The notes beneath the pieces were generated by a model that did not search any database, was not told where the DNA came from, and saw only the letters and a list, made by a program, of their open reading frames with translations. Below, piece by piece: positions 1 to 64,000 of a DNA stretch of 64,000 nt. This DNA is from Winogradskyella thalassocola (GTDB lineage Bacteria > Bacteroidota > Bacteroidia > Flavobacteriales > Flavobacteriaceae), in the NCBI RefSeq assembly GCF_900099995.1, contig NZ_FNCZ01000005.1, positions 87,456 through 151,455 of the forward strand. Direction: 5' to 3'. The position numbers were made by a program, and so were the translations under genes. The stretch's first letter is position 1. Each line of letters opens with the position of its first letter.

Positions 1-28
1 TGCACACTGCACACTGCACACTGCACAC
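1..28. repeat. Heptamer tandem array, unit TGCACAC
   Basis: Four perfect, contiguous copies of the 7-bp unit TGCACAC open the window, followed by TC and unrelated AT-rich DNA. The array may continue to the left, outside the window. It lies about 100 bp upstream of the first gene. Two other 7-bp arrays, with a different unit (TTCACTA), occur at 43.8 and 45.7 kb, so period-7 arrays recur in this genome. The function is unknown. The repeat is read directly. Confidence 0.9.
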
Positions 29-91
29 TCTGGCATCTTTTTTGTTAATAATTTTAAGGAATCCTTAAGGTATATTTCTTTGTATTTTCAG

Positions 92-99
92 TACTTTTG
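92..99 (+). promoter_or_regulatory. Possible -7 promoter box of the mutL operon
   Basis: TACTTTTG matches the flavobacterial -7 consensus TAnnTTTG and lies 29 bp ahead of the first start codon. No TTG is found at the usual -33 distance, so support is partial. If real, it would drive the run of genes from the 71-aa protein to the EEP hydrolase. Confidence 0.35.
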
Positions 100-128
100 A
101 GATTAATCAAGTTTAATTTTAGAGACAC

Positions 129-344
129 TTGTTTAAGCAACAAAAAAATAAACGTTTTACATATAAGCCACGCTTTCAGGATTCCGAAGAAATAGAGTCG
201 AAAGACGACTTTGAGACGAAATGGAATGAAATTAAAAGCAATGGTAAAAAACGTGGAAGTGTTTTAACATCGCTACCTGCTTTAATAATCATGTTAGTTT
301 CGCTTTTTGTTTTAATTTATATTCTAAATGGATATATAGAATAA
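129..344 (+). CDS. Small single-pass membrane protein, 71 aa
   Basis: The protein is basic at its N-terminus with a KRFTYKPRF motif. It has a charged middle and one hydrophobic segment near residues 48-67, so it is probably a single-span inner-membrane protein. The start is TTG, with no ATG in frame before the membrane segment. It lies 7 bp ahead of a 94-aa protein that carries a similar N-terminal motif (NRKYNYKPRF), so the two look like distant paralogues or partners. Both precede mutL in an operon-like run. The function is unknown. Confidence 0.7.
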   Translation: MFKQQKNKRFTYKPRFQDSEEIESKDDFETKWNEIKSNGKKRGSVLTSLPALIIMLVSLFVLIYILNGYIE

Positions 345-351
345 AGAAATT

Positions 352-636
352 ATGGGATTAATGAAAATGAAGAAGAATCGGAAGTACAATTATAAACCGC
401 GCTTTTATAAAGGCGAAGGGAGTCCTTTTGAGCTTAAGCACAAATTTGATGAACACAGAACAACAGTGTCGCCTGCTAAAGGAATAAAAGGTAAAATTGA
501 TGCAGCTATTAGTGATTATAAATATAATCCTGATGAAAATGTAAGTAAACGCGTCATTATCATAATTGCGATTTTAGTGTTGTTATTTTTATTTATTATT
601 GGTTTCGACCTTTCTATTTTTCTTCCAAAAAGCTAA
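352..636 (+). CDS. Small membrane protein upstream of mutL, 94 aa
   Basis: This is a conserved flavobacterial small protein. It has a basic N-terminus with a KYNYKPRF motif, then EGSPFELKHKFDEHR, a lysine-rich linker and one C-terminal transmembrane segment (about residues 68-91). From memory, proteins of this type are often misannotated as riboflavin synthase subunit beta because the gene commonly sits between ribH and mutL. Nothing in the sequence suggests flavin chemistry. Its stop codon overlaps the mutL start by one base (TAATG), which indicates translational coupling. The function is unknown. Confidence 0.85.
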   Translation: MGLMKMKKNRKYNYKPRFYKGEGSPFELKHKFDEHRTTVSPAKGIKGKIDAAISDYKYNPDENVSKRVIIIIAILVLLFLFIIGFDLSIFLPKS

Positions 637-2495
637 TGTCAGATATTATTCAACTTCTCCCAGACCATGTTGCCAATCAAATTGCAGCAGGTGAGGTCGT
701 TCAGCGTCCAGCGTCAGTAGTTAAGGAATTAATGGAAAACGCCATTGATGCCAATGCTACAGAAATAAAACTCATTATTAAAGATGCTGGTAAAACCCTA
801 GTACAAGTTATTGATAACGGTAAAGGGATGAGTGTTACAGATGCGCGATTGAGTTTTGAGCGTCATGCCACATCAAAAATCAGAGCTGCTGAAGATTTAT
901 TTCAACTAAATACTAAAGGATTTAGAGGTGAAGCTTTAGCGAGTATTGCCGCAATTGCCCATGTTGAACTTAAAACGAAACAAGACGAAGACGATTTAGG
1001 AACTGTTATCGTTATTGAAGGCAGTGAGGTGAAATCGCAAGAGGTTTCAGTAATCCCAACCGGAACTTCGGTCTCTGTAAAACATTTGTTTTTTAATATT
1101 CCGGCAAGACGAAATTTTTTAAAGTCTGATACGGTTGAACTTCGTCATATTACAGACGAATTTCATCGTGTAGCTTTAGCGCATCCTAATATTGCTTTCG
1201 CTTTTTACCACAATGGAAGTGATTTATTTAACGTACCTCAAGAAAACTACAGACAACGTGTGGTGCATATTTTCGGAACAAAAACGAATGAAAAATTAGT
1301 CCCGGTTGAAGAGGAAACAGAAGTTTTGAAAATTTCTGGATTTGTGGGTAAGCCTAATTTTTCTAAGAAAACAAAATCGGAGCAATTCTTTTTTGTCAAT
1401 CAACGTTTTATAAAGAGTCCCTATTTGAATCATGCGATTAAATCGGCATTTGAAGGCTTGTTAAAAGATGGCTATCATGCCAGCTATTTTCTAAATCTTA
1501 CTGTCGATCCAAAATCGATAGATATTAATATTCACCCAACAAAAACCGAAATTAAATTCGATGATGAGCACACGCTTTATGCGATTTTGCGTTCTGCTGT
1601 TAAGCACAGTTTAGGGCAATTCAACATTGCTCCGGTTTTAGATTTTGAACATCAGAGTAGTTTAAATACTCCTTATGATTATAGGGATAAAAAAGCATCT
1701 ACTCCTGCTATTGAGGTGGATCGTAGTTTTAATCCATTTGCAGATGATTTAGCAGTAAAGCAAAAGACCACAAGTCATAATACCGGATTTAAGTCTGCAC
1801 CAACGGCATCATGGGAAAGTTTGTATGTTGGTTTAGAATCTAAAGGCAATAATTCGCAATCTGATTTTAGTCAGGTGACGTTTGAAAGTGAATCAAAAAA
1901 TGAATCGATTTTTACGGATTCGTCTATTGAAACAAGAAAAACAACCTTTCAATTACAGCAAAAATATATTGTGAGTACCTTAAAATCTGGGATGTTAGTT
2001 ATCGACCAGAATAGAGCACACCAACGCATTTTGTATGAAAACTTTTTAAAGCATATTACAATTAAGGAAGCAACGAGTCAGCAATTATTATTTCCGTTGC
2101 AATTACATTATACTCCGAATGAAACAAAAATTATTGAAGACCTTAAAGCCGATTTAGAGCATACAGGTTTTGTGTTTTCGGAATTGAATGCAAAAGAAAT
2201 TATGATAACTGGTGTTCCTGTTGGAGTACCAGAAAGTGAGGTGTCTATTATTTTGGAGCAGTTAATTAGCGATGTAGAAAATGATGTGCCAGATACTAAT
2301 TTTAGTGCTGCGGATTTATTAGCAAAATCTATGGCGAAGAGTTTAGCTATTAAAAATGGTCAATCGCTAAATAGTACAGAACAAGAACATATGGTAAATA
2401 GTTTGTTTGCCTGTAAGGAACCCAATGTGTCACCAACTAATAGACCAACGTTTATTACGATGGCAGTAGATGACATTGAAAAAAAATTCATGTAG
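636..2495 (+). CDS. mutL: DNA mismatch repair protein MutL
   Basis: MutL is the ATP-gated matchmaker and, in MutH-less bacteria, usually the nicking endonuclease of mismatch repair. The N-terminal GHKL ATPase motifs are intact: ENAIDA near residue 35, DNGKGM at 60-65 and GFRGEA at 95-100. A low-complexity linker spans about residues 340-430. A C-terminal dimerisation domain follows. The length, 619 aa, is normal. The endonuclease motif DQHA(x)2E reads DQNRAHQR here, and the later CPxGRP-like motif reads SPTNRP, so metal-dependent nicking may be lost. The gene overlaps the upstream gene by 1 bp and lies 3 bp ahead of a rhomboid gene. Confidence 0.96.
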   Translation: MSDIIQLLPDHVANQIAAGEVVQRPASVVKELMENAIDANATEIKLIIKDAGKTLVQVIDNGKGMSVTDARLSFERHATSKIRAAEDLFQLNTKGFRGEALASIAAIAHVELKTKQDEDDLGTVIVIEGSEVKSQEVSVIPTGTSVSVKHLFFNIPARRNFLKSDTVELRHITDEFHRVALAHPNIAFAFYHNGSDLFNVPQENYRQRVVHIFGTKTNEKLVPVEEETEVLKISGFVGKPNFSKKTKSEQFFFVNQRFIKSPYLNHAIKSAFEGLLKDGYHASYFLNLTVDPKSIDINIHPTKTEIKFDDEHTLYAILRSAVKHSLGQFNIAPVLDFEHQSSLNTPYDYRDKKASTPAIEVDRSFNPFADDLAVKQKTTSHNTGFKSAPTASWESLYVGLESKGNNSQSDFSQVTFESESKNESIFTDSSIETRKTTFQLQQKYIVSTLKSGMLVIDQNRAHQRILYENFLKHITIKEATSQQLLFPLQLHYTPNETKIIEDLKADLEHTGFVFSELNAKEIMITGVPVGVPESEVSIILEQLISDVENDVPDTNFSAADLLAKSMAKSLAIKNGQSLNSTEQEHMVNSLFACKEPNVSPTNRPTFITMAVDDIEKKFM

Positions 2496-2498
2496 ACT

Positions 2499-3320
2499 AT
2501 GAGATTTAATATAACAGATGCAGTAAAACACTTAATTATTATTAATGTAGTAATGTTCATAGGGACAGTTACATTAGGAGATGGGAAATTGTTTGACTCA
2601 TTATTTTCAATGTTTTTTCCTACAAACGATTTGTTTCAGCCATGGCAAGTTGTGACACATATGTTTATGCATGGAAGTCCTGCGCATCTTCTTTTTAATA
2701 TGTTTGCACTTTGGATGTTTGGTACGCCTGTTGAACAAAGGTTAGGGACTAAAAAGTTTTTATTTGTCTACTTTTCTGCAGGTTTTGGAGCCTTACTGTT
2801 TCAATTGGGCTATTATTACGTGGATTATTTTACAGCGATGCAAAGTATTGCTGATTTAAATTTAAGTACTGAGCTTTTACATAAAATAATGAATATCGAT
2901 GCCTTATCTGGTGATTACATTCAAGGAGAAATACTTCATCAGAAAATGATGCCATTATTAAATGAAGCTAATTTTACGACACCTATTACAGGAGATAATT
3001 TTAAATCCTTATTTGATTTAAATGTTCTAAACCGAAGTGCTATGGTAGGAGCGTCTGGTTGTATTATGGGAATTTTAGCAGCTTTCGGAATGATGAATCC
3101 TAATGCAGAATTAATGATGATATTTTTACCTATACCAATTAAGGCTAAGTATTTTATACCAGGAATAATACTATTAGATATTATTTCTGCAATAACAGGA
3201 ACGTCTTTCTTTAGTCCCAGTAATACGGCATACATGGCACACGTAGGAGGTGCAGTGATAGGTTTTTTAATTATGTGGTATTGGAAGAAAAATGAAAAGG
3301 ATAAATACCGTTGGAACTAA
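2499..3320 (+). CDS. Rhomboid family intramembrane serine protease (first copy)
   Basis: This is a polytopic protein of the rhomboid family, which cleaves membrane-embedded substrates. The catalytic serine lies in GASGCIMG (about residues 184-191) and the catalytic histidine in AHVGGAVIG near residue 247. HGSPAHLLFNMFALWMFG, in the early helices, matches the rhomboid H-x-x-x-N region. A non-hydrophobic insert of about 60 residues separates the early helices from the catalytic helix, making the protein 273 aa. It is in an operon with mutL and directly ahead of a second rhomboid. The substrate is unknown. Confidence 0.93.
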   Translation: MRFNITDAVKHLIIINVVMFIGTVTLGDGKLFDSLFSMFFPTNDLFQPWQVVTHMFMHGSPAHLLFNMFALWMFGTPVEQRLGTKKFLFVYFSAGFGALLFQLGYYYVDYFTAMQSIADLNLSTELLHKIMNIDALSGDYIQGEILHQKMMPLLNEANFTTPITGDNFKSLFDLNVLNRSAMVGASGCIMGILAAFGMMNPNAELMMIFLPIPIKAKYFIPGIILLDIISAITGTSFFSPSNTAYMAHVGGAVIGFLIMWYWKKNEKDKYRWN

Positions 3321-3322
3321 TT

Positions 3323-4192
3323 ATGAGTACAATTAAAGATTTAAAATATAAGTTTAAAAATCTCGATGCTTTTGGTAAAATCATTGCTTTTAATGTTGTG
3401 GTGTTTATTATTGGTCTCATTTTTAAATCATTATTGCGATTTAATTTGTTCGGCTATTTTGAAATGCCATCTGATATCATGGATTTTCTGTTTCAGCCGT
3501 GGTCCTTAATTACGTATGGTTTTTTGCATAATGGATTATTTCATTTGGCATTTAATATGCTATTTCTTTATTATTTATCTCGTTTGACCTTAAACTTATT
3601 TCGCCCCAAAATGGTCCTAAATATTTACTTTTTAGGTATTATTTGTGGTGGCCTAGCGTATTTAGCATTTGCGAATCTTGTTCCAACTAGTTTTTATGGT
3701 GTACATGGAGTTTTAGTAGGAGCTTCTGCAGGGGTTAGTGCATTATTACTTTTTGTAGCGGCTTATATGCCAAATACCGAAATTAGATTATTCAACTCCT
3801 TTAATGTAAAGTGGAAACATGTCGCGATGGTTATTGTGGGTCTCGATTTGTTTAGACTAATATTAGGGCTTAATCAAGGTGGTTATGTGGCGCATTTTGG
3901 AGGTTATCTTTTGGGGTATGTATATGCGACTAAACTTCTTAAAGGTACAGATATTGGTAAAGGCTTTGAACGTACTATGGATAGTTTTATGAATTTATTT
4001 AAACCTAAGTCTAACTTAAAAACAGTATATCGTAAAACCGAAAAAAAGGATTACGCTGGTAAGACTAAAGACGAATTTAATACGTTTAATAATCAGAAAA
4101 AAATAGATTTAATTCTCGATAAAATCAGTAAAAGCGGCTATGAGAGTCTAACTGCTGTAGAAAAAGAATTTCTATTTAAAGCAGGTAAATAA
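3323..4192 (+). CDS. Rhomboid family intramembrane serine protease (second copy)
   Basis: Second rhomboid protease in tandem, about 289 aa. The helix ahead of the active site has HNGLFHLAFNM. The catalytic serine lies in VGASAGVSA and the histidine in AHFGGYLLGY. A cytoplasmic C-terminal tail of about 80 residues follows the last helix and ends with a helical segment (EKEFLFKAGK). I chose ATG at 3323, 2 bp after the upstream stop, over an in-frame TTG at 3311 that would overlap the first rhomboid gene. The two copies are clearly diverged, so the duplication is old. Confidence 0.92.
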   Translation: MSTIKDLKYKFKNLDAFGKIIAFNVVVFIIGLIFKSLLRFNLFGYFEMPSDIMDFLFQPWSLITYGFLHNGLFHLAFNMLFLYYLSRLTLNLFRPKMVLNIYFLGIICGGLAYLAFANLVPTSFYGVHGVLVGASAGVSALLLFVAAYMPNTEIRLFNSFNVKWKHVAMVIVGLDLFRLILGLNQGGYVAHFGGYLLGYVYATKLLKGTDIGKGFERTMDSFMNLFKPKSNLKTVYRKTEKKDYAGKTKDEFNTFNNQKKIDLILDKISKSGYESLTAVEKEFLFKAGK

Positions 4193-4204
4193 TAATAGGG
4201 TAAA

Positions 4205-5227
4205 GTGAAAGGTTTAAAACTTGGTAGCAAAATTGTATTTATCATCAATTCGTTGGTGGCATTTTTATTGCTTACGTCTTATATCTTACCCTACATTCCT
4301 CCAAAAAGTTTTGCTACATTATCTGTATTAAGCTTAGGAGTGCCATTGCTTATTATTCTCAACGTCATCTTTTTAATTTATTGGTTACTTCGGGTAAAAA
4401 AACAATTGCTATTATCATTAGTAGTATTGTTATTAGGTTGGAATTATATTAATTCGATGTATAAGTTTTCGGCTTCAGAAGATATTAAAGATGACTCGAA
4501 TTTTACTGTGATGTCATTTAACGTAAGGCTTTTCAACAAGTATGATTGGTTAAAAGATAAAACAGTAAAAGATAATATTATCGACTTTGTAAAGAAGGAG
4601 CAACCAGATGTTTTATGTCTTCAGGAATATCCAAGAAGTGAACAAGTAAGGTTTGAAGGATACCATAACTTTAATGCAACTTATAATAAAGGCATTAAAG
4701 GGGGGCAAGCTATTTACTCTAAATTCCCGATTATTAATTCGGGTTCGTTAGAATTTCCTAATACCTATAACAATGCTATTTTTATTGATATTGTAAAACA
4801 AAAAGATACCATTAGAGTATATACATTTCACTTACAATCTTCAGGTATTGAGACGGATGTTGAAAAACTAAAAAAAGAAACTTCTAGTCATTTATTTAAG
4901 CAAGTTGGTGCGACGTTTAAAGCCCAACAAGATCAAGTGGAGTTGTTTTTAGCACATAAGTCAAAATCTAATTACAAAACTATTGTAACAGGAGATTTTA
5001 ATAATACAGCCTATTCTTATATCTACAGAATGGTGAAAGGCGACGATTTAAAAGACACGTTTGAAGATGCTGGAAATGGCTTTGGTAGAACGTATGATTT
5101 TAAATTCTTTCCAATGCGAATCGATTTTATTTTAGCAGACAAAGATTTTACAGTTAATGGTTTTAAAACATTTGATGTAAAACTGTCAGATCATTATCCT
5201 ATAAAAACGACGCTTAGTTTACCATAA
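4205..5227 (+). CDS. Membrane-anchored endonuclease/exonuclease/phosphatase (EEP) family protein
   Basis: Three hydrophobic segments (about residues 8-90) are followed by a periplasm- or cytoplasm-facing EEP domain. Family motifs are present: SFNVRLFN, the metal-binding Glu in DVLCLQEY, TGDFNNT and SDHYPI, with the final catalytic DH pair. The fold covers DNases, sphingomyelinases and inositol phosphatases, and the substrate cannot be told from sequence. It begins with GTG, 12 bp after the second rhomboid, and is the last gene of the mutL run. Its stop lies 1 bp from the stop of the convergent DUF6122 gene. Confidence 0.9.
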   Translation: MKGLKLGSKIVFIINSLVAFLLLTSYILPYIPPKSFATLSVLSLGVPLLIILNVIFLIYWLLRVKKQLLLSLVVLLLGWNYINSMYKFSASEDIKDDSNFTVMSFNVRLFNKYDWLKDKTVKDNIIDFVKKEQPDVLCLQEYPRSEQVRFEGYHNFNATYNKGIKGGQAIYSKFPIINSGSLEFPNTYNNAIFIDIVKQKDTIRVYTFHLQSSGIETDVEKLKKETSSHLFKQVGATFKAQQDQVELFLAHKSKSNYKTIVTGDFNNTAYSYIYRMVKGDDLKDTFEDAGNGFGRTYDFKFFPMRIDFILADKDFTVNGFKTFDVKLSDHYPIKTTLSLP

Positions 5228-5228
5228 A

Positions 5229-5537
5229 CTACATGAGCCAGCAATCTGCGGTATCTGCAATAATGTGAATTATCAATCCGAGACCAATCAATCGTACCTT
5301 TTTAGGAATTAGCAGCACTATATAAACAGCAATGGCATAGTAGGAATGAAGCGGATGAAAATTGATGCTACATCGGTTAGGGTCAAAAACAGGATTCGCT
5401 AATAAGTGATCTAAATCGATGAGTATGCCCAATATCATAATCGCATAAGCCTTCAGCCAATACGTTCTATAAAATACGATAGCCACTACTAAAGGTAAGC
5501 CAAAGTGTATGCCGTAATGAATAGAGGATTGAAGCAT
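5229..5537 (-). CDS. DUF6122 family membrane protein, 102 aa
   Basis: A small polytopic protein with four hydrophobic segments. It carries LIDLDHLLANPVFDPNRCSINFHPLHS and ends with HIIADTADCWLM. The Asp/His-rich motifs (DLDH, HPLH, H..AD..D) are reminiscent of metal-dependent membrane hydrolases of the YdjM/DUF457 kind, but no activity is assigned. I recognise it as DUF6122 from memory. It is convergent with the EEP gene and follows the WbqC gene by about 80 bp. Confidence 0.8.
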   Translation of the reverse strand: MLQSSIHYGIHFGLPLVVAIVFYRTYWLKAYAIMILGILIDLDHLLANPVFDPNRCSINFHPLHSYYAIAVYIVLLIPKKVRLIGLGLIIHIIADTADCWLM

Positions 5538-5620
5538 TATTTATGTTATGGAATCACTATTTTAGATTAGCACTTAGATAACGCTGTGTCATCATTGAAA
5601 TTTTCGAGAAATTACCTCAG

Positions 5621-6241
5621 TTAATTAAGTAATAATTCCTGTTTTTTTAAATACAGTTCTGTATTGGGGCCTTCATTAAATAAAAGGTCTAAAATACTAA
5701 GATTAGAAATAAATCCATGTTTCTCGCTAAAAACTTGGGTGTAAGGTTCAAAGGTTTTGACTTCAGAATTTCGTTTTACTAAATTTCTATAATCTATTTT
5801 ATCAATAGGCTCTTTTTCAAATAGAGTCGTTTGAACAGGCTTAATGTCCAATTGAAGACTACTAATAAGCACTTCTAAACACTTTAAATTGAAGTCTAAT
5901 ATATAATCAAATTGATTTTCAAATAGCGGCAAAAAGTCATCGATATAAAACTCAAAAAAAGGAGACATGCTATAAGCTGATTGTAGCGACTTTAAATGGA
6001 GGAGTTGCCATTGCTCTTCATTAGCAATCTTCACATCTTTATATAGCTGTCTGTTTTTCTGAGTGTAACTTACAGGGACTGTTAAAGCCAATTTTCCATT
6101 AGCCCCATAAATTTCGGTTCGGTTTCTGTAGGATTGTTTTTGATAATTATCAAAGACTTCAAGATGTATCGAATCGGCATTCACAACAGCCCAAAAATGT
6201 GCAATATTTGGGAAATATGTTGGATGTATAAGGCTATTCAT
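5621..6241 (-). CDS. WbqC family protein
   Basis: The N-terminal HPTYFPNIAHFWAVV and the NRTEIYGANGKLALTVPV segment are the family signature. WbqC-like proteins occur in O-antigen/glycan loci in other phyla and have been linked to lipid or sugar modification, but here the gene is in the conserved flavobacterial lepB neighbourhood. The length, 206 aa, is normal. It starts 38 bp after the lepB stop and is probably cotranscribed. The biochemical role is not established. Confidence 0.88.
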   Translation of the reverse strand: MNSLIHPTYFPNIAHFWAVVNADSIHLEVFDNYQKQSYRNRTEIYGANGKLALTVPVSYTQKNRQLYKDVKIANEEQWQLLHLKSLQSAYSMSPFFEFYIDDFLPLFENQFDYILDFNLKCLEVLISSLQLDIKPVQTTLFEKEPIDKIDYRNLVKRNSEVKTFEPYTQVFSEKHGFISNLSILDLLFNEGPNTELYLKKQELLLN

Positions 6242-6279
6242 GTCTGTAAAATCAATCTCTATTTAACAACCAAGAATCA

Positions 6280-7887
6280 TTAACTCTGTTTTGCCTTTTT
6301 CTTTCGTCTCCATTTGTTAAAGAATGTGAGCCCTACAATAAAGATTATAAAAGGAATAAGGTAAGACGTACGCTCATTAGGACCAGTTACAGTTGTAAAT
6401 ATACGATCCCAACGGAAACTCCAGTTTTTAATACCATCATTAATACCATCAATACTCATCCAAATAAAAACAGGTTTACCAAAAATATGATCGTTAGGTA
6501 CAAATCCCCAATAACGACTATCAACAGAATTATGTCTGTTATCTCCCATCATCCAGTAATAATCTTGCTGAAAAGTGTATGATGTAGCTGGTTGATCATC
6601 AATAAAAATTTGATTACCTCTAGTCACAACTTTGTGACCTTCGTATTCTGAAATGGCACGTTTATATATAGAAATATTTTCAGTAGTTAAATTTACAGTA
6701 CCTCCAGCCTTAGGAATCCACATCGGACCAAAGTAGTCCGTATTCCAAGGGTAATTTTTGTCTCTTGGGAAAATATTTCCATCAACGCCTTTTACTTGTT
6801 TTGTCGGTACTATTGAAGCGACTTCAGGGTGCAATCTTAATTTTGCTATCGCCTCATCTGTTGCAGCAGGTATAGAATAAGAGCCTTCCGTAGTGCCGTA
6901 ACCTAAATGATCTGTGATATCATATTTCTTTAAAATATCGATAATTCGCAGAGGTTGTAATTGTCTCTTAAACGTAATATCGTAAGAAAACTGAAGATGA
7001 GATCTTGGTGGTAACTTATTTTGTTTCCCGTTAATAAAGACATACCCATTTCTAATTTCTAAAGTGTCACCGGCAATACCAACACAGCGCTTTACTAAGT
7101 TTGTTTTTTTGTCGATAGGCTTGTAGTAATTCCGATCTGGATTAAAATCATTCATGTTCAGCAACGTATCTGCTGGCTGATTAAAAACAACAATATCGTT
7201 ACGTTCCACATTTTCGAAACCTGGGAATCTAAAAAATGGCAATTGTAGTTTATTGATCCATGATGTATTGCGTTCTTCGAAATTATCGTTATATAAATAA
7301 GATTTTTTTCCTAATACAGGAATAGTATCATGTACCATTGGTGCCCCAACGGTTGTCATCGGCGTACGTGCACCATAATGAAACTTACTCACAATAAGAA
7401 AGTCACCAACCAATAAAGACTTTTCTAAAGATGATGATGGAATCACAAATGGTTGAAAGAAATACGTATGTACAATCGTAGCTGCTACTACAGCAAAAAG
7501 AATAGAGCTAATCCATTCTCCTGATGACGTTTTCGGTTTTAATTCGCGGTTTTCAATATAATTAACATCGGCCGCATAGTTGAGATAGAAAAGATAAAAA
7601 CCTAGAGTAACAATGCATAAAAGCGCATCGATTTTACTGTCTTTACCAAAAGAACGAGCAGTTTCTACCCATACTGCAGGAATCATAATAAGATTTACAA
7701 TTGGTAAAAACATTAAAATCACCCACCACCAAGGGCGTGAAATAATTTTCATTAAAACAACGGCGTTGTAGACAGGCACAAATGCTTCCCATGCTTGCCT
7801 CCCAGCTTTAATATATAATTTCCATGTACCTAGGCCATGTATGATTTGTATAATGAGTAAAAAGATAAACCACTGCGTCCAGCTCAT
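6280..7887 (-). CDS. lepB: Signal peptidase I with N-terminal DUF5684-type membrane domain
   Basis: Signal peptidase I removes signal peptides of exported proteins. The first ~105 residues form a multi-span domain (like DUF5684), and another transmembrane segment at about 127-145 precedes the catalytic part. The catalytic serine is S153 in PSSSLEKSL, the general-base lysine is K266 in LVKRCVGIAGD, and the box E motif is GDNRHNSVDSRYWGFVP. The protein is 535 aa, much longer than the roughly 320 aa of E. coli LepB, because of the N-terminal domain and a large insert between the Ser and Lys boxes. It ends with a C-terminal transmembrane helix and a KWRRKKKAK tail. Confidence 0.95.
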   Translation of the reverse strand: MSWTQWFIFLLIIQIIHGLGTWKLYIKAGRQAWEAFVPVYNAVVLMKIISRPWWWVILMFLPIVNLIMIPAVWVETARSFGKDSKIDALLCIVTLGFYLFYLNYAADVNYIENRELKPKTSSGEWISSILFAVVAATIVHTYFFQPFVIPSSSLEKSLLVGDFLIVSKFHYGARTPMTTVGAPMVHDTIPVLGKKSYLYNDNFEERNTSWINKLQLPFFRFPGFENVERNDIVVFNQPADTLLNMNDFNPDRNYYKPIDKKTNLVKRCVGIAGDTLEIRNGYVFINGKQNKLPPRSHLQFSYDITFKRQLQPLRIIDILKKYDITDHLGYGTTEGSYSIPAATDEAIAKLRLHPEVASIVPTKQVKGVDGNIFPRDKNYPWNTDYFGPMWIPKAGGTVNLTTENISIYKRAISEYEGHKVVTRGNQIFIDDQPATSYTFQQDYYWMMGDNRHNSVDSRYWGFVPNDHIFGKPVFIWMSIDGINDGIKNWSFRWDRIFTTVTGPNERTSYLIPFIIFIVGLTFFNKWRRKKKAKQS

Positions 7888-7949
7888 AATATGTTATTTA
7901 ATCTAAATAGGTTGAAAATTATTTTAATTCGTTGCAATATATTGGCAAA

Positions 7950-8651
7950 TTAACCAATGTTTAACACATCTTTCATACTAAAGATGCCTTTTTTATCTTT
8001 AATCCATTCTGCAGCGATTACGGCTCCCATAGCAAAACCTTGTCTACTGTGTGCTGTATGTTTTATGCTTATAGCGTCTACTTCAGAATTATAGGTGATT
8101 TCATGTGTGCCTGGAACCCCTTCAATGCGTTTAGCATCAATCTTAATTTCGTTAGATTTTGGCGCGTCTAAAGTCCAATTATTATAATTAGTTTGCGCTA
8201 TAATCTGTTCCGCTAACGTAATTGCCGTTCCGCTTGGTGCGTCTAATTTTTGTGTATGATGAATTTCTTCTATTTCTGTAGTGTATTCAGAAAAACCAGA
8301 CATTAATTCGCTCAATTTTTTGTTGAGTTCAAAGAAAAGATTAACACCTAAACTAAAATTTGAAGCATATAGAAATGAACCGTCTTTAGAATTGCAATAG
8401 TCAATAATCTCATCGTAATGATCTAACCAACCTGTGGTTCCTGAAATAACAGGAACTCCAGCGTCCAATGCTTTTTTTATGTTAGTTACGGCAACCGAGG
8501 GGATACTAAAGTCTATGGCAACATCAGCATCAGAAAAATCATAATTAGAGTTGGCATCTGATACTTTTAATACAATACTGTGACTGCGATTAACAGCTAT
8601 AGCCTCAATACTTTTTCCCATTCGTCCATAACCGAGTAAAGCTATTTTCAT
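7950..8651 (-). CDS. dapB: 4-hydroxy-tetrahydrodipicolinate reductase
   Basis: NAD(P)H-dependent reductase of the diaminopimelate/lysine pathway, giving tetrahydrodipicolinate for peptidoglycan and lysine. It has an N-terminal Rossmann motif (GYGRMG, residues 7-12), GTTGW near 92 and the substrate-binding/catalytic HHTQKLDAPSGTA region near residue 131. The length, 233 aa, suits the shorter Bacteroidota form. The gene starts 1 bp after the stop of the DUF5683 gene and is followed by lepB. Confidence 0.96.
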   Translation of the reverse strand: MKIALLGYGRMGKSIEAIAVNRSHSIVLKVSDANSNYDFSDADVAIDFSIPSVAVTNIKKALDAGVPVISGTTGWLDHYDEIIDYCNSKDGSFLYASNFSLGVNLFFELNKKLSELMSGFSEYTTEIEEIHHTQKLDAPSGTAITLAEQIIAQTNYNNWTLDAPKSNEIKIDAKRIEGVPGTHEITYNSEVDAISIKHTAHSRQGFAMGAVIAAEWIKDKKGIFSMKDVLNIG

Positions 8652-8652
8652 G

Positions 8653-9240
8653 TTAAAATTTAAAATTAAACGTTAGTCCTAAATCCGAAGTGTTTTCCAT
8701 TTGATTATATTGATAATGTGGACTGAGACTTAGATTTTCGTCGACATTAAATTGGAGTAAATGCGCGTCTATATTAGCATCTAAAATATTTAGGGCGTAT
8801 AAGCCCAAGGTTATTAAGATAGACATTTCTTTATTTCGTCTAAACTGTTCTTGTGCTCTAATAAGTCCATCGTCTGAAATTATATTATAAAATTCATCGT
8901 CCTTAAAACCAGCCAAACGACTTTTATAAGCATCTCTATAGCGGTCAAATTGCTTATCGTTTCTTACAAAAAAGTAAACGCCAGTACCTATGGCACCCCA
9001 AACAATCGGAATTTTCCAATATTTTTTGTTGTATGCTTGGCCTAAACCAGGAAGTACTGCAGAATAAAACGCAGCTTTAGAAGGTCTTAAAGGGTCTATT
9101 TCCTTTTTTACTAAAGTTTCATTTGCAATAATTGGACTTTCCTCTATAGCAATACTAGTGCTGTCTTTTTCAATTTGAGAAAATGAAAAGAGCACAGAGA
9201 ACAAGCACATTAAAAGACTGTAAAAACCTTTATTTGTCAC
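8653..9240 (-). CDS. DUF5683 family exported protein
   Basis: A signal peptide (MTNKGFYSLLMCLFSVLFSFSQ) is followed by a domain containing PSKAAFYSAVLPGLGQAYNKKYWKIPIVWGAIG, the hallmark of DUF5683, with hydrophobic hairpins. It is usually found next to parB and dapB in Flavobacteriia, as here. The start overlaps the parB end by 11 bp. The role is unknown; the position suggests a link to the envelope or cell cycle but nothing in the sequence proves it. Confidence 0.87.
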   Translation of the reverse strand: MTNKGFYSLLMCLFSVLFSFSQIEKDSTSIAIEESPIIANETLVKKEIDPLRPSKAAFYSAVLPGLGQAYNKKYWKIPIVWGAIGTGVYFFVRNDKQFDRYRDAYKSRLAGFKDDEFYNIISDDGLIRAQEQFRRNKEMSILITLGLYALNILDANIDAHLLQFNVDENLSLSPHYQYNQMENTSDLGLTFNFKF

Positions 9241-10132
9241 GTTGAACTAATTTTTTTATTCGGTTGAAATCTTCTTCAGAATGAAAAGGTATTGTTATTC
9301 TTCCGCTTCCGTTTTTTGTAACCTTAACGTCTATTTTATGACCAAAATATTCAGAAAAGTCCTTAACCCCTTTTTTAATGTGTTTAGGGATTTCGAAGCT
9401 AGGTTCTTCTGTTTTAGCAGGAGTATCAGAATTTAAGTTTTTTACTAATTGTTCTGTAGCTCTAACGGAAAGTTTATTTGTAATGATTTTTTCGTAAACT
9501 TCGAGTTGGTCAATTTGATCCTCTATATTAACCATAGCTCGTCCATGACCCATGCTAATAAAACCATCGCGTATACCTGTTTGGATAATTGGGTCTAACT
9601 TTAATAAACGTAAATAGTTAGCTATCGTAGAACGTTTTTTTCCAACGCGCTCACTCATTTGCTCTTGCGTTAATTGAATTTCGTCAATTAAGCGTTGATA
9701 CGATAAGGCGATTTCTATAGGATCTAAATCCTGACGTTGAATGTTTTCTACCAAAGCCATTTCTAACGACTCTTGGTCATTCGCAATTCTTATGTATGCA
9801 GGAATGGCTTCTAATCCTATTAATTTTGAAGCTCTAAAACGGCGTTCTCCAGATACTAATTGGTATTTATTAAAAGCTAATTTTCTAACAGTGATAGGTT
9901 GTATAACACCAAGCTCGCGAATTGAAGACGCCAGTTCTCTTAATGTTTCTTCATTGAAATTGGTTCTTGGTTGAAATGGATTGACCTCAATACTCTCAAT
10001 ATCTAGCTCTACTATATTACCAACTACTTTATCTGCATTTCTATCCTCTGCTGAATTGATATCGTTTTCAGGATCTTTCAGTAAAGCTGAAAGACCACGT
10101 CCTAATGCTTGTTTTTTTGTCGCTTTCGCCAT
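9230..10132 (-). CDS. parB: ParB/Spo0J chromosome partition protein
   Basis: A CTP-dependent DNA clamp that loads at parS sites and partners ParA in origin segregation. The N-terminal ParB/Srx-like domain shows NPFQPRTNF, the CTP-binding SGERRFRASK and ENIQRQDLDPIE. A central helix-turn-helix region (SERVGKKRSTIANYLRLL) and a C-terminal dimerisation domain follow. The length is 300 aa. It overlaps the parA stop by one base, so the pair is translationally coupled. I noticed no parS-like 16-bp palindrome in the window, but did not search for it exhaustively. Confidence 0.96.
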   Translation of the reverse strand: MAKATKKQALGRGLSALLKDPENDINSAEDRNADKVVGNIVELDIESIEVNPFQPRTNFNEETLRELASSIRELGVIQPITVRKLAFNKYQLVSGERRFRASKLIGLEAIPAYIRIANDQESLEMALVENIQRQDLDPIEIALSYQRLIDEIQLTQEQMSERVGKKRSTIANYLRLLKLDPIIQTGIRDGFISMGHGRAMVNIEDQIDQLEVYEKIITNKLSVRATEQLVKNLNSDTPAKTEEPSFEIPKHIKKGVKDFSEYFGHKIDVKVTKNGSGRITIPFHSEEDFNRIKKLVQRDK

Positions 10133-10899
10133 TATAATTCATTTTTCTTAATCAGCTCTTTGGCCAAACTCAAATAATTTGCTGCACCTTTACTACTTAC
10201 ATCATAGTTAATAATGCTTTCACCATAACTTGGTGCTTCACCCAAACGTACGTTTCGTTGAATAATAGTATCAAACACCATATCACTAAAGTGTTTTTGT
10301 ACTTCTTCTACAACTTGATTAGATAAGCGTAAACGCGAATCAAACATCGTTAGCAATAAGCCTTCTATGTCTAACGCTTCATTATGGATTTTCTGTACAC
10401 TTTTAATAGTATTTAACAGTTTGCCTAAACCTTCAAGTGCAAAATACTCGCATTGAATAGGTATAATAACCGAATCTGCCGCTGTTAAAGCATTCAAAGT
10501 TAATAATCCTAAAGACGGAGCACAATCGATTAAGATATAATCATATTCCGATTTTAAATCGATGATAGCTTTTTTAAGCATATACTCACGCTCTTCTTTA
10601 TCTACCAATTCAATTTCAATAGCCACAAGGTCGATATGCGCAGGCATGACATCTACATTTGGTGCGTTAGAAGTTACAATAGCTTCTTTTGCATTCGCAG
10701 AATGTTCTATAACTTGGTATGAGCCTATGGCAACCGTATCTACATCAATGCCTAAACCAGAACTTGCGTTGGCTTGAGGATCGGCATCTATAAGCAGTAC
10801 TTTCTTCTCTAGTGCACCTAAAGAAGCGGCTAAATTTACTGAGGTTGTTGTCTTACCAACTCCTCCTTTTTGATTTGCTATCGCAATGATTTTACCCAT
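10132..10899 (-). CDS. parA: ParA/Soj family chromosome-partitioning ATPase
   Basis: Deviant Walker ATPase that binds the nucleoid and moves ParB-parS complexes. The P-loop is KGGVGKTTTSVNLAASLG at about residues 10-27, with LIDADPQANAS and the Walker B-like YDYILIDCAPSLG further on. The length of 255 aa is typical of chromosomal Soj. It is first in the minus-strand run parA-parB-DUF5683-dapB-lepB-WbqC, and its own promoter should lie in the 80-bp AT-rich region upstream, where only near-matches to TAnnTTTG are visible. Confidence 0.96.
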   Translation of the reverse strand: MGKIIAIANQKGGVGKTTTSVNLAASLGALEKKVLLIDADPQANASSGLGIDVDTVAIGSYQVIEHSANAKEAIVTSNAPNVDVMPAHIDLVAIEIELVDKEEREYMLKKAIIDLKSEYDYILIDCAPSLGLLTLNALTAADSVIIPIQCEYFALEGLGKLLNTIKSVQKIHNEALDIEGLLLTMFDSRLRLSNQVVEEVQKHFSDMVFDTIIQRNVRLGEAPSYGESIINYDVSSKGAANYLSLAKELIKKNEL

Positions 10900-10979
10900 T
10901 AAATGATTTGGTTAAATATAAGGGCTTAAAATTACGATTATTTACGACTTTAAGAAATTGAAGTTGTTAACAGTTCCAT

Positions 10980-11019
10980 AAAAAAAAGCAGCCTTCAATT
11001 GAAGTAATGAAGGCTGCTT
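10980..11019 (-). terminator. Rho-independent terminator after the M16 peptidase gene
   Basis: A 12-bp perfect stem (AAGCAGCCTTCA / TGAAGGCTGCTT) with a 10-nt loop is followed, on the minus strand, by a run of eight T. It lies 18 bp after the stop of the minus-strand M16 gene, and insulates it from parA. Confidence 0.9.
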
Positions 11020-11037
11020 AATATTATAGGGATAATC

Positions 11038-13875
11038 TTATTTTTCTGGATTATGAATACCAGTGATATAACCTTGCGTTAAATATTTTTTAGCGACATC
11101 ATGTAAATCGGCAACAGTTAGGCTGTTTACAGCATCTTCAAATTTTAAGATGTTATGAGCGTCTTTTTTGAGATAGTCTGCATTTTTTAGCTGTCCTAAC
11201 CAGAATCTATTCGTTTTTAAATCTTCTTTGTAATCTAAAATTTGAGCCTTTTTAACTTTTTCTAAATCAACTTCCGTTGGACCTTCTTTGACTAAAAGAT
11301 CGACTTCTTTCATAGTTGCTGTTATAAGTTTATCAACATTTTCTGGACCACATGGAAAACTAATATTAAATCTAAACCAGTCATATGGCATATTACTTAT
11401 ACTTGCATTAGCACCAGCTCCGTATACGCCTCCTTCTTCTTCTCGTAATTTTTCAATTAATTTAATTGATAAAACTTCAGCTAAACTTTTCAAAGCATGA
11501 GCTTCTTTTTCATCGTAATCCGTTGGGCCATGATAGGTTATTCTTACAGAGCTCTTAGGATCTTCACCTTTCTCTACAATCTTTTCGTGAGAACCTGTTA
11601 GTGGTCTAAAATCGCTTACTTTATAAGATTCATTACTTCCTGTTGATGGCAAACTTGCTAAATAGGTTTCGCATAATTCAACGAGTTTAGTTTCGTCGAT
11701 GTTACCCACAAAATAGAAATTGAAATCACCTGCATCAGCAAAACGTTCTTTGTATTTTTCGTAAGCTAAGTTGTAATCCGCATTATCCATGTCTTCTGCT
11801 GTAGGAAATCCTGTGTATCTTGGATTTTTACCATATATAAACTCAGACAATTGATCTTGAAAATAAAATTGTGGACTAGACAACAGATTGCCTAAAAATG
11901 CTTTTTGCTTATCGGCGAAGCTTCTAAAGGCATTTTCATCTTTATTTAAAGCCGTAAAGTGTAAATAGGTTAATTGAAACAACGTTTCTAAATCTTTAGG
12001 TGTTGTGTTTCCAGAGAAACCTTCACTATAGGTGCCAATTGATAATCTTACATTGGCGATTTTACCAGACATCATTTTACCTAATTCAATCTTGCCAAAA
12101 CCATTGACTCCGGCTTCTGTTAAACCTCCGTTAGCATTAGAAGTGGCTTTGTATTCTTCATCTGAATATAATGAAGTTCCTCCGTAGCTAAACGCATCAA
12201 ATAAAATTTCATCATTTTTAAAATCAGTCTTTTTATAGGTCACTGTAGCTCCATTACTTAAAACCAAAGTTGTTGTGCCAAGCGTTTCATCCGTTTTATA
12301 TTCTTTTATACTCCCTTTTGAAGGCATTTTGGTAATTAAAGAAGAAGCAACAGCTTTATCTTCGTAAGGTTTTAAATCCATTGTCTTAACAGAATCTAAT
12401 AATTCTAATACTTGTGCTTCTTTAACTTGTTCTAAATCTTCTTTTTCTGGACCGGTAAGAATAACCACGCGGTTATCTTCTTTGATGTAAGATGTAATTA
12501 GCGCGTTAACTTCATCTAATGTAATGGTTGGTAACTGTGAACTTGTAAAATCAAATCTCCAATCCATACTAGGAATAGGGTTTTGCTCTAAAAAATTACT
12601 AACGTATCGTCCTACGATTCTATTAGATTCCATTTTGTCTCTATCTTTAAAAGCACGTTCCATATTGGCAATGATGTCTTTTTTAGCACGATTAAATTCA
12701 CCTTCAAAGAAGCCGTGTTGACGAACACGTTCATTTTCAGCTAACAACGTTTTTAGAGCGTCTAATTGCCCTGTTGGGCTCGTCATAGCAGAAGATTGAA
12801 ATGCATTCTTAGTGCGCGCATATGTGCCTCCGTAATAAGTGAATCCATATACAAAAGGAGGATTGTCTCCGTTTCTAATTTCATCTAAACGATTATTAAT
12901 CATTTGAGAAAATAAATTCTCTACCATTGATTTTCTGTAATCGGCATAAGTAACATCTGGTTTAGAATTTACCTTGTCTTTAAACATTAATCGCACGTTT
13001 GAGAATGGTGCTTCTTTATCAGACTCAATAGCGACAAAGGTTTCCTTATGATTAGGTAAATCGAATGACGGTCTTGGTTTTGGGTTTTTAGGATTTTTGA
13101 TATGACCGAAATGAGATTTTATTTTTTCTTCTAACGTAGCAACATCAATATCTCCAACCGCAATCACGGCCATTAAATCTGGTCTGTACCAATCTTTGTA
13201 ATAACGTTTTAGGCTTTCGTATTTAAAAGTTTCTAAATTTTCTTTAGTTCCGATCGGAAGGCGTTCAGCATACATGGAGCCATGCATCATTTTTGGTAAG
13301 TATTCTTGCATCATGCGCTCGTCTGCACCTTTACCTAAGCGGTATTCTTCTAAAACAACGCCGCGTTCATTGTCTATCTCTTCATCGGTTAAAAGCGCGT
13401 TGTGAGCCCAATCTTCTATGATTTGAAATCCTTTTTCAAGTTTTTCAGGGTCATCACTCGGAATAGGAAGGATGTAAACGGTTTCGTCAAAACTTGTATA
13501 AGCGTTGAGGTGCGCTCCAAACTTTACTCCAATACTTTGAAGGTAATCAACTAATTCATTTTTTTTGAAGTTTTTAGTGCCATTAAAACACATATGCTCC
13601 ATAAAGTGTGCAAGTCCTAATTGGTCTTCATCCTCTAAAATTGAGCCAGCGTTAACGACTAATCTCAATTCTACTTTGTTTTCTGGTTTAGGATTGTTTT
13701 GAATGTAATAGGTGAGGCCATTTTCTAAAGTACCTGTTTTAACATTAGAATCTATGGGAATCGGATCAGATGGATTGTAAGTAACTTTTGATCTTGTTTC
13801 TACAACCTGAGCATTTAAAGGCAATGCGATGGCTAAGCACAACAATAATGCTGTACTGAAAACTAGTTTTTTCAT
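11038..13875 (-). CDS. M16 family zinc metallopeptidase, two-module, exported (945 aa)
   Basis: A Sec signal peptide (residues 1-22, ending LNAQ) precedes a full-length M16 protein with two peptidase-like halves, PqqL/pitrilysin-like. The inverted zinc motif HxxEH is H90-FME-H94, and the distal Glu region is NERGVVLEEYRLG. The C-terminal half has no HxxEH, as normal for the inactive half. The R-Y-like domain GGVYGAGANASI near the end matches substrate-clamping residues in the family. It is probably periplasmic or outer-membrane-associated peptide degradation. It is monocistronic with its own terminator. Confidence 0.92.
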   Translation of the reverse strand: MKKLVFSTALLLCLAIALPLNAQVVETRSKVTYNPSDPIPIDSNVKTGTLENGLTYYIQNNPKPENKVELRLVVNAGSILEDEDQLGLAHFMEHMCFNGTKNFKKNELVDYLQSIGVKFGAHLNAYTSFDETVYILPIPSDDPEKLEKGFQIIEDWAHNALLTDEEIDNERGVVLEEYRLGKGADERMMQEYLPKMMHGSMYAERLPIGTKENLETFKYESLKRYYKDWYRPDLMAVIAVGDIDVATLEEKIKSHFGHIKNPKNPKPRPSFDLPNHKETFVAIESDKEAPFSNVRLMFKDKVNSKPDVTYADYRKSMVENLFSQMINNRLDEIRNGDNPPFVYGFTYYGGTYARTKNAFQSSAMTSPTGQLDALKTLLAENERVRQHGFFEGEFNRAKKDIIANMERAFKDRDKMESNRIVGRYVSNFLEQNPIPSMDWRFDFTSSQLPTITLDEVNALITSYIKEDNRVVILTGPEKEDLEQVKEAQVLELLDSVKTMDLKPYEDKAVASSLITKMPSKGSIKEYKTDETLGTTTLVLSNGATVTYKKTDFKNDEILFDAFSYGGTSLYSDEEYKATSNANGGLTEAGVNGFGKIELGKMMSGKIANVRLSIGTYSEGFSGNTTPKDLETLFQLTYLHFTALNKDENAFRSFADKQKAFLGNLLSSPQFYFQDQLSEFIYGKNPRYTGFPTAEDMDNADYNLAYEKYKERFADAGDFNFYFVGNIDETKLVELCETYLASLPSTGSNESYKVSDFRPLTGSHEKIVEKGEDPKSSVRITYHGPTDYDEKEAHALKSLAEVLSIKLIEKLREEEGGVYGAGANASISNMPYDWFRFNISFPCGPENVDKLITATMKEVDLLVKEGPTEVDLEKVKKAQILDYKEDLKTNRFWLGQLKNADYLKKDAHNILKFEDAVNSLTVADLHDVAKKYLTQGYITGIHNPEK

Positions 13876-13976
13876 TGATTGATGGGTTTAATAGATTAAT
13901 ATTTTATAAGAATATTCTTCTAATTTAAATATAAAATCATGATATGTAAAGGAATAACAAAATTTTAACTAATTGT

Positions 13977-14915
13977 TTAGTTAGAAGTTTTGGCTTGATT
14001 ATTTAAGAATTGTAGAATAGTATTAAAAAGATCATCACCTCCAATTTTCCATATATCTGAATGTCCAGCAGATTCAACCTCTATAAATTCTTTATCATTA
14101 CTTTTAATATTGTCGTAGTTTGCCCGACCATTTGAAATGTTTATGGGCTTGTCTTTACCACCGTGTATAACAAGAATTGGTTGTGTAACGCGTTTACTAT
14201 ATTTAAGGGGACTTGCGTCGTTAGGGTCAAAATCACCAATACTGCCGGCTCTATTTACTAAGAAATCGCTGATGAAAGGAAGGTTGACTCCTGTGTGACG
14301 CCTGAAAAAACTTCGTATGTTAGATTTTAAATCGGTATAAGAACTTTCTGATACGCCATATTTAATACGTTTATCTACTCCCATCGTTTGAAGCACGAGT
14401 GCTCCTCCAATAGATTGTCCCCAGATACCAATATTGTCTAACCCTTCTTTAGTAATTAAGTCATCAATTAATTTTTGAATATCTTTCGTTTCTTTAACTC
14501 CGTGAGTAAAAAATTGACCTTCACTTTCACCGAATCCTCTTATATCTATCGCTACAGAATTAAAGCCGTTAATTGAAAGAAATTCACTTAATTCAAGAAA
14601 ATGTTCTTTGGTGTGGCTGCTTCCATGTAGTAAAATGATAGTGCCTTTAGGTTCGGCTATATTAGCATACGTTAATAGTGCGTAGTGTTTAAGGTTATCA
14701 TAAGTTGTTATTGTTAACTTTTTTCTTTTGAATTTGGAGTTATCATTTTGTCCAGGAGTATTGCTGATGACTTTTTGAGTTTTAAATGACTCTATAATAG
14801 GGTTTCTTTTTTCTATTATAAAACGAGGAAAAAGGAAATAGAAAAGCAATAACCCTACCGCTAACAGAATTAAAAATGTGTATTTAGAAATTTTGGTAAT
14901 TCTGTTTTTTGTCAT
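13977..14915 (-). CDS. Membrane-anchored alpha/beta hydrolase
   Basis: An N-terminal hydrophobic anchor (about residues 11-30) is followed by an alpha/beta-hydrolase fold. The oxyanion segment is LLHGSSHTKEH, the nucleophile elbow WGQSIGGALV (Ser), the acid HGGKDKPI (Asp) and the base SAGHSDIWK (His). It resembles serine aminopeptidase S33/BAAT-like hydrolases of 312 aa. The substrate is unknown. It stands alone between two M16 genes and is transcribed divergently from the second. Confidence 0.88.
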   Translation of the reverse strand: MTKNRITKISKYTFLILLAVGLLLFYFLFPRFIIEKRNPIIESFKTQKVISNTPGQNDNSKFKRKKLTITTYDNLKHYALLTYANIAEPKGTIILLHGSSHTKEHFLELSEFLSINGFNSVAIDIRGFGESEGQFFTHGVKETKDIQKLIDDLITKEGLDNIGIWGQSIGGALVLQTMGVDKRIKYGVSESSYTDLKSNIRSFFRRHTGVNLPFISDFLVNRAGSIGDFDPNDASPLKYSKRVTQPILVIHGGKDKPINISNGRANYDNIKSNDKEFIEVESAGHSDIWKIGGDDLFNTILQFLNNQAKTSN

Positions 14916-15069
14916 GAATTTATATTAGGAATTCTCTCGTATTAACTCTTTTTATATAGATCGTAAATTAATTGTCAAAGATAGTTATTTCAAAAAAAAA
15001 AGTTAAGTCACTAAGTTAATGTCAGTTAAATTATATTTATCTTTCAACTAACTAAAAATATAATCCATT

Positions 15070-17835
15070 ATGAAAATGAATTACCGTTCAGTAGTATTAT
15101 TGCTGCTAACCTTGTGCTTGTCGAGTATTATTGAGGCACAACCCAAACAAACAGCTTCTGTAGAAGGGATTACAGAGTATATGTTAGATAATGGCCTTAA
15201 GGTCTTGTTGTTCCCTGATAATTCTTCACAAACTGTTACTGTGAATATTACTTACAAAGTAGGTTCTAGGCATGAGGGCTATGGGGAAAAAGGAATGGCG
15301 CACTTGTTAGAGCACTTAGTGTTTAAAGGCACTCCTAATCATCCAGATATTCCAAAGGAGTTAACCGCTCGTGGTGCAAGACCAAATGGAACAACCTGGT
15401 ATGATCGTACCAATTATTTTGAAACGTTTAACGCTACAGAAGATAATATAGATTGGGCTTTAGATTTAGAAGCTGACCGCATGGTGAATTCATACATTGC
15501 AAAAAAAGATTTAGATTCAGAATTTTCTGTAGTTCGGAATGAATTTGAATCTGGTGAAAATAGTCCAACTGGAGTGCTTATGGAGAAGGTTATAAGTTCA
15601 GCGTTCTTGTGGCATAATTACGGCCAATCGACTATTGGTAATAAGTCGGATATCGAACGTGTGCCAATTGAAAATCTAAAAGCGTTTTACAAAAAGTATT
15701 ACAGACCAGATAATGCTGTATTAATGGTTACTGGTAAGTTTGAGGTAGAAAAGACATTAGCTTTAATAAATAAAAAATTTGGTAGTATTAAAAACCCTGA
15801 AATTCCTTTAGTTGATGTTCCTACAATTGAACCAGCGCAAGATGGTGAAAAAAGAGTAGAGTTAAGTCGCGTTGGGGATTTGCAATTAGTATCGGCATTA
15901 TTTCATACACCTGCAGGATCACATGAAGATTATGCTCCAATGGCTCTTGTTGAAAACATTTTAACGGACCAACCTTCAGGACGTATATATAAGGCCTTAG
16001 TAGAAGAGAAGCAAGCTTCGTCAGTTTGGAGTTTTTCACCTTTTACCAAAGAGCCTGGGTTTATGTATTTTAATGTTGATGTGCCTTCAGATAAATCGAT
16101 TGAGACAGCAGAAACGACCTTATTAAATTTATTTGATGGGTTAAGAGAAAACCCAATTACCGAAGAAGAGCTTAAAAGAGCTAAGGCTAATATCTTAAAA
16201 CAAATAGATCAGATTAGTAGAAACTCTTCATATTTAGGAACATTTACAAGTGAATTTATTGGAGCAGGTGACTGGAGATTAATGTTTATTCATAGAGATC
16301 GTATTGAGTCCGCTACATTAGAACAAGTAAATCATGTTTTGGGACGCTATTTTATTAAAACGAACCGGACTGTTGGGAATTTTATACCAACAAAAACACC
16401 TATGAGAATCGAAATCCCTCATACCGAAGGCTTGGAGGATTTAGTATCTAACTATAAAGGAAAAGAAGCCCTCAGTGCAGGTGAGGCGTTTGATGTTAGT
16501 TATGAAAACATTCAAAAGACATTAGATTCTGGTGAGCTTTCAGAAAGTAAGATTGAATATGGATTTATAAAAAAGGATAATAGAGGTGAAACCGTAAATG
16601 TATCCTTTACGTTTAGAAATGGAGGAGTTGATGACTTAATGAATAAAGGGAACGTTGCTAGTTTTACGGCTAGAATGTTAAATAAAGGCACGACATCTAA
16701 ATCTAGACAAGATATCGAAGATAAATTAAGTGCGTTAAAATCCTCTGTGTTTTTTAGTGGTTCTAATGGTAAAACTACGGCTTACGTAAGCTCTACTAAG
16801 GAAAATCTTAAAGAAACATTGATGCTTATGACTGAGATGCTTAAAACGCCTGCTTTTGATAATGCAGAGTTGGAGAAGCTTAAAGCTGAAGAATTAGCAA
16901 GTATTGAAAGCAATAAAACAGAGCCACAATTTTTAGTTCAAAAAAGATTGGGTGCGATTAATCAGAAATATAAAAAAGGTCATCCTTTATATAATATGAC
17001 CTTAGAGGAAGAGGTTGAAGCTATCAATAATGTTACGGTTGAAGGTATGCAAGCCTATTATAATGATTTCTATGGAATTTCAGATAGTGCTAACCTTATA
17101 GCTATAGGAAATATAGATGAAGAAGAATTAAAAACATATTTTGAAAACGAATTTTCGGATTTTAAATCTGATTTACCATATTCCGAAATTAAAGATCCGT
17201 TTTCAGGAAATAAGCCAGCAAACGAAAAGATTATTACACCAGATAAGAAAAATGCCTTTACGCTTGGTTTCTTAAACTTTGAAGGTAGTGAATACGATAA
17301 AGATTATGCAGCGTTACAGGTTGCAGGTTCTGTATTCGGTGGTGGTTTCTTAAACTCTCGTATCGCCACAAGATTACGTCAGCAAGATGGTGTCAGTTAT
17401 GGTGCTGGTGGTGGAGTTAATGTAGATGGAGGTAAGGATGACAGAAATTCTGCGATGTATATTTATGCGATATACGCTCCTGAAAATGAAGCAAAAGTGC
17501 AACAAGGATTTGATGAAGAAATTGCACGTTTTATAAAAGATGGTATTACAGAGCAGGAATTAGAAGACGCTGTTAAAGGATGGGTACAAGCGCAAAGTGT
17601 GTCTAGAGCAAAAGATAATGAGCTTTCTAGTACAATTAATAACAACTTGTATTATGATAGAGACATGATGTTTCAAAAGGAGATAGAAGAGCAAGTAAAA
17701 GGTTTAACAGTTGAAGATGTTAATAAAGCTATTAAGACCTATTTTAAAGATTTTAAAAAATGGACAGTTGTGAATGCTGGAGATTACGAGAGCTTTGAAA
17801 TAAAGAAGGAAGAAGTAAAGAAAATAGACGACTAG
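15070..17835 (+). CDS. M16 family zinc metallopeptidase, two-module, exported (921 aa)
   Basis: Signal peptide (about residues 1-23), then an M16 N-terminal half with H78-LLE-H82 and distal Glu in VVRNEFESGENSP. The second half carries GVSYGAGGGVNVDGG, the family's C-terminal R/Y region, and has no zinc motif. It is distinct from the 945-aa copy in sequence and closer to the processing-peptidase-like group (GEKGMAHLLEHLVFKGT). It likely acts on peptides in the periplasm. A bidirectional terminator follows. Confidence 0.92.
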   Translation: MKMNYRSVVLLLLTLCLSSIIEAQPKQTASVEGITEYMLDNGLKVLLFPDNSSQTVTVNITYKVGSRHEGYGEKGMAHLLEHLVFKGTPNHPDIPKELTARGARPNGTTWYDRTNYFETFNATEDNIDWALDLEADRMVNSYIAKKDLDSEFSVVRNEFESGENSPTGVLMEKVISSAFLWHNYGQSTIGNKSDIERVPIENLKAFYKKYYRPDNAVLMVTGKFEVEKTLALINKKFGSIKNPEIPLVDVPTIEPAQDGEKRVELSRVGDLQLVSALFHTPAGSHEDYAPMALVENILTDQPSGRIYKALVEEKQASSVWSFSPFTKEPGFMYFNVDVPSDKSIETAETTLLNLFDGLRENPITEEELKRAKANILKQIDQISRNSSYLGTFTSEFIGAGDWRLMFIHRDRIESATLEQVNHVLGRYFIKTNRTVGNFIPTKTPMRIEIPHTEGLEDLVSNYKGKEALSAGEAFDVSYENIQKTLDSGELSESKIEYGFIKKDNRGETVNVSFTFRNGGVDDLMNKGNVASFTARMLNKGTTSKSRQDIEDKLSALKSSVFFSGSNGKTTAYVSSTKENLKETLMLMTEMLKTPAFDNAELEKLKAEELASIESNKTEPQFLVQKRLGAINQKYKKGHPLYNMTLEEEVEAINNVTVEGMQAYYNDFYGISDSANLIAIGNIDEEELKTYFENEFSDFKSDLPYSEIKDPFSGNKPANEKIITPDKKNAFTLGFLNFEGSEYDKDYAALQVAGSVFGGGFLNSRIATRLRQQDGVSYGAGGGVNVDGGKDDRNSAMYIYAIYAPENEAKVQQGFDEEIARFIKDGITEQELEDAVKGWVQAQSVSRAKDNELSSTINNNLYYDRDMMFQKEIEEQVKGLTVEDVNKAIKTYFKDFKKWTVVNAGDYESFEIKKEEVKKIDD

Positions 17836-17857
17836 ATTTAGTATCTATTAGTTTGAA

Positions 17858-17894
17858 TAAAAAAAAGGCACTGTTAACCAACAGTGCCTTTTTT
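17858..17894. terminator. Bidirectional terminator between M16 gene and methylmalonyl-CoA mutase
   Basis: A GC-rich perfect stem (GGCACTGTT / AACAGTGCC) with a 4-nt loop is flanked by A-runs on the left and T-runs on the right. It can therefore terminate the plus-strand M16 gene and the minus-strand mutase operon. It lies between the two convergent stop codons. Confidence 0.93.
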
Positions 17895-17897
17895 ATT

Positions 17898-20021
17898 TTA
17901 ATCAATTAAGATTTCTAATATTTGAATGGCGGCATCACTAATTTTGGTTCCAGGTCCAAAGACAGCAATAGCTCCAGCATCAAATAAATATTGGTAATCT
18001 TGCTTCGGAATGACGCCTCCGACAATCACCATAATGTCATCGCGACCATAGTTTTTTAGTTCGTCTATTACTTGAGGTACTAATGTTTTATGTCCTGCTG
18101 CTAAGGAAGATATACCTAAGATGTGTACGTCATTTTCAACAGCTTGTTTAGCTGCTTCTTTAGGTGTTTGGAAGAGTGGTCCAATATCGACATCAAAGCC
18201 CACATCGGCATAGCCAGTAGCTACAACTTTTGCGCCTCTATCGTGACCGTCTTGTCCCATTTTTGCGATCATGATTCGAGGTCTACGACCATCTTGTTCT
18301 GCAAATTGGTTGGCAAGTTCTCTTGCTTTTTGGAAACTCTTATCGTCTTTTATTTCTTTGCTGTACACACCTGAAAATGATTTAATTTGTGCTTTGTGTC
18401 GTCCAAATTCAGCTTCTAAAGCATCGCTTATTTCGCCTAATGTTGCACGTTTTCTTGCTGCATCTACCGCTAAAGCTAATAAATTTCCCTCACTTGTCTT
18501 TGCGGCTTCTGTTAATTTTGACAATGCTTCGGTTACAGCAGAATTATCACGACTTGCTTTTATGCTGTTTAAGCGTTCGATTTGTTGTAGTCTAACCGTT
18601 TGGTTATCAACTTCTAGAGTTGAAATCGGATCTTCTTGTTCTAAGCGGTATTTATTAACGCCAACAATAACATCTTGAGTTGAGTCTATTCGGGCTTGTT
18701 TGCGAGCTGCAGCTTCTTCGATTCGTAGTTTTGGAATACCAGCCTCAATCGCTTTGGTCATGCCGCCTAAATCCTCAACTTCTTGGATTAACTTCCAGGC
18801 TTCATTAACGATATCGTCAGTTAATTTTTCAAGATAATAGCTGCCAGCCCAGGGGTCAACGGTTTTTGTAATATGAGTTTCTTCTTGTAAGTAAATCTGT
18901 GTGTTTCTTGCGATACGAGCAGAAAAGTCAGTTGGTAAGGCAATTGCTTCGTCTAGAGCGTTGGTGTGCAGGCTTTGTGTACCACCAAAAGCAGCTGCAG
19001 AAGCTTCAATACAAGTTCGTGCTACATTATTAAAAGGATCTTGCTCAGTTAAACTCCAGCCAGAGGTTTGGCAATGGGTTCTTAGTGCTAATGATTTTTG
19101 ATTCTTTGGGTTAAATTGCTTTACGAGTTTCGCCCAAAGCATACGGGCTGCACGCATTTTTGCGATTTCCATAAAGTGATTCATGCCAATGGCCCAAAAG
19201 AACGATAGTCTCGGGGCAAAGGTGTCAATATCCATACCTGCTTCAAGGCCTTTTCTGATGTATTCTAAGCCGTCTGCTAAAGTGTATGCTAATTCAATAT
19301 CACAAGTGGCTCCAGCCTCTTGCATGTGATATCCCGAAATACTGATGCTGTTAAATTTGGGCATGTTCTTACTAGAATATTCAAAGATATCTGAGATAAT
19401 CGTCATAGATGGAGTAGGTGGGTAGATGTAAGTGTTTCTAACCATAAACTCTTTTAAGATGTCATTCTGAATGGTTCCTGCAAGTTGCTCTGGTTGAACC
19501 CCTTGTTCTTCGGCTGCTACAATATAAAATGCCATAATGGGTAAGACGGCTCCATTCATTGTCATAGAAACCGACATCTTATCGAGGGGGATCTGATCGA
19601 ATAAAATTTTCATGTCCTCGACAGAATCAATGGCGACACCAGCTTTACCAACATCACCAACAACACGTTCGTGATCAGAATCGTATCCTCTATGTGTTGC
19701 TAAATCGAAAGCGACTGATAGGCCTTTTTGTCCTGCGGCTAAGTTTCTTCTGTAAAATGCGTTGCTTTCTTCTGCTGTTGAAAACCCAGCATATTGTCTA
19801 ATGGTCCAAGGTCTGCGAACATACATAGTTGAATATGGTCCACGAAGGTTTGGTGCGATACCTGCAACAAAATTAAGATGTTCTAAGTCTTGAATATCCT
19901 CTTTTGAATACGACGATTTTACTCTGATATTTTCAGCAGTTAAAAAGTCGTTCTCGCCTTCAGGATTTAAGCTTCGTGCTTCCTTCTTTAAAATTATATG
20001 TTGAAGATTTTTTCTTGACAT
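17898..20021 (-). CDS. mutB: Methylmalonyl-CoA mutase large (alpha) subunit, B12-dependent
   Basis: Interconverts methylmalonyl-CoA and succinyl-CoA in propionate/odd-chain metabolism. The N-terminal TIM-barrel substrate domain (about residues 60-560) has [16 protein letters not shown] and [15 protein letters not shown]. The C-terminal cobalamin domain shows the base-off motif DGHDRG (in [15 protein letters not shown]) and VGGVIP. The length, 707 aa, is normal for the catalytic subunit. It is the last gene of a four-gene run after udk, divIC-like and the small subunit, 55 bp downstream of the latter. Confidence 0.97.
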
Positions 20022-20076
20022 TATGAATGTGTTTTTAAGGGTGTAAAGCTACTATAGGTTTTTTCTATAGTGAGTT

Positions 20077-21456
20077 TTACTCCTTGCTTAATCTTTTGAT
20101 TTCCAATTTTTCAGATAGTCTTTTTTCAATGATTGGTTCAATTAAGGTTTTTCGCTTTTCAATTTTCAAAAATGGACTAATTTCTATATCAGTTTTCATT
20201 TTGTCTTCTGAATTTGGATGCTTGTTTGTGCCTAATAAGACTATTTTTTTAGCATCAAAATCGGCTTGTTCTTTAGCTGCACTTTCTTTAAGTTTTCGTT
20301 GAATAGTGCCTTCTTTTAGCTGGCTTAAAAAACCTCCATTGGCTTCAATATCTTTAAAGAGATTTAATGCGTTTTCGGCTAATTGTTCAGTTAAGCTTTC
20401 AATATAATAGGCTCCATCGGCTGGGTTATTTACTTTATCGAAATAGCTTTCATTCTTTAAAACTAAGAGTTGATTTCTGGAGATGCGTTCTCCAAATTCG
20501 TTTGACTTATGAAATAAAGTGTCGTATGGTAAGTTACAAATTACATTTGCTCCACCTAGAATAGCACTCATGCATTCGGTTGTGGTTCGTAACATATTGA
20601 TGTTATAATCGTAAATGGTTTTATTGCGTTTACTTGGAGTGGCAATTATTCTGCAATCTGTACTTGCACCATATTCTGAAGCTAGAGTTGTCCATAGTTG
20701 ACGTAACGCTCTGATTTTGGCAATTTCAAAGAAGTAGTTTGAACCTGTAGCTACGTTAAAGGTTACTTCAACTTCGCTTGGGGACCAGTTTTTACTACCT
20801 TCAAAATGATTTAAGTATTCGTTAGCATGTGCTAAGCTATACGCTAATTGTTGCACTATGGTGGCGCCGGCATTTTGATATAAACCTAAATCAACACTAA
20901 TTTGATTGGTTGATTTAACAATAGAATCTAATTTACTGTGATCGTCGTTGAGGTTGTCGTACCAATTGCCTGTTTTGGCTAGGTTGCCAATGATGTCTGT
21001 ATGGATATTTACTCGAGACTCTTCGACTGCGCTCAGAGTGACATCAAGGATGTTTTCAACATAGTTTTTAGAAAGAAAATCACATTTAACATCAATACTT
21101 GTTTTAGTCAGGTCGATATCTTGAAACAAATCCTTAATGGAAACAGTTTCTGATTCAATATTGAATATTAAACTTTCTGCACCACGGTTTATCGCATCTA
21201 AAGCTTTCGAATTGGCAGTTTTGGCATCAATGACTGCAATAGATTGGCAGATTTTCCAATCGGTGGCTTTACTGTTTGAAATTTCTGGTAATGTTTCAAA
21301 TTCATCAGCGTGGTAAAATGGTTTCACATTAATACCTTCGTTGGTTTTCCAGATTAGCGTGTCGTTGTAATCTGCACCTTTGAGATCTACTTGTATTTTT
21401 TGTTTCCATGCTTTTGAGGACATGGGTTCAAAATCTTTAAATAATGATTTACTCAT
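20077..21456 (-). CDS. mutA: Methylmalonyl-CoA mutase small (beta) subunit
   Basis: This subunit is related to the TIM-barrel domain of the mutase, but at 459 aa it lacks the C-terminal cobalamin-binding domain, as in two-subunit bacterial enzymes. It is the structural partner of the downstream 707-aa subunit. Its start overlaps the divIC-like gene by 8 bp. Residues 139-147 (VTLSAVEES) are encoded by a GC-rich REP-like palindrome inserted in frame (21015-21042), which may be a recent insertion in an otherwise normal gene. Confidence 0.94.
   Translation of the reverse strand: MSKSLFKDFEPMSSKAWKQKIQVDLKGADYNDTLIWKTNEGINVKPFYHADEFETLPEISNSKATDWKICQSIAVIDAKTANSKALDAINRGAESLIFNIESETVSIKDLFQDIDLTKTSIDVKCDFLSKNYVENILDVTLSAVEESRVNIHTDIIGNLAKTGNWYDNLNDDHSKLDSIVKSTNQISVDLGLYQNAGATIVQQLAYSLAHANEYLNHFEGSKNWSPSEVEVTFNVATGSNYFFEIAKIRALRQLWTTLASEYGASTDCRIIATPSKRNKTIYDYNINMLRTTTECMSAILGGANVICNLPYDTLFHKSNEFGERISRNQLLVLKNESYFDKVNNPADGAYYIESLTEQLAENALNLFKDIEANGGFLSQLKEGTIQRKLKESAAKEQADFDAKKIVLLGTNKHPNSEDKMKTDIEISPFLKIEKRKTLIEPIIEKRLSEKLEIKRLSKE
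21015..21042 (-). repeat. REP-like palindromic repeat inside mutA
   Basis: The minus strand reads GTCACTCT, then GAGCGCAGTCGAAGAG, then TCTC. It can form an ACTCT/AGAGT hairpin. The core GAGCGCAGTCGA is, from memory, that of a repeat widely dispersed between genes of Flavobacteriia. The 28 bp are about 57% GC in an AT-rich gene. Here it is read through in frame within the mutase small subunit. Confidence 0.65.
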
Positions 21457-21775
21457 CTTTTTTTTGTTTCGGAATACTATCTTCGTATTCTATAATGAAG
21501 ATGTCTTCGTTAGGCTTTTTCATGTAATAGGTTTCTCGTGCTGTGCGCTCAATACCTTCGTCTGTGCTTAATTCTTTAATGGCTTTATTGTCTTTAGCCA
21601 TTTCGTTACGGTAGTGTTCTTTTTGGTATTCTAATTCGTTAATATCCCCATTTAATTCATGATGAAACAGCCATGAATGGGCATCAAAAAATAACATCCA
21701 AACCACAAAAACAATCAGAACAATCACATAGATGTTCTTAAATGGTTTTAGATATTTAATATTGAATTTTGACAT
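21449..21775 (-). CDS. FtsB/DivIC family septum formation initiator
   Basis: A short basic N-terminus, one transmembrane helix (about residues 14-32) and a periplasmic coiled coil (LNGDINELEYQKEHYRNEMAKDN region) fit FtsB/DivIC, which bridges FtsL and FtsQ in the divisome. The ERTARETYYMKKPNEDIFII motif after the coiled coil is typical of the family. The length is 108 aa. It starts on the last base of the udk stop codon and runs 8 bp into mutA, so division and propionate metabolism genes are coupled here. Confidence 0.88.
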   Translation of the reverse strand: MSKFNIKYLKPFKNIYVIVLIVFVVWMLFFDAHSWLFHHELNGDINELEYQKEHYRNEMAKDNKAIKELSTDEGIERTARETYYMKKPNEDIFIIEYEDSIPKQKKDE

Positions 21776-22380
21776 TACAAGCGTTCGTTGATTATGGTTT
21801 TAACGATATCTACAGCGACCGTATTGTATTTGTTATTTGGGATAATGATATCAGCATACTCTTTCATTGGCTCTATGAATTGCTGATGCATGGGTTTTAA
21901 AGTCGATTGATAACGTTGAAGCACTTCATTGATGTCACGACCTCGTTCTGTGATATCTCGTCTTAAACGTCGTATTAAGCGCTCATCGGAATCCGCATGT
22001 ACATATATTTTGATATCAAAAAGATCTCTGATTTCAGCATGAGATAATATTAATATCCCTTCAACAATCATCACCTTTCTTGGTTTTGTAACAATAACAT
22101 CGCCTGTTCGGTTGTGTTTTACAAATGAATATACAGGTTGATTAATACTATTCCCTGCTCTTAATTCTTTGAGGTGTTGCTCTAATAATTCAAAATCTAT
22201 GGATCTTGGATGATCAAAGTTAATTTTAACACGTTCTTCAAAACTTAAATGTGAGGTATCCTTGTAATAGGAATCTTGGGATATGACTCCAACTTCACCT
22301 TCTGGTAATTCTTTTAAAATGGTATTTACAACAGTTGTTTTTCCGCAGCCTGTACCACCTGCGATTCCTATAATTAGCAT
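21775..22380 (-). CDS. udk: Uridine kinase
   Basis: Phosphorylates uridine and cytidine in pyrimidine salvage. The P-loop is GIAGGTGCGKTTVV (residues 5-18), with SQDSYYKD, a catalytic base region and FDHPRSIDFELL. The C-terminal lid shows RLIRRLRRDITERGRD. The length, 201 aa, is normal. It heads the run udk - divIC-like - mutA - mutB. Confidence 0.96.
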   Translation of the reverse strand: MLIIGIAGGTGCGKTTVVNTILKELPEGEVGVISQDSYYKDTSHLSFEERVKINFDHPRSIDFELLEQHLKELRAGNSINQPVYSFVKHNRTGDVIVTKPRKVMIVEGILILSHAEIRDLFDIKIYVHADSDERLIRRLRRDITERGRDINEVLQRYQSTLKPMHQQFIEPMKEYADIIIPNNKYNTVAVDIVKTIINERL

Positions 22381-22437
22381 ATTAGTTTTGATTTATTTGA
22401 CTGTTGCAAATTTACTTATTTAAGTAGAATTGTGAAT

Positions 22438-22866
22438 TTATAATTCGGAAACTTTCTCCGGAGTTACAAAGTTGTCAATAGTATTACCCCAACTATTATT
22501 AATATAATTTATAACATCTGCAACTTCTTCATTAGAAAGACCTAAAGGAGCCATTGTGCTATTGTAGGTAATGCCATTTACTTTTATTTCGCCAGACATG
22601 CCATATTTTGCAGCTTTGATGCTTTCGGTTTGATTCTCTCTTAAATAGTCTGAATCTGCTAATGGTGGAAACGCTCTTGGTACACCTTTACCATCTGGTA
22701 AATGACAGGTGATGCACATATCATCATATACAAGTTTGCCGCGTTCAATACTAGCTTTCAATTGCGATGAATCTTGATTGTCAGCGACTAGATTAGATTT
22801 TTTTGTATTTGAATTGCACGAAGCAAATAGTAGTATTGATACTCCTAGAATAATTATTCTTTTCAT
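22438..22866 (-). CDS. c-type cytochrome lipoprotein
   Basis: A lipoprotein signal (MKRIIILGVSILLFASCNS, lipid Cys at about 17) is followed by one heme c domain. The heme-binding motif is CITCH in YDDMCITCHLPDGKGVPRAFPPL, and the axial Met is likely in NSTMAPLG. Length 142 aa. The gene starts inside the end of the sugar dehydrogenase gene (4-bp overlap), so it is a good candidate for that enzyme's electron acceptor. This partnership is inferred from the operon. Confidence 0.92.
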   Translation of the reverse strand: MKRIIILGVSILLFASCNSNTKKSNLVADNQDSSQLKASIERGKLVYDDMCITCHLPDGKGVPRAFPPLADSDYLRENQTESIKAAKYGMSGEIKVNGITYNSTMAPLGLSNEEVADVINYINNSWGNTIDNFVTPEKVSEL

Positions 22867-23963
22867 TTTCTAATCAATTTTACGATACCTAAATCTTCTA
22901 TACCTACGTAAATAAAACCATCAGAGCCTTGTTCTACACATCTTACGCGTCCTAATCCATCGAGTAATCGTTCTTCTTTTATGACTTTATTGTCTTTTAA
23001 AGTACACATGTCTAAATATTTAAACTTGAGAGAACCTACGAGTAGGTTACCATCCCAATCACCATACTTGTCACTCTTAATAAATGCCATTCCGCTTGGT
23101 GCAATTGAAGGATCCCAATAATGAATCGGTTGTTCCATACCTTCTTTTTCGGTGATATCTGTAAATTTTGTGCCAACATAATTTACACCATAACTAATAA
23201 CAGGCCAACCGTAATTTTTTCCAGCTTTAATGATGTTTATTTCATCACCACCTTTAGGGCCGTGTTCGTGAGTCCATATTTGTCTTGAATCTGGATGAAG
23301 CGTCATACCTTGAGGATTTCTGTGTCCATAAGAGTAAATAGCCGTTTTAGCTCCAGCGTCATTAACAAAAGGATTGTCTTCTGGGATAGAGCCATCGTCA
23401 TTTAGGCGATAGATTTTTCCGCCATCTCTTGTAATGTCTTGTGGGTTTTCGTCTCTGTTTCCGCGTTCTCCAATGGAAAAATAGAGGTAGCCTGCATCGT
23501 CAAAAACTAAGCGCGATCCAAAATGTTGGCCTTTTGTAGTGTTCGGTGTGGCTTTATATAAAACTTGTAAGTTTGTTAAACTATTGTTTTCTAGTTTTGC
23601 TCTTGCTATCGATGTGTTTCCTCCGCTGTCTTCACCTTCTGAGGAGGCATAAGAGAAATAAATCCACCCGTTTAGGTCGTAATTAGGATGTAAAATAATA
23701 TCTAATAATCCACCTTGACCACGAACATAGATTTCAGGTAGACCCGAAATACTTGATTTTTTTCCATCTTTAAAATGAATTAATTCACCAGATTTCTCTG
23801 TAATTAACATGGAACCATCAGGAAGAAAGGTAAAACCCCAAGGAATATTAATGTCTGAAACGATAACTTCGTGAGTGTTTTCTGAATTTTTAGGATTTTT
23901 ATCTTGTGCGCATGCTATTGTGCTAGAGAGGATTAACCCGATAATGATGCTTTTCATATCCAT
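22863..23963 (-). CDS. PQQ-dependent sugar dehydrogenase family (soluble glucose dehydrogenase-like)
   Basis: A lipoprotein/Sec-type leader (ends SSTIACAQ) precedes a six-bladed beta-propeller of the GdhB/YliI type: IPWGFTFLPDGSMLITEK, GQGGLLDIILHPNY, HFGSRLVFDDAGYLYFSIGERG, YGHRNPQGMTLHP and HEHGPKGGDEINII. These match residues around PQQ and calcium in soluble aldose dehydrogenases. It oxidises sugars in the periplasm and probably donates to the cytochrome encoded by the overlapping downstream gene. Length 366 aa. Confidence 0.93.
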   Translation of the reverse strand: MDMKSIIIGLILSSTIACAQDKNPKNSENTHEVIVSDINIPWGFTFLPDGSMLITEKSGELIHFKDGKKSSISGLPEIYVRGQGGLLDIILHPNYDLNGWIYFSYASSEGEDSGGNTSIARAKLENNSLTNLQVLYKATPNTTKGQHFGSRLVFDDAGYLYFSIGERGNRDENPQDITRDGGKIYRLNDDGSIPEDNPFVNDAGAKTAIYSYGHRNPQGMTLHPDSRQIWTHEHGPKGGDEINIIKAGKNYGWPVISYGVNYVGTKFTDITEKEGMEQPIHYWDPSIAPSGMAFIKSDKYGDWDGNLLVGSLKFKYLDMCTLKDNKVIKEERLLDGLGRVRCVEQGSDGFIYVGIEDLGIVKLIRK

Positions 23964-24012
23964 AATAGTATTGTCTGAAAAAGATTAAGACTTTAAAGTT
24001 AGACAATTGTTG

Positions 24013-24041
24013 TTGGATTATAAAGAAAAATTATATATTTG
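24013..24041 (+). promoter_or_regulatory. Promoter of tRNA-Pro
   Basis: TTG at 24013-24015 and TATATTTG at 24034-24041, spaced 18 bp, match the flavobacterial consensus TTG-N17-23-TAnnTTTG. The tRNA begins 25 bp after the -7 box. Confidence 0.8.
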
Positions 24042-24066
24042 CAGTCCGAAATTGGGAATACAAATT

Positions 24067-24141
24067 CGGGGTGTAGCGTAGCCCGGTTATCGCGCCACGT
24101 TTGGGACGTGGAGGCCGCAGGTTCGAATCCTGCCACCCCGA
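24067..24141 (+). tRNA. tRNA-Pro (anticodon TGG)
   Basis: The 7-bp acceptor stem CGGGGTG (24067-24073) pairs with CACCCCG (24134-24140), followed by discriminator A. The anticodon stem CCACG/CGTGG encloses loop TTTGGGA with anticodon TGG at 24102-24104. The T arm carries GGTTCGAATCC. CCA is not encoded. A consensus promoter precedes it and a terminator follows 11 bp later. Confidence 0.97.
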
Positions 24142-24152
24142 CTTAATATTGT

Positions 24153-24188
24153 AAAAACCTTGTGAATTTAAAATTTGCAAGGTTTTTT
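24153..24188 (+). terminator. Terminator after tRNA-Pro
   Basis: The AAAACCTTG / CAAGGTTTT stem with an AT-rich loop ends in a run of T. It is placed directly after the tRNA. Confidence 0.85.
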
Positions 24189-24309
24189 GTTGTTATAGAC
24201 TTTAGGTGACTAGGTTTTGTTTAAAATAAATAAGCCTTATTGTGTCTATTTGCTGTACTTATAATGAATTTACTGAGATAAGATATGAAGAATGAATTCT
24301 TCATGATAC

Positions 24310-24555
24310 TTAATAATTAAGACCTAAAAACTCAGCATCACTTAAAGTATTCATAAAAACGATAAGATTTGTTTTTTCTTCTTCCGAGAGTGAAATTCTA
24401 TTGTAGTTCTCTTTTAAAGTAGGATCTAAATTATCAGCTTCTAAAGTTGTAAATTGTCCAAAGCTACCGTAAGGTGCAGTAAATTCTATATTTCTTAATC
24501 TTGGGACTCTAAAACGCATGTAATCTTCAACAAGGCCTGTAATTCTGGTACGTCC
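24310..24555 (-). pseudogene. 3' remnant of a di-heme cytochrome c peroxidase (MauG/CcpA-like)
   Basis: The open frame reads GRTRITGLVEDYMRFRVPRLRN, then IEFTAPYGSFGQFTTLEA, and later LSEEEKTNLIVFMNTLSD. This matches the last ~80 residues of bacterial di-heme cytochrome c peroxidases, where the segment is normally FRVPxLRNxxLTAPYxHDGRFxTLE. The rest of the gene, including both heme motifs, is missing. The upstream part is replaced in the same frame by a piece of an unrelated gene. It is non-functional as a peroxidase. Confidence 0.75.
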
Positions 24556-24750
24556 TGCTTCTTCAGAATCTGAAACTTTAGCGAATTCCTTTTTTTAATG
24601 ATATTTACCATTACAAGCTAATTCAGGCTTATCTATATTAACGTAAAGTTCATTTTTAGTGTAGTCATAAAAAGCAGCGTATTCCACATATGGAATCGTA
24701 GGTTTCAAAAGCATAAACAATGCTAAAAAAAAGTGTAGTTGTTTTCACAT
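24556..24750 (-). pseudogene. 5' remnant of a conserved Bacteroidota small membrane protein with nonsense codons
   Basis: Reading from ATG at 24750 in one frame gives M-stop-KQLHFFLALFMLLKP, then TIPYVEYAAFYDYTKNELYV, then KPELACNGKYH-stop-KKEFAKVSDSEEA. This is the signature of a widespread Bacteroidota protein (KPxxPxxEYxxNYDY..KELC...KPxxxCNGKCxLMKELAK). There are stops at codon 2 (TGA) and after NGKYH (TAA). The same frame runs straight into the cytochrome c peroxidase tail, so the two remnants were joined by a deletion near 24555. The family role is not established. Confidence 0.7.
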
Positions 24751-24992
24751 TTCAAAGGTCTTTAATTATTTTAAAATTTCTTAATGTTTTTAAATTTGAA
24801 ATAGGTGTTATTATTTAGATAAATGAAATATTGAGAAATGATTATCTATTTAAATGCATAAAGAATATATAGATGGAAGATTTTATTCTAGCTTCATCCA
24901 CACGAATTCAATTTTTTGATATTATTTTTAGAGCAATTATTAAAAAGAGTCTTTAATTTCGCAAAGAGAATCTATGCTCCTAATAAACGAAT

Positions 24993-25943
24993 ATGAAAAT
25001 TGATAAATTCGTCCTATGTATTATAGGAATTATAATATTGGCTTACTTTTTTCCGCAATGGGGAATTGAAAATAGCGAAATCCCTATCGACACTATTAGT
25101 GCGATAGGGATTTCGCTTATATTCTTTTTTTATGGACTTAAACTGAATCCAACTCAAATTAAAGCAGGACTTAAAAATTGGAAGTTGCATCTTTTAGTGC
25201 AAGGTTCTACATTTTTAATGTTTCCGTTACTAATTTTACTATTGCGCCCACTTATTCAAAATGAAACACAAGACACCATTTGGTTGGCGTTCTTTTTCTT
25301 AGCAGCATTACCTTCAACAGTCTCATCATCTGTGGTAATGGTAGCTATGGCAAAAGGAAATATACCTGCAGCAATTTTTAATGCAAGTATTTCAGGAATT
25401 ATCGGTATTGTTTTAACACCGCTTTGGATGGGTTTGTTTGTAGATCCTACACAAACAGATTTTGATTTTACAGAGATTTACATCAAACTCATTGTTCAAA
25501 TTATTTTACCTGTAATTTTTGGTCTTTTTCTACAACGGTATTTGGGTGATTTTGCACGTAAACACAGTAGTAAGTTAACCTTGTTTGATAAGTCTATTAT
25601 TCTTTTAATAATCTATAAAAGTTTTGCAGCATCATTTGATAATGACATTTTTAGTGTCGTTTCGCTTGTAGATTTGCTCTTGCTTTTTATTGGCGTTCTA
25701 GTACTATTTACAATTGTTTATTCTCTAACAGGTGTTTTTGCTAGAAAATTACATCTCAATAAGGAAGATCGTATTACTGCACAATTTTGCGGGACTAAAA
25801 AATCATTAGTTCATGGGACTGTTTTCTCAAAAATACTCTTCGGAAATATGGCTACTTTAGGTATTATATTGTTACCGTTAATGTTGTTTCATGCAACACA
25901 AATATTAATTATAAGTGTCATAGCTTCTAGGAAAAGTAACTAA
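24993..25943 (+). CDS. Bile acid:sodium symporter family (SBF-like) transporter
   Basis: The protein has about ten transmembrane helices over 316 aa with the SBF-like features GLKLNPTQIKAGLKNWKLHLLVQ, LAALPSTVSSSVVMVAMAKGN and NASISGIIGI, the last resembling the inverted-repeat core of the fold. It is closest to the YfeH/PF13593 group, whose substrates are poorly known. The 241 bp upstream, back to the pseudogene, hold no gene that I can see. Confidence 0.85.
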   Translation: MKIDKFVLCIIGIIILAYFFPQWGIENSEIPIDTISAIGISLIFFFYGLKLNPTQIKAGLKNWKLHLLVQGSTFLMFPLLILLLRPLIQNETQDTIWLAFFFLAALPSTVSSSVVMVAMAKGNIPAAIFNASISGIIGIVLTPLWMGLFVDPTQTDFDFTEIYIKLIVQIILPVIFGLFLQRYLGDFARKHSSKLTLFDKSIILLIIYKSFAASFDNDIFSVVSLVDLLLLFIGVLVLFTIVYSLTGVFARKLHLNKEDRITAQFCGTKKSLVHGTVFSKILFGNMATLGIILLPLMLFHATQILIISVIASRKSN

Positions 25944-25948
25944 AAACC

Positions 25949-26101
25949 TTAAAACCATTTAAAATGAATACCGGAAGCCACTACAGCCCCTACTAAAACG
26001 ATAAGTATAAGAATAATAATTTTCGCTCCAAATTTTGTTTTCGTATCTTTTTGAAGGATATAATCTCTTGATTCATCCTCTTCTTCTTTTACAAACTTCA
26101 T
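25949..26101 (-). CDS. Small single-pass membrane protein, 50 aa
   Basis: ATG to TAA encodes 50 residues: an acidic N-terminus (KFVKEEEDESRDYI), a short basic stretch (KDTKTKFG) and one transmembrane helix (about residues 27-43) ending HFKWF. It sits 12 bp downstream of the aldehyde dehydrogenase gene on the same strand, so it may be cotranscribed, and its stop is 5 bp from the convergent transporter stop. The layout is that of real small flavobacterial membrane proteins. The function is unknown. Confidence 0.6.
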   Translation of the reverse strand: MKFVKEEEDESRDYILQKDTKTKFGAKIIILILIVLVGAVVASGIHFKWF

Positions 26102-26113
26102 AATTTCTATTTT

Positions 26114-27475
26114 TTACTTGTTAATATACGTTGTCTTAATATTTACAAAGGCCAACATCCCTTCTTTAGATAATTCTCGACCATATCCTGAAATTTTTGT
26201 GCCACCAAAAGGTAGTCTAGGATCAGATTTTACCATCTCATTGATAAAAAAGCCACCATCTTCAATTTCTGAAATACGCTCTATCGCTGCTTCATAATCT
26301 GCAGTAAAAACCATAGTTCCCAATCCAAATTTAGAATTTGCTGCAGCTTGGTAAGCTTCATCTTCGGTTTTTACTTTCATAATAGCGGCAACGGGTCCAA
26401 ATGTTTCTTCTTTGAATACGGGCATTTCAGTAGTTACTTCGGTTAGAATTGTCGGTTCGTAATAAGCTCCATTTCTTTTATGACCTTTTATGACTTTAGC
26501 TCCTAAATCAATTGATTTTTGAACTTGTTTTTCTAAAGTTTCAGCTAAATCTTCACGAGCCAAACACGATATTGTGGTATCGTCTTCTAGTGGGTTACCG
26601 TATTTTAAATCCTTTACTTTAGATGTGAATCTTTCAATAAAATCATCATAAATATCTTCTACAACTATAAATCGCTTTGCGGCAATACAACTTTGTCCGG
26701 AGTTTTGCATTCTCGCTTTAACGATAGTGTCTATATATTTCTCTAAATCCGCATCTTTTAAAATGATGCAAGCATTATTTCCTCCCAATTCTAAAAGGGA
26801 CGGCTTTAAATTTTTACCGGCAAGCTCTGCTATTTTTCGGCCTGCTTTTTCACTGCCAGTTAAGGAAACTGCTTTTACAATATCATTGCTCATAAGGTCT
26901 TCAATAGTCTCATGATCCGTAACTAGGGTTTGAAAACATCCTTTCGGGAACCCTGCATCTATAAATAGTTTTTCAATAGCAATGGCACAACCCGTAACAT
27001 TAGAAGCGTGTTTTAAAAGTGCCACATTTCCCGCTGTTAATGTCGGAATTGCAAATCTAAATACTTGCCAAAACGGATAATTCCAAGGCATAATAGCTAA
27101 CACACAGCCTAAAGGATCATAACTTATAAAACTCTCGTACGCTTCGGTTTCAATAAGATCATCTTCTAAAAATTGTTCTGCATTTTTGGAATAAAAGTCA
27201 ATAAGATAAGTGCATTTTTCAATTTCAGCTTCACTTTCAAGAATTGGTTTTCCCATTTCTTCAGTCATAAGTTGACTTAAATACTGCTTATTTTTAAATA
27301 CTTCGTTAGCCAAATTTTGTAATAATTCAATACGACCCTCAATTTCAAATTGTTTCCAAGTTTTAAAAGTTGAATCTGCTAATTCAAGTTTATCTTCTAA
27401 TAGGGGTTTTGAATCTTGTTTATAGGTTCCAAGATGATTTCCGTTATAAGGATTGTATGTTTTTATAGATTTCAT
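26114..27475 (-). CDS. NAD(P)-dependent aldehyde dehydrogenase, succinate-semialdehyde type
   Basis: An ALDH superfamily enzyme of 453 aa. The nucleophilic Cys is in NSGQSCIAAKRF (about residue 262), the general base Glu in LELGGNNACIIL, the cofactor region is PWNYPFWQVFR and GSEKAGRK, and PFGGTKISGYGRE is near the end. This length and pattern fit the short GabD/YneI-like succinate-semialdehyde dehydrogenases. The annotated start is ATG at 27475 (MKSIKTYNPYNG). An in-frame upstream ATG adds 13 atypical residues and is unlikely. Confidence 0.9.
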   Translation of the reverse strand: MKSIKTYNPYNGNHLGTYKQDSKPLLEDKLELADSTFKTWKQFEIEGRIELLQNLANEVFKNKQYLSQLMTEEMGKPILESEAEIEKCTYLIDFYSKNAEQFLEDDLIETEAYESFISYDPLGCVLAIMPWNYPFWQVFRFAIPTLTAGNVALLKHASNVTGCAIAIEKLFIDAGFPKGCFQTLVTDHETIEDLMSNDIVKAVSLTGSEKAGRKIAELAGKNLKPSLLELGGNNACIILKDADLEKYIDTIVKARMQNSGQSCIAAKRFIVVEDIYDDFIERFTSKVKDLKYGNPLEDDTTISCLAREDLAETLEKQVQKSIDLGAKVIKGHKRNGAYYEPTILTEVTTEMPVFKEETFGPVAAIMKVKTEDEAYQAAANSKFGLGTMVFTADYEAAIERISEIEDGGFFINEMVKSDPRLPFGGTKISGYGRELSKEGMLAFVNIKTTYINK

Positions 27476-27587
27476 AATAATAAATATATTTTCAAATTTA
27501 AACAGGTTAAGCAAATTGTGTTAGTTCTATTACTTAAATGTTTGACGCTAATAATTAATAGCATTACAGCTAATATCAATATCTAAA

Positions 27588-27622
27588 GAGCTAAGCTTTC
27601 ATTGGGGTTAGATATATCTTTG
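27588..27622 (+). promoter_or_regulatory. Putative stress-type promoter of the ytxH-like operon
   Basis: GAGCTAA at 27588-27594 lies 27 bp (start to start) ahead of TATCTTTG at 27615-27622, which fits the -7 consensus TAnnTTTG. There is no TTG at the housekeeping -33 distance. The same GAGCWAA/27-bp/-7 arrangement occurs ahead of the hemerythrin and DUF1328 genes. Confidence 0.5.
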
Positions 27623-27670
27623 TAATACAGCAACGTGCTGAACATTAAAATTAATAAAAAACATATCATC

Positions 27671-28003
27671 ATGAGTAATAACGGAAATACAGTTTTAGGA
27701 ATATTAGCAGGAACAGCAGTAGGAGCAGTCTTAGGAATTTTATTCGCACCAGATAAAGGTAGCGTCACAAGACAACGAATTGCAGAAGAAGCAGCAACGA
27801 AACGAGACTTAATGGCTGAAAAAGCAACTGAGTTAAGAGATTCTTTAGGTAATACTATTGCATCACAGAAAGAAAATTTAGATCAACAAGTAGACTATAT
27901 TGTTTCTAATGCGAGTTATAAAGCAGAAGATGTGATTACTACACTTGAGTCTAAATTAAAAGACTTAAAAGAAAAGAATAAAACTTTACAGAAAAAAGCA
28001 TAA
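27671..28003 (+). CDS. YtxH domain-containing general stress protein
   Basis: A 110-aa protein with an N-terminal glycine-rich transmembrane segment (GNTVLGILAGTAVGAVLGILFAP) followed by DKGSVTRQRIAEEA and a long charged coiled coil. This is the YtxH pattern (PF12732) of membrane-anchored stress proteins. The start is ATG at 27671; an earlier in-frame ATG (27635) falls just past the promoter and gives an implausible N-terminus. It is the first gene of a compact three-gene unit with a holin-like and a DUF6327-like gene. Confidence 0.85.
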   Translation: MSNNGNTVLGILAGTAVGAVLGILFAPDKGSVTRQRIAEEAATKRDLMAEKATELRDSLGNTIASQKENLDQQVDYIVSNASYKAEDVITTLESKLKDLKEKNKTLQKKA

Positions 28004-28006
28004 TCC

Positions 28007-28354
28007 ATGAGTGTATTTAATGACATAAATCACACCACAGAAAAAGCTTCTCATATTGGTGAGCGCTATATTAGAGCGTCTCACCAATATTTTAAGTTGA
28101 AGATTTTTCAGCAGTTAACCCTTTCACTAAGCTTAGTGACTAAGGTTTTAGCTGTTGGTAGTCTCTTGTTTGCAGGATTAGTTTTCTTGTCTATTGCAGG
28201 AGCTTTAGAATTGGGTAATACTCTAAATAGTTATTCATTGGGATTCTTGTTAGTTGGTCTTATTTACGTAGTGATTTCGATTTTAATCTATTTACTTAGA
28301 GTTAAATTCAATGCGTATATTATAAAGAAAGTTGGACTTAAATTTTTTAATTAA
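28007..28354 (+). CDS. Phage holin superfamily III-like (PF07332-type) membrane protein
   Basis: A 115-aa protein with two strong transmembrane helices (about residues 44-66 and 76-97), a polar N-terminus and a short basic tail. This size and topology fit the putative Actinobacteriophage holin superfamily III/YqjE group, which in bacteria accompanies YtxH-like stress proteins and is not lytic. It starts 3 bp after the ytxH stop and is probably translated from the same message. Confidence 0.7.
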   Translation: MSVFNDINHTTEKASHIGERYIRASHQYFKLKIFQQLTLSLSLVTKVLAVGSLLFAGLVFLSIAGALELGNTLNSYSLGFLLVGLIYVVISILIYLLRVKFNAYIIKKVGLKFFN

Positions 28355-28355
28355 A

Positions 28356-28562
28356 ATGAAAACATATACTACATTTAAAGAAATAGAGAACGATTTAACA
28401 CGTCATAAGTTAGAGCGCGATATTGCTTGGGAGGAACTTAAATTGATTAAAACGGAATATAAACAAGATTTAGAACCTCTGAACTGGATCAGCACAGCCT
28501 TAAAATTAACAGGAAAATACAGTTTTATCGCAATGATTAGAAACTGGCTTTTTAAAAGGTAA
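28356..28562 (+). CDS. DUF6327-like small protein, 68 aa
   Basis: Starting at ATG 28356 (MKTYTTFKEIENDLTRHKLERDIAWEELK), 1 bp after the holin-like stop, this soluble helical protein ends with a weakly hydrophobic helix and a basic FKR tail. It resembles DUF6327 proteins found in the same ytxH/holin context in flavobacteria (from memory). An in-frame ATG at 28332 would overlap the preceding gene and is not preferred. The function is unknown. Confidence 0.65.
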   Translation: MKTYTTFKEIENDLTRHKLERDIAWEELKLIKTEYKQDLEPLNWISTALKLTGKYSFIAMIRNWLFKR

Positions 28563-28806
28563 GTTTGCTTCACCTAAACTTTAGCATTGGCGATCTATCG
28601 AAAGATGCTATTTTCTCTCCAAAATTCTTCAATTAGGCTGTGAAAATTTCCTAGTTTAATAAAGAATAGTCCCTATGTTGTTTGGGCTGATAATAATTTA
28701 TATCAATTTTTTGTTGAATTATGACTTGTTTGCGTCATGTATGTCAATATGTATAAAGCATAACTATAGAAAGACCATGTCATAACAGTTAACTTTTCAA
28801 TTATAT

Positions 28807-28841
28807 GAGCAAATGAGAGTTTGTTTCTATAATTAGCTTTG
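28807..28841 (+). promoter_or_regulatory. Putative stress-type promoter of the hemerythrin gene
   Basis: GAGCAAA (28807-28813), within ATATGAGCAAAT, lies exactly 27 bp ahead of TAGCTTTG (28834-28841). The same 12-mer ATATGAGCAAAT occurs ahead of the DUF1328 gene at the same distance. The rest of the 316-bp gap 28563-28878 holds no gene that I can support. Confidence 0.5.
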
Positions 28842-28878
28842 TTGTGCAACAGTATAAATCAGCCAAAATCAAGTAATT

Positions 28879-29313
28879 ATGAATATATATGAAGCTATTA
28901 GGAAAGATCACGACATTCAACGGGATTTATTGGATAAGTTAGTAGACACCTCTGGTGATACCAAAATACGACACGATTTATTTAAAGAGTTACGTAAAGA
29001 ATTAACGCTTCATGCTAATGCAGAGGAGCGTCATTTTTATAAACCTTTAATTCCTACAGATATGATGCAAGAGCATGCGCGACATGGTATAGCAGAGCAT
29101 CATGAAATTGATGAACTTATTGAGCAGTTAGAAAAAACAGAAATGGATTCATCTGCATGGTTAAAAATTGCGAAAGATTTGAAGCATAAGGTGGAGCATC
29201 ATTTAGAAGATGAAGAACATAGCTTTTTTCAACTATCGGGCAAAGTCTTTAATGAAAAGGAAAAACAGACATTGGCCACCAAATATAATGCTTACATGGA
29301 AGCGCATAGGTAA
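28879..29313 (+). CDS. Hemerythrin HHE domain-containing protein
   Basis: A four-helix HHE protein of 144 aa that should bind a di-iron centre for O2, NO or stress sensing. Candidate ligands are H11 (AIRKDHDIQ), HANAEERHFYKPL (His and Glu), HGIAEHHEID and KVEHHLEDEEHSFF. It has no signal peptide or fused domain. It is alone in its unit, with a terminator right after it, but sits within the 27.6-30.4 kb stress cluster and shares its promoter-like motif. Confidence 0.92.
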   Translation: MNIYEAIRKDHDIQRDLLDKLVDTSGDTKIRHDLFKELRKELTLHANAEERHFYKPLIPTDMMQEHARHGIAEHHEIDELIEQLEKTEMDSSAWLKIAKDLKHKVEHHLEDEEHSFFQLSGKVFNEKEKQTLATKYNAYMEAHR

Positions 29314-29334
29314 CATTAATATACTTAGAATAAG

Positions 29335-29368
29335 AGCTATCTTTTTAATTAAAAGGATAGCTTTTTTT
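29335..29368 (+). terminator. Terminator after the hemerythrin gene
   Basis: An AGCTATC.TTTT / AAAA.GATAGCT stem is followed by seven T, 20 bp after the stop codon. Confidence 0.85.
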
Positions 29369-29477
29369 ATTTCTATAAGACTGATATTCAATAATAGCCA
29401 ATTGTATCAATCATACTTTTCTTAAAATATGTTAAGATTTTAGTCTGTATTTAATTGCGTTAATTTCTTCAGTAATT

Positions 29478-29512
29478 GAATTAATCAACCCTTAATAAGA
29501 TGACTACTTTTG
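29478..29512 (+). promoter_or_regulatory. Putative promoter of the PA2169-like gene
   Basis: TACTTTTG (29505-29512) matches TAnnTTTG. GAATTAA at 29478-29484, exactly 27 bp ahead, matches 5 of 7 positions of the GAGCWAA element seen at three neighbouring stress genes. The evidence is weaker than for those. Confidence 0.35.
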
Positions 29513-29597
29513 AGTATCAATTAGTGCTAATAACACTATCGATGTAAAAAGGTAAGCATCTAACAAAAATTACCTTAAAATTAAAATTCAAAAAAAA

Positions 29598-30047
29598 ATG
29601 GCAACATACACAGAAGAAGTAGGAAATAGACTTAACGGTTTATTAGAGAAAAATTACGATGCAGAAAAAGGGTATACAAAAGCTGCGGAAAACACAAAAC
29701 ATTCCGGCTTAAGAACTTTTTTCAATAGAAAAGCATTAGAAAGAAAAACCTTTGGACACGATCTTAAATCAGAGATTAGAGCTTTTGGACAAGACGTGGA
29801 TAAAGGAGGAAGTTTTACTGGCGCAGCGCATAGAACATGGATGGACGTTAAAGCTATGTTTTCAGCCGATAATGAAGAATCAATGTTAGAGGAAGCTATT
29901 AGAGGTGAAAAAGCGAGTGTAAATGAGTATGATGAGGTATTGCAAGAAGCAAGTTTACCTAGTAGTACAAAATCAATCTTGTTATCACAGAAACATCAAA
30001 TTGAATCGGATTTATCGAAAGTTAAATCTTTAGAGAATTTAAAATAG
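29598..30047 (+). CDS. PA2169/DUF2383 family four-helix-bundle protein
   Basis: A ferritin-like four-helix protein of 149 aa: LNGLLEKNYDAEKGYTKAAE, then LRTFFNRKALERKTFGHDLKSEI, GSFTGAAHRTWMDVKAMF, and EEAIRGEKASVNEYDEVL. This is the TIGR02284/DUF2383 pattern. Members are linked to stress and stationary phase, and their chemistry is not established. It is monocistronic, with a terminator 30 bp downstream. Confidence 0.88.
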   Translation: MATYTEEVGNRLNGLLEKNYDAEKGYTKAAENTKHSGLRTFFNRKALERKTFGHDLKSEIRAFGQDVDKGGSFTGAAHRTWMDVKAMFSADNEESMLEEAIRGEKASVNEYDEVLQEASLPSSTKSILLSQKHQIESDLSKVKSLENLK

Positions 30048-30078
30048 AATTTAAATTCTAAATCTTAAAACAAAAAAG

Positions 30079-30118
30079 AGAGCGTAATCTATATTTTAGA
30101 ATACGCTCTTTTTTTTTG
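30079..30118 (+). terminator. Terminator after the PA2169-like gene
   Basis: A perfect AGAGCGTA / TACGCTCT stem is followed by nine T. Confidence 0.9.
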
Positions 30119-30162
30119 AAAGACTATGAGATCTAGTAATCTGGTTAAGATCAATAGCATAT

Positions 30163-30197
30163 GAGCAAATCTATTACGGAATTATAAGCCATCTTTG
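30163..30197 (+). promoter_or_regulatory. Putative stress-type promoter of the DUF1328 gene
   Basis: GAGCAAA (30163-30169), within ATATGAGCAAAT, lies exactly 27 bp ahead of CATCTTTG (30190-30197), a one-mismatch -7 box. The arrangement repeats that of the hemerythrin gene. Confidence 0.5.
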
Positions 30198-30244
30198 TAA
30201 GGAAGGTTAGAAGTACTAATCTATTAACTAAAAACCAAATAATT

Positions 30245-30406
30245 ATGTTACGTTGGACAATCACATTCGTTATAATAGCATTAATCGCAGCCGTTCTAGG
30301 ATTCGGAGGAATTGCAGGAGCAGCAGCAGGAATAGCTAAAATCGTCTTCTTTATATTTATAGTACTTTTTGTACTGTCTCTATTAAAAGGGGTGGTAAAG
30401 AAATAA
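30245..30406 (+). CDS. DUF1328 family small membrane protein, 53 aa
   Basis: The protein begins [20 protein letters not shown] and continues [20 protein letters not shown], ending GVVKK. This is the DUF1328 (YtjA-like) family: two hydrophobic helices around a [12 protein letters not shown] hinge. Members are induced by stress in several bacteria and the function is unknown. The ATG and TAA are clear, a shared stress-type promoter motif lies upstream and a terminator follows. Confidence 0.92.
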
Positions 30407-30429
30407 CTCAGGATATAAATTTATAAAAT

Positions 30430-30470
30430 AAAATAGCCATAGAAATTTTTATTTCCATGGCTATTTTTTT
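30430..30470 (+). terminator. Terminator after the DUF1328 gene
   Basis: An AAATAGCCAT / ATGGCTATTT stem is followed by a T-run. The A-rich left arm could also serve the convergent lipoprotein gene at 30485. Confidence 0.88.
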
Positions 30471-30484
30471 ATGCTCTAATTCTA

Positions 30485-30964
30485 TCATTCAACGCGTTTA
30501 TAGTTTTCAGAATAAATTTTATTACCATCTTCATCTATCTCAATTTGTTCAAAACGATCTTCAGATAATTCGAGCTTAAAATTAAACTCTTGTTGTTCTT
30601 CTATAATCTCATTCATAAAAGCAGAACCGAACTCTAAAACTTCGGTTAAACCATCATCGTTATAATTATAAGAACCGTATCCGAAAAATTCAATGGAATC
30701 GGTTTTTAAAAGTTTACACCACATTACCTTACTATCGGTGTACATTTTAATTTGTCTTGAGATCGTATTATTAGAAAATGAATCTAACACCACATTATCT
30801 TTATAATTATAAAACCCAACGAGTTCCCAGGTGCCATTGAGGCCTTTTTTGTTAATTTCTGAAATTTCTTCCGTTTCAATATTTTCTGTAGCCTTTTGGT
30901 CTTGTTCTTTACAAGAAGATATAAACACCATAGCGAGACTTAAAACTAGTATTTTGTACGACAT
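30485..30964 (-). CDS. Lipoprotein with lipocalin-like domain, 159 aa
   Basis: Starting at ATG 30964, MSYKILVLSLAMVFISSCKEQ is a lipoprotein signal with Cys 18. The mature part, with LNGTWELVGFYNY, DSIEFFGYGSYNY and FNFKLELSEDRFEQIEID, looks like a small beta-barrel of lipocalin type (LxGTWELVG is the common motif). An upstream in-frame ATG adds nine residues and breaks the signal. It is monocistronic and convergent with the DUF1328 gene. The function is unknown. Confidence 0.7.
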   Translation of the reverse strand: MSYKILVLSLAMVFISSCKEQDQKATENIETEEISEINKKGLNGTWELVGFYNYKDNVVLDSFSNNTISRQIKMYTDSKVMWCKLLKTDSIEFFGYGSYNYNDDGLTEVLEFGSAFMNEIIEEQQEFNFKLELSEDRFEQIEIDEDGNKIYSENYKRVE

Positions 30965-31070
30965 AATTTCTAGGGTTTTACTATTAAACACCTTTAAATT
31001 ACGAAATTATAAACAGAAAGTGCTTAGATTCATAAAATTTATGACGCTATAATTACTGTTAATAACTTCG

Positions 31071-31102
31071 TTGTAAGGAATTGAACAAAAAACCTACTTT
31101 TG
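31071..31102 (+). promoter_or_regulatory. Promoter of trxB
   Basis: TTG at 31071-31073 and TACTTTTG at 31095-31102, with a 21-bp spacer, match the flavobacterial housekeeping consensus. This supports the ATG at 31126 as the start and argues against an in-frame TTG at 31081, which lies between the two boxes. Confidence 0.75.
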
Positions 31103-31125
31103 TTTTATATAATAAAATACAAAAT

Positions 31126-32109
31126 ATGTCTGATACAATTGAAAAAGTAAAGTGTTTAATTATAGGGTCTGGACCTGCAGGATACACAGCTGCAATTTAT
31201 GCGTCTAGAGCAAATATGTTTCCTGTTTTATATCAAGGGGAGCAGCCAGGTGGTCAATTAACGACAACTAATGATGTTGAGAATTTCCCAGGGTATCCTG
31301 ATGGCATCACAGGACCTGAAATGATGATACAATTACAGAAGCAAGCAGAACGGTTTGGAACAGATGTAAGACATGGTTGGATTACTAAGGTCGATTTTTC
31401 AGGTGATGTTCATAAAGCTTGGGTAAATGAAGAGAAAGAAATTCATGCCGATACGATTATAATTTCTACAGGTGCATCTGCAAAATATTTAAACTTACCT
31501 TCTGAACAAAAATATTTAAAATTAGGTGGTGGAGTATCCGCTTGTGCAGTTTGTGATGGATTCTTTTATAGAAATCAAGAAGTTGTGATTGTTGGAGCAG
31601 GAGATTCTGCTTGTGAAGAAGCTCATTATTTATCTAAACTTTGTAAAAAAGTAACCATGTTAGTGAGACGAGATGAATTTAGAGCCTCTAAAATCATGTC
31701 AAAACGCGTTAAAAACACAGAGAACATCGAAATATTATTCAACACAGAAACTGATGAGGTTTTGGGTGATGGACAAGTGGTAACTGGTGTTCGTGTAATT
31801 AATAATAAAACCAATGAAAAGCAGGATATTGAAGCTACTGGTTTCTTTGTCGCTATTGGTCATAAGCCTAATACAGATATTTTTAAAGACTATTTAGATC
31901 TAGATGAAACAGGCTATATTATTAATGCTGTACCAGGAACAAGTAAAACCAATGTAGAGGGTGTATTTGTAAGTGGTGATGCCGCAGATCATGTTTATAG
32001 GCAAGCTATTACTGCTGCAGGAACTGGTTGTATGGCTGCATTGGATGCAGAACGCTATTTGGCAGCTAAAGATTCTGATTTTGAGGTTGCGACCTCTAAT
32101 TATAATTAA
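31126..32109 (+). CDS. trxB: Thioredoxin-disulfide reductase
   Basis: FAD/NADPH enzyme that reduces thioredoxin. The N-terminal FAD motif is GSGPAG (residues 14-19), the redox-active pair C140-AV-C143 lies in CAVCDGFF, the NADPH-binding motif is VGAGDSACEEA and the second FAD motif is GVFVSGDAAD. The length of 327 aa from the ATG is typical. A consensus promoter precedes it and a strong terminator follows, so it is monocistronic. Confidence 0.97.
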   Translation: MSDTIEKVKCLIIGSGPAGYTAAIYASRANMFPVLYQGEQPGGQLTTTNDVENFPGYPDGITGPEMMIQLQKQAERFGTDVRHGWITKVDFSGDVHKAWVNEEKEIHADTIIISTGASAKYLNLPSEQKYLKLGGGVSACAVCDGFFYRNQEVVIVGAGDSACEEAHYLSKLCKKVTMLVRRDEFRASKIMSKRVKNTENIEILFNTETDEVLGDGQVVTGVRVINNKTNEKQDIEATGFFVAIGHKPNTDIFKDYLDLDETGYIINAVPGTSKTNVEGVFVSGDAADHVYRQAITAAGTGCMAALDAERYLAAKDSDFEVATSNYN

Positions 32110-32130
32110 ATTAATTATTACATATATTAT

Positions 32131-32163
32131 ATAGCCGAAGTTAAACACTTCGGCTTTTTTTTT
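32131..32163 (+). terminator. Terminator after trxB
   Basis: AGCCGAAG / CTTCGGCT stem followed by nine T. Confidence 0.93.
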
Positions 32164-32280
32164 GTTCAATAGTTAAAGTTTCATGATTGATAGGTTTTTA
32201 AAAAAAATCTCAATCATGACTTTTATCATAATTTAGAATGGTTTTTATGTAAATCTTTGCCGAAACATTTAAACACAATT

Positions 32281-32871
32281 ATGAAACATTCAATTAAATC
32301 CCCAGTATTCTTTTTAGCAGTTTTACTAAGTAGTCTATTTTCTTTTCAGGTTGCTTTATCTCAAAATTATATTTTAAGTAATTCTTCTTCTGTTTTAGAA
32401 GTGCATGGAACTTCGTCTTTACATGATTGGACATTAGAAACGGAAAAGCAATCAGGTAAAGCAGTTATCACAAACTCAGAGGACTTAGAGATTAGTAGTC
32501 TTAATTTTTCTGTTGAAGCAGAAAGTCTTAAAAGTGGTAAGTCATCAATGGATAAAAACACTTATAAAGCTTTAAACACCGATGATCATAAAACGATAGA
32601 CTTTAATCTTACAGCATTAAAAAACGTAACGAAATTATCTGATCAATCTTTCAAAGTATCTGCTTCAGGTAAAATGACTATTTCTGGTGTAACAAATTCA
32701 ATAACAATTGATATGACAGTGAAACTAGAAGGAAATAAGCTTTTACTTAATGGAGAAAAATCAATTAAAATGACTGATTTTGGAATTGATCCACCTAAAG
32801 CCTTATTAGGAACCATTAAAACAGGAAATGAAATTAAAATCGAATTCAAATCTGTATTTGAACAAAAATAA
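32281..32871 (+). CDS. YceI family periplasmic protein (first copy)
   Basis: A signal peptide (about residues 1-28, ending ALSQ) is followed by a YceI lipocalin-like domain: LEVHGTSSLHDWTLETEK, LNFSVEAESLKSGKSSMDKNTYKALNTDDHKTIDF and a C-terminal DFGIDPPKALLGTIKTGNEIKIEF. YceI proteins bind isoprenoid-type lipids in known examples. The start is ATG at 32281, an upstream TTG being ignored. It is followed after 39 bp by an outer-membrane protein gene, so the two are probably cotranscribed. Confidence 0.9.
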   Translation: MKHSIKSPVFFLAVLLSSLFSFQVALSQNYILSNSSSVLEVHGTSSLHDWTLETEKQSGKAVITNSEDLEISSLNFSVEAESLKSGKSSMDKNTYKALNTDDHKTIDFNLTALKNVTKLSDQSFKVSASGKMTISGVTNSITIDMTVKLEGNKLLLNGEKSIKMTDFGIDPPKALLGTIKTGNEIKIEFKSVFEQK

Positions 32872-32910
32872 ATAAAAATTAAAATCAACTTAAAATTAAA
32901 TTTATAAATT

Positions 32911-34188
32911 ATGAAATCAGTATTAAAACTCGTAACACTTGTCATGGTTTTGACAATGGGATATTCTATATCTGCACAAACTAAAAATCTAAGAGACTTT
33001 GACAATTACAGACAGCCAGACCAAAGAGGAGTAAATGTTTTTGAAGCAAAAAAAGACACTGTAACTGCTTTTGAAGAACTTCATGTTAGAATAGGAGGAT
33101 CATTTGCACTTCAGTACCAAGCCTTAGATAATGAGAATTCAGGTGTAACACCTTTATCAGAAGTAGGTAGTAACTTTAACTTAGCGACTGCTAATTTAGA
33201 TTTAGATGTGGCACTTTATGATGGTGTAAGTATGCACTTAAGAACATATTTATCTTCTAGACACCACCACGAACCTTATGTAAAAGGTGGTTATTTTAAA
33301 ATAGATAAATTAGATTTTATCTCTAAAGGATTTATGGAAGATCTTATGAAGCACACGACTATTAAAATTGGTCATATGGAGAATAACTATGGTGATGCAC
33401 ACTTTAGAAGAAGTGATAATGCACAAGCTATTCACAACCCATTTGTTGGAAACTTAATCATGGATTCATTTACAACAGAAGTTGGTGCAGAAGTATACTA
33501 TACAGCTGACAATGGATTTTTTGGGATGGTTGGATTCTCTAATGGTAAACTAAACCAAAGCACTACAATATCTGATGGTTCAACTGGTGGAGCTTCATTT
33601 TTGGCAAAATTAGGGTTCGATAAGCAAATCAATGATGATTTCAGATTTAGATTATCAGGATCTTTATATAACACAGGCTATGCACCAAATGTATATTTAT
33701 ATTCTGCAGATAGAGCAGGTTCTAGATATTATAACATTATGCAAGATGCTTCTGCAACTAGTGATAACTTTAGATCTGGTCGTTTTGATCCTGGTTTTAG
33801 AAATCAAATCACTGCAATTATGATTAACCCATTTGTAAAGTATGGTGGTTTAGAATTTTTTGGAACTGTTGAATTAGCTTCAGGGAAAGCGTTAGCAGAA
33901 GCAGACAGAAGAGATGCTAATCAATATGCTGGTGAGGTGATTTACAGATTTGGAGATACAGAAAACGTATACTTAGGTGCGCGTTATAATACGGTAAGTG
34001 CTGAATTAGCTAGTGGTGATGATGTTAGTGTAGATAGATTTCAGTTAGGTGCAGGTTGGTTTTTAACTCAAAATGTATTAATGAAAGCTGAATATGTAGT
34101 TCAAAAATATAAGGATTATCCAACAGGGAATCTTCTTGAGGACGGTCAGTTTGATGGACTTATGTTAGAAGCGGTGATAAGTTTTTAA
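32911..34188 (+). CDS. Outer-membrane beta-barrel (porin-like) protein
   Basis: A signal peptide (about residues 1-22, ending ISAQ) precedes a 425-aa protein with alternating amphipathic strands, aromatic girdles and a final strand ending LMLEAVISF, typical of outer-membrane barrels. It includes VRIGGSFALQYQALD, LATANLDLDVALYDGVSMHLRTYLSS and KIGHMENNYGDAHFRRSDN. No transport substrate can be inferred. It lies between two YceI genes and ends at a terminator. Confidence 0.8.
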   Translation: MKSVLKLVTLVMVLTMGYSISAQTKNLRDFDNYRQPDQRGVNVFEAKKDTVTAFEELHVRIGGSFALQYQALDNENSGVTPLSEVGSNFNLATANLDLDVALYDGVSMHLRTYLSSRHHHEPYVKGGYFKIDKLDFISKGFMEDLMKHTTIKIGHMENNYGDAHFRRSDNAQAIHNPFVGNLIMDSFTTEVGAEVYYTADNGFFGMVGFSNGKLNQSTTISDGSTGGASFLAKLGFDKQINDDFRFRLSGSLYNTGYAPNVYLYSADRAGSRYYNIMQDASATSDNFRSGRFDPGFRNQITAIMINPFVKYGGLEFFGTVELASGKALAEADRRDANQYAGEVIYRFGDTENVYLGARYNTVSAELASGDDVSVDRFQLGAGWFLTQNVLMKAEYVVQKYKDYPTGNLLEDGQFDGLMLEAVISF

Positions 34189-34203
34189 GGGTTAGTTTTT
34201 TAA

Positions 34204-34244
34204 AAAAGGCCTTCATCTTTTGGGATGAAGGTCTTATTTTTTTT
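34204..34244 (+). terminator. Terminator after the porin-like gene
   Basis: CCTTCATC / GATGAAGG stem with T-run. An ATG inside its right arm (34225) is in frame with the next gene but lies within the hairpin, so it is not taken as the start. Confidence 0.85.
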
Positions 34245-34254
34245 ATTTTTAATT

Positions 34255-34854
34255 ATGGTTAAGACATTATCATTTTTCATTTTAGTTTTCTTAGGATCTA
34301 CGTGCTCTACTTTTTTTGGAGTAGAAGCAATAGAATTCAAAGAATCAACTGTGGTTTTATCTTCTGAAAGTTACCTAAAAATTAAAGGTAAAACTAATGT
34401 AAGTACGTTTGAGTGTCAGTTTGATATGACGACTATTTCTGAAGCAATAAGCATCAGTTATAAAGATTATGATAAAAGAATTAAATTTAATGACACCAAA
34501 TTAACACTTCCTAATATTGAATTTAATTGTGGTGGTAAGGCTATTAATAAAGACTTTAATAAATTACTTAATACTGAAGAGTATCCTGAAATAGTACTTA
34601 AGTTAAAAGAGATTTCTAAAGTTAAACCCAATGATGATTCAACTACTGCAATCATAGAAATTACAATAAGTAATATTGTAAGGACTTATACCGTTCCAAT
34701 TTCTATAACTAAAAATAGTGATTTGCATGTAAGTGGAGTAATGCCTTTAGATATAAATGATTTTAGTTTAACTGCACCAACAAAAATGTTGGGTATGGTT
34801 AAGGTCTCACCAAAAATTGAGATTCAATTCTCTCTTAAAATTAAAGAGTCTTAG
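34255..34854 (+). CDS. YceI-like domain protein (second copy)
   Basis: ATG 34255 gives a signal peptide (MVKTLSFFILVFLGSTCSTFFG) and a diverged YceI-like fold: LKIKGKTNVSTFECQFD, NKDFNKLLNTEEYPEIVLKL, and C-terminal LDINDFSLTAPTKMLGMVKVSPKIEIQF, the last mirroring the first YceI copy. Two Cys in the mature part (in FECQF and EFNCGGK) could form a disulfide. The terminator just upstream suggests separate or read-through expression after the porin-like gene. It is convergent with the GIN gene 6 bp away. Confidence 0.78.
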   Translation: MVKTLSFFILVFLGSTCSTFFGVEAIEFKESTVVLSSESYLKIKGKTNVSTFECQFDMTTISEAISISYKDYDKRIKFNDTKLTLPNIEFNCGGKAINKDFNKLLNTEEYPEIVLKLKEISKVKPNDDSTTAIIEITISNIVRTYTVPISITKNSDLHVSGVMPLDINDFSLTAPTKMLGMVKVSPKIEIQFSLKIKES

Positions 34855-34860
34855 TGCTTT

Positions 34861-35697
34861 TTAGCGTTTCTTCTTCTGTAACTTAGCTGTATCTTCAAAT
34901 TTAGTAATGGTTATTGCAGGACTACCAAAAAGGTAAACTTCACTATTTCCAGAAGCAGCAATCGTAATGTTATCGGTTACAGCAATGGTTAAATCGCTAT
35001 TGTCTTCTAAACTTACATCTGAAGTTTTTACATCAAATTTGGAACCATTAAAATTGGTTGAATTATCCATTCTAATTACAGACGTACTTGCAGTACCCTC
35101 AATAACGGCATCAGAACGTAGATATAAATCAAAATCTGCAACCTTACTAGTAATTAAAGCATCTAGCTTACTATTGTCTGTTAATTCTATTTTTGTGTTA
35201 TCCGCAGTAAGGTTCAATCTCGTTTTTGATTTCCCAGAGCTTTTATACGTGAAATTTTTCGCATTAATATTTAAATAAGCTCTAGAGTCGTCTGCAGTTG
35301 TTAATGTAACATCAGCAAGTTCCATAGAGGTTAGAGATCTAATCTCCCCATCACCTCTAGTTTCTATATTACTAAGGCCATCACTATAATTTACAGTGAT
35401 ATTCAATTTCTTCTTAGAAGTGATACGTGTGGTTTCTGTGAATTTGAGTACACCATCAACCACATTAAATTGAATAATTTCATGCAAATTGTCGTCTGCC
35501 TCGATATTTACAGATGGTTTACTGTTGTATACAATTTCAATTGAAAAATCACCATCGACCACAATCGAATTAAATTCATCAATGAATGTTTGCTTTATGG
35601 TAACATTTCTGTCCCCTTTAATTTTGTCTTCCGATTGCGCTTGTACTATTGGGGTAGCTACAATCATTAAAAGCAGAATGAGTATTGTTTTTTTCAT
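34861..35697 (-). CDS. Head GIN domain (DUF2807) exported protein, 278 aa
   Basis: A signal peptide ending IVQAQ is followed by a beta-helix-like GIN domain (PF10988). It begins with DEFNSIVVDGDFSIEIVYNSKPSVNIEADDNLHEIIQF and continues as repeating short strands (LNITVNYSDGLSNIETRGDGEI, ELADVTLTTADDSRAYLNINAKN). Members are exported and of unknown function, often linked to PspC genes as here. It lies 256 bp downstream of a second GIN gene. Confidence 0.85.
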   Translation of the reverse strand: MKKTILILLLMIVATPIVQAQSEDKIKGDRNVTIKQTFIDEFNSIVVDGDFSIEIVYNSKPSVNIEADDNLHEIIQFNVVDGVLKFTETTRITSKKKLNITVNYSDGLSNIETRGDGEIRSLTSMELADVTLTTADDSRAYLNINAKNFTYKSSGKSKTRLNLTADNTKIELTDNSKLDALITSKVADFDLYLRSDAVIEGTASTSVIRMDNSTNFNGSKFDVKTSDVSLEDNSDLTIAVTDNITIAASGNSEVYLFGSPAITITKFEDTAKLQKKKR

Positions 35698-35953
35698 GTT
35701 CTAATGTTTACTGTCTTTTAAAGAGACACAAAACCCATAGAATAAGTCACTTATTATGTTTTTGACTTCGGTATGGAGTTCTGATTGTCAATATTAATGA
35801 TTTCTGTTTAATATTGGTCAATTAAAAGCTAATAAACTAAGATAAGCAAAAACCATCCCAAACTCTAAGTAGAATTTAAGATAGCTTTTAATTGGTTGGT
35901 ATACAGTTGTTTGGTGTGTAAATTAAATAAATAATTAGTATTACATTATTTGT

Positions 35954-36682
35954 TTATTGTTGCTTTACGCTACCAGCAGAATTATCAGATTTATTAACTT
36001 TTTCAGGGTTTCCAGAATATCTTATATCTCCACCACTAGTTGCATTTGCGGTTAGTTCTTTAGAGGTGTTTACAGAAATATCGGCACCGCTTGTTGCTTT
36101 TACATTAGAGGTTTGTGCTTTTAAATTAGAAGCGTCAATATCGCTACCACTTGTGGCTTCGGCAATTAAGGATTTAGTAGTTCCGCTTACCTCAATATCA
36201 CTACCGCTTGTAGATTTACATTTTAAGGTTTCGGTTATCACATCTAAGGTTATATCGGCTCCACTCGTGCAATTGAGTTCTAAGCTTGAGACAGATATAG
36301 TATTTGTAGAATAGACATCGCTTCCGCTTGTGGCTTTAATTGCTGAGATGGTTTCAATACTCAATAGCACCTTTTTTGAGCTTGCCCTTCTAATGTTTTC
36401 GGTAGTGTATATGCGTAAGATGCTATTTTCTACGTCTGTCATAATTAAATCCTGAAGGTTTTCGTCGGCTTCAACGCTAAGTCCTATAGCATCAGATTGT
36501 GTGATGTATAAATCAATGCCTTGGCTAACTTTAATCTCATCAAAGTCAGATGAGATATCTCGCTCTAAAGTAACAACGTTGCCATTGCCATCAACACCTT
36601 TTCCTAAATTCATAGAGAAGTTGCAAGAGAGCATTACTAAACTAATAATACTAATGATAATAATTCTGGTTAGTGTGGTCAT
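35954..36682 (-). CDS. Head GIN domain (DUF2807) lipoprotein with TSGSDI repeats, 242 aa
   Basis: A lipoprotein signal (MTTLTRIIIISIISLVMLSCNF, Cys 20) and a GIN start (SSDFDEIKVSQGIDLYITQSDAIGLSVEADENLQDLIM) lead into a regular solenoid. TSGSDVYS, TSGADITL, TSGSDIEV, TSGSDIDA, TSGADISV and TSGGDIRY recur about every 20 residues, which predicts a right-handed beta-helix. The gene is 103 bp downstream of the PspC gene and probably in the same operon. Confidence 0.88.
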   Translation of the reverse strand: MTTLTRIIIISIISLVMLSCNFSMNLGKGVDGNGNVVTLERDISSDFDEIKVSQGIDLYITQSDAIGLSVEADENLQDLIMTDVENSILRIYTTENIRRASSKKVLLSIETISAIKATSGSDVYSTNTISVSSLELNCTSGADITLDVITETLKCKSTSGSDIEVSGTTKSLIAEATSGSDIDASNLKAQTSNVKATSGADISVNTSKELTANATSGGDIRYSGNPEKVNKSDNSAGSVKQQ

Positions 36683-36785
36683 GATTTCTGTTGGTTTTTT
36701 GATTGATGAATTGTTTGTTATATAAATTTAAGTTGATTAGACTCGGTTACATATTTTAAAGTGATGAATTGTTGAATCTTTAGTA

Positions 36786-38609
36786 TCAATTGTCATTAAC
36801 TTCAATACTGACTCCGTTTTCATCATTAATTTTTATGTTGACTTCAGATTTTTTTGGTTCATGCTCTGTGTTTTTAAGCGTTCCTATTTCTTGCTCAACG
36901 ATGTCTTCAGCAGCTTCCTCAAAGACATCTTCAATATCTTGCTCTTTGATTTCTTCAACACAGTCTAAACATTCAAGGTCATTCATATTAACTTTGTAAT
37001 AATGATTATCCATTTCGCGGGTTAACAAATTGTCTGGTGCGTTGTAATATTTTGAAAAACGCGACACATAATTATCAGTCTGAAATACTGTTCCTTCTGG
37101 TAAATAGATGTAGATCTCTATTTGTTGATCACTAAATTTATTAGATCCTTCTGTCGTAAAGTAAGAATCCATTTTCAGTTCGTTTTTATTCAGCTCATAA
37201 TTGTAATTTATGTTCTGTGCGCGTTCTCTAGCTAAATCATAGCTACTACCACTTGCAAGCGAATGAATTTTAATACTTGCTAAAGAATCTGAAGTATGTT
37301 TTATAATAAGTCTAACATCTGTGCTAGATATTATTTTCTCTCCGTTATTTGAAGCGCTGACCTTATAATTTTGATAATTTCTATGAAAATTTTGATTATA
37401 AGTATTATGACTTAGCATTCTTAATTTGAGCGTATCACTAGAAGTGATATTTATTTGCTTTTCTACTTGTACAGTAGTAGCATCATAAGCATGCTCTGTG
37501 GCTTGTCTTATACCGGTAACAACTAAGCCGATTATTGCCATTACCCAAATTCCTAAAAGCGCAAACTTGGCAACATTACCAATAGATTTTAGATTGTTTA
37601 CTAGAATCTTTAATCCTAAGTAAAATACAAAGAAGAAAGGAATTCCGATTGCGAAAAATAACAACATGGACATTAACCAAATTGGAATATTAGCGGCATT
37701 TGAAGCATCAATAAAATCCATACCAGGAAAATGAACTGCATCTGTAATTCCAACGGTGAAAAAAGCAATTATAAGCCCGATTATGACGCTAATACCAACG
37801 ATAATTAAAATAATACCAATGAATTTTGCAATCACTTTTAAGAAAAACATAATGATAGAACCAATGGTTTCAAAAAAGGATTGAGAACTCGATTTTAGCT
37901 TACTACCTTGCTTTTGAAAATCGACACTTTTTACAGTTTCAGATATATTATCTGAGACATGATCAAAACCTTCTTTTAGTTTATCTCCATGTTTTTTTAA
38001 ATCTACATTTTTGAAGTTTTCGGATACAGTATCAATACCGTCTTTAATTTTTTTTTCGATGTTACTGATGTTTACAGCATCACCAGTCATGGTGAGTTTT
38101 TCAGCAGTAGTTTTGGCTTCAGGTATTAAAGCCCAAAGTAAAATATAAAGTAAAAATCCTGTACCAGCACCAAATATTAAAATAACCCAAAGCAGACGAA
38201 TCCATAAAGCATCAATTCCAAAATAGTGCCCTAAACCAGCAGAAACACCACCAACATACGAGTTGTCTGTATCTCTAAACAATCGTCTCGTTGAACCCGA
38301 TTTTTGCTTGTATTGCTGTTTTGGTTCATCTTCAAAAATTTCGTCATCTACTAAGTAGTCTTCTGGTTGTCCCATAATGGTAATGACCTCGTCAACTAAC
38401 TTTACACCAACAACTTGCTTTTCGTTTTGAATGCGTTCTGCAAATAATTCGGCAATTCTAGCTTCAATATCGGCGATGATTTCTGATCGGCCTTGAGAAT
38501 CTGTAAATGAACGTTTTATAGCCTCAAGATAGCGTGATAATTTGAGGTATGCATCTTCGTCTATATGGAAGAATGTACCTGCTAAATTTATATTGACTGT
38601 TTTATTCAT
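36786..38609 (-). CDS. PspC domain-containing membrane protein, 607 aa
   Basis: The N-terminal ~110 residues include a HAAS-like segment (YLKLSRYLEAIKRSFTDSQGRSEIIADIEARIAEL). The PspC domain follows near residue 105: RRLFRDTDNSYVGGVSAGLGHYFGIDALWIRLLWVILIFGAGTGFLLYILLWALIPE. Three further transmembrane segments lie between about 240 and 380, then a long extracytoplasmic domain. PspC-type proteins sense or transduce envelope stress. The start overlaps the PadR gene by 4 bp, so the regulator and membrane protein are co-expressed. Confidence 0.92.
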   Translation of the reverse strand: MNKTVNINLAGTFFHIDEDAYLKLSRYLEAIKRSFTDSQGRSEIIADIEARIAELFAERIQNEKQVVGVKLVDEVITIMGQPEDYLVDDEIFEDEPKQQYKQKSGSTRRLFRDTDNSYVGGVSAGLGHYFGIDALWIRLLWVILIFGAGTGFLLYILLWALIPEAKTTAEKLTMTGDAVNISNIEKKIKDGIDTVSENFKNVDLKKHGDKLKEGFDHVSDNISETVKSVDFQKQGSKLKSSSQSFFETIGSIIMFFLKVIAKFIGIILIIVGISVIIGLIIAFFTVGITDAVHFPGMDFIDASNAANIPIWLMSMLLFFAIGIPFFFVFYLGLKILVNNLKSIGNVAKFALLGIWVMAIIGLVVTGIRQATEHAYDATTVQVEKQINITSSDTLKLRMLSHNTYNQNFHRNYQNYKVSASNNGEKIISSTDVRLIIKHTSDSLASIKIHSLASGSSYDLARERAQNINYNYELNKNELKMDSYFTTEGSNKFSDQQIEIYIYLPEGTVFQTDNYVSRFSKYYNAPDNLLTREMDNHYYKVNMNDLECLDCVEEIKEQDIEDVFEEAAEDIVEQEIGTLKNTEHEPKKSEVNIKINDENGVSIEVNDN

Positions 38610-38947
38610 TTCTTTGGTGTTTTTGTGTTGGTTACTAGGTTAACTGCATTTTGTAGATCGCTCCATGTGGAGTTTAATTCGTTAAGAAACAGTTTTCCTG
38701 TTTCAGTTAGTCCATAATATTTTCTTGGTGGACCAGAAGTCGATTCTTCCCAACGGTAGTTGAGTAATCCTGCATTTTTTAATCTTGTTAATAGTGGATA
38801 TATAGTTCCTTCTACAACAAGCATCTTTGCGTCTTTTAATGTGCCGAGAATTTCTGCAACGTAAGCATCTTCATCTTTTAGGATGGATAAAATGCAATAT
38901 TCCAAAACACCTTTACGCATTTGTGCTTTTGTGTTTTCTATTTTCAT
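38606..38947 (-). CDS. PadR family transcriptional regulator
   Basis: A winged-helix regulator of 113 aa: MRKGVLEYCILSILKDEDAYVAEILGTL, VEGTIYPLLTRLKNAGLLNYRWEESTSGPPRKYYGLTETGK. This is the compact PadR-s2 form. It is first in a PadR - PspC - GIN - GIN series and likely autoregulates it; in flavobacteria this set is common. No clear operator was identified in the 160 bp upstream. Confidence 0.94.
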   Translation of the reverse strand: MKIENTKAQMRKGVLEYCILSILKDEDAYVAEILGTLKDAKMLVVEGTIYPLLTRLKNAGLLNYRWEESTSGPPRKYYGLTETGKLFLNELNSTWSDLQNAVNLVTNTKTPKK

Positions 38948-39108
38948 GTGTGTTTTCTATTTTTTAATAAGGACACATGCAGTTCGCGCGTGCGATATTT
39001 ATTAATTGATGATGTTTTGTAATGCGCTCGTGTCATAGTCGATGTGTCATTAATTTAATTAAACTGTTCATTTTTTGATTGATTTGATTATTGATGAATA
39101 CTTTAAAT

Positions 39109-39555
39109 TTATTTTAAAAAGTTGATAGTTAATGGATATTTAAACGCGTTTCCGTCTCTTGCAGATAGACTAGCTTTAACAATAAGGGCTAATTCGATTA
39201 TAAAAGCAACAATTGCTAAGGCACCTAAACCGCCACCTATGTAAAGTAGAGGAGAAGGCTCTCCTATATTAATATGAAAATTGTTAAAGCCATGGAAGTC
39301 TAATATATCCATACCTCTAAATATTTTGAATATAAAAAACGGAACACTGAGCGTACCTATTATAATAGCATAGAGCAGAACGCTTATCTGAAAATTAATG
39401 GCCTGCTTACCGTGCTGATCTATAAATTCGGATTTGTTTTTATTGGCTGCCCATAATACTATAGGACCGATGAAATTCCCAAATGGAATTACAAATCTTG
39501 AAAACGTTGACAAATGTATAAATGTCGCTAAATTTTTATGGTGATTATCTATCAT
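39109..39555 (-). CDS. DUF4870 domain-containing membrane protein
   Basis: A 148-aa protein with DUF4870 hallmarks: LATFIHLSTFSRFVIPFGNFIGPIVLWAANKNKSEFIDQHGKQAINFQISVLLY, and three or four transmembrane helices. The function is unknown. It follows the PadR gene by 160 bp on the same strand but upstream of it, so it could be part of the same regulatory locus. Confidence 0.9.
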   Translation of the reverse strand: MIDNHHKNLATFIHLSTFSRFVIPFGNFIGPIVLWAANKNKSEFIDQHGKQAINFQISVLLYAIIIGTLSVPFFIFKIFRGMDILDFHGFNNFHINIGEPSPLLYIGGGLGALAIVAFIIELALIVKASLSARDGNAFKYPLTINFLK

Positions 39556-39701
39556 TTTATAAAGTATATAATAGTTGCTTATACAAATATATGTCTTTAA
39601 AAAGGTATTATGTTACGCATAGTACTAAAAATTAACATTTCTTTAACATTAGTAAGGCTTAATATTTTCGCTTATTTTAGTGGTGAAATAGAACTGTACT
39701 T

Positions 39702-40157
39702 ATGAATATCACACCCTCTAAACTAAATAAATTCTTAATGTTTAAGCTACCTGCCGCCTTTTTTACAGGTGTTAGGACTAAGGAGTTAAATGAGAACTCT
39801 TGTGTCGTTTCTGTAAAACACCGTTGGGTAAATCAAAATCCATTTAATTCTATGTTTTGGGCTGTACAAGGTATGGCTGCCGAATTAACAACCGGAGCAT
39901 TAGTGATGAAAAAGATAAGAGGAAGCGGTAAAAAAATATCCATGTTAGTGGCTTCTAATAATGCCTCATTTACAAAGAAGGCTACAGGTAGAATTATGTT
40001 TACTTGTAATGAAGGGCATAAAATAGACGACGCTATAAATAAAGCTATTGAAACAGGAGAAGGCCAAACGGTTTGGTTAAATTCTAAAGGAGTCAATAAA
40101 GATGGAGTAGAAGTGTCTAACTTTAATTTTGAGTGGACGCTTAAAGTAAAATCTTAA
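39702..40157 (+). CDS. DUF4442 hotdog-fold protein
   Basis: A 151-aa single-domain protein with the DUF4442 pattern: LMFKLPAAFFTGVRTKELNENSCVVSVKHRWVNQNPFNSMFWAVQGMAAELTTGAL. The family has the thioesterase/hotdog fold; activity is unproven. It is divergent from the DUF4870 gene and followed after about 100 bp by the TIGR00266 gene. Confidence 0.87.
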   Translation: MNITPSKLNKFLMFKLPAAFFTGVRTKELNENSCVVSVKHRWVNQNPFNSMFWAVQGMAAELTTGALVMKKIRGSGKKISMLVASNNASFTKKATGRIMFTCNEGHKIDDAINKAIETGEGQTVWLNSKGVNKDGVEVSNFNFEWTLKVKS

Positions 40158-40260
40158 AATTATTTAGCAAGTAAAGGCCAGTTTCTTCTATTTATGTGTA
40201 ACATTTTTTTGTTTTTTACAACCTATAAATGAATCAATCAAATCAATAAAAATTAGAATT

Positions 40261-41085
40261 ATGGAAAAATTACCAGACTATAACGACAGAAATGCACACG
40301 AAATAGATTACCGTATTTACGGAGAAGAAATGCAATATGTAGAAATAGAGTTAGATCCACAAGAAGCTGTCATTGCGGAATCAGGAAGTTTTATGATGAT
40401 GGATGATGGCATTAAGATGGATACCATTTTTGGTGATGGCTCACAAAAAGATGCTGGAATTTTAGGTAAAATCCTTGGTGCTGGAAAACGGATTCTTACT
40501 GGTGAAAGTTTATTTATGACAGCCTTTTACAATGATCTTACAGGCAAACGTAATGTATCTTTTGCGTCACCTTATCCTGGGAAAATAATTCCGATTGACT
40601 TATTAGAATTTGGCGGAAAGTTTATATGCCAAAAAGATGCCTTTCTTTGTGCTGCAAAAGGAGTGAGCGTGGGTATTGAGTTTTCTAAAAAATTAGGACG
40701 AGGACTTTTTGGAGGAGAAGGCTTTATAATGCAGAAGTTAGAGGGTGATGGAATGGCATTTGTGCATGCAGGAGGCACCACGGCGGTCAAAACCTTAGCA
40801 GCAGGAGAAACTCTACGTGTAGATACAGGATGTATCATTGGTTTTACTCAAGGTGTTGATTATGATATAGAATTTATTGGTGGCATTAAAAATTCCATTT
40901 TTGGAGGAGAAGGTTTGTTTTTTGCTAAGCTTCAAGGGCCAGGAAAAGTGTATATACAATCCTTACCATTTAGTCGACTTGCAGGCAGAGTTTTAGCTTC
41001 TGTTCCAAGAGGAGGAAAATCTAAAGGAGAAGGCAGTATTCTCGGTGGCTTAGGTGATTTATTAGATGGTGATAATCGGTTTTAA
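40261..41085 (+). CDS. TIGR00266/AIM24 family protein
   Basis: A 274-aa protein with EIDYRIYGEEMQYVEIELDPQEAVIAESGSFMMMDDGI, GESLFMTAFYNDLTGKRNVSFASPYPGKIIPIDL and the GGEGFIMQKLEGDG / FGGEGLFFAKLQGPG repeats. These are the duplicated beta-sandwich features of AIM24. The role in bacteria is unknown. The C-terminus is a glycine-rich tail (GEGSILGGLGDLLDGDNRF). Confidence 0.92.
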   Translation: MEKLPDYNDRNAHEIDYRIYGEEMQYVEIELDPQEAVIAESGSFMMMDDGIKMDTIFGDGSQKDAGILGKILGAGKRILTGESLFMTAFYNDLTGKRNVSFASPYPGKIIPIDLLEFGGKFICQKDAFLCAAKGVSVGIEFSKKLGRGLFGGEGFIMQKLEGDGMAFVHAGGTTAVKTLAAGETLRVDTGCIIGFTQGVDYDIEFIGGIKNSIFGGEGLFFAKLQGPGKVYIQSLPFSRLAGRVLASVPRGGKSKGEGSILGGLGDLLDGDNRF

Positions 41086-41314
41086 GAGCCTGATTTATGT
41101 AATAGTTTGATATTTAGTTTGTTGTAGTGTCAGAATTACCCTTTAAAAAGTGTAGGCTTCATCGCATAATTTCAAACTTTTAACATAACAAGCTGTTAAA
41201 CTTTTCTTGAAAGTGAATTTCATTAGTATATTTTGCTATCTTTAAGTCAGAATTGAAACACTAGCGTATAGATAAAAAACTACTTTTTGTTAACCTAAAA
41301 ACTAAAAATCACCT

Positions 41315-41512
41315 ATGGCGCGAGCAATGTACGAGTACACTAAAACTGTACTCAGCAAAGTGAGTTTTGATGCGACATTATTCTGTAAGGAAGTGCAAAA
41401 AGCAGTAAGACGTTTACTGCCTCACGAACTTGAAGAATTAAGAATCTTTATTCAGTCCTTAATCAATCAAAACCCAGATTTAAATCAATGCTTAATTTAT
41501 CTAAAAGCATAA
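41315..41512 (+). CDS. Conserved small flavobacterial protein, 65 aa
   Basis: It starts MARAMYEYTKTVLSKVSFDATLFCKEVQKAVRRLLPHEL and ends LNQCLIYLKA. It is probably all-helical and cytoplasmic, with two Cys. From memory, closely similar proteins beginning MARAMYEYTKTVL occur through the Flavobacteriaceae, and no function is known to me. It is preceded by about 230 bp of AT-rich DNA with a near -7 box (TATCTTTA at 41237) and followed at once by a strong terminator, so it is a deliberate single-gene unit. Confidence 0.8.
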   Translation: MARAMYEYTKTVLSKVSFDATLFCKEVQKAVRRLLPHELEELRIFIQSLINQNPDLNQCLIYLKA

Positions 41513-41515
41513 TAT

Positions 41516-41554
41516 AAAACAAGCGTCCTGATCATAATCAGGACGCTTGTTTTG
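41516..41554. terminator. Bidirectional terminator between the 65-aa gene and oxyR
   Basis: A 17-bp near-perfect stem (arms include CAAGCGTCCTGAT / ATCAGGACGCTTG) with a 3-5-nt loop has A-runs and T-runs at its ends. It serves both convergent genes. Confidence 0.95.
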
Positions 41555-41594
41555 TAATTAATCTCATTGTAAAATCACAATAAATGTGTTGATT

Positions 41595-42533
41595 CTATTT
41601 AGCTTTCGGACTAATAATTTCTACATTCTGAAACGCAATAGCACCACGAATAATTCCGGAAATGACATTGTGCATAGCATCTATAATTTGCATTTTTAAT
41701 TCACTTTTATGATAAATAATGCTGACTTCTCTCGCAGGAGACGGTTCTTTAAAGTGTCTTAAATTAGGTGCTAATTTTTCTTTTATATCTAAGGTATGTA
41801 AATAGGGAAGTAATGTCATTCCCATACCTTCGTTAGACAGTTTGATTAAGGTTTCTATACTGCCACTTTCGAGTTGGAAATTTTCATCTATTTGATCTTT
41901 AAATGTTTTACAGAGATTAATAACTCCATCTCTAAAACAGTGCCCATCTTCTAAGAGCAACATATCATCAATACTTAAATCGGAAACTTCGATAACCTTT
42001 TTATCTTTTAACCTGTGGCTTTCTGGAATATAAGCAACAAAAGGTTCGTAATATAAAACACGCTCTTTTACGTTGTCGCTCTCTAAAGGTGTCGCAGCAA
42101 TTGCAGCATCTAAGTGACCATCGCTAAGGCGCGTTAAAATTTCTTCTGTGGTTAATTCTTCAATTTTTAGTTTAACCTTTGGGTATTTTTTTATAAAACT
42201 CTTCAAAAACATTGGTAAAAGTGTTGGCATTATAGTTGGGATAATTCCCAATCGAAACTCCCCTCCTATAAATCCTTTTTGCTGATCTACGATATCTTGA
42301 ATTCGGTCTGCTTCATTAACTATATTTCGAGCTTGGTATACAATTTTACGTCCAACCTCAGTTAATTCAATGGGTTTCTTACCTCTGTCAAAAATAATGA
42401 TGTCTAATTCATCTTCTAATTTTTGAATCTGTGTGCTTAAAGTAGGTTGCGTTACAAAACATTTTTCTGCCGCTTTGGTGAAATTTTTATGTTCTGCTAT
42501 GGCTAAAGCGTATTTAAGTTGTGTTATTGTCAT
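41595..42533 (-). CDS. oxyR: OxyR-type LysR regulator of peroxide response
   Basis: N-terminal LysR helix-turn-helix (FTKAAEKCFVTQPTLSTQIQKLE) and an effector domain of OxyR type. Counting from the start, the two redox cysteines fall at C199 and C208 (EDGHCFRDGVINLCKTF), the same numbers as the H2O2-sensing pair of E. coli OxyR. Length 312 aa. The gene is divergent from dps across a 103-bp shared region, a classical OxyR target. So this is an active peroxide sensor, not just a LysR homologue. Confidence 0.95.
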   Translation of the reverse strand: MTITQLKYALAIAEHKNFTKAAEKCFVTQPTLSTQIQKLEDELDIIIFDRGKKPIELTEVGRKIVYQARNIVNEADRIQDIVDQQKGFIGGEFRLGIIPTIMPTLLPMFLKSFIKKYPKVKLKIEELTTEEILTRLSDGHLDAAIAATPLESDNVKERVLYYEPFVAYIPESHRLKDKKVIEVSDLSIDDMLLLEDGHCFRDGVINLCKTFKDQIDENFQLESGSIETLIKLSNEGMGMTLLPYLHTLDIKEKLAPNLRHFKEPSPAREVSIIYHKSELKMQIIDAMHNVISGIIRGAIAFQNVEIISPKAK

Positions 42534-42636
42534 GGGTATTCATTTAGACTATAAAAGTATAAAAACTATTCATGAAAACTATGCTAAAAAATACTTATTT
42601 GAGTCGTAAATTTGAGTAAACAAAAACGTACATATT
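42534..42636. promoter_or_regulatory. Divergent oxyR/dps control region
   Basis: The 103 bp between the two start codons hold TAAATTTG (42607-42614), a consensus -7 box 22 bp ahead of dps with no TTG at -33, as expected for an activator-dependent promoter. CTAT occurs at 42549, 42566 and 42579. The full E. coli OxyR operator (ATAG-N7-CTAT repeated) is not present, so the binding site remains undefined. Confidence 0.55.
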
Positions 42637-43116
42637 ATGAAACTAAATAGCATAGGTTTAGATACCGAAAAAACAAAAGGATTAGCAAATGATTTAAATC
42701 AATTATTAGCAAATTTTCAATTGTATTATCAGAACTTAAGAGGTATTCATTGGAACATTAAAGGGCGTGGTTTTTTTGATCTTCATGTAAAATTTGAGGA
42801 ATTATACACGGATGCCAATTTAAAAGTAGATGAAATAGCTGAGCGTATTTTAACGTTAGGTGCAACACCACTTCATACGTTTGAGGATTACACAAAAGCA
42901 GCAAAAGTACCTGTAGGTAAAAATATTTCTAAGGATGAAAAAGCAGTTCAATTAATTGTAGATTCACTTTCCGAATTATTAAAAATGGAACGTTCAATTC
43001 TGGAAGCAGCAGGAGATGCTAATGATGAAGGAACGAACTCTATGATGAGTGATTTTATTACCGAACAAGAAAAAACAGTTTGGATGATGAAAGCTTGGTT
43101 GGGTGAAACAGTTTAA
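42637..43116 (+). CDS. dps: Dps family DNA-protecting ferritin
   Basis: A 159-aa mini-ferritin that oxidises Fe(II) with H2O2 and protects DNA. The whole inter-subunit ferroxidase set is visible with canonical spacing: H38, H50, E54, D65 and E69 (HWNIKGRGFFDLHVKFEELY ... DEIAER). No long DNA-binding N-terminal tail is present. It is divergent from oxyR and has its own terminator. Confidence 0.96.
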   Translation: MKLNSIGLDTEKTKGLANDLNQLLANFQLYYQNLRGIHWNIKGRGFFDLHVKFEELYTDANLKVDEIAERILTLGATPLHTFEDYTKAAKVPVGKNISKDEKAVQLIVDSLSELLKMERSILEAAGDANDEGTNSMMSDFITEQEKTVWMMKAWLGETV

Positions 43117-43136
43117 GATTGAATCATTTTAAAATA

Positions 43137-43167
43137 GAAAAAGACTGCTAATTAGCAGTCTTTTTTG
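43137..43167 (+). terminator. Terminator after dps
   Basis: AAGACTGCTAATTAGCAGTCTT is a perfect palindrome followed by T. The left arm is preceded by A-runs, so it may also end the convergent DUF2141 gene. Confidence 0.92.
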
Positions 43168-43190
43168 TGTTGATTGATGTCTATGTTTTT

Positions 43191-43607
43191 CTAAAAACGA
43201 ATAGTTAATTCCAAATTTTTATCTTCAACTTTAAATTTAGCATCATCGTAATTAGGTGGTCCAAATGACATAACGTTATTAGAAATTCCATAAGATTCTA
43301 AGGGCATTCCATTGTCTTGAAAGTCCATATGCTTATTGTCATTTTCATCGTGCATAGTCATTATTGCGTATTCTCCTGGTAGAACGTTTTTAAAGGTAAT
43401 TGTTACTTTTCCGTCTTTTATTTCAGTTTCTGCTTCCATAGTACCTTTACCTTTCATAAAAGTCTCTGAGCTGTGTAATGAGGTTAACACTTTTCCGTTA
43501 TCGTTTTTTACATTATCTATTGTAATGGTGATTGTGATTCCTTCATCTTGAGAAAATCCGATGATTGAAGTTAAAGCTAATGCGAATGTTAAGATTAATT
43601 TTTTCAT
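43191..43607 (-). CDS. DUF2141 exported protein
   Basis: A signal peptide (MKKLILTFALALTSIIGFSQ) and a beta-sandwich with ITITIDNVKNDNGKVLTSLHSSETF, PGEYAIMTMHDENDNKHMDFQDNGMPLESYGISNNV are the DUF2141 hallmarks (H-D-x-N-x-N-x-x-x-D near an acidic loop suggests calcium binding). 138 aa. It is monocistronic. The function is unknown. Confidence 0.9.
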   Translation of the reverse strand: MKKLILTFALALTSIIGFSQDEGITITITIDNVKNDNGKVLTSLHSSETFMKGKGTMEAETEIKDGKVTITFKNVLPGEYAIMTMHDENDNKHMDFQDNGMPLESYGISNNVMSFGPPNYDDAKFKVEDKNLELTIRF

Positions 43608-43768
43608 GATTAAGAGTTTTAATGGTTAGAGAACTACTGTTCTTTTTTGTTGATGATTCAAATATCAGACAAACGCTTCAATTCAAATAATTATAATTGC
43701 CGAACTGTAATTTTTATATGATGGACTGTTGTTTAGTTAGGAATTAATATTTTAACCAACAATTACAA

Positions 43769-43890
43769 GAGCCAAGAGTTAGGAGTTTAAAGTTGATGGT
43801 GATTTTTTAATTTTTCACTATTCACTATTCACTATTCACTATTCACTATTCACTATTCACTATTCACTATTCACTATTCACTATTCACTA
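43769..43890. repeat. Period-7 repeat block: degenerate heptamers plus (TTCACTA)11
   Basis: From 43769 the plus strand reads as 7-mers GAGCCAA, GAGTTAG, GAGTTTA, AAGTTGA and TGGTGAT, then a T/A-rich spacer, then 11 perfect copies of TTCACTA from 43814 to 43890. The array touches the stop codon region of the DUF58 gene (stop at 43892). The left heptamers and the array are in opposite sense (GGTGA versus TCACT), so the block is an imperfect inverted structure. It resembles the flanks of the four-helix-bundle gene at 45.2-45.7 kb but holds no gene. Confidence 0.85.
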
Positions 43891-43891
43891 C

Positions 43892-45223
43892 CTATAAAAG
43901 TCCACGCGCCTTAATCTCTAAATACTTATTAATCGTATTTATTGTCAAATTCTCAGGTGCCGTTAAAATAGATTGAATACCATGTTTTTGAAGTTCTTTA
44001 ACCATTAATCGTTTTTCGAAAGCAAATTTTTCTGCAATAGTTTTATGATATATAGATTGTAAATCTTCAGCATTCTCTTTTAATATGATGTCCAATTCTG
44101 TGTTTTCAAACAACACAACCACAAGCATGTGCTTTTTTGAAATGGCTTGCAAATACGGCATCTGTCGTTTTAAAGCACTGATGTGTTCAAAATTAGTATA
44201 TAATAAAAGTAAACTACGGTGTGTTACTTTTCGTTTTAGTTGCGCGTAAAGCAGACCGAAATCACTATCATTAAATTGCGTATCAATATTGTATAGGTTT
44301 TCTAAAATACGATTGAGATAGGTGATTTTCTGAATGGCAGGTAAGAAGGATTCTATCTTTTTTGAGAAGCTAATCATGCCGACTTTATCGTGTTTTTTTA
44401 AGGCCACGTTACTAAATGCTAACGTTGAATTGATAGCGTAATCTAACAGTTTTAAACCGTTAAAAGGCATTTTCATTATTCTGCCAGTATCAATAATAGA
44501 GTAGATGGGTTGGGATTTTTCATCTTGATATTGATTCACCATCAACTGACCGCGTTTTGCTGTCGCTTTCCAATTTACGGTTCTAAAATCGTCACCAGGA
44601 ATATAGTCTTTAATTTGCTCAAATTCTGAAGTGTTCCCAATACGTCTTATCTTCTTTAAACCGAACTCGGTCAATGAATTGCTGATCGCTAGAAAATCGT
44701 ATTTCTGCATTTGAATAATGGAAGGGTAGACCATTACCATTTGCTGATTTTGAAACTTATACTTGCGCTTTACGATTTTTAGAATCGAAGACACAAATAT
44801 ATTAAGGTGACCAAAATAATATTCACCACGATCTACAGGTCTTACTAAGTATTCAAAGTCGTGATTTTGATTGGGACTTAAAGACGTTTGATAAAGAAAA
44901 TCGCGTTTCTGAAATTGTACAGGTAACTCATCTATAACATCGATATACGTTTTAAAACCATACTTGTTGGTGATGGTAATTGGTACTGGGTTATTATCGC
45001 TATTTGAAAATTTATCTGGTAGAATTCGCCTAACATGTACGGCGTTTTTTGGCTGATAAAGTAGCAATATATCTATAAGTAACAATACGGCTATAATAAT
45101 AGTCACTATCCAAGCAACAGCATATAACACAGGCAACCAAAACGACAAAAGAAAGCACACCGAAGCCATAGCTATATAAATATAGAGCTGGCTGTGTATG
45201 TATAATGATTTTAAAAAATTCAT
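43892..45223 (-). CDS. DUF58 domain-containing protein
   Basis: Two N-terminal transmembrane helices (about residues 14-55) are followed by a VWA-like DUF58 domain with the signature FEQIKDYIPGDDFRTVNWKATAKRGQLMVNQYQDEKSQPIYSIIDTGR. DUF58 proteins pair with MoxR ATPases, which remodel or activate VWA proteins. Here the moxR gene is 480 bp upstream, with a four-helix-bundle gene and repeats inserted between. Length 443 aa. The stop is followed at once by heptamer repeats. Confidence 0.93.
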   Translation of the reverse strand: MNFLKSLYIHSQLYIYIAMASVCFLLSFWLPVLYAVAWIVTIIIAVLLLIDILLLYQPKNAVHVRRILPDKFSNSDNNPVPITITNKYGFKTYIDVIDELPVQFQKRDFLYQTSLSPNQNHDFEYLVRPVDRGEYYFGHLNIFVSSILKIVKRKYKFQNQQMVMVYPSIIQMQKYDFLAISNSLTEFGLKKIRRIGNTSEFEQIKDYIPGDDFRTVNWKATAKRGQLMVNQYQDEKSQPIYSIIDTGRIMKMPFNGLKLLDYAINSTLAFSNVALKKHDKVGMISFSKKIESFLPAIQKITYLNRILENLYNIDTQFNDSDFGLLYAQLKRKVTHRSLLLLYTNFEHISALKRQMPYLQAISKKHMLVVVLFENTELDIILKENAEDLQSIYHKTIAEKFAFEKRLMVKELQKHGIQSILTAPENLTINTINKYLEIKARGLL

Positions 45224-45228
45224 AATCA

Positions 45229-45263
45229 GTTAAGAGCTAATAGTTATGAGTTAAAAGTGTGAA
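45229..45263. repeat. Degenerate heptamer block on the 3' side of the four-helix-bundle gene
   Basis: Five consecutive 7-mers (GTTAAGA, GCTAATA, GTTATGA, GTTAAAA, GTGTGAA) keep strict period 7. On the minus strand they read as ACTxxTA-type units and so are inverted relative to the block at the gene's 5' side. The block begins 5 bp from the DUF58 start codon. Confidence 0.75.
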
Positions 45264-45277
45264 AACAGTTAATCTAT

Positions 45278-45624
45278 TTAAGCTTTATTCTTCATGGTTT
45301 TAATTGTGGATACCAACATTCTTATTAATTCTTATTGAAAAGAGTTTCAAATGATTGAATTGATATATAGTTTGAGTCTTTTAGAATAGATAGCCAATAA
45401 TCAGTTTCATTTGCTTCTTTTAAAGCGATACTCATTTTGTGAATGAAATCTTTACTAGATTGCGCAAATTCTGCTTCTCTTATGTTTGCTCCTATCGAGG
45501 TTCCGCTTCTCATTAATTGTTTCGATAATATAAATTCTCTTTTATCAGAAGCTAAAGTTTTATAGAGTTCCACTATGTTTAATGCAAAGTCGCAACTTTT
45601 ATTGCGTAAAATAGATTCTCCCAT
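45278..45624 (-). pseudogene. Four-helix-bundle (23S-IVS/bAvd-like) protein gene with a C-terminal frameshift
   Basis: The frame opened by ATG 45624 gives 99 aa: SILRNKSCDFALNIVELYKTLASDKREFILSKQLMRSGTSIGANIREAEFAQSSKDFIHKMSIALKEANETDYWLSIL, which is the TIGR02436 four-helix-bundle family first seen in 23S rRNA intervening sequences and related to the Avd protein of diversity-generating retroelements. It stops early at LFNKN. One base shift there restores the usual tail ELIRMLVSTIKTMKNKA and a stop at 45278, giving the normal 115 aa. One base seems lost in AAGGAATTA. The 99-aa form may still fold. Confidence 0.85.
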
Positions 45625-45706
45625 AACTCTTAACTTTTAGTTTTTCACTATTCACTATTCACTATTCACTATTCACTATTCACTATTCACTATTCACTAT
45701 TCACTA
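45625..45706. repeat. Degenerate heptamers plus (TTCACTA)9, overlapping the moxR stop codon
   Basis: Nine perfect TTCACTA copies run from 45644 to 45706, preceded at 45625-45643 by degenerate 7-mers ending TTTTTCACTA as at 43.8 kb. The last copy contains the moxR stop codon (TAG, 45704-45706). In the moxR reading direction the unit is TAGTGAA. Since 7 is not a multiple of 3, TAG and TGA appear in all frames within three units. Confidence 0.9.
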
Positions 45707-46702
45707 ACGCGGCACCTCAACCGATTGCACAATCATTTCAATGACATTTTCGGTAGTCATACCTTCCATTTCGCGCTCAGGAGTTAGAATGATACGATGA
45801 TTTAATACCGGATTTAATGATTTTTTTACATCTTCTGGAATCACAAAATCACGTCCATTTATAGCAGCAAATGCTTTGGCTGTATTAAGAATTGCAATAG
45901 ATGCTCTTGGCGAACCACCAAGATATAAATGCGGATGATTTCTAGTTTTTGAAACCACTTCCGCGATATATTTTATAATCTTTTCTTCAACGAGAACAGA
46001 CTGCGTTTTGCTTTTGTAATCTTCTAATGAGGCAACATCTAATATAGGATTAATCCGTGTTTGAGGTTTCTCACCTTTACGCTCGTGATGAGAGGCAATA
46101 ATTTTAATTTCATCTTCTAAAGAGGGATAATCTACTTTAATTTTAAAGATAAAACGATCTAATTGCGCTTCTGGTAGGGCATAGGTGCCTTCTTGCTCAA
46201 TTGGGTTTTGAGTGGCAAGCACCATAAACGGATTATTAAAAGGGTAGGTGGTTCCATCAATTGTTGCCTGACGCTCTTCCATAGTTTCAAATAAAGCTGC
46301 TTGCGTTTTGGCAGGAGCTCTGTTGATTTCATCAATTAAAACAATGTTCGAAAAAATAGGTCCTTTTTTAAACTCAAATTCCGAAGATTTCATATTCAAA
46401 ATCGAAGTTCCCAAAACATCACTTGGCATCAAATCTGGAGTAAATTGAATTCGGCTAAACTCAGTTTTTAAAACTTTGGCAAATAGTTTTGCGGTCACTG
46501 TTTTTGCAATTCCCGGAACACCTTCAATTAAAACATGGCCATCGGCTAATAAGGCTACGATAAGTAATTCTACAAAATTATCTTGCCCAATGATGACTTT
46601 CCCTAACTCACTTTTAATGCTTTCTACGGCATTTTTTAAATCTTCTAATTGAATGCGATTATCAAAATTTAAGTCGTCGTTTACTGTTTCGTTTTCTTCC
46701 AT
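45704..46702 (-). CDS. MoxR family AAA+ ATPase
   Basis: AAA+ ATPase of 332 aa with Walker A GVPGIAKT (about residues 60-67), Walker B VLIDEINRAP, sensor ATQNPIEQEGTYALPEAQLDRF, and the C-terminal GGSPRASIAIL arginine/sensor-2 region. It acts as a chaperone-like activator for DUF58/VWA partners. It overlaps the DUF4350 gene by 22 bp. Downstream, repeats and a four-helix-bundle gene separate it from DUF58. Confidence 0.95.
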   Translation of the reverse strand: MEENETVNDDLNFDNRIQLEDLKNAVESIKSELGKVIIGQDNFVELLIVALLADGHVLIEGVPGIAKTVTAKLFAKVLKTEFSRIQFTPDLMPSDVLGTSILNMKSSEFEFKKGPIFSNIVLIDEINRAPAKTQAALFETMEERQATIDGTTYPFNNPFMVLATQNPIEQEGTYALPEAQLDRFIFKIKVDYPSLEDEIKIIASHHERKGEKPQTRINPILDVASLEDYKSKTQSVLVEEKIIKYIAEVVSKTRNHPHLYLGGSPRASIAILNTAKAFAAINGRDFVIPEDVKKSLNPVLNHRIILTPEREMEGMTTENVIEMIVQSVEVPR

Positions 46703-47907
46703 TGATTATGGGATTTAAATTGTTCTATTAAGGTGTTTAGCCTTTCTAATTCGGTAGGGCTGATGTCATTCTTCTGATTCAAACTTTCGATAAGTTGAAA
46801 TAAAGCCTTCGTATCATCTACCGTGTTATTGCTTCTCGCCGCTAAATTATTTATAAAACTGGTGTTTATTTCAGCAGTGGAAAGGTGTAATGTGTTTCTA
46901 ATATACTCTAAAAAATGATGCACTTTATGTTGTGAAATATCTTTGTGTTTTCCACTTTCATAATACATATTGGCGATTGTTCTGGTGAAATCAACGGTCT
47001 GATTTTTCAACGATTTTACAATCGGAATCGCACGTTGTTTTCGTTTACCTTCAAAAATAATATAGATTAAAGCACCAATCAGTACTAAATAATATGCCCA
47101 TTTTAAGGATTTTGTATTTAAAAACAAATACATTGGTGAGGTGTAAAATGTCTTTCCGGTTTTGTAATAGGTATCCACGTATACAGGTTTGGAAGTGTCT
47201 ATATAAGATAAAAGTCCAGCTGTATAATCTTGATTTGGAGACTGTAGTATAAAATAGTTGGTAAATGCCTGCGGAAACGTGCTAAGTATAATTTCACCAT
47301 CTCCAAAAGGTTGTTTTATACTGCTGATTAAAGTGTCCTCCATAGGCTTATTTTTACCTCTATAGGTGTCAATAAGACCAATTATTGACGTTTCTAAGGT
47401 GTCAATTTTATTAAAGTGGAAGAATGTTGTTGAGCGATCGTACTTATACGTTAGTGAATTGTCTATTGCCGGATTTACGAGTTTAACTTGGTATTCGTTA
47501 TTAAAATTATCAAACGTATTTACGGATCTAGTTTTTAAATTTAAGGTGTCTAGTAATTTTTCTTCAAAATTTACTGCAGCAACAATGAGTGTGTTTCCAT
47601 TAGAAACCCAGTCTAAAAGGCTATTTAATTCTTCTTTTCCAAATTCAATGCCTCCATTGTAAAACAGATATGTACCATTGATGTCATTGTTTTTTAAATA
47701 TTCAAAAGGCGGACGGTCGACAATAGAAACAGAGTCTGCAACCCGCTTTAATTGGTTGTTAAACACATAAGCCCCAAATGGAATTTTATGATGTGTTGCA
47801 TAAGAAGGAAACCAATTTAAAGCCTTCGGTTTGTTCATTTCTAGAACAACGATAGCCAAAATGGTAAATGCTACAAGGATGATATATAGTTTTCCTTTTT
47901 TATTCAA
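46681..47907 (-). CDS. DUF4350 domain-containing membrane protein
   Basis: An N-terminal transmembrane helix (about 7-25), an extracytoplasmic DUF4350 domain (PFGAYVFNNQLKRVADSVSIVDRPPFEYLKNNDINGTYLFYNGGIEFGKEELNSLLDWVSNGNTLIVAA), a second helix (about 273-291) and a cytoplasmic coiled tail. DUF4350 proteins belong to the MoxR-DUF58-DUF4129 cluster. It overlaps both neighbours (22 and 4 bp). The function is unknown. Confidence 0.88.
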   Translation of the reverse strand: MNKKGKLYIILVAFTILAIVVLEMNKPKALNWFPSYATHHKIPFGAYVFNNQLKRVADSVSIVDRPPFEYLKNNDINGTYLFYNGGIEFGKEELNSLLDWVSNGNTLIVAAVNFEEKLLDTLNLKTRSVNTFDNFNNEYQVKLVNPAIDNSLTYKYDRSTTFFHFNKIDTLETSIIGLIDTYRGKNKPMEDTLISSIKQPFGDGEIILSTFPQAFTNYFILQSPNQDYTAGLLSYIDTSKPVYVDTYYKTGKTFYTSPMYLFLNTKSLKWAYYLVLIGALIYIIFEGKRKQRAIPIVKSLKNQTVDFTRTIANMYYESGKHKDISQHKVHHFLEYIRNTLHLSTAEINTSFINNLAARSNNTVDDTKALFQLIESLNQKNDISPTELERLNTLIEQFKSHNQWKKTKQ

Positions 47908-48638
47908 CGTTTTGTAATTGTATTATTTAGATGCTCAAAAGGGAGTTTTAACGTTTCAAACTTAGTAGCATCTACATTAAACTCACCATACCATACGTAA
48001 TCATAAATTCGGGTGATATTTTTGAAATCGGCCTTTAAAAATTCCTTATTAATTTCATTGATATAATCTTCATTCGTTTTTTGTGGTTGCCATAAAATAT
48101 GATCAGTTTCGGTGAGATATTTTAAAGACAATAGATAATAATACCGAATGGCTAATCTGTAATTTTTCTGATTGACAGCTTCATTGATTAAAGCCGGAAT
48201 ATCTTCATTCTTTATAATTTGTTCTTCTTCCGTAAATAAAATAGAACCTTGTTTTCTGCTTTTTGCTATGAGGTTATTCGAATTCACTTTTAAGAAAAAC
48301 CGAATTAATAAGAATAGTAAAAAGGCTAATAATAAATAGGGTAGAATTGAAAAAACAAAGTACAGAAAGCCAGAGGCAGTCCCCACGCCAAATATGGCTT
48401 CCCAGAACTTTCTAAGGATATTTTGAAACCAATTATAGATTTTTTCTAAAATATTCTCTTCAGGTACAACTTCAGTATAGTTAAAATCCTCGTCTGCTTT
48501 ATAGGCTTCTAAATCGTCTTCGGTTATTTGTTGTTTTTCAAGTGTGGTATCATCAAATGTTACGGATTGCTCATTTTGTTGCGCAACAGAAAGTTGCCCA
48601 AAACAAAAACAAAGAAGTAGCAATCGATATACTAACAT
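47904..48638 (-). CDS. DUF4129-like membrane protein
   Basis: A signal peptide, a predicted periplasmic acidic segment, one central transmembrane region (about residues 88-118) and a C-terminal cytoplasmic domain with NYRLAIRYYYLLSLKYLTETDHILWQPQKTNEDYINEI, fitting DUF4129. The C-terminal domain is a helical, TPR-like unit. It is abutted by the downstream DUF4350 gene and by the upstream membrane gene with no gap. Confidence 0.85.
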   Translation of the reverse strand: MLVYRLLLLCFCFGQLSVAQQNEQSVTFDDTTLEKQQITEDDLEAYKADEDFNYTEVVPEENILEKIYNWFQNILRKFWEAIFGVGTASGFLYFVFSILPYLLLAFLLFLLIRFFLKVNSNNLIAKSRKQGSILFTEEEQIIKNEDIPALINEAVNQKNYRLAIRYYYLLSLKYLTETDHILWQPQKTNEDYINEINKEFLKADFKNITRIYDYVWYGEFNVDATKFETLKLPFEHLNNTITKR

Positions 48639-49526
48639 TTAATCTTCTGTATTTCCAATTTCGCTAATACGATCGTACGTGCCAGTAAAGTTTGTTTTTT
48701 CGTGTAAATGAAAGTAAATAACCGCTCCAGCAACCATTAAAATGATGTTTAATAAAAACTGAAAGAACGTGTTAAATACATTGAGTATGATAACCACCGG
48801 ATCGGCAGAAAAGCTATTTAGATTAGCAGGATCGATTTCTCCAGAAAAAATACCGCTGCCTATCAAAGCATAGATTATAGACGGAATTGAGAATACTAAA
48901 CTAAGAATGTAGTAGATGACTCCTAAAATAAGAAACACCCCAAAAGCTGTCCAGAAATCAGCATTAGCCAAAGTAAAACTCTGACTAAAAGCATCTGAAG
49001 TAGAACGTTTAGGTTCAAAAACATACACACTAAACACGATTGCCATAGGAACCATGGCATAAAGTGCAGGTAAAACGCAAAGCATTATCGCGATTATTAA
49101 GGTTATTCCTTTTAAGAAACTAAGTCCAAAAAATGACCAAAAGGATTTAAGCACATTGCTTTTTATTTCAGCAGCGTCGATAGATCCTTTACGATCTACG
49201 TAAGATTTAATATAAAACAGCGTTGTAGATGCTGTAAGAATATAAGCAGTAATAGCAGAAATTAAATAAATAATGGCGACAATGACAGTTACAAAAACAC
49301 TAGTTGAGTTAAAACTAGGCTGATTAAAACTTGAGAAATTAAACAAATCTCCAGCGACATAATTATAGGCCGCAAGCGATAACAAAAACACCACAATTGC
49401 AGGGCCTGCAATATTAAATATGGTTCTTATAAATGGTTTAAACTCATTTCGAATAAAACCGAATGTGTCAGTTAGTATACTACTGAAATCACGTTGTTTT
49501 CTAAATTCAATATAAGGTCTGTTCAT
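48639..49526 (-). CDS. Polytopic membrane protein of the MoxR cluster, 295 aa
   Basis: About six transmembrane helices with the FIRNEFKPFIRTIFNIAGPAIVVFLLSLAAYNYVAG start and a VFEPKRSTSDAFSQSFTLANADFWTAFGVFLILGVIYY core. This is a common pattern in Bacteroidota next to SpoIIM and DUF4129 genes and resembles DUF4013/YciC-type proteins. It is contiguous with the flanking genes (0 and 2 bp). The role is unknown. Confidence 0.8.
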   Translation of the reverse strand: MNRPYIEFRKQRDFSSILTDTFGFIRNEFKPFIRTIFNIAGPAIVVFLLSLAAYNYVAGDLFNFSSFNQPSFNSTSVFVTVIVAIIYLISAITAYILTASTTLFYIKSYVDRKGSIDAAEIKSNVLKSFWSFFGLSFLKGITLIIAIMLCVLPALYAMVPMAIVFSVYVFEPKRSTSDAFSQSFTLANADFWTAFGVFLILGVIYYILSLVFSIPSIIYALIGSGIFSGEIDPANLNSFSADPVVIILNVFNTFFQFLLNIILMVAGAVIYFHLHEKTNFTGTYDRISEIGNTED

Positions 49527-49528
49527 AT

Positions 49529-50536
49529 TTAGTTGGTTGGGTTTAGGGTTAGTTCTATAGTGTTTTCAGAAGCTATATTTTGTTTCAGTTTTCTGTTTAA
49601 TTGAATTGGGTAAATTACGTAGTAAAATAGAATTAATGCTAGAGAACTCGAAATAATTAAAATGGCGAGCCAATCTGGCATTTCAGTATGTCTGGTAACG
49701 AAACCTTCTAAAAAGCCTGCAATTATAAAAAAGGGTATGGTGCTCATTAAAATTTTTAAGCCATTTATAACTCCACGTTTAAAAGCTTCTAGTCGTGGTA
49801 ACGTTCCTGTAAAAAGCATGCCGTTTCCCATAACGAGACCTGCACAACCAGCAATAATAATAACAGATATTTCAATAGTACCATGAATCCAAATGGTACG
49901 CGCCGATTCCCATAATATGCCCTGCTCATAAAAGAAATATTGAAAACTACCCAACATAATACCATTTTGCATCATAATATATAAGGTGCCAATACCTAAT
50001 AGAATACCATAGCCAAAGGCCATAAGGGCTACTTTAATATTATTAAGCGTTATACCCAAAAACATATTAAATTCTCCTTGTTGCTTATAAACTGCCATAG
50101 GATCTCCTTTTTCTATATTTTCTATCGTCATGTTAACATAACCATCTCCAAGAAACGATCTTACAAAGTCATCTTCGCTAGCGGCAGAAAATGCACCAAC
50201 AATTACAAATAGCGTAAACGTTAAAAAGGCAATCAAAAGTTCGCGATGATGTTGGTAGAACATCGAAGGAAATTCCGTCTTAAAAAAAGAAATCAATCTA
50301 TTTTTAGGTTCCTTTTTAGTTTTGTAAATAAGTTGATGTGCGTTAGATGCTAGTTGATTGAGATAGCGTTCTGTATTGCTATTCCCATAAAACGTTTTGG
50401 CGTAGCTTAAATGGTCGGTAACTTCAATATAGAGGTCAGAAAGTAAATCGGGATCTATTTGCGTTTTATTTGTAAGAATGTTTTCAAATTCTAACCATTT
50501 ATCTTTATTTTGCTTTACAAAAGCCGCTTCGCGCAT
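49529..50536 (-). CDS. Stage II sporulation protein M (SpoIIM)-like membrane protein
   Basis: A cytoplasmic helical N-terminal domain (about residues 1-100) precedes a SpoIIM membrane domain: LITFTLFVIVGAFSA-like helix, GITLNNIKVALMAFGYGILLGIGTLYIMMQNGIMLGSF, IHGTIEISVIIIAGCAGLVMGNGMLF. In non-sporulating bacteria such proteins accompany RDD, MoxR and DUF58 and are of unknown transport or structural role. It heads the minus-strand cluster, divergent from RDD across 35 bp. Confidence 0.9.
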   Translation of the reverse strand: MREAAFVKQNKDKWLEFENILTNKTQIDPDLLSDLYIEVTDHLSYAKTFYGNSNTERYLNQLASNAHQLIYKTKKEPKNRLISFFKTEFPSMFYQHHRELLIAFLTFTLFVIVGAFSAASEDDFVRSFLGDGYVNMTIENIEKGDPMAVYKQQGEFNMFLGITLNNIKVALMAFGYGILLGIGTLYIMMQNGIMLGSFQYFFYEQGILWESARTIWIHGTIEISVIIIAGCAGLVMGNGMLFTGTLPRLEAFKRGVINGLKILMSTIPFFIIAGFLEGFVTRHTEMPDWLAILIISSSLALILFYYVIYPIQLNRKLKQNIASENTIELTLNPTN

Positions 50537-50571
50537 TATATTCCCTTTTAGACTTTCAAAGAAAAGAAAAT

Positions 50572-51288
50572 ATGGATGAATTTCAAATAGAAACTGCCCA
50601 AAATGTGGGGATTAATCAAAATGTCGCTAGTATTGGCGATAGAATGCTTGGTTACCTCATTGATAGTGCTATTATTCTTTTGTATGGCATTGCTGCAATA
50701 CTCCTTTTAACAACTTTAAATATGGATATGGGAGATACTTGGGCTATTTATTTGTTAGTGTCGTTACCTGCGTTTTTATATTACGTGTTACTCGAAACAT
50801 TTTTGGATGGTAAAACAGTTGGTAAAGTACTTATGAAAACGAGAGTGGTCAAATTAGATGGGTCTAAACCTAGTTTTTCTAATTATTTTGTGCGTTGGAT
50901 TTTACGAATTGTCGATGTTGCTTTAACCTCTGGTGGTGTGGCTGCATTTACCATATTAATTAAAGGAAACGGACAGCGGCTAGGTGATATTGCAGCGGGT
51001 ACAACGGTAATTAGCGAGAAACAGCTTTTAACGATTCATGATACGCATATAAAAGATATCCCTGTAGATTATGTACCTACTTACAGTCAAGTTACAGTGT
51101 TAAATGACAAAGACATGCAAACGGTGAAAAATTTGTATGATGATGCGCTTAGAAATGGTCATCATAATATTATTCTGAATTTGCACCATCGCTTATTAAA
51201 AATTATGGCGATTGAAACTCAAGATAAACCGGTAGATTTTGTGGCAACGGTGATAAAGGATTATAATTATTACACGCAAAACATGTAA
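50572..51288 (+). CDS. RDD family membrane protein
   Basis: RDD domain of about 150 residues: NVASIGDRMLGYLIDSAIILLYG (R-D motif), GKTVGKVLMKTRVVKLDGSKPSFSNYFVRWILRIVD and GNGQRLGDIAAGTTVI. It continues with a C-terminal soluble helical extension. Length 238 aa. It is divergent from SpoIIM, its usual partner. It is followed by hairpin repeats. Confidence 0.93.
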   Translation: MDEFQIETAQNVGINQNVASIGDRMLGYLIDSAIILLYGIAAILLLTTLNMDMGDTWAIYLLVSLPAFLYYVLLETFLDGKTVGKVLMKTRVVKLDGSKPSFSNYFVRWILRIVDVALTSGGVAAFTILIKGNGQRLGDIAAGTTVISEKQLLTIHDTHIKDIPVDYVPTYSQVTVLNDKDMQTVKNLYDDALRNGHHNIILNLHHRLLKIMAIETQDKPVDFVATVIKDYNYYTQNM

Positions 51289-51291
51289 GCG

Positions 51292-51471
51292 GAGAACCAC
51301 TTTTTTCTTTTCGGAAAAGTGAGTGAATCGCTTATCCCAAACTGGTTTTGGGATCTCAGAGAACCACTTTTTCTTTTTCAGGAAAAGTGAATGAATCGCT
51401 TATCCCAAAATAGTTTTGGGATCTCAGAGAACCACTTTTTTCTTTTCGGAAAAAGTGAGTGAATCGCTTAT
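51292..51471. repeat. Three tandem ~67-bp hairpin repeat units
   Basis: Units start at 51292, 51359 and 51427 with GAGAACCACTTTTT. Each contains two potential stem-loops: CACTTTT..AAAAGTG, and ATCCCAAA..TTTGGGAT (missing in the truncated third unit, which ends near CGCTTA). Between them is TGAATCGCTTAT. Unit 1 is 67 bp, unit 2 is 68 bp. They lie between the RDD gene and the TRIC gene. The remaining gap to 51661 holds no gene that I can see. Confidence 0.88.
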
Positions 51472-51661
51472 ACTGAGCATTACTGAGAAACAAAATATAT
51501 TTTGTTTCGAAAGTAGCAAACAACGTTTGCCGAAGTATCTGTGAAAAAATTTGTGAATCATTTAACTTAAGCTTAGGACTGTCTGTAAGGTTTTTAGCTG
51601 TGAATTTTAAATTAGATTCCTACCTTCGCACGACTGATAAATATGTAAATATAAGTACCCT

Positions 51662-52282
51662 ATGTTTTTTCAAGTCATAGATATATTAGGAACTATTGCT
51701 TTTGCCATATCTGGTGCATTAGTAGCTATGAATAAACGGATGGATCCATTTGGAGTCCTAATAATTGCTTTTGTGACAGCTGTTGGAGGTGGAACATTAC
51801 GAGATGTTATGATTGGTATTGAACCCGTATCATGGATGCGAAATATGACTTTCGTTTACGTGATTATAAGTTCTGCGTTTTTTGCTGTATTATTCAGAAA
51901 GCGAATTAACTACCTCAGGAAATCACTCTTTTTATTCGATACTATTGGGATTTCACTTTATACGGTTGTGGGGATCGAAACTGGACTTGTTGCTGGTTTA
52001 CATCCATTCATTTGTATTGCTATGGGCACAATGACAGCCTGTTTCGGTGGGGTGTTGAGAGATATTTTATGTAATGAAATTCCTGTGATTTTCAGAAAAG
52101 AAATCTATGCAACGGCTTGCATTTTGGGTGGAATCACCTATTTCTTGCTGTTACAATTTTTTGAAGATAGAAACATCTTATTCGTTATCGTTGGTTTAGT
52201 TGTTATGACCGTTAGATTAATTGCGGTGCGCTATAAAATTAGTTTACCTACTTTGTATAAGAAGGACGAAGGTATACTCTAA
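51662..52282 (+). CDS. Trimeric intracellular cation channel (TRIC/YadS/UPF0126) family protein
   Basis: A 206-aa protein with seven short transmembrane helices in two repeats of the UPF0126 pattern: LGTIAFAISGALVAMNKRMDPFGVLIIAFVTAVGGGTLRDVMIG and GIETGLVAGLHPFICIAMGTMTACFGGVLRDILCNEIPVIFRKEIYATACILGG. The GGGTLRD / GGVLRD motifs line the pore in homologues that conduct monovalent cations. It is monocistronic. Confidence 0.93.
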   Translation: MFFQVIDILGTIAFAISGALVAMNKRMDPFGVLIIAFVTAVGGGTLRDVMIGIEPVSWMRNMTFVYVIISSAFFAVLFRKRINYLRKSLFLFDTIGISLYTVVGIETGLVAGLHPFICIAMGTMTACFGGVLRDILCNEIPVIFRKEIYATACILGGITYFLLLQFFEDRNILFVIVGLVVMTVRLIAVRYKISLPTLYKKDEGIL

Positions 52283-52285
52283 TTT

Positions 52286-53026
52286 TTAGACCTTGTTATA
52301 ACTAGTTTTATCTTTTTTAGTCTTTCCCCAGGCAATAACATTAACACCGTTAGAATATTGAATTTTGTTTGGTTTGTTTTTTAGAAGATTTTTAAACCTT
52401 GGATAATTGAAGTCTAGTTTTGTGATGTCGATGTTATGAATTGGCCATTCTAAATGATGAATTTCAAACGCGTTTATAGCTTGTTTTGTGTCTTGAAAAA
52501 GAGCATATCTTTCCGTTAACCATTGGTCTAATTTAGATTTTGTTTCAATTGCTTCTCTAATTGAAAACGTAAGATCTAATTTGTCATTAAACGCAGCATT
52601 GGAAGATTGGTATTGGTTTGCTGTTCGTTTAATTTTTGAATAGCGATAAGGAAGTTCAGAAATACTTTTTGCAATTTTACAAGATAATTGTTTCCCTCCT
52701 TCAATACTTAAAAAATAGACTCCGGTTTTATGACCAGATTTCACATAAGTTCTAATATTAATTTCATCAAAATCTGAAATTGGTGAGAACGACGGCAAAT
52801 ATTTAGGCCTGATTTTTTCCATTGTAAATGCTACAACGGAAACCCAGGGTTTGCCCTCAAAAAGGTCAATTTCTAATTCTTTTGGTACCAATTTTTTGAG
52901 TTCCTCCAATTCAACTTCCCAATGAAGAAATATGGCATTATTCCATTCTTGATAGAATTTCCAATTTTCAGTGGGTATTTTCCAAGGTCTGTGTTCAGCG
53001 GTTTTTAATAGGTCTTGGATTTTCAT
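52286..53026 (-). CDS. DUF2071 (YqjF-like) family protein
   Basis: A cytoplasmic 246-aa protein with the DUF2071 start (RPWKIPTENWKFYQEWNNAIFLHWEVELEELKKLVPKELEIDLFEGKPWVSVVAFTM) and the INIRTYVKSGHKTGVYFLSIEG strand motif. A C-terminal NGVNVIAWG ends the fold. The family belongs to the acetoacetate decarboxylase-like fold, with unknown activity. It is convergent with the TRIC gene (3 bp apart). Confidence 0.9.
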   Translation of the reverse strand: MKIQDLLKTAEHRPWKIPTENWKFYQEWNNAIFLHWEVELEELKKLVPKELEIDLFEGKPWVSVVAFTMEKIRPKYLPSFSPISDFDEINIRTYVKSGHKTGVYFLSIEGGKQLSCKIAKSISELPYRYSKIKRTANQYQSSNAAFNDKLDLTFSIREAIETKSKLDQWLTERYALFQDTKQAINAFEIHHLEWPIHNIDITKLDFNYPRFKNLLKNKPNKIQYSNGVNVIAWGKTKKDKTSYNKV

Positions 53027-53042
53027 TTTTTGAGTTGAATGC

Positions 53043-53732
53043 TTAGTTTTTGTTCGAATCGTTTTTAACCACCATTAGCTTTATTGCTTTTTCAGAATCT
53101 TCTATAATCATAATTTTATAGTGCTTCCATTCTATAATTAGATCCTTGTCTTCAGCTTTATTTAACGACGTAAATGACACCGTTTTCTGCTCATCGTCTT
53201 CTGATAATAACATATGATACGAATTAAAGGCATCGGTCTGATTTCCATTTATGTCCTCTGACGATTCTCCAATATAATCTTTAAATAGAATTTGAAGGTT
53301 ACCTATAACAGCGGTTTGTCCTAAATCAATAAACATTGGCTTTCCAAATTCTAATTTTGTAACAACTAACGCTACGTTGTTTTTCTCAATTTTTAAATCA
53401 AAAGAATAGTTTTGATAAGCTTTTGGGTAATTTGTTTTTTTACGATCGCTAAACGCATCATAACACCAGAGAAAAGTAGCGTATTTTGTGTTGTTATTAA
53501 ATACGTTTAATTCGAGTTGAATTTGAGGTGAGTTGGTGTTTAATAATTTTGATTGAATGAATAGGTTAACAGGTTCTATAACCAATGCTTCAAATTGAAT
53601 ACTAGGATTTTTTCCTGTTTTTAAAGGTATTGCAATAGAATCGTTTGTCATGCTATTTTCTGATTGTGCATATCCTGTGTGTTGTATGTATACAAGTAGT
53701 AAAATCAATATGCTAAAGGTGAGAACCTTCAT
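53043..53732 (-). CDS. Exported protein of unknown function, 229 aa
   Basis: The signal peptide ends at GYAQ (residue 22). The mature part is rich in beta strands and asparagine: SIQFEALVIEPVNLFIQSKL, IQLELNVFNNNTKYATFLWCYDAFSDRKKTNYPKAY, FGKPMFIDLGQTAVIGNLQILFKDY. I do not recognise the family. It lies between the DUF2071 gene and a small membrane gene, 16 and 19 bp away, and may be cotranscribed. Confidence 0.7.
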   Translation of the reverse strand: MKVLTFSILILLLVYIQHTGYAQSENSMTNDSIAIPLKTGKNPSIQFEALVIEPVNLFIQSKLLNTNSPQIQLELNVFNNNTKYATFLWCYDAFSDRKKTNYPKAYQNYSFDLKIEKNNVALVVTKLEFGKPMFIDLGQTAVIGNLQILFKDYIGESSEDINGNQTDAFNSYHMLLSEDDEQKTVSFTSLNKAEDKDLIIEWKHYKIMIIEDSEKAIKLMVVKNDSNKN

Positions 53733-53751
53733 AGTTTAGTGTGATTTATCG

Positions 53752-54123
53752 TTAAAAAAGTCTATCAAATTTGAATGCTAACATATAATAAAGTAGGCCT
53801 ATTGTCGCCAATAAATGAAGTCCAAATCCAATACTATTTATGACTTTGACGGGCATTTTATTATAAAAACCAAAAATAGCATATAACGCAAATAGTAAAA
53901 TACAAGCTTCCAAACCGATGAACACTAATTCTCTAAATTCAAAGTTATGCTCTTTTATATTCGGAATAGTGATAGCCCAAAAAACAAATATACCGATTAC
54001 CATAGCCATATTAAAATACGGAATTATTAACGTTGATTTTTCCTTTTTGCATGCGACGATTATGGCTGCTAAATGGCAAATCAAGATTATAATTAGCGTT
54101 GTGTTGATATATGTGTCATTCAT
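53752..54123 (-). CDS. Small polytopic membrane protein, 123 aa
   Basis: Four transmembrane segments cover nearly the whole length (about 7-24, 32-51, 64-86, 96-118), with KKEKST and KEHNFEFRE loops. I do not recognise a family. It is 19 bp upstream of the exported 229-aa protein. Its start borders an IS110-like remnant, so the end of the operon is the edge of old mobile DNA. Confidence 0.7.
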   Translation of the reverse strand: MNDTYINTTLIIILICHLAAIIVACKKEKSTLIIPYFNMAMVIGIFVFWAITIPNIKEHNFEFRELVFIGLEACILLFALYAIFGFYNKMPVKVINSIGFGLHLLATIGLLYYMLAFKFDRLF

Positions 54124-54125
54124 AA

Positions 54126-54479
54126 GTGAATGTAAGTGAGTTTGTGGCGTGTTTAGAGAACGAATTTAACAAATTCAAACTGAATAGACCCGAGTGTAGC
54201 AAACTGGCGAAGCAAAACTTGAGAAATTTATTATTTATGTGCAGTTTTAATGTATGTAAACAAAACAAAACAAAACAAAGCTTGCCGAGATCTTTACGAG
54301 CGCATAGTTGCCAAAGGAAAGCGTAAAAAAAAATGGTGTCAATAGTTGTTTGTAGTAATCTACTAAAGCAGGCCTTTGCAATCGCTAAATCGGGATTAAT
54401 ATATGATGGAAACTATAAAAGTACTTTAGTGAAACATTAATGCGTTTTTACTTGTTTTTTGTCACAGTACTTTGTTGTG
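54126..54479 (+). pseudogene. IS110-like transposase 3' remnant, copy 1, with IS right end
   Basis: The plus strand reads, with two frameshifts, as the C-terminal end of an IS110/IS1111 transposase: CSKLAKQNLRNLLFMCSF, then (after a CAAAA-repeat slip) NKACRDLYERIVAKGKRKK, then (after an A-run slip) MVSIVVCSNLLKQAFAIAKS and GLIYDGNYKSTLVKH, with stop TAA at 54438. A 39-bp tail follows to TTTGTTGTG (54479). The last 120 bp are 92% identical to the copy at 62378-62497. The 5' part of the element is deleted. This also explains the gap 54124-54511. Confidence 0.65.
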
Positions 54480-54511
54480 CTTTCGGCTTTTTTTTACCTA
54501 ATTTGTTTGGC

Positions 54512-55018
54512 TTAAATTGGTTCCCATAATTCAATTTTATTTCCCTCTTTGTCCAAAATATGAATAAATTTTCCATAGTCGTAAGTCTCAATACTGTCAA
54601 GTAGAGTTACGCCGTTTCCTTTAAGTTTCTTTACAAGTCCCTCAATATTCTGAACTTGATAATTAATCATAAATTCCTTTTTGGATGGTGAAAAATATTT
54701 GTCTCCTTTTTTAAACGGTTTCCATTGAAGAGAGTTTATGTGTTCAGGATTATTTAAATCTCTGCTGTCAAAACTCGAAGAACCCCAATCATTCATTTCA
54801 ATTCCTAAATTATCAGAGTACCATTTTTGAGTTTCTTCCAAGTTTTCGGAATAAAAGAAAATTCCTCCAACACCAGTTACTTTTGGTGTATTGTCAACTT
54901 TAGTAGCTGGCTTGTCCGTTTGTTCATTATTATTTGCCATATCTTTGGTTTTTTTATGTATCGAGTTGCAACTTACGAGTATTGTTATAATCGACATTGC
55001 TAGTATTAATTTATTCAT
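54512..55018 (-). CDS. VOC (glyoxalase/bleomycin-resistance) family lipoprotein
   Basis: ATG 55018 gives a lipoprotein signal (MNKLILAMSIITILVSCNS, Cys 17), a polar linker and one VOC module: VGGIFFYSENLEETQKWYSDNLGIEMNDWG, YQVQNIEGLVKKLKGNGVTLLD and FIHILDKEGNKIELWEP. Export of a VOC protein as a lipoprotein is unusual. The gene has an IS110-like remnant at its 3' side and a flanking sequence on the 5' side that resembles the one beside the ParDE pair, so it looks like an acquired module. Longer in-frame start at 55066 is not preferred. Confidence 0.85.
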   Translation of the reverse strand: MNKLILAMSIITILVSCNSIHKKTKDMANNNEQTDKPATKVDNTPKVTGVGGIFFYSENLEETQKWYSDNLGIEMNDWGSSSFDSRDLNNPEHINSLQWKPFKKGDKYFSPSKKEFMINYQVQNIEGLVKKLKGNGVTLLDSIETYDYGKFIHILDKEGNKIELWEPI

Positions 55019-55060
55019 TGCACTATTTTTAAAGTTATTACTGTTCTTTTTACAGCTGAC

Positions 55061-55089
55061 GCACAATTAGTTAAATAACCATAAATATA
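55061..55089. repeat. Cassette-like boundary on the 5' side of the VOC gene
   Basis: GCACAATTAGTTAAATAACC followed by ATAAATATA aligns with the boundary at 63101-63132 (GCACACAACAAGTTATATAA then CAATAAATATA). GCACAA here is the inverse complement of TTGTGC at 54475-54480, across the gene. GTTAAAT fits GTTRRRY, the attC core heptamer. The resemblance is short. Confidence 0.4.
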
Positions 55090-55220
55090 CATATTATCCC
55101 AAATAATAATTAGAATAACAGTAGCTTTAAATAAAGCTTAATGCGTTATTACATAGCTATAAATCCCTAAATACAATGTGTAAAAAAAGTTAGTCTATTT
55201 ATAGTCGTGTTTGTTGGTAC

Positions 55221-55673
55221 TCAAACGCCAAACTGAGTTAAATGATGATCTAAGTGTTTATAGAACATATTATTCCATTCGGTTTTAGATAATTTCCCAA
55301 AAGAATGATTCTCTTTTTGATCAAAATAAGCGCTTCCTAATTCTTGGGCTTTAGTGATATAAGTTACTAATCTGTCTTTTTCTATATTAAAATCTTTCTC
55401 ATTGGTAACTAAAAATACTGGTGCTGTACGACCGTTTTTCTTATAGGGTTTTTCGCTAACAACTGTATTTTTTATAAATGTTTTAAGCATCCACTTCATA
55501 AATCCTTTTGGTTTGGGATGCTTGTCTTCAAAATCTAATTCATAAGTAACATTACAATGTGCTAGCATTTGGTCACTAGACATTTTTCCCCAAATTGGTT
55601 TTGTAGTTGGTTCTAATTTATTGATGCGCTCAATAACTTCAGTGGTAACGGTTTTTTCAAAAATATTTTTCAT
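55221..55673 (-). CDS. DUF1569/DinB-like domain protein
   Basis: A 150-aa helical protein: LEPTTKPIWGKMSSDQMLAHCNVTYELDF, then FMKWMLKTFIKNTVVSEKPYKKNGRTAPVFLV, and a C-terminal HSFGKLSKTEWNNMFYKHLDHHLTQFGV. The MLAHC and KHLDHHLxQFG histidines are the three-His metal site expected in the DinB/DUF1569 fold. It is probably a metal-dependent hydrolase or thiol S-transferase, unproven. Single-gene unit. Confidence 0.87.
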   Translation of the reverse strand: MKNIFEKTVTTEVIERINKLEPTTKPIWGKMSSDQMLAHCNVTYELDFEDKHPKPKGFMKWMLKTFIKNTVVSEKPYKKNGRTAPVFLVTNEKDFNIEKDRLVTYITKAQELGSAYFDQKENHSFGKLSKTEWNNMFYKHLDHHLTQFGV

Positions 55674-55775
55674 GGTTGACTTTTAATAGCGATTTTAACT
55701 TTAATTCAAGGCTAAATATAAACATTATTCTATAGGTCTAACGTTTGTAAAACACGTGTTTACAATATAATAATG

Positions 55776-55817
55776 TACAAAAAGAAAGCCACTCTACATT
55801 GCTGTAAAATGGCTTTC
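55776..55817 (-). terminator. Terminator of the RND efflux operon
   Basis: On the minus strand GAAAGCCA / TGGCTTTC with an AT loop is followed by five T, 20 bp past the TolC-like stop. Confidence 0.85.
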
Positions 55818-55837
55818 AGATTTAGGGCACTCTTCAA

Positions 55838-57280
55838 CTAATTCCATCCACCACCTAAGACCTGATAAATTTTAACGTTAGCTAAAAATTGATCTCTTTT
55901 GGTTTCAATAATTTCAAGTTTGGAATCTAATGCCTCTCTTTGTGTCAATAAAACTTCCGTATATTCTGCCCTGGCAGATTTAAAAAGCTGTATGGAAAGG
56001 TCAATAGCTTCAGTCATGGCATCGACCTGTTTGGCTTTTAAATCATAATTTGATTTTAAATTGTTAATGTCAGAAAGGGTATTGGCGACTTCGATATAAC
56101 CGTTTAAAATGGCTTTTTCATACTCAAAAACAGCCTGTAATTGTCGGCTGTTGGCATTGCTGTAATCTGCTTTAATGGCATTTCTGTTTATTAATGGACT
56201 TACCATATCGCCAACTAACGAATACAAAACCGATTCTGGTGTGCTGGTTAAATACTTTGTTTTAAAAGCTTGTAAACCAACACCAGCTTTAATCCCTATG
56301 GAAGGATAGAAGTTAGCTTTGGCAATTTTAACATTCAATTTTGAAGCAGCTAATTCATATTCTGCTTGTTTGATATCTGGTCTGTTTTCTAAAAGTTGAG
56401 CTGGAATACCGGCTTCAATAGCATCAATAGGACGATCAATAAAATCAGTAGCATCTCTATCAATAGCTTGTGGATAACGCCCTAATAAGAAGTTGATCTT
56501 ATTTTCTGTTTCTACAATCTGTTGACGAATCTCAAATTTATTACTTTGATTTTTAAATACTTCAGCTTCAAAACGTCTCACTGCTAATTGCGTAGCTCTT
56601 GCTGCTTGCTTTTGAAGTTTTACCATTTCTAAAGCATTTATCTGAATGTCTAAATTCTGCTCAATAATGTTTAATTGATTGTCTAGTGCTAAAAGCTCGT
56701 AGTATGAATTAGCAATTTCAGAAACAATATTAGTGACCATAAAATTCTTGCCTTCAATGGTACTTAGATATTCTAAAACAGCGGCTTTTTTCCCGTTACG
56801 CAGTTTTTTCCACACGTCTAGTTCCCATGACACATCTAACCCTACGGAAAAATCAGTTAAAGGTTCTGGGAATTCTTCGCCTTCTCGGATGTTTAACTGC
56901 TGTTCTACAGCACCATTTCTCGTGTATTCACCAACTTTTTCAACTTCAGCACCTGCGTAAACGTTGACAAATGGTAGATATTCCCCTTTTCTAACCTTCA
57001 CTTCATTATTAGCCATCACAATTTGTTGTAGCATAATATGAAGCTCCTGGTTGTTGGTCAAAGCAGTATCAATTAAGGCTACTAACTTTGGGTCGGAAAA
57101 GAAACTCTTCCACTGTACAATAGCCGTATTAGCTGAATCTGAGGATCTATTTTGGTACTGCTTTGGTAGGTCGACATTGTCTTCTCTAATTGCCTTTTGC
57201 GTAGGTACACAAGAAAAGAGTACCAGCAAGGTGAGCATACCGATAAGGTACGATTTTCTATATTTTTTTATCTTAGTCAT
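55838..57280 (-). CDS. TolC/OprM-like outer-membrane efflux lipoprotein
   Basis: A lipoprotein signal (ends LFSCVPTQK, Cys 24) is followed by the NodT/OprM-type outer-membrane channel fold: two repeats with ELHIMLQQIVMANNEVKVRKGEYLPFVNVYAGAE and PAQLLENRPDIKQAEYELAASKLNVKIAKANFYPSIG (the RPDI..AE motif). 480 aa. It is last in the RND operon, overlapping the pump gene by 8 bp. It provides the outer-membrane duct. Confidence 0.94.
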   Translation of the reverse strand: MTKIKKYRKSYLIGMLTLLVLFSCVPTQKAIREDNVDLPKQYQNRSSDSANTAIVQWKSFFSDPKLVALIDTALTNNQELHIMLQQIVMANNEVKVRKGEYLPFVNVYAGAEVEKVGEYTRNGAVEQQLNIREGEEFPEPLTDFSVGLDVSWELDVWKKLRNGKKAAVLEYLSTIEGKNFMVTNIVSEIANSYYELLALDNQLNIIEQNLDIQINALEMVKLQKQAARATQLAVRRFEAEVFKNQSNKFEIRQQIVETENKINFLLGRYPQAIDRDATDFIDRPIDAIEAGIPAQLLENRPDIKQAEYELAASKLNVKIAKANFYPSIGIKAGVGLQAFKTKYLTSTPESVLYSLVGDMVSPLINRNAIKADYSNANSRQLQAVFEYEKAILNGYIEVANTLSDINNLKSNYDLKAKQVDAMTEAIDLSIQLFKSARAEYTEVLLTQREALDSKLEIIETKRDQFLANVKIYQVLGGGWN

Positions 57281-60200
57281 CGTTTCTGTTTTTACGAAGT
57301 TTTTTCAATAGTTTTCTGAGCTTACTGATTTCTTCAGCATTGGTTGCAGTTTGATTTTTAGTTTCACTAACGCGCATCATTTCCTCAGAAATGGGCTCGC
57401 TGGCTTCATCTTTGATAAGACTTTTACCGTCTGCCATTTTTGCAAAAACGTAGTACAGTCCCGGAATGATTAAAACCCCACCAAGTGTACCGATAAGCAT
57501 ACCACCTAAAGCAGAGCCACCAATGGTTCTGTTACCAATAGCACCTGCTCCCGAGGCAATAACTAATGGAATTAATCCGGCAATAAAAGCAAACGATGTC
57601 ATTAATATAGGTCTAAATCTCGCTTTAGAGGCTTCAATAGCGGCTTCTAAAATAGTAGCTCCTTGTCGGCGTTTTTGTACCGCAAATTCTACAATTAATA
57701 CCGCATTTTTACCGAGTAAACCAACCAACATAATCACACCGATTTGGGCGTAAACATCATTGGCTAATCCCATAGCTTTAAGTAAAATGAACGAACCAAA
57801 GACACCAACTGGCAAGGATAAAATAACCGCAAAAGGCAATAGGAAGCTTTCATATTGTGCTGCTAAAACGAAGTACACAAATATGAGTACGACGATAAAG
57901 ATGTAAATAGATTCATTCCCTCTTTGAGCTTCATCAAAACTTAAACCTTCCCAGGCAATATCATAGCCTCGAGGTAATTGTGTTGCTGCCACTTCTTTTA
58001 TGGCTTTAATAGCATCATCACTGGTAAATCCTGATGCTGGTAATCCTCTGATAGATGCTGAATTGTAAAGGTTATAACGTGTAATTTCGTTAGGACCTAA
58101 CTTTTTCTCAATACTCATAAAAGCCGAATAAGGGACCATTTCTCCTTCTTCATTTTTTACAAATAACTTTTCGAGATCAGAAGGGAGGCGTCGGTATTCT
58201 GGTGCTGCTTGGGTATACACTTTAAAGAAGCGACCAAAACGAATAAAGCCTTGCTCGTACGTACTACCAATTAAAATGTTAAGGTTTTCCATGGCTGTAC
58301 CAATAGTTACACCTTTCTGCATCGCAATTTTATTATTGATTTTCAACTCATATTGTGGATAGTTTGCAGAGAAGAAGGTGAATAAGCCAGTTAACTCTTT
58401 ACGTTTAGATAAGGCTTCAATAAATTCATTATTGACGCTCTCAAAATGATGATAATCTGTAGAGTTTGTTTTATCCAATAATCGCAAAGCAAATCCACCA
58501 GAGGATCCGAAACCAGGTACAGCAGGAGGTTCGAAATATTCAATTATGGCTCCTAAGTTTTTAGTTTCTTCTTCCAACGCTTCCATGATTTCATGAACCG
58601 AGTGTTCACGCTCTGACCAAGGTTTAAGGTTAATTAAACATGTTCCGGCATTAGAGCCACGACCTTCGGTCATAATTTCATAACCTGCTAAAGAAGATAC
58701 GGATTCTACGCCCTCCATTTCCTCACAGATTTTTTGAAGATTTTTAGCTACTTCATTGGTGCGCTCTAAAGTCGCACCTGGTGGTGTTTGAATAATGGCA
58801 TAAATCATTCCTTGGTCTTCGTTAGGAATAAATCCTGCTGGCAGAACTTTATTTGTAAAGAAAATCCCAACACAGAAGGCTGCTAATATACCGAAGGTGA
58901 TAAAGCGTCTTGCTACTATTTTATTTAGAATCTTCACATAGCTTCCGGTAAGTTTTTCGAATCCTCCGTTAAACCAATCAATAAATCTATCTAATGGAGA
59001 GGTTCGTTTTTTGCCATGGTTATTCTTTAATAACATAGCACAAAGTACCGGAGTTAATGTTAGTGCTACTATAGCCGAGATAACGATAGAACCAGCCATT
59101 GTAATTGAGAATTGTCGGTAGAAAACACCCACAGGACCTGTCATAAACGAAATAGGAATAAATACAGAAACCATCACTAACGTAATTGCTACAATAGCTC
59201 CACCAATTTCACCTAAAACTTCAGAAGAGGCTTGATAGGGTGAGAGCTGTTCTTCTTCCATCTTCACATGGACGGCTTCAACCACTACAATGGCATTATC
59301 GACAACTATACCAATGGCTAAAACCAAGGCGAATAATGTAATAAGGTTAATAGATAACCCAAATATTTGCATTACAAAAAAGGCTCCAATTAAAGACACT
59401 GGCACAGCTATAATTGGGATTAATGTAGAACGCCAGTCGCCTAAAAATAAGAATACAACAATTGCAACAAGAATAAATGCATCTCTTAAGGTGTGAATAA
59501 CTTGATCTATAGAGGCATCTAAGAAGTTAGACACATCATAACTAATTTGAAAATCGACTCCAGGAGGCAGATTTACTTCAAGTTCTGCAAGCTTTTCTTT
59601 TACAGCATCGATGACATCACTACCATTACTTCCAAAAGTTTGTTTTAAGACGATTGATGCTGAAGGTTTTCCATCTAAATTAGAATAAATATCAAAAAAT
59701 TCACTTCCTAATTTCACATCGGCAATATTAGCAAGGGTCACTATTTGCCCTTCTTTATTGGCTTTAACAATGATTTCTTCGTATTGCTCGGGCTCGTTGT
59801 AACGGTTTTGATAGGTTAAAACATACTCTAAAGATTGGGCTGTTTTACCAGAGCTTCGTCCCAAACGACCGGGTCGTGCCAAAATACTTTGGTCTTCCAT
59901 AGCTTCTAAAACTTCCTCAGCAGAAATATTATAAGCACGCATACGATCTGGTTTTAACCAAACACGCATGGCGTATTTTCGACTTCCTAAAATTTGTGCA
60001 CTGGCAATACCTTTAATACGTTGTATTTCGGGAATTATTTTGGTGTAGGCATAGTTGTACAAAAACTTTTCGTCATTCTCTTTAACTGTACTCGACAGGT
60101 TAACGTACATTAACATGCTGGGTTGTACTGGTGTAATAATAACTCCTTCACGTTGTACCAACTCCGGAAGTAAAGGCATCACCTGATCGACTCTGGTTTT

Positions 60201-60521
60201 TACTCTCACAACCGCTTCATTGGGGTCTGTGCCTGGTTCAAAAATAATACGTAAAGTTCCTTCACCTGCACTTGTAGCATCTGATGCGATGTAGCGCATA
60301 TCTTGCACACCATTAATTGCGGTTTCTAGTGGAATTAATGTTGAATTCACCAATACATCAGCACTAGAGCCAGGATAGGCAATAAAAATATTAACTGTTG
60401 TAGGTGCAATTTGTGGGAATTGCGATATAGGTAATTGCTTTATAGCTAAACCACCTATAAATATGATGATTACCGAAATGACAATAGCCAAGACGGGTCT
60501 TTTAATAAATTTTTTAAACAT
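57273..60521 (-). CDS. RND (HAE1/AcrB-type) multidrug efflux pump
   Basis: A 1082-aa inner-membrane antiporter with 12 helices. N-terminus: FIKRPVLAIVISVIIIFIGGLAIKQLPISQFPQIAPPTV-like; helix 4 GIVVDNAIVVVEAVHVKME; helix 10 GLLGKNAVLIVEFAVQKRR (the Lys of the proton relay). The second Asp of the usual DD pair is Asn here, which is frequent in Bacteroidota pumps to my recollection. A long charged C-terminal tail ends KKLRKNRND. It overlaps the downstream TolC-like gene and follows the adaptor by 22 bp. Confidence 0.96.
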   Translation of the reverse strand: MFKKFIKRPVLAIVISVIIIFIGGLAIKQLPISQFPQIAPTTVNIFIAYPGSSADVLVNSTLIPLETAINGVQDMRYIASDATSAGEGTLRIIFEPGTDPNEAVVRVKTRVDQVMPLLPELVQREGVIITPVQPSMLMYVNLSSTVKENDEKFLYNYAYTKIIPEIQRIKGIASAQILGSRKYAMRVWLKPDRMRAYNISAEEVLEAMEDQSILARPGRLGRSSGKTAQSLEYVLTYQNRYNEPEQYEEIIVKANKEGQIVTLANIADVKLGSEFFDIYSNLDGKPSASIVLKQTFGSNGSDVIDAVKEKLAELEVNLPPGVDFQISYDVSNFLDASIDQVIHTLRDAFILVAIVVFLFLGDWRSTLIPIIAVPVSLIGAFFVMQIFGLSINLITLFALVLAIGIVVDNAIVVVEAVHVKMEEEQLSPYQASSEVLGEIGGAIVAITLVMVSVFIPISFMTGPVGVFYRQFSITMAGSIVISAIVALTLTPVLCAMLLKNNHGKKRTSPLDRFIDWFNGGFEKLTGSYVKILNKIVARRFITFGILAAFCVGIFFTNKVLPAGFIPNEDQGMIYAIIQTPPGATLERTNEVAKNLQKICEEMEGVESVSSLAGYEIMTEGRGSNAGTCLINLKPWSEREHSVHEIMEALEEETKNLGAIIEYFEPPAVPGFGSSGGFALRLLDKTNSTDYHHFESVNNEFIEALSKRKELTGLFTFFSANYPQYELKINNKIAMQKGVTIGTAMENLNILIGSTYEQGFIRFGRFFKVYTQAAPEYRRLPSDLEKLFVKNEEGEMVPYSAFMSIEKKLGPNEITRYNLYNSASIRGLPASGFTSDDAIKAIKEVAATQLPRGYDIAWEGLSFDEAQRGNESIYIFIVVLIFVYFVLAAQYESFLLPFAVILSLPVGVFGSFILLKAMGLANDVYAQIGVIMLVGLLGKNAVLIVEFAVQKRRQGATILEAAIEASKARFRPILMTSFAFIAGLIPLVIASGAGAIGNRTIGGSALGGMLIGTLGGVLIIPGLYYVFAKMADGKSLIKDEASEPISEEMMRVSETKNQTATNAEEISKLRKLLKKLRKNRNDD

Positions 60522-60543
60522 AATGTCTGTAGATTAGTTAGAA

Positions 60544-61635
60544 TTACTCTGCGTAAAGCTCTAGATTAGATAATACAGTAGCAGGATCTACAGTTTTTGT
60601 GTGAATTTCCTCTTGATCTCTTACCATTTTAATACCTTCGAGTAGTATAGTTTCGGTTTCAGATACGCCTTTATCTACAATAAATAGGTGTGGTAATTCT
60701 GCTCCAATCGAGATTTCCCTTTGGTGCACAATATTATTGTTGTCAACAACAAAAACATAGGTTTTATCTAAGATTTCAAAAGTAGCTTTTTGTGGCACTA
60801 GAATGACATCTTTAAAAGGCACCGTCATTAAAACACTACCAGTTTCACCATGTCTTAAAATACCATCAGGATTAGGGAATGTGGCTCTAAAGGCAATATT
60901 TCCTGTTTCGCTGTCAAATTCTCCTTCAATGGTTTCTACAACACCTTTTTGGTTAAAACGTTTGTTATTAGCCATTAAAAGTTCAACGTTCGTGTTATTT
61001 CGTTTAGCTTCACTTGTAATATAATCGAGGTATTCAGCTTCTGGAACATTAAAATACACCCACATCTGACTGTTGTCTGATAGTGTTGTTAAGAGCTCTC
61101 CTTCGTCTAAAAGACTGCCTTCTCTGGCTTCCAAATGGTTAATTATCCCATTAAAAGGAGCTTTGATACTGGTAAAACCTAGATGGGTTTGTGCTAAAGA
61201 CACTTCGGCATTTGCTTTTTCTAAGTTTGCTTGTGCCATGGCCAATTCATTAGGTGACACCACATTACCATCGGCTAGTAATTGGGTATTTGCGAGTTCT
61301 ATTTCTGCCACTTTAGATTCGGCTTTAGCCTTATTGAGTTCGGCTTGATAGATATTAGGCATAATCTGAAATAACTGTTGGCCTTTCTTAACGTGTTGCC
61401 CTTCATCTACAGAAATATTTTTTAAATAACCTTTCTCTAAAGCACGGAGTTCAATGTGTCTAATTGAGTGAATTTGACTCACATAATCCTTCGCAATTGT
61501 GGTATCTTTTTTTATGGGGTTAGTTACGAGAAATGTTGATTCTTCGTGTTTTTCTTCTTTGTGTTCTTCACAGCTCGCCAGAGTTATACACATACATAGG
61601 CCTGCGAAAATGCTTATTTTCTTAATGATGTTCAC
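60544..61635 (-). CDS. RND efflux periplasmic adaptor (MexE/AcrA-like) lipoprotein
   Basis: A GTG at 61635 opens a lipoprotein signal (NIIKKISIFAGLCMCITLASC) that is better than the longer ATG 61701 start, which adds 22 unrelated residues. Adaptor features: lipoyl half-motifs RALEKGYLKNISVDEGQHVKKGQQLFQI and FTSIKAPFNGIINHLEAREGSLLDEGELL, a coiled-coil hairpin between them, and the beta-barrel with MWVYFNVPEAEY. It links pump and TolC. About 363 aa. Confidence 0.9.
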   Translation of the reverse strand: MNIIKKISIFAGLCMCITLASCEEHKEEKHEESTFLVTNPIKKDTTIAKDYVSQIHSIRHIELRALEKGYLKNISVDEGQHVKKGQQLFQIMPNIYQAELNKAKAESKVAEIELANTQLLADGNVVSPNELAMAQANLEKANAEVSLAQTHLGFTSIKAPFNGIINHLEAREGSLLDEGELLTTLSDNSQMWVYFNVPEAEYLDYITSEAKRNNTNVELLMANNKRFNQKGVVETIEGEFDSETGNIAFRATFPNPDGILRHGETGSVLMTVPFKDVILVPQKATFEILDKTYVFVVDNNNIVHQREISIGAELPHLFIVDKGVSETETILLEGIKMVRDQEEIHTKTVDPATVLSNLELYAE

Positions 61636-61742
61636 TTGTAAAATTATTTTATAAAATGATATAATAAATTGATCAAACCCATTGGGAATTGGGAGTGCCA
61701 TTCTTTAGAGTTTTGGTCGAAACTCTAAACCTTTAAATAAGA

Positions 61743-61775
61743 AACAGACTTGTAGTTCTTGTTAGTCTGTTTTAA
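61743..61775 (-). terminator. Possible terminator between the 137-aa gene and the RND operon
   Basis: AACAGACT / AGTCTGTT stem with a 13-nt loop. On the minus strand a T-rich stretch follows. It lies right after the stop of the upstream gene. Confidence 0.55.
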
Positions 61776-61780
61776 GGCTA

Positions 61781-62194
61781 TCAAATTATAAAAACTTGGA
61801 ATTGTACATGAAGCCTAAGACCAGGTTCATTGATGTCACTTTGTGGACGATATATACTTTTTTGAAGCTGTTTAGAAGACTGCTCAAATAACAAAGCATT
61901 AATAAATGCTGTTTCGAGATAGTTTTTATAAAACTGTTTTTTAGTAGAGGCTTCTTCGTCTTCTACATTATTACTTTCAACGATTTCAACATTTTTTCTA
62001 TCATCGCTATCCTTATGATATGGAATAAAAGTAGCATTAGTTGCTTGTTTTGCATAGTTATGAGTTGCATTACAATGCTCAACAGCTAAAGTATTCGTAG
62101 TGTTATTAAAAGCGTCATTGGCGTGTAAATTAGCAAATGTGCTGAGTAATAAAACTACAACTAAAGATAAATATGTCTTGAAAGTCTTTTTCAT
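61781..62194 (-). CDS. Exported hypothetical protein upstream of the RND operon, 137 aa
   Basis: ATG 62194 gives a signal peptide (MKKTFKTYLSLVVVLLLSTF, cleavage after LHA). The mature protein is polar, with HCNATHNYAKQATNATF, HKDSDDRKNVEIVESNNVEDEEA and a C-terminal FINALLFEQSSKQLQKSIY. I recognise no domain. A longer in-frame start (62374) would include 60 residues with no signal and run into the IS remnant region. It precedes the adaptor gene by about 145 bp and may share regulation. Confidence 0.7.
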   Translation of the reverse strand: MKKTFKTYLSLVVVLLLSTFANLHANDAFNNTTNTLAVEHCNATHNYAKQATNATFIPYHKDSDDRKNVEIVESNNVEDEEASTKKQFYKNYLETAFINALLFEQSSKQLQKSIYRPQSDINEPGLRLHVQFQVFII

Positions 62195-62304
62195 TTCAGG
62201 GCTCAAAACTATATCATAAGATTTGAATTTCCAAAAAGCGATAGTTTTAATTTTAATATTGCTATGATAAATATTTCTTAAAGAGAATAACGTGTAATGT
62301 TTCT

Positions 62305-62497
62305 TAAAGAATTTACTCAAGTGCAAGCAACTTTTTTGAAAGCTAAATTGATGAAATACAATCTTGTGCGTCATAAACTACTAAAACAGGTCTTTGCAAT
62401 AGCTAAATCAGGATTAATATATGATGGAAACTATAAAAGTATTTTAGTGAAAAATTAATGGGATTTTACTTGTTTTTTAGCACAGTACTTTGTTGTG
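62305..62497 (+). pseudogene. IS110-like transposase 3' remnant, copy 2, with IS right end
   Basis: Intact only from about 62351: MKYNLVRHKLLKQVFAIAKS, GLIYDGNYKSILVKN, stop TAA at 62456, then a 39-bp tail ending TTTGTTGTG (62497). Upstream degraded traces (CKQLF-like) carry it back to about 62305. The 120 bp 62378-62497 match copy 1 (54360-54479) without gaps at 110 of 120 positions. Both copies keep exactly the same right boundary and both lost their 5' part. The gap 62195-62506 holds only this. Confidence 0.65.
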
Positions 62498-62500
62498 TGC
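62490..62500. repeat. Left arm of an 11-bp inverted repeat around the ParDE pair
   Basis: TTGTTGTGTGC is the exact inverse complement of GCACACAACAA at 63101-63111, on the other side of the toxin-antitoxin pair. The first 8 bp belong to the IS110-like right end. Confidence 0.75.
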
Positions 62501-62506
62501 AGTTTT

Positions 62507-62809
62507 TTATTTCAGTCGTTTTTTAATGTCCATTCTTTGATGCAAGACTCTAATGATTTCCACAATTTCATTTTCGACTTTTCTGTAAAAAATCAGATGA
62601 GATTTTGTTTTAGTCACCCGATAATTTTTTCGAGTTTGTTCAGCGGATTTTCCAATCAGATAGTTGTCCGCAATAAATTCAATTTCAGCTATTATTAAAT
62701 CGTAATATCTGTCTGCTTGTTCTTTAGACCATTTGTTAAGCGTATAAATCCAAATTTTGTCTAAATCCTCAATCGCTTGTTGGCTTATGCGATATTTATG
62801 TTTACTCAT
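62507..62809 (-). CDS. parE: ParE/RelE superfamily toxin
   Basis: A 100-aa toxin: YRISQQAIEDLDKIWIYTLNKWSKEQADRYYDLIIAEIEFIADN, then SHLIFYRKVENEIVEIIRVLHQRMDI. The IVRVLHxRMD tail is the ParE signature; ParE toxins poison gyrase. It overlaps the antitoxin stop by 4 bp. The gene's 3' end lies 10 bp from the IS110-like right end. Confidence 0.92.
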   Translation of the reverse strand: MSKHKYRISQQAIEDLDKIWIYTLNKWSKEQADRYYDLIIAEIEFIADNYLIGKSAEQTRKNYRVTKTKSHLIFYRKVENEIVEIIRVLHQRMDIKKRLK

Positions 62810-63048
62810 AAGTGTTTACGATGTAATTCTTTCAGATGTTGTTTTGGGTCAAAATTTTCAACAAACCCGCTATTTTCTCCAACTTCGAGAGCTTTAATCA
62901 GTTCTCTTTCCTTTTTTTCTTCACGTTCTAACAAACGTAATGCGGAACGAATTACTTCGCTAACCGAACCATATCTTCCAGAGTTTACTTCTTCTCTGAT
63001 AAAATCCTCAAAATGATTTCCGAGTGATATTGATGTGTTTTTTCCCAT
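62806..63048 (-). CDS. parD: ParD-type (CC2985) antitoxin
   Basis: ATG 63048 gives an 80-aa protein: MGKNTSISLGNHFEDFIREEVNSGRYGSVSEVIRSALRLLEREE, a ribbon-helix-helix DNA-binding domain with a C-terminal toxin-binding helix. An in-frame start at 63123 would add 25 residues across the operator and promoter, so it is rejected. It precedes and overlaps the toxin, the normal ParDE order. Confidence 0.93.
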   Translation of the reverse strand: MGKNTSISLGNHFEDFIREEVNSGRYGSVSEVIRSALRLLEREEKKERELIKALEVGENSGFVENFDPKQHLKELHRKHL

Positions 63049-63066
63049 TTCGACTATAAATTTACT

Positions 63067-63098
63067 CAAATATACCAAATCTTGGTAACGTAGCCAAA
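63067..63098 (-). promoter_or_regulatory. Promoter and operator of the ParDE operon
   Basis: On the minus strand TTTG (63098-63095) and TATATTTG (63074-63067) are 20 bp apart, a consensus promoter. A perfect inverted repeat TACCAA-ATC-TTGGTA (63073-63087 on the plus strand) lies in the spacer and touches the -7 box. It is a fitting ParD ribbon-helix-helix operator, giving autorepression. Confidence 0.75.
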
Positions 63099-63100
63099 TT

Positions 63101-63132
63101 GCACACAACAAGTTATATAACAATAAATATAA
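63101..63132. repeat. Cassette-like boundary on the 5' side of the ParDE pair
   Basis: GCACACAACAA (63101-63111) is the right arm of the 11-bp inverted repeat. GTTATATAAC then AATAAATATA follow. The block aligns with the boundary at 55061-55089 beside the VOC gene. Confidence 0.5.
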
Positions 63133-63190
63133 ACAATATCCCTCATTGTTTTCGGGATAAGATATCTTTTATATCAAGTGATAAGAATTC

Positions 63191-63619
63191 TTATGTCTTA
63201 ATCATATCCCTATATTCTTCAAAAAAAGCTTCAAATAAACTCATATTTTCATTAAAGAATTCCATAACAACTCTCCATGTGTTTTTGTTATGGATTGATA
63301 CCTTTTGTTCTAAGGGCAAGTAGATGCGCGAAATTTCTTTGCCGTTCTCTAAAAAGTATTCTTCATTGTATATAACTTCGGGTAAGTAGTCGTTTTTCAG
63401 AATACCTTTTAAAGCCACAAGTTTTTCCCAGCAGTTAATTCGGTTTTCTAAATCATCTTCAAGATCTAATGCAATTAATGCCGACTTGTTATCAAAATGA
63501 AATTTAAAAGAAAACCCTTTAATTTTGGTATCATATAAAACCCATTTTCTTGGAAATGATTTACCGAAACTGGTCCAGAATTCTTGTCTTAATAATCTTG
63601 ATTCTTCTTTTGAAAACAT
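63191..63619 (-). CDS. DUF4268 domain-containing protein
   Basis: A 142-aa protein with the DUF4268 pattern: FWTSFGKSFPRKWVLYDTKIKGFSFKFHFDNKSALIALDLEDD, RINCWEKLVALKGIL and NTWRVVMEFFNENMSLFEAFFEEYRDMIK. It appears to be a small standalone form of a domain otherwise found attached to DNA-related proteins. The stop of the ZIP gene is directly upstream (0 bp gap to 63620), so the two are cotranscribed. The function is unknown. Confidence 0.87.
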   Translation of the reverse strand: MFSKEESRLLRQEFWTSFGKSFPRKWVLYDTKIKGFSFKFHFDNKSALIALDLEDDLENRINCWEKLVALKGILKNDYLPEVIYNEEYFLENGKEISRIYLPLEQKVSIHNKNTWRVVMEFFNENMSLFEAFFEEYRDMIKT

Positions 63620-64000
63620 TTAGATGAAATAAGCAATTAATATTCCTAAACAGATCGCAATCAACTTAGATAAATTAAATTTATGCCCTTCTCCAGATTC
63701 AAATAAAATCGTGGTAGAAATATGCAAAAAGATACCTATCACGATCGCATTAATGACATCTACATAAGTTGCCATAAAGCTAGAGTGATTAGAAATAAAC
63801 GTACCTAATGGTGTCATAGCGGCGAATACAACCAAGAAACTTATGATCTGTAATTTACTATAAGTAGATTTTAATAAAAAGGCGGTTATTAAAATGGCGA
63901 TAGGAATTTTATGAATTAATACACCATAAACCATATCATTATGCTGGTGAATTGGAAAGCCTTCTAAAAAACTATGAATACATAAACTGATAAAAAGTAA
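63620..64000 (-). CDS. ZIP family metal transporter (C-terminal part, runs off the window)
   Basis: The reading frame is open to the window edge, so the gene is partial at its 5' end; an ATG at 63932-63934 is internal. It contains the ZIP metal-binding helices: IHSFLEGFPIHQHND (His and Glu of helix IV) and HKIPIAILITAFLL (helix V), then two more helices. ZIP transporters bring zinc or iron into the cytoplasm. About 127 residues are visible. Confidence 0.88.
   Translation of the reverse strand, partial: LLFISLCIHSFLEGFPIHQHNDMVYGVLIHKIPIAILITAFLLKSTYSKLQIISFLVVFAAMTPLGTFISNHSSFMATYVDVINAIVIGIFLHISTTILFESGEGHKFNLSKLIAICLGILIAYFI

Follow-up and report, generated by a model that had tools for sequence, protein, structure and literature searches.

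A 21-bp tandem repeat at stress-type promoters of Winogradskyella thalassocola and its likely AraC-type controllers

Introduction

Bacteroidota are not known to have sigma-S or sigma-B, and how such bacteria switch their stress genes is poorly known. A cluster of stress-type genes lies in a 64,000-nucleotide stretch of the Winogradskyella thalassocola genome (the window), and a preliminary description of this DNA noted a GAGCWAA-type motif 27 bp, start to start, ahead of a TAnnTTTG box at the ytxH operon, hemerythrin and DUF1328 promoters, proposing that an alternative sigma factor or an activator controls these genes as one regulon. The locus raises the question of what recognizes this motif and how it would act on the promoters that carry it.

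Results

The motif is one half of a tandem element overlapping the -33 position

The letters and distances described at the three promoters are correct, as are the weaker version ahead of the DUF2383 (PA2169-type) gene (GAATTAAT at 29478 and TACTTTTG at 29505, again 27 bp apart) and the 12-mer ATATGAGCAAAT common to the hemerythrin and DUF1328 copies. A fifth promoter, overlooked earlier, precedes an aldehyde dehydrogenase gene (Table 1). The GAGCWAA motif is one half of a two-part element. It is the downstream member, R2, of a direct repeat; the upstream member, R1, reads [CG]AG[TC][TC]AA and starts 21 bp upstream of the start of R2. At all five window promoters R2 starts 27 bp before the start of the -7 box (TAnnTTTG) and ends 20 bp before it, and this promoter-proximal half-site covers the -33 position. 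The housekeeping TTG is missing there, as had been noted; none was found 17-27 bp upstream of the -7 box at any of the four promoters described earlier.

The repeat extends beyond the window. Among 55 strict sites with a downstream open reading frame, many of them orthologous, R2 is preceded by GYYAA at 19 bp in 42, against 0-2 at any other offset from 5 to 44, and the self-similarity of the site matrix is maximal at a shift of 21 (3.09; second 0.77). Each half-site may be bipartite, with a box B, [CG]AG[TC][TA]AA, and a weak putative box A. Strong box A letters are absent; 87 diverse sites avoid the letter A at -27/-26 and at -6/-5, equivalent places in the two repeats (p 5e-9 to 5e-16). A TAnnTTTG-type box is found throughout the sites and does not differ from the -10 element of sigma-A; in a flavobacterial start-site map (PMC9723704), TAnnTTTG is the usual -7 box of sigma-A, at -12 to -5 of the mapped starts.

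With a 67-column matrix built from loci L068-L147 only, all in other genomes, the five window promoters score 34.8-41.6 bits, compared with 6.3 for the next-best place in the 64 kb and a top score of 19.3 in 9.2 Mb of random sequence. The start codon lies 48 bp downstream of the -7 box for ytxH, apparently the first gene of a three-gene operon, and 17 bp downstream for the aldehyde dehydrogenase.

Table 1. Promoter elements, genes and a probable gene relic in the window
Feature	Position	Strand	Remarks
Aldehyde dehydrogenase, 453 aa	26114..27475	-	divergent from ytxH; PF00171 E 1.3e-128
Aldehyde dehydrogenase promoter, -7 box TAAATTTG	27493..27500	-	
Aldehyde dehydrogenase promoter, R2 GAACTAAC	27520..27527	-	site 38.3 bits
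Aldehyde dehydrogenase promoter, R1 GCGTCAAA	27541..27548	-	
ytxH promoter, R1 CAGCTAAT	27567..27574	+	21 bp before R2
ytxH promoter, R2 GAGCTAAG	27588..27595	+	whole site 41.6 bits
ytxH promoter, -7 box TATCTTTG	27615..27622	+	
YtxH-like protein, 110 aa	27671..28003	+	PF12732 E 2.7e-15
Small membrane protein, weakly holin-X-like	28007..28354	+	PF07332 E 2e-4, under family cut-off
DUF6327 protein	28356..28562	+	PF19852 E 5.9e-6
Probable relic of 5' part of araC-A gene	28579..28634	-	58-bp match (81%) with L068:7582-7637, within araC-A of W. pacifica
Hemerythrin promoter, R1 CAGTTAAC	28786..28793	+	
Hemerythrin promoter, R2 GAGCAAAT	28807..28814	+	site 35.9 bits
Hemerythrin promoter, -7 box TAGCTTTG	28834..28841	+	
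Hemerythrin HHE-domain protein	28879..29313	+	PF01814 E 6.1e-15
DUF2383 promoter, R1 GCGTTAAT	29457..29464	+	
DUF2383 promoter, R2 GAATTAAT	29478..29485	+	site 36.4 bits
DUF2383 promoter, -7 box TACTTTTG	29505..29512	+	
DUF2383 (PA2169-type) protein	29598..30047	+	PF09537 E 7.4e-38
DUF1328 promoter, R1 TGGTTAAG	30142..30149	+	
DUF1328 promoter, R2 GAGCAAAT	30163..30170	+	site 34.8 bits
DUF1328 promoter, -7 box CATCTTTG	30190..30197	+	
DUF1328 small membrane protein	30245..30406	+	PF07043 E 6e-15

The element precedes further genes in the genome and in relatives

Scanning the 4.57-Mb genome with the strict pattern GAGCWAA-N21-ANNTTTG returned eight matches, above the chance level given by a reversed-pattern control (1 and 0). 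Three are the promoters originally described and two lie directly before mscS and a lipoprotein gene; the other three (C5:68941, C17:304923 and C18:20864) were taken as chance. The strict pattern is by itself only mildly specific, since 39 relatives yielded 83 matches against 49 control matches. A site profile trained on 49 sites, including those of mscS and the lipoprotein gene and none from the window, ranked the five window promoters, mscS and the small lipoprotein gene as the top seven places in the 4.57 Mb.

Relatives, in which the preliminary description had suggested looking for conservation, carry the site too: 80 named loci hold 212 sites above 17 bits, with at least one in 65 of the 80, and in relatives the site also precedes Dps-like, ribosome-hibernation and Pmp3 genes. 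Filters were stricter wherever a search covered more than 40 genomes, and weak sites are lost under them. Weaker matches of 14-21 bits in the W. thalassocola genome itself (L174, L175/L181, L176, L177, L180 and L189) are only candidates. For the PAS-kinase gene (L177), support comes from a clear site ahead of a 72%-identical counterpart in G005; for the small genes of the L174 and L175 types, it comes from sites ahead of genes of similar appearance in relatives. No such backing from sites in relatives was found for CsbD (L189), an AhpC/TSA gene (L180) or L176.

One AraC-type group accompanies the sites

The cluster loci encode an AraC family of 76 members, present in 51 of the 80 loci: 50 of the 65 that have sites and one of the 15 that lack them. 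Its gene stands directly before hemerythrin in 38 of the 80. Within the genus (60 genomes, a set overlapping the named one, e.g. G013/G103 and G070/G090, as judged by identical coordinates), 29 genomes have an AraC match above 100 bits. At least two sites are found in 27 of these 29, versus 0 of the 31 that lack such a match, and at least one site in 29 of 29 versus 3 of 31. The DUF1328 promoters, counted for 30 of 40 DUF1328 matches, carry a site (16.7-47 bits) in 26/26 cases with the AraC gene and in 0/4 without. The p-values for co-occurrence are optimistic, because related genomes are not independent.

Outside the genus the correspondence is looser. In a family set with one genome per genus, 29 genomes have an AraC homologue; sites are present in 13 of them, versus 1 of 71 that lack one. 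Distances were counted for 27 sites in 12 genomes, leaving G000 and G115 aside: 15 of the sites, spread over 9 of the genomes, lie no more than 10 kb from a homologue of this kind. A strong site is missing in the other 16 of the 29, among them G118 and G196, whose proteins are as near paralogue A as are members of clade A. Looser rescoring gave weak matches in 4 of these 16 genomes versus 6 of 16 AraC-free controls; in three of the four, a match and the AraC gene are 0.1-6.5 kb apart.

Two paralogues, A and B, make up the group. Paralogue A (L068:6692-7711, minus strand) matches PF12833 (E 1.7e-17) and PF00165 (E 1.4e-10), which places two helix-turn-helices at its C-terminus. In an AlphaFold2 model (pLDDT 82, pTM 0.60), residues about 228-340 resemble DNA-binding domains of the AraC family (Z up to 15.5), and the N-terminal domain, matching CuxR (Z 10.7), BgaR (10.1), ExsA (9.9) and AraC (9.1), is predicted to be a cupin-like sensor/dimerization domain. 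Six of the 15 site-free named genomes have a distant AraC homologue that the tree places outside A and B, a division made post hoc with the site-free genomes already known and with moderate support for clade B (83, quick tree); one step of this comparison covered 31 of 32 loci, all but L090. For the 16 site-bearing named genomes, assignment came directly from the tree in 12, through the identical G070 and G067 for G090 and G092, and by score only for G097 and G099. The helix-turn-helix motifs give no clean division between genomes that have sites and genomes that lack them.

The A genes share their neighbourhood with the target promoters. The W. thalassocola genome has paralogue B only, on contig C16 and distant from the cluster; the probable araC-A relic in the window (Table 1), at the place that the gene occupies in relatives, gave no tblastn match with the AraC-A protein. 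As regards autoregulation, loci L218-L224, seven including the B gene of W. thalassocola, lack a site above 17 bits, and that B gene has no site of its own.

Discussion

A proposed AraC-type activator on sigma-A promoters

We propose, with a probability of roughly three in four, that an activator site of the AraC/XylS type is present at every one of these promoters, is bound by the cupin-AraC proteins A and B, and drives a stress regulon. As the element accompanies one AraC-type group, that group is the likely controller; co-occurrence and linkage are what suggest that A and B bind the element and activate from it. The half-sites form a direct repeat with a 21-bp period, equal to two helical turns, and two molecules, or a dimer, of the cupin-AraC protein would bind side by side on R1 and R2, A acting in many relatives and B in W. 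thalassocola, both presumably on the same site. The molecule on the downstream half, which lies over -33, may touch sigma-A region 4 and so replace the missing -33 element. With the activator substituting for -33, RNA polymerase would not start at TAnnTTTG unless the activator is on. The regulon would here comprise the ytxH operon, hemerythrin, DUF2383, DUF1328, aldehyde dehydrogenase, the MscS channel and the small lipoprotein, and additionally in relatives the Dps-like, ribosome-hibernation and Pmp3 genes; these targets probably act in stress.

Other readings of the element deserve comparison. After the 21-bp repeat emerged, a LytTR-family response regulator bound to the repeats was first favoured. 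In favour of that idea, R1 resembles the half-sites of LytTR regulators, AgrA among them, and of 18 LytTR matches in the genome one (C17:287540) has the mscS site about 2.4 kb away. Known LytTR sites, including the boxes of HdrR, BrsR and AgrA, are pairs of 9-bp direct repeats separated by about 12 bp and so also have a 21-bp period (passages available of PMC6193735 and PMC4847170). They mostly end about 10 bp upstream of -35, however, according to the accessible part of PMC6193735, and those of AgrA centre near -60 in the portion consulted of PMC4227749, whereas here R2 lies over -33. The 18 LytTR loci, with 1.5 kb on each side, hold no site above 12 bits, and the family was not recognized by eye among the 50 protein clusters present in at least 5 of the 80 loci, so that the neighbour of mscS is the one LytTR gene found linked to the regulon. 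The in-cluster AraC gene and the position over -33 weaken the LytTR reading, and we regard it as unlikely.

An alternative sigma factor, for instance of the ECF type, would take GAGCWAA for a -35 element and the TAnnTTTG-like box for a -10, consistent with the -35-like distance of R2 and the absence of the housekeeping TTG. The box is nevertheless the normal one of sigma-A, a sigma factor leaves the second copy exactly 21 bp upstream unexplained, and the non-sigma-A motifs SM4-SM6 of F. psychrophilum have other -10 boxes, as far as the excerpted map describes them (PMC9723704). The sigma-A -7 box and a tandem 21-bp repeat overlapping -33 led us to reject this option as very improbable, so that of the original pair of proposals the activator-controlled regulon is the one that finds support, in conservation, further stress-type targets and regulator co-occurrence. 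It is also quite improbable that another regulator, such as a different AraC-type protein, binds the element while A/B merely marks lineages that keep the stress cluster. Other AraC-domain proteins are numerous in these genomes (matches of about 54-80 bits), and regulator-like genes recognized by eye recur near the cluster (PadR-looking in 12 loci, response regulator in 8, sensor kinase in 8, CheY-like in 7); yet generic AraC matches turn up whether or not a genome has sites, the PadR-looking gene is present in 4 of the 15 site-free loci and the others in at most 8 loci. Among the regulator-like genes compared, the A/B group alone both tracks the sites and adjoins them.

Relation to known systems

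The AraC/XylS-type two-half-site geometry is already known from XylS and MekR; its use across a stress-type regulon differs. As described in the available part of PMC4514859, XylS at Pm and MekR at PmekA likewise use a pair of direct half-sites repeating every 21 bp, TGCA-N6-GGNTA-N6-TGCA-N6-GGNTA. Activator and polymerase sites overlap, to judge from the title of a paper cited in PMC5481539, and the proteins are again dimeric activators of the AraC/XylS type with two helix-turn-helices. In contrast to the single catabolic operon of those systems, many stress-type promoters carry the element here, with half-sites of another sequence, a box B and a weak putative box A, and with a sigma-A box of the Bacteroidota type. 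At AggR-dependent fimbrial promoters the site lies 21-22 bp upstream of -10, comparable to the 20 bp between R2 and the -7 box, and is thought to overlap -35 and contact sigma domain 4 (section available of PMC6392122), but it is a single site rather than a tandem repeat. The word AraC does not occur in the main text of the flavobacterial start-site map (PMC9723704), and no description of the element or of a Flavobacteriaceae AraC stress regulator was found among the matches listed from the open-licence PubMed Central literature.

Implications for stress control in Flavobacteriaceae

The general stress regulons of sigma-B and sigma-S contain overlapping kinds of targets (CsbD, Dps, YtxH and ribosome hibernation) and depend on a dedicated sigma factor, whereas the reading proposed here has an activator on sigma-A promoters. 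A broader idea, which we hold tentatively and at somewhat less than even odds, is that many Flavobacteriaceae run a general-stress and stationary-phase programme through a ligand-sensing cupin-AraC pair on sigma-A promoters, replacing a dedicated stress sigma factor. Targets named under this idea are Dps, ribosome hibernation, CsbD, Pmp3, MscS, hemerythrin, YtxH and others. The outcome is a concrete candidate pair of regulators, together with an exact site and a list of targets, through which several DUF proteins gain a possible controller, and the A/B AraC group is likely to be the controller of a shared stress response in marine Flavobacteriaceae.

A direct repeat with a 21-bp period upstream of sigma-A -7 boxes

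The preliminary description placed GAGCWAA 27 bp upstream of a TAnnTTTG-like -7 box at several envelope and stress genes. Three copies and a weaker fourth are indeed present in the window, and inspection of these promoters bore out the absence of a housekeeping TTG 17-27 bp upstream of their -7 boxes. The genome scan that it proposed, run with the strict pattern GAGCWAA-N21-ANNTTTG, returned 8 matches in the 4.57-Mb genome of W. thalassocola (G000, with the window at C5:87456-151455); the reversed control gave 1 and 0. Of the eight, three are the window promoters already described, two, 1 kb apart on contig C17, precede genes for an MscS channel and a lipoprotein of 56 aa, whose start codons follow the end of the box by 36 and 31 bp respectively, and the remaining three look like chance matches. 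In 39 relatives the pattern gave 83 matches versus 49 for the control, so in this form it is only mildly specific.

The analysis was extended to 80 named loci around relatives of hemerythrin, with Winogradskyella pacifica as the best match (97% protein identity). In the hemerythrin promoters of these loci a second conserved block was visible upstream of the downstream repeat, R2. The loci examined hold 78 distinct strict sites; of the 55 with a downstream ORF, which were used for the offset count, 42 have GYYAA at exactly 19 bp ahead of R2, with 0-2 occurrences at each other offset from 5 to 44. This peak defines the element as a direct repeat, with the starts of R1 ([CG]AG[TC][TC]AA) and R2 (GAG[CT][AT]AA) 21 bp apart. 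Self-similarity of a matrix of 87 diverse sites, over shifts of 8-29, is maximal at shift 21 (3.09; runner-up 0.77). R1 and R2 each avoid A at two equivalent positions, 7-8 bp before the central G; the spacer that separates R2 from the box is nearly uninformative. Some DUF1328 genes have two tandem sites, ~160-200 bp apart.

The site matrix finds five promoters with the element in the window, where three or four had been described. They score 34.8-41.6 bits, versus 6.3 for the next best window position and a maximum of 19.3 for second-order random sequence (9.2 Mb). Training of the matrix drew on other genomes, close relatives among them, so these scores are not fully independent; the independent part of the evidence is that unrelated promoters within one genome agree.

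Coordinates of sites and genes discussed in the text
Feature	Location	Strand	Remark
Fifth window promoter	27527	minus	belongs to aldehyde dehydrogenase gene, divergent from ytxH
Tandem sites, DUF1328	L068:10154	plus	
Tandem sites, DUF1328	L069:10251	plus	
Tandem sites, DUF1328	L070:10220	plus	
Tandem sites, DUF1328	L126:9114	plus	
Facing sites	G000:C17:313076-316140 (L180)		22.1 and 30.0 bits
Topoisomerase IB gene (PF01028)	L125:8439-9518	plus	
Site before similar-looking gene (gene on minus strand)	L130:5686	minus	
SRAP gene	L088:11803-12507	plus	
AraC paralogues	L087:10489-14720		
Membrane-type LytTR protein gene	G000:C17:287540-287821 (L165:1483-2280; strand as in L165)	minus	

Genes behind the element

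A sequence-only profile was built from 49 sites, two of them the C17 sites and none from the window. Its seven best matches in W. thalassocola (35.3 to 26.0 bits) comprise the five sites of the window together with those before mscS and the lipoprotein gene; the eighth (22.6 bits) belongs to the presumed chance matches. As to conservation in relatives, raised as a check in the preliminary description, the 80 loci (1.29 Mb) contain 212 sites above 17 bits by a first matrix, with at least one in 65 loci. A downstream ORF follows 194 of the 212, mostly labelled, from short text matches, as DUF1328, YtxH, hemerythrin, DUF2383, aldehyde dehydrogenase or small lipoprotein. Twenty further stretches of relatives add sites ahead of genes for, by domain match, Pmp3 (PF01679), a YqcI/YcgG protein (PF08892), a protein of ribosome-hibernation type (PF02482) and a ferritin-domain protein (PF00210) that looks like Dps, along with small membrane proteins and a PAS-histidine kinase. 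Weaker W. thalassocola matches lie before genes for CsbD, AhpC/TSA and a 72%-identical counterpart of that kinase. We regard the element as real, conserved and regulatory, and as part of a stress-type regulon; from the gene names, we infer that its targets form a general stress response.

Two weaker, facing sites on C17 are flanked by divergent SDR/aldehyde dehydrogenase and AhpC-TSA/YihY-like genes. The stress cluster includes a bacterial topoisomerase IB gene in 26 of the 80 loci and an SRAP (SOS-response associated peptidase) gene in 26.

An AraC-family pair as candidate activators

Clustering the 1262 ORFs of the 80 loci gave 50 protein clusters present in at least five loci, one of which is an AraC-family protein of ~340 aa (76 members in 51 loci). 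It is found in 50 of the 65 site-bearing loci versus 1 of the 15 site-free loci, and in 38 of the 80 hemerythrin is immediately preceded by a copy on the opposite strand. A domain search identifies an AraC DNA-binding domain; in the predicted model (pLDDT 82, pTM 0.60), the N-terminal barrel matches sensor domains of CuxR, BgaR, ExsA and AraC (Z 9.1-10.7) and the C-terminal domain matches AraC-type DNA-binding domains (Z up to 15.5). In the window the araC gene before hemerythrin (paralogue A) is gone and its neighbours are only 316 bp apart, with 58 bp of the gap still matching the araC 5' part at 81%; the genome keeps a paralogue, B, on contig C16, 33% identical to A. Recognition-helix regions of A and B are similar, mostly [AS]K(L/V)QxGFK and SRSYFSKIF, as are some in site-free genomes. 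Nine loci (L076, L087, L088, L104, L107, L109, L125, L130, L135) have three or four paralogues of this family (clades A, C, D, E) near the stress cluster.

Within the genus, 29 of 60 genomes have an A- or B-type match above 100 bits. Every one of these carries a site at E 1e-3 or better, and 27 carry two or more, versus a single borderline site (5.6e-4 to 8.1e-4) in 3 of the other 31 and two or more in none. Since sites occur both in genomes with A but no B match (G002, G045, G047, G049, G072) and in genomes with B but no A (G000, G004, G063, G067, G070), either paralogue seems sufficient. Among 30 of 40 DUF1328 matches examined, a site (score 16.7-47) lies upstream of the gene in 26/26 genomes with A or B versus 0/4 without; those four genes instead lie ~110 bp after an mscS-like frame, a shared arrangement by which the genomes may represent one lineage. 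Cluster sites are present in 16 of 31 named genomes; each of the 16 encodes an A/B-type protein (two by score only), and 15 have profile matches at E 1e-3. None of the other 15 genomes has a profile match; nine of them have no homologue and six a distant one, which a tree of 102 proteins places outside both clade A and clade B.

Across the family (100 genomes, one per genus) the match is looser: sites occur in 13/29 genomes with a homologue versus 1/71 without, and for 15 of 27 sites a homologue gene is no more than 10 kb away. The lack of a strong site in 16 of the 29 homologue-bearing genomes counts against assignment to the AraC pair. Less strict rescoring gave weak matches in 4 of these 16 versus 6 of 16 AraC-free controls, counts that are uninformative; in three of the four the match lies 0.1-6.5 kb from the AraC gene, two within ~150 bp. 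In such genomes the site may have drifted, or their homologues, of unassigned clade, may bind something else.

Other regulator-like clusters, named by eye, are smaller (response regulator and kinase, 8 loci each; CheY-like protein, 7). A PadR-looking gene, also named by eye, occurs in 12 loci (L073, L086, L094, L095, L103, L106, L110, L115, L121, L123, L131, L138), 4 of them site-free; it often adjoins a PspC-looking protein and recurs near the cluster with or without sites. LytTR boxes, which share the period of our element, differ in position, lying mostly ~10 bp upstream of -35 (PMC6193735), whereas dimers of the AraC/XylS members XylS and MekR bind direct repeats of 21-bp period (PMC4514859), and AggR-like members are thought to cover -35 and contact sigma domain 4 (PMC6392122). 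With the sigma-A -7 box at -12 to -5 (PMC9723704), R2 would span about -39 to -33 and R1 about -60 to -54. A membrane-type LytTR gene, the lowest-scoring of 18 LytTR matches in the genome, lies ~2.4 kb from the mscS promoter.

The AraC-family proteins fit on all four counts (protein, geometry, linkage and distribution), and we estimate at roughly three in four the probability that the element serves a new pair of AraC/XylS-type activators, with putative binding and activation. To our knowledge, such a breadth of targets is unusual for activators of this type. Because of the PadR-looking gene, and because sites and homologues correspond less closely beyond the genus, our confidence is slightly lower, both here and in a broader, more tentative proposal, to which we give somewhat less than even odds: that in many Flavobacteriaceae a cupin-AraC pair acting on sigma-A promoters may run the general-stress programme, replacing a stress sigma factor.
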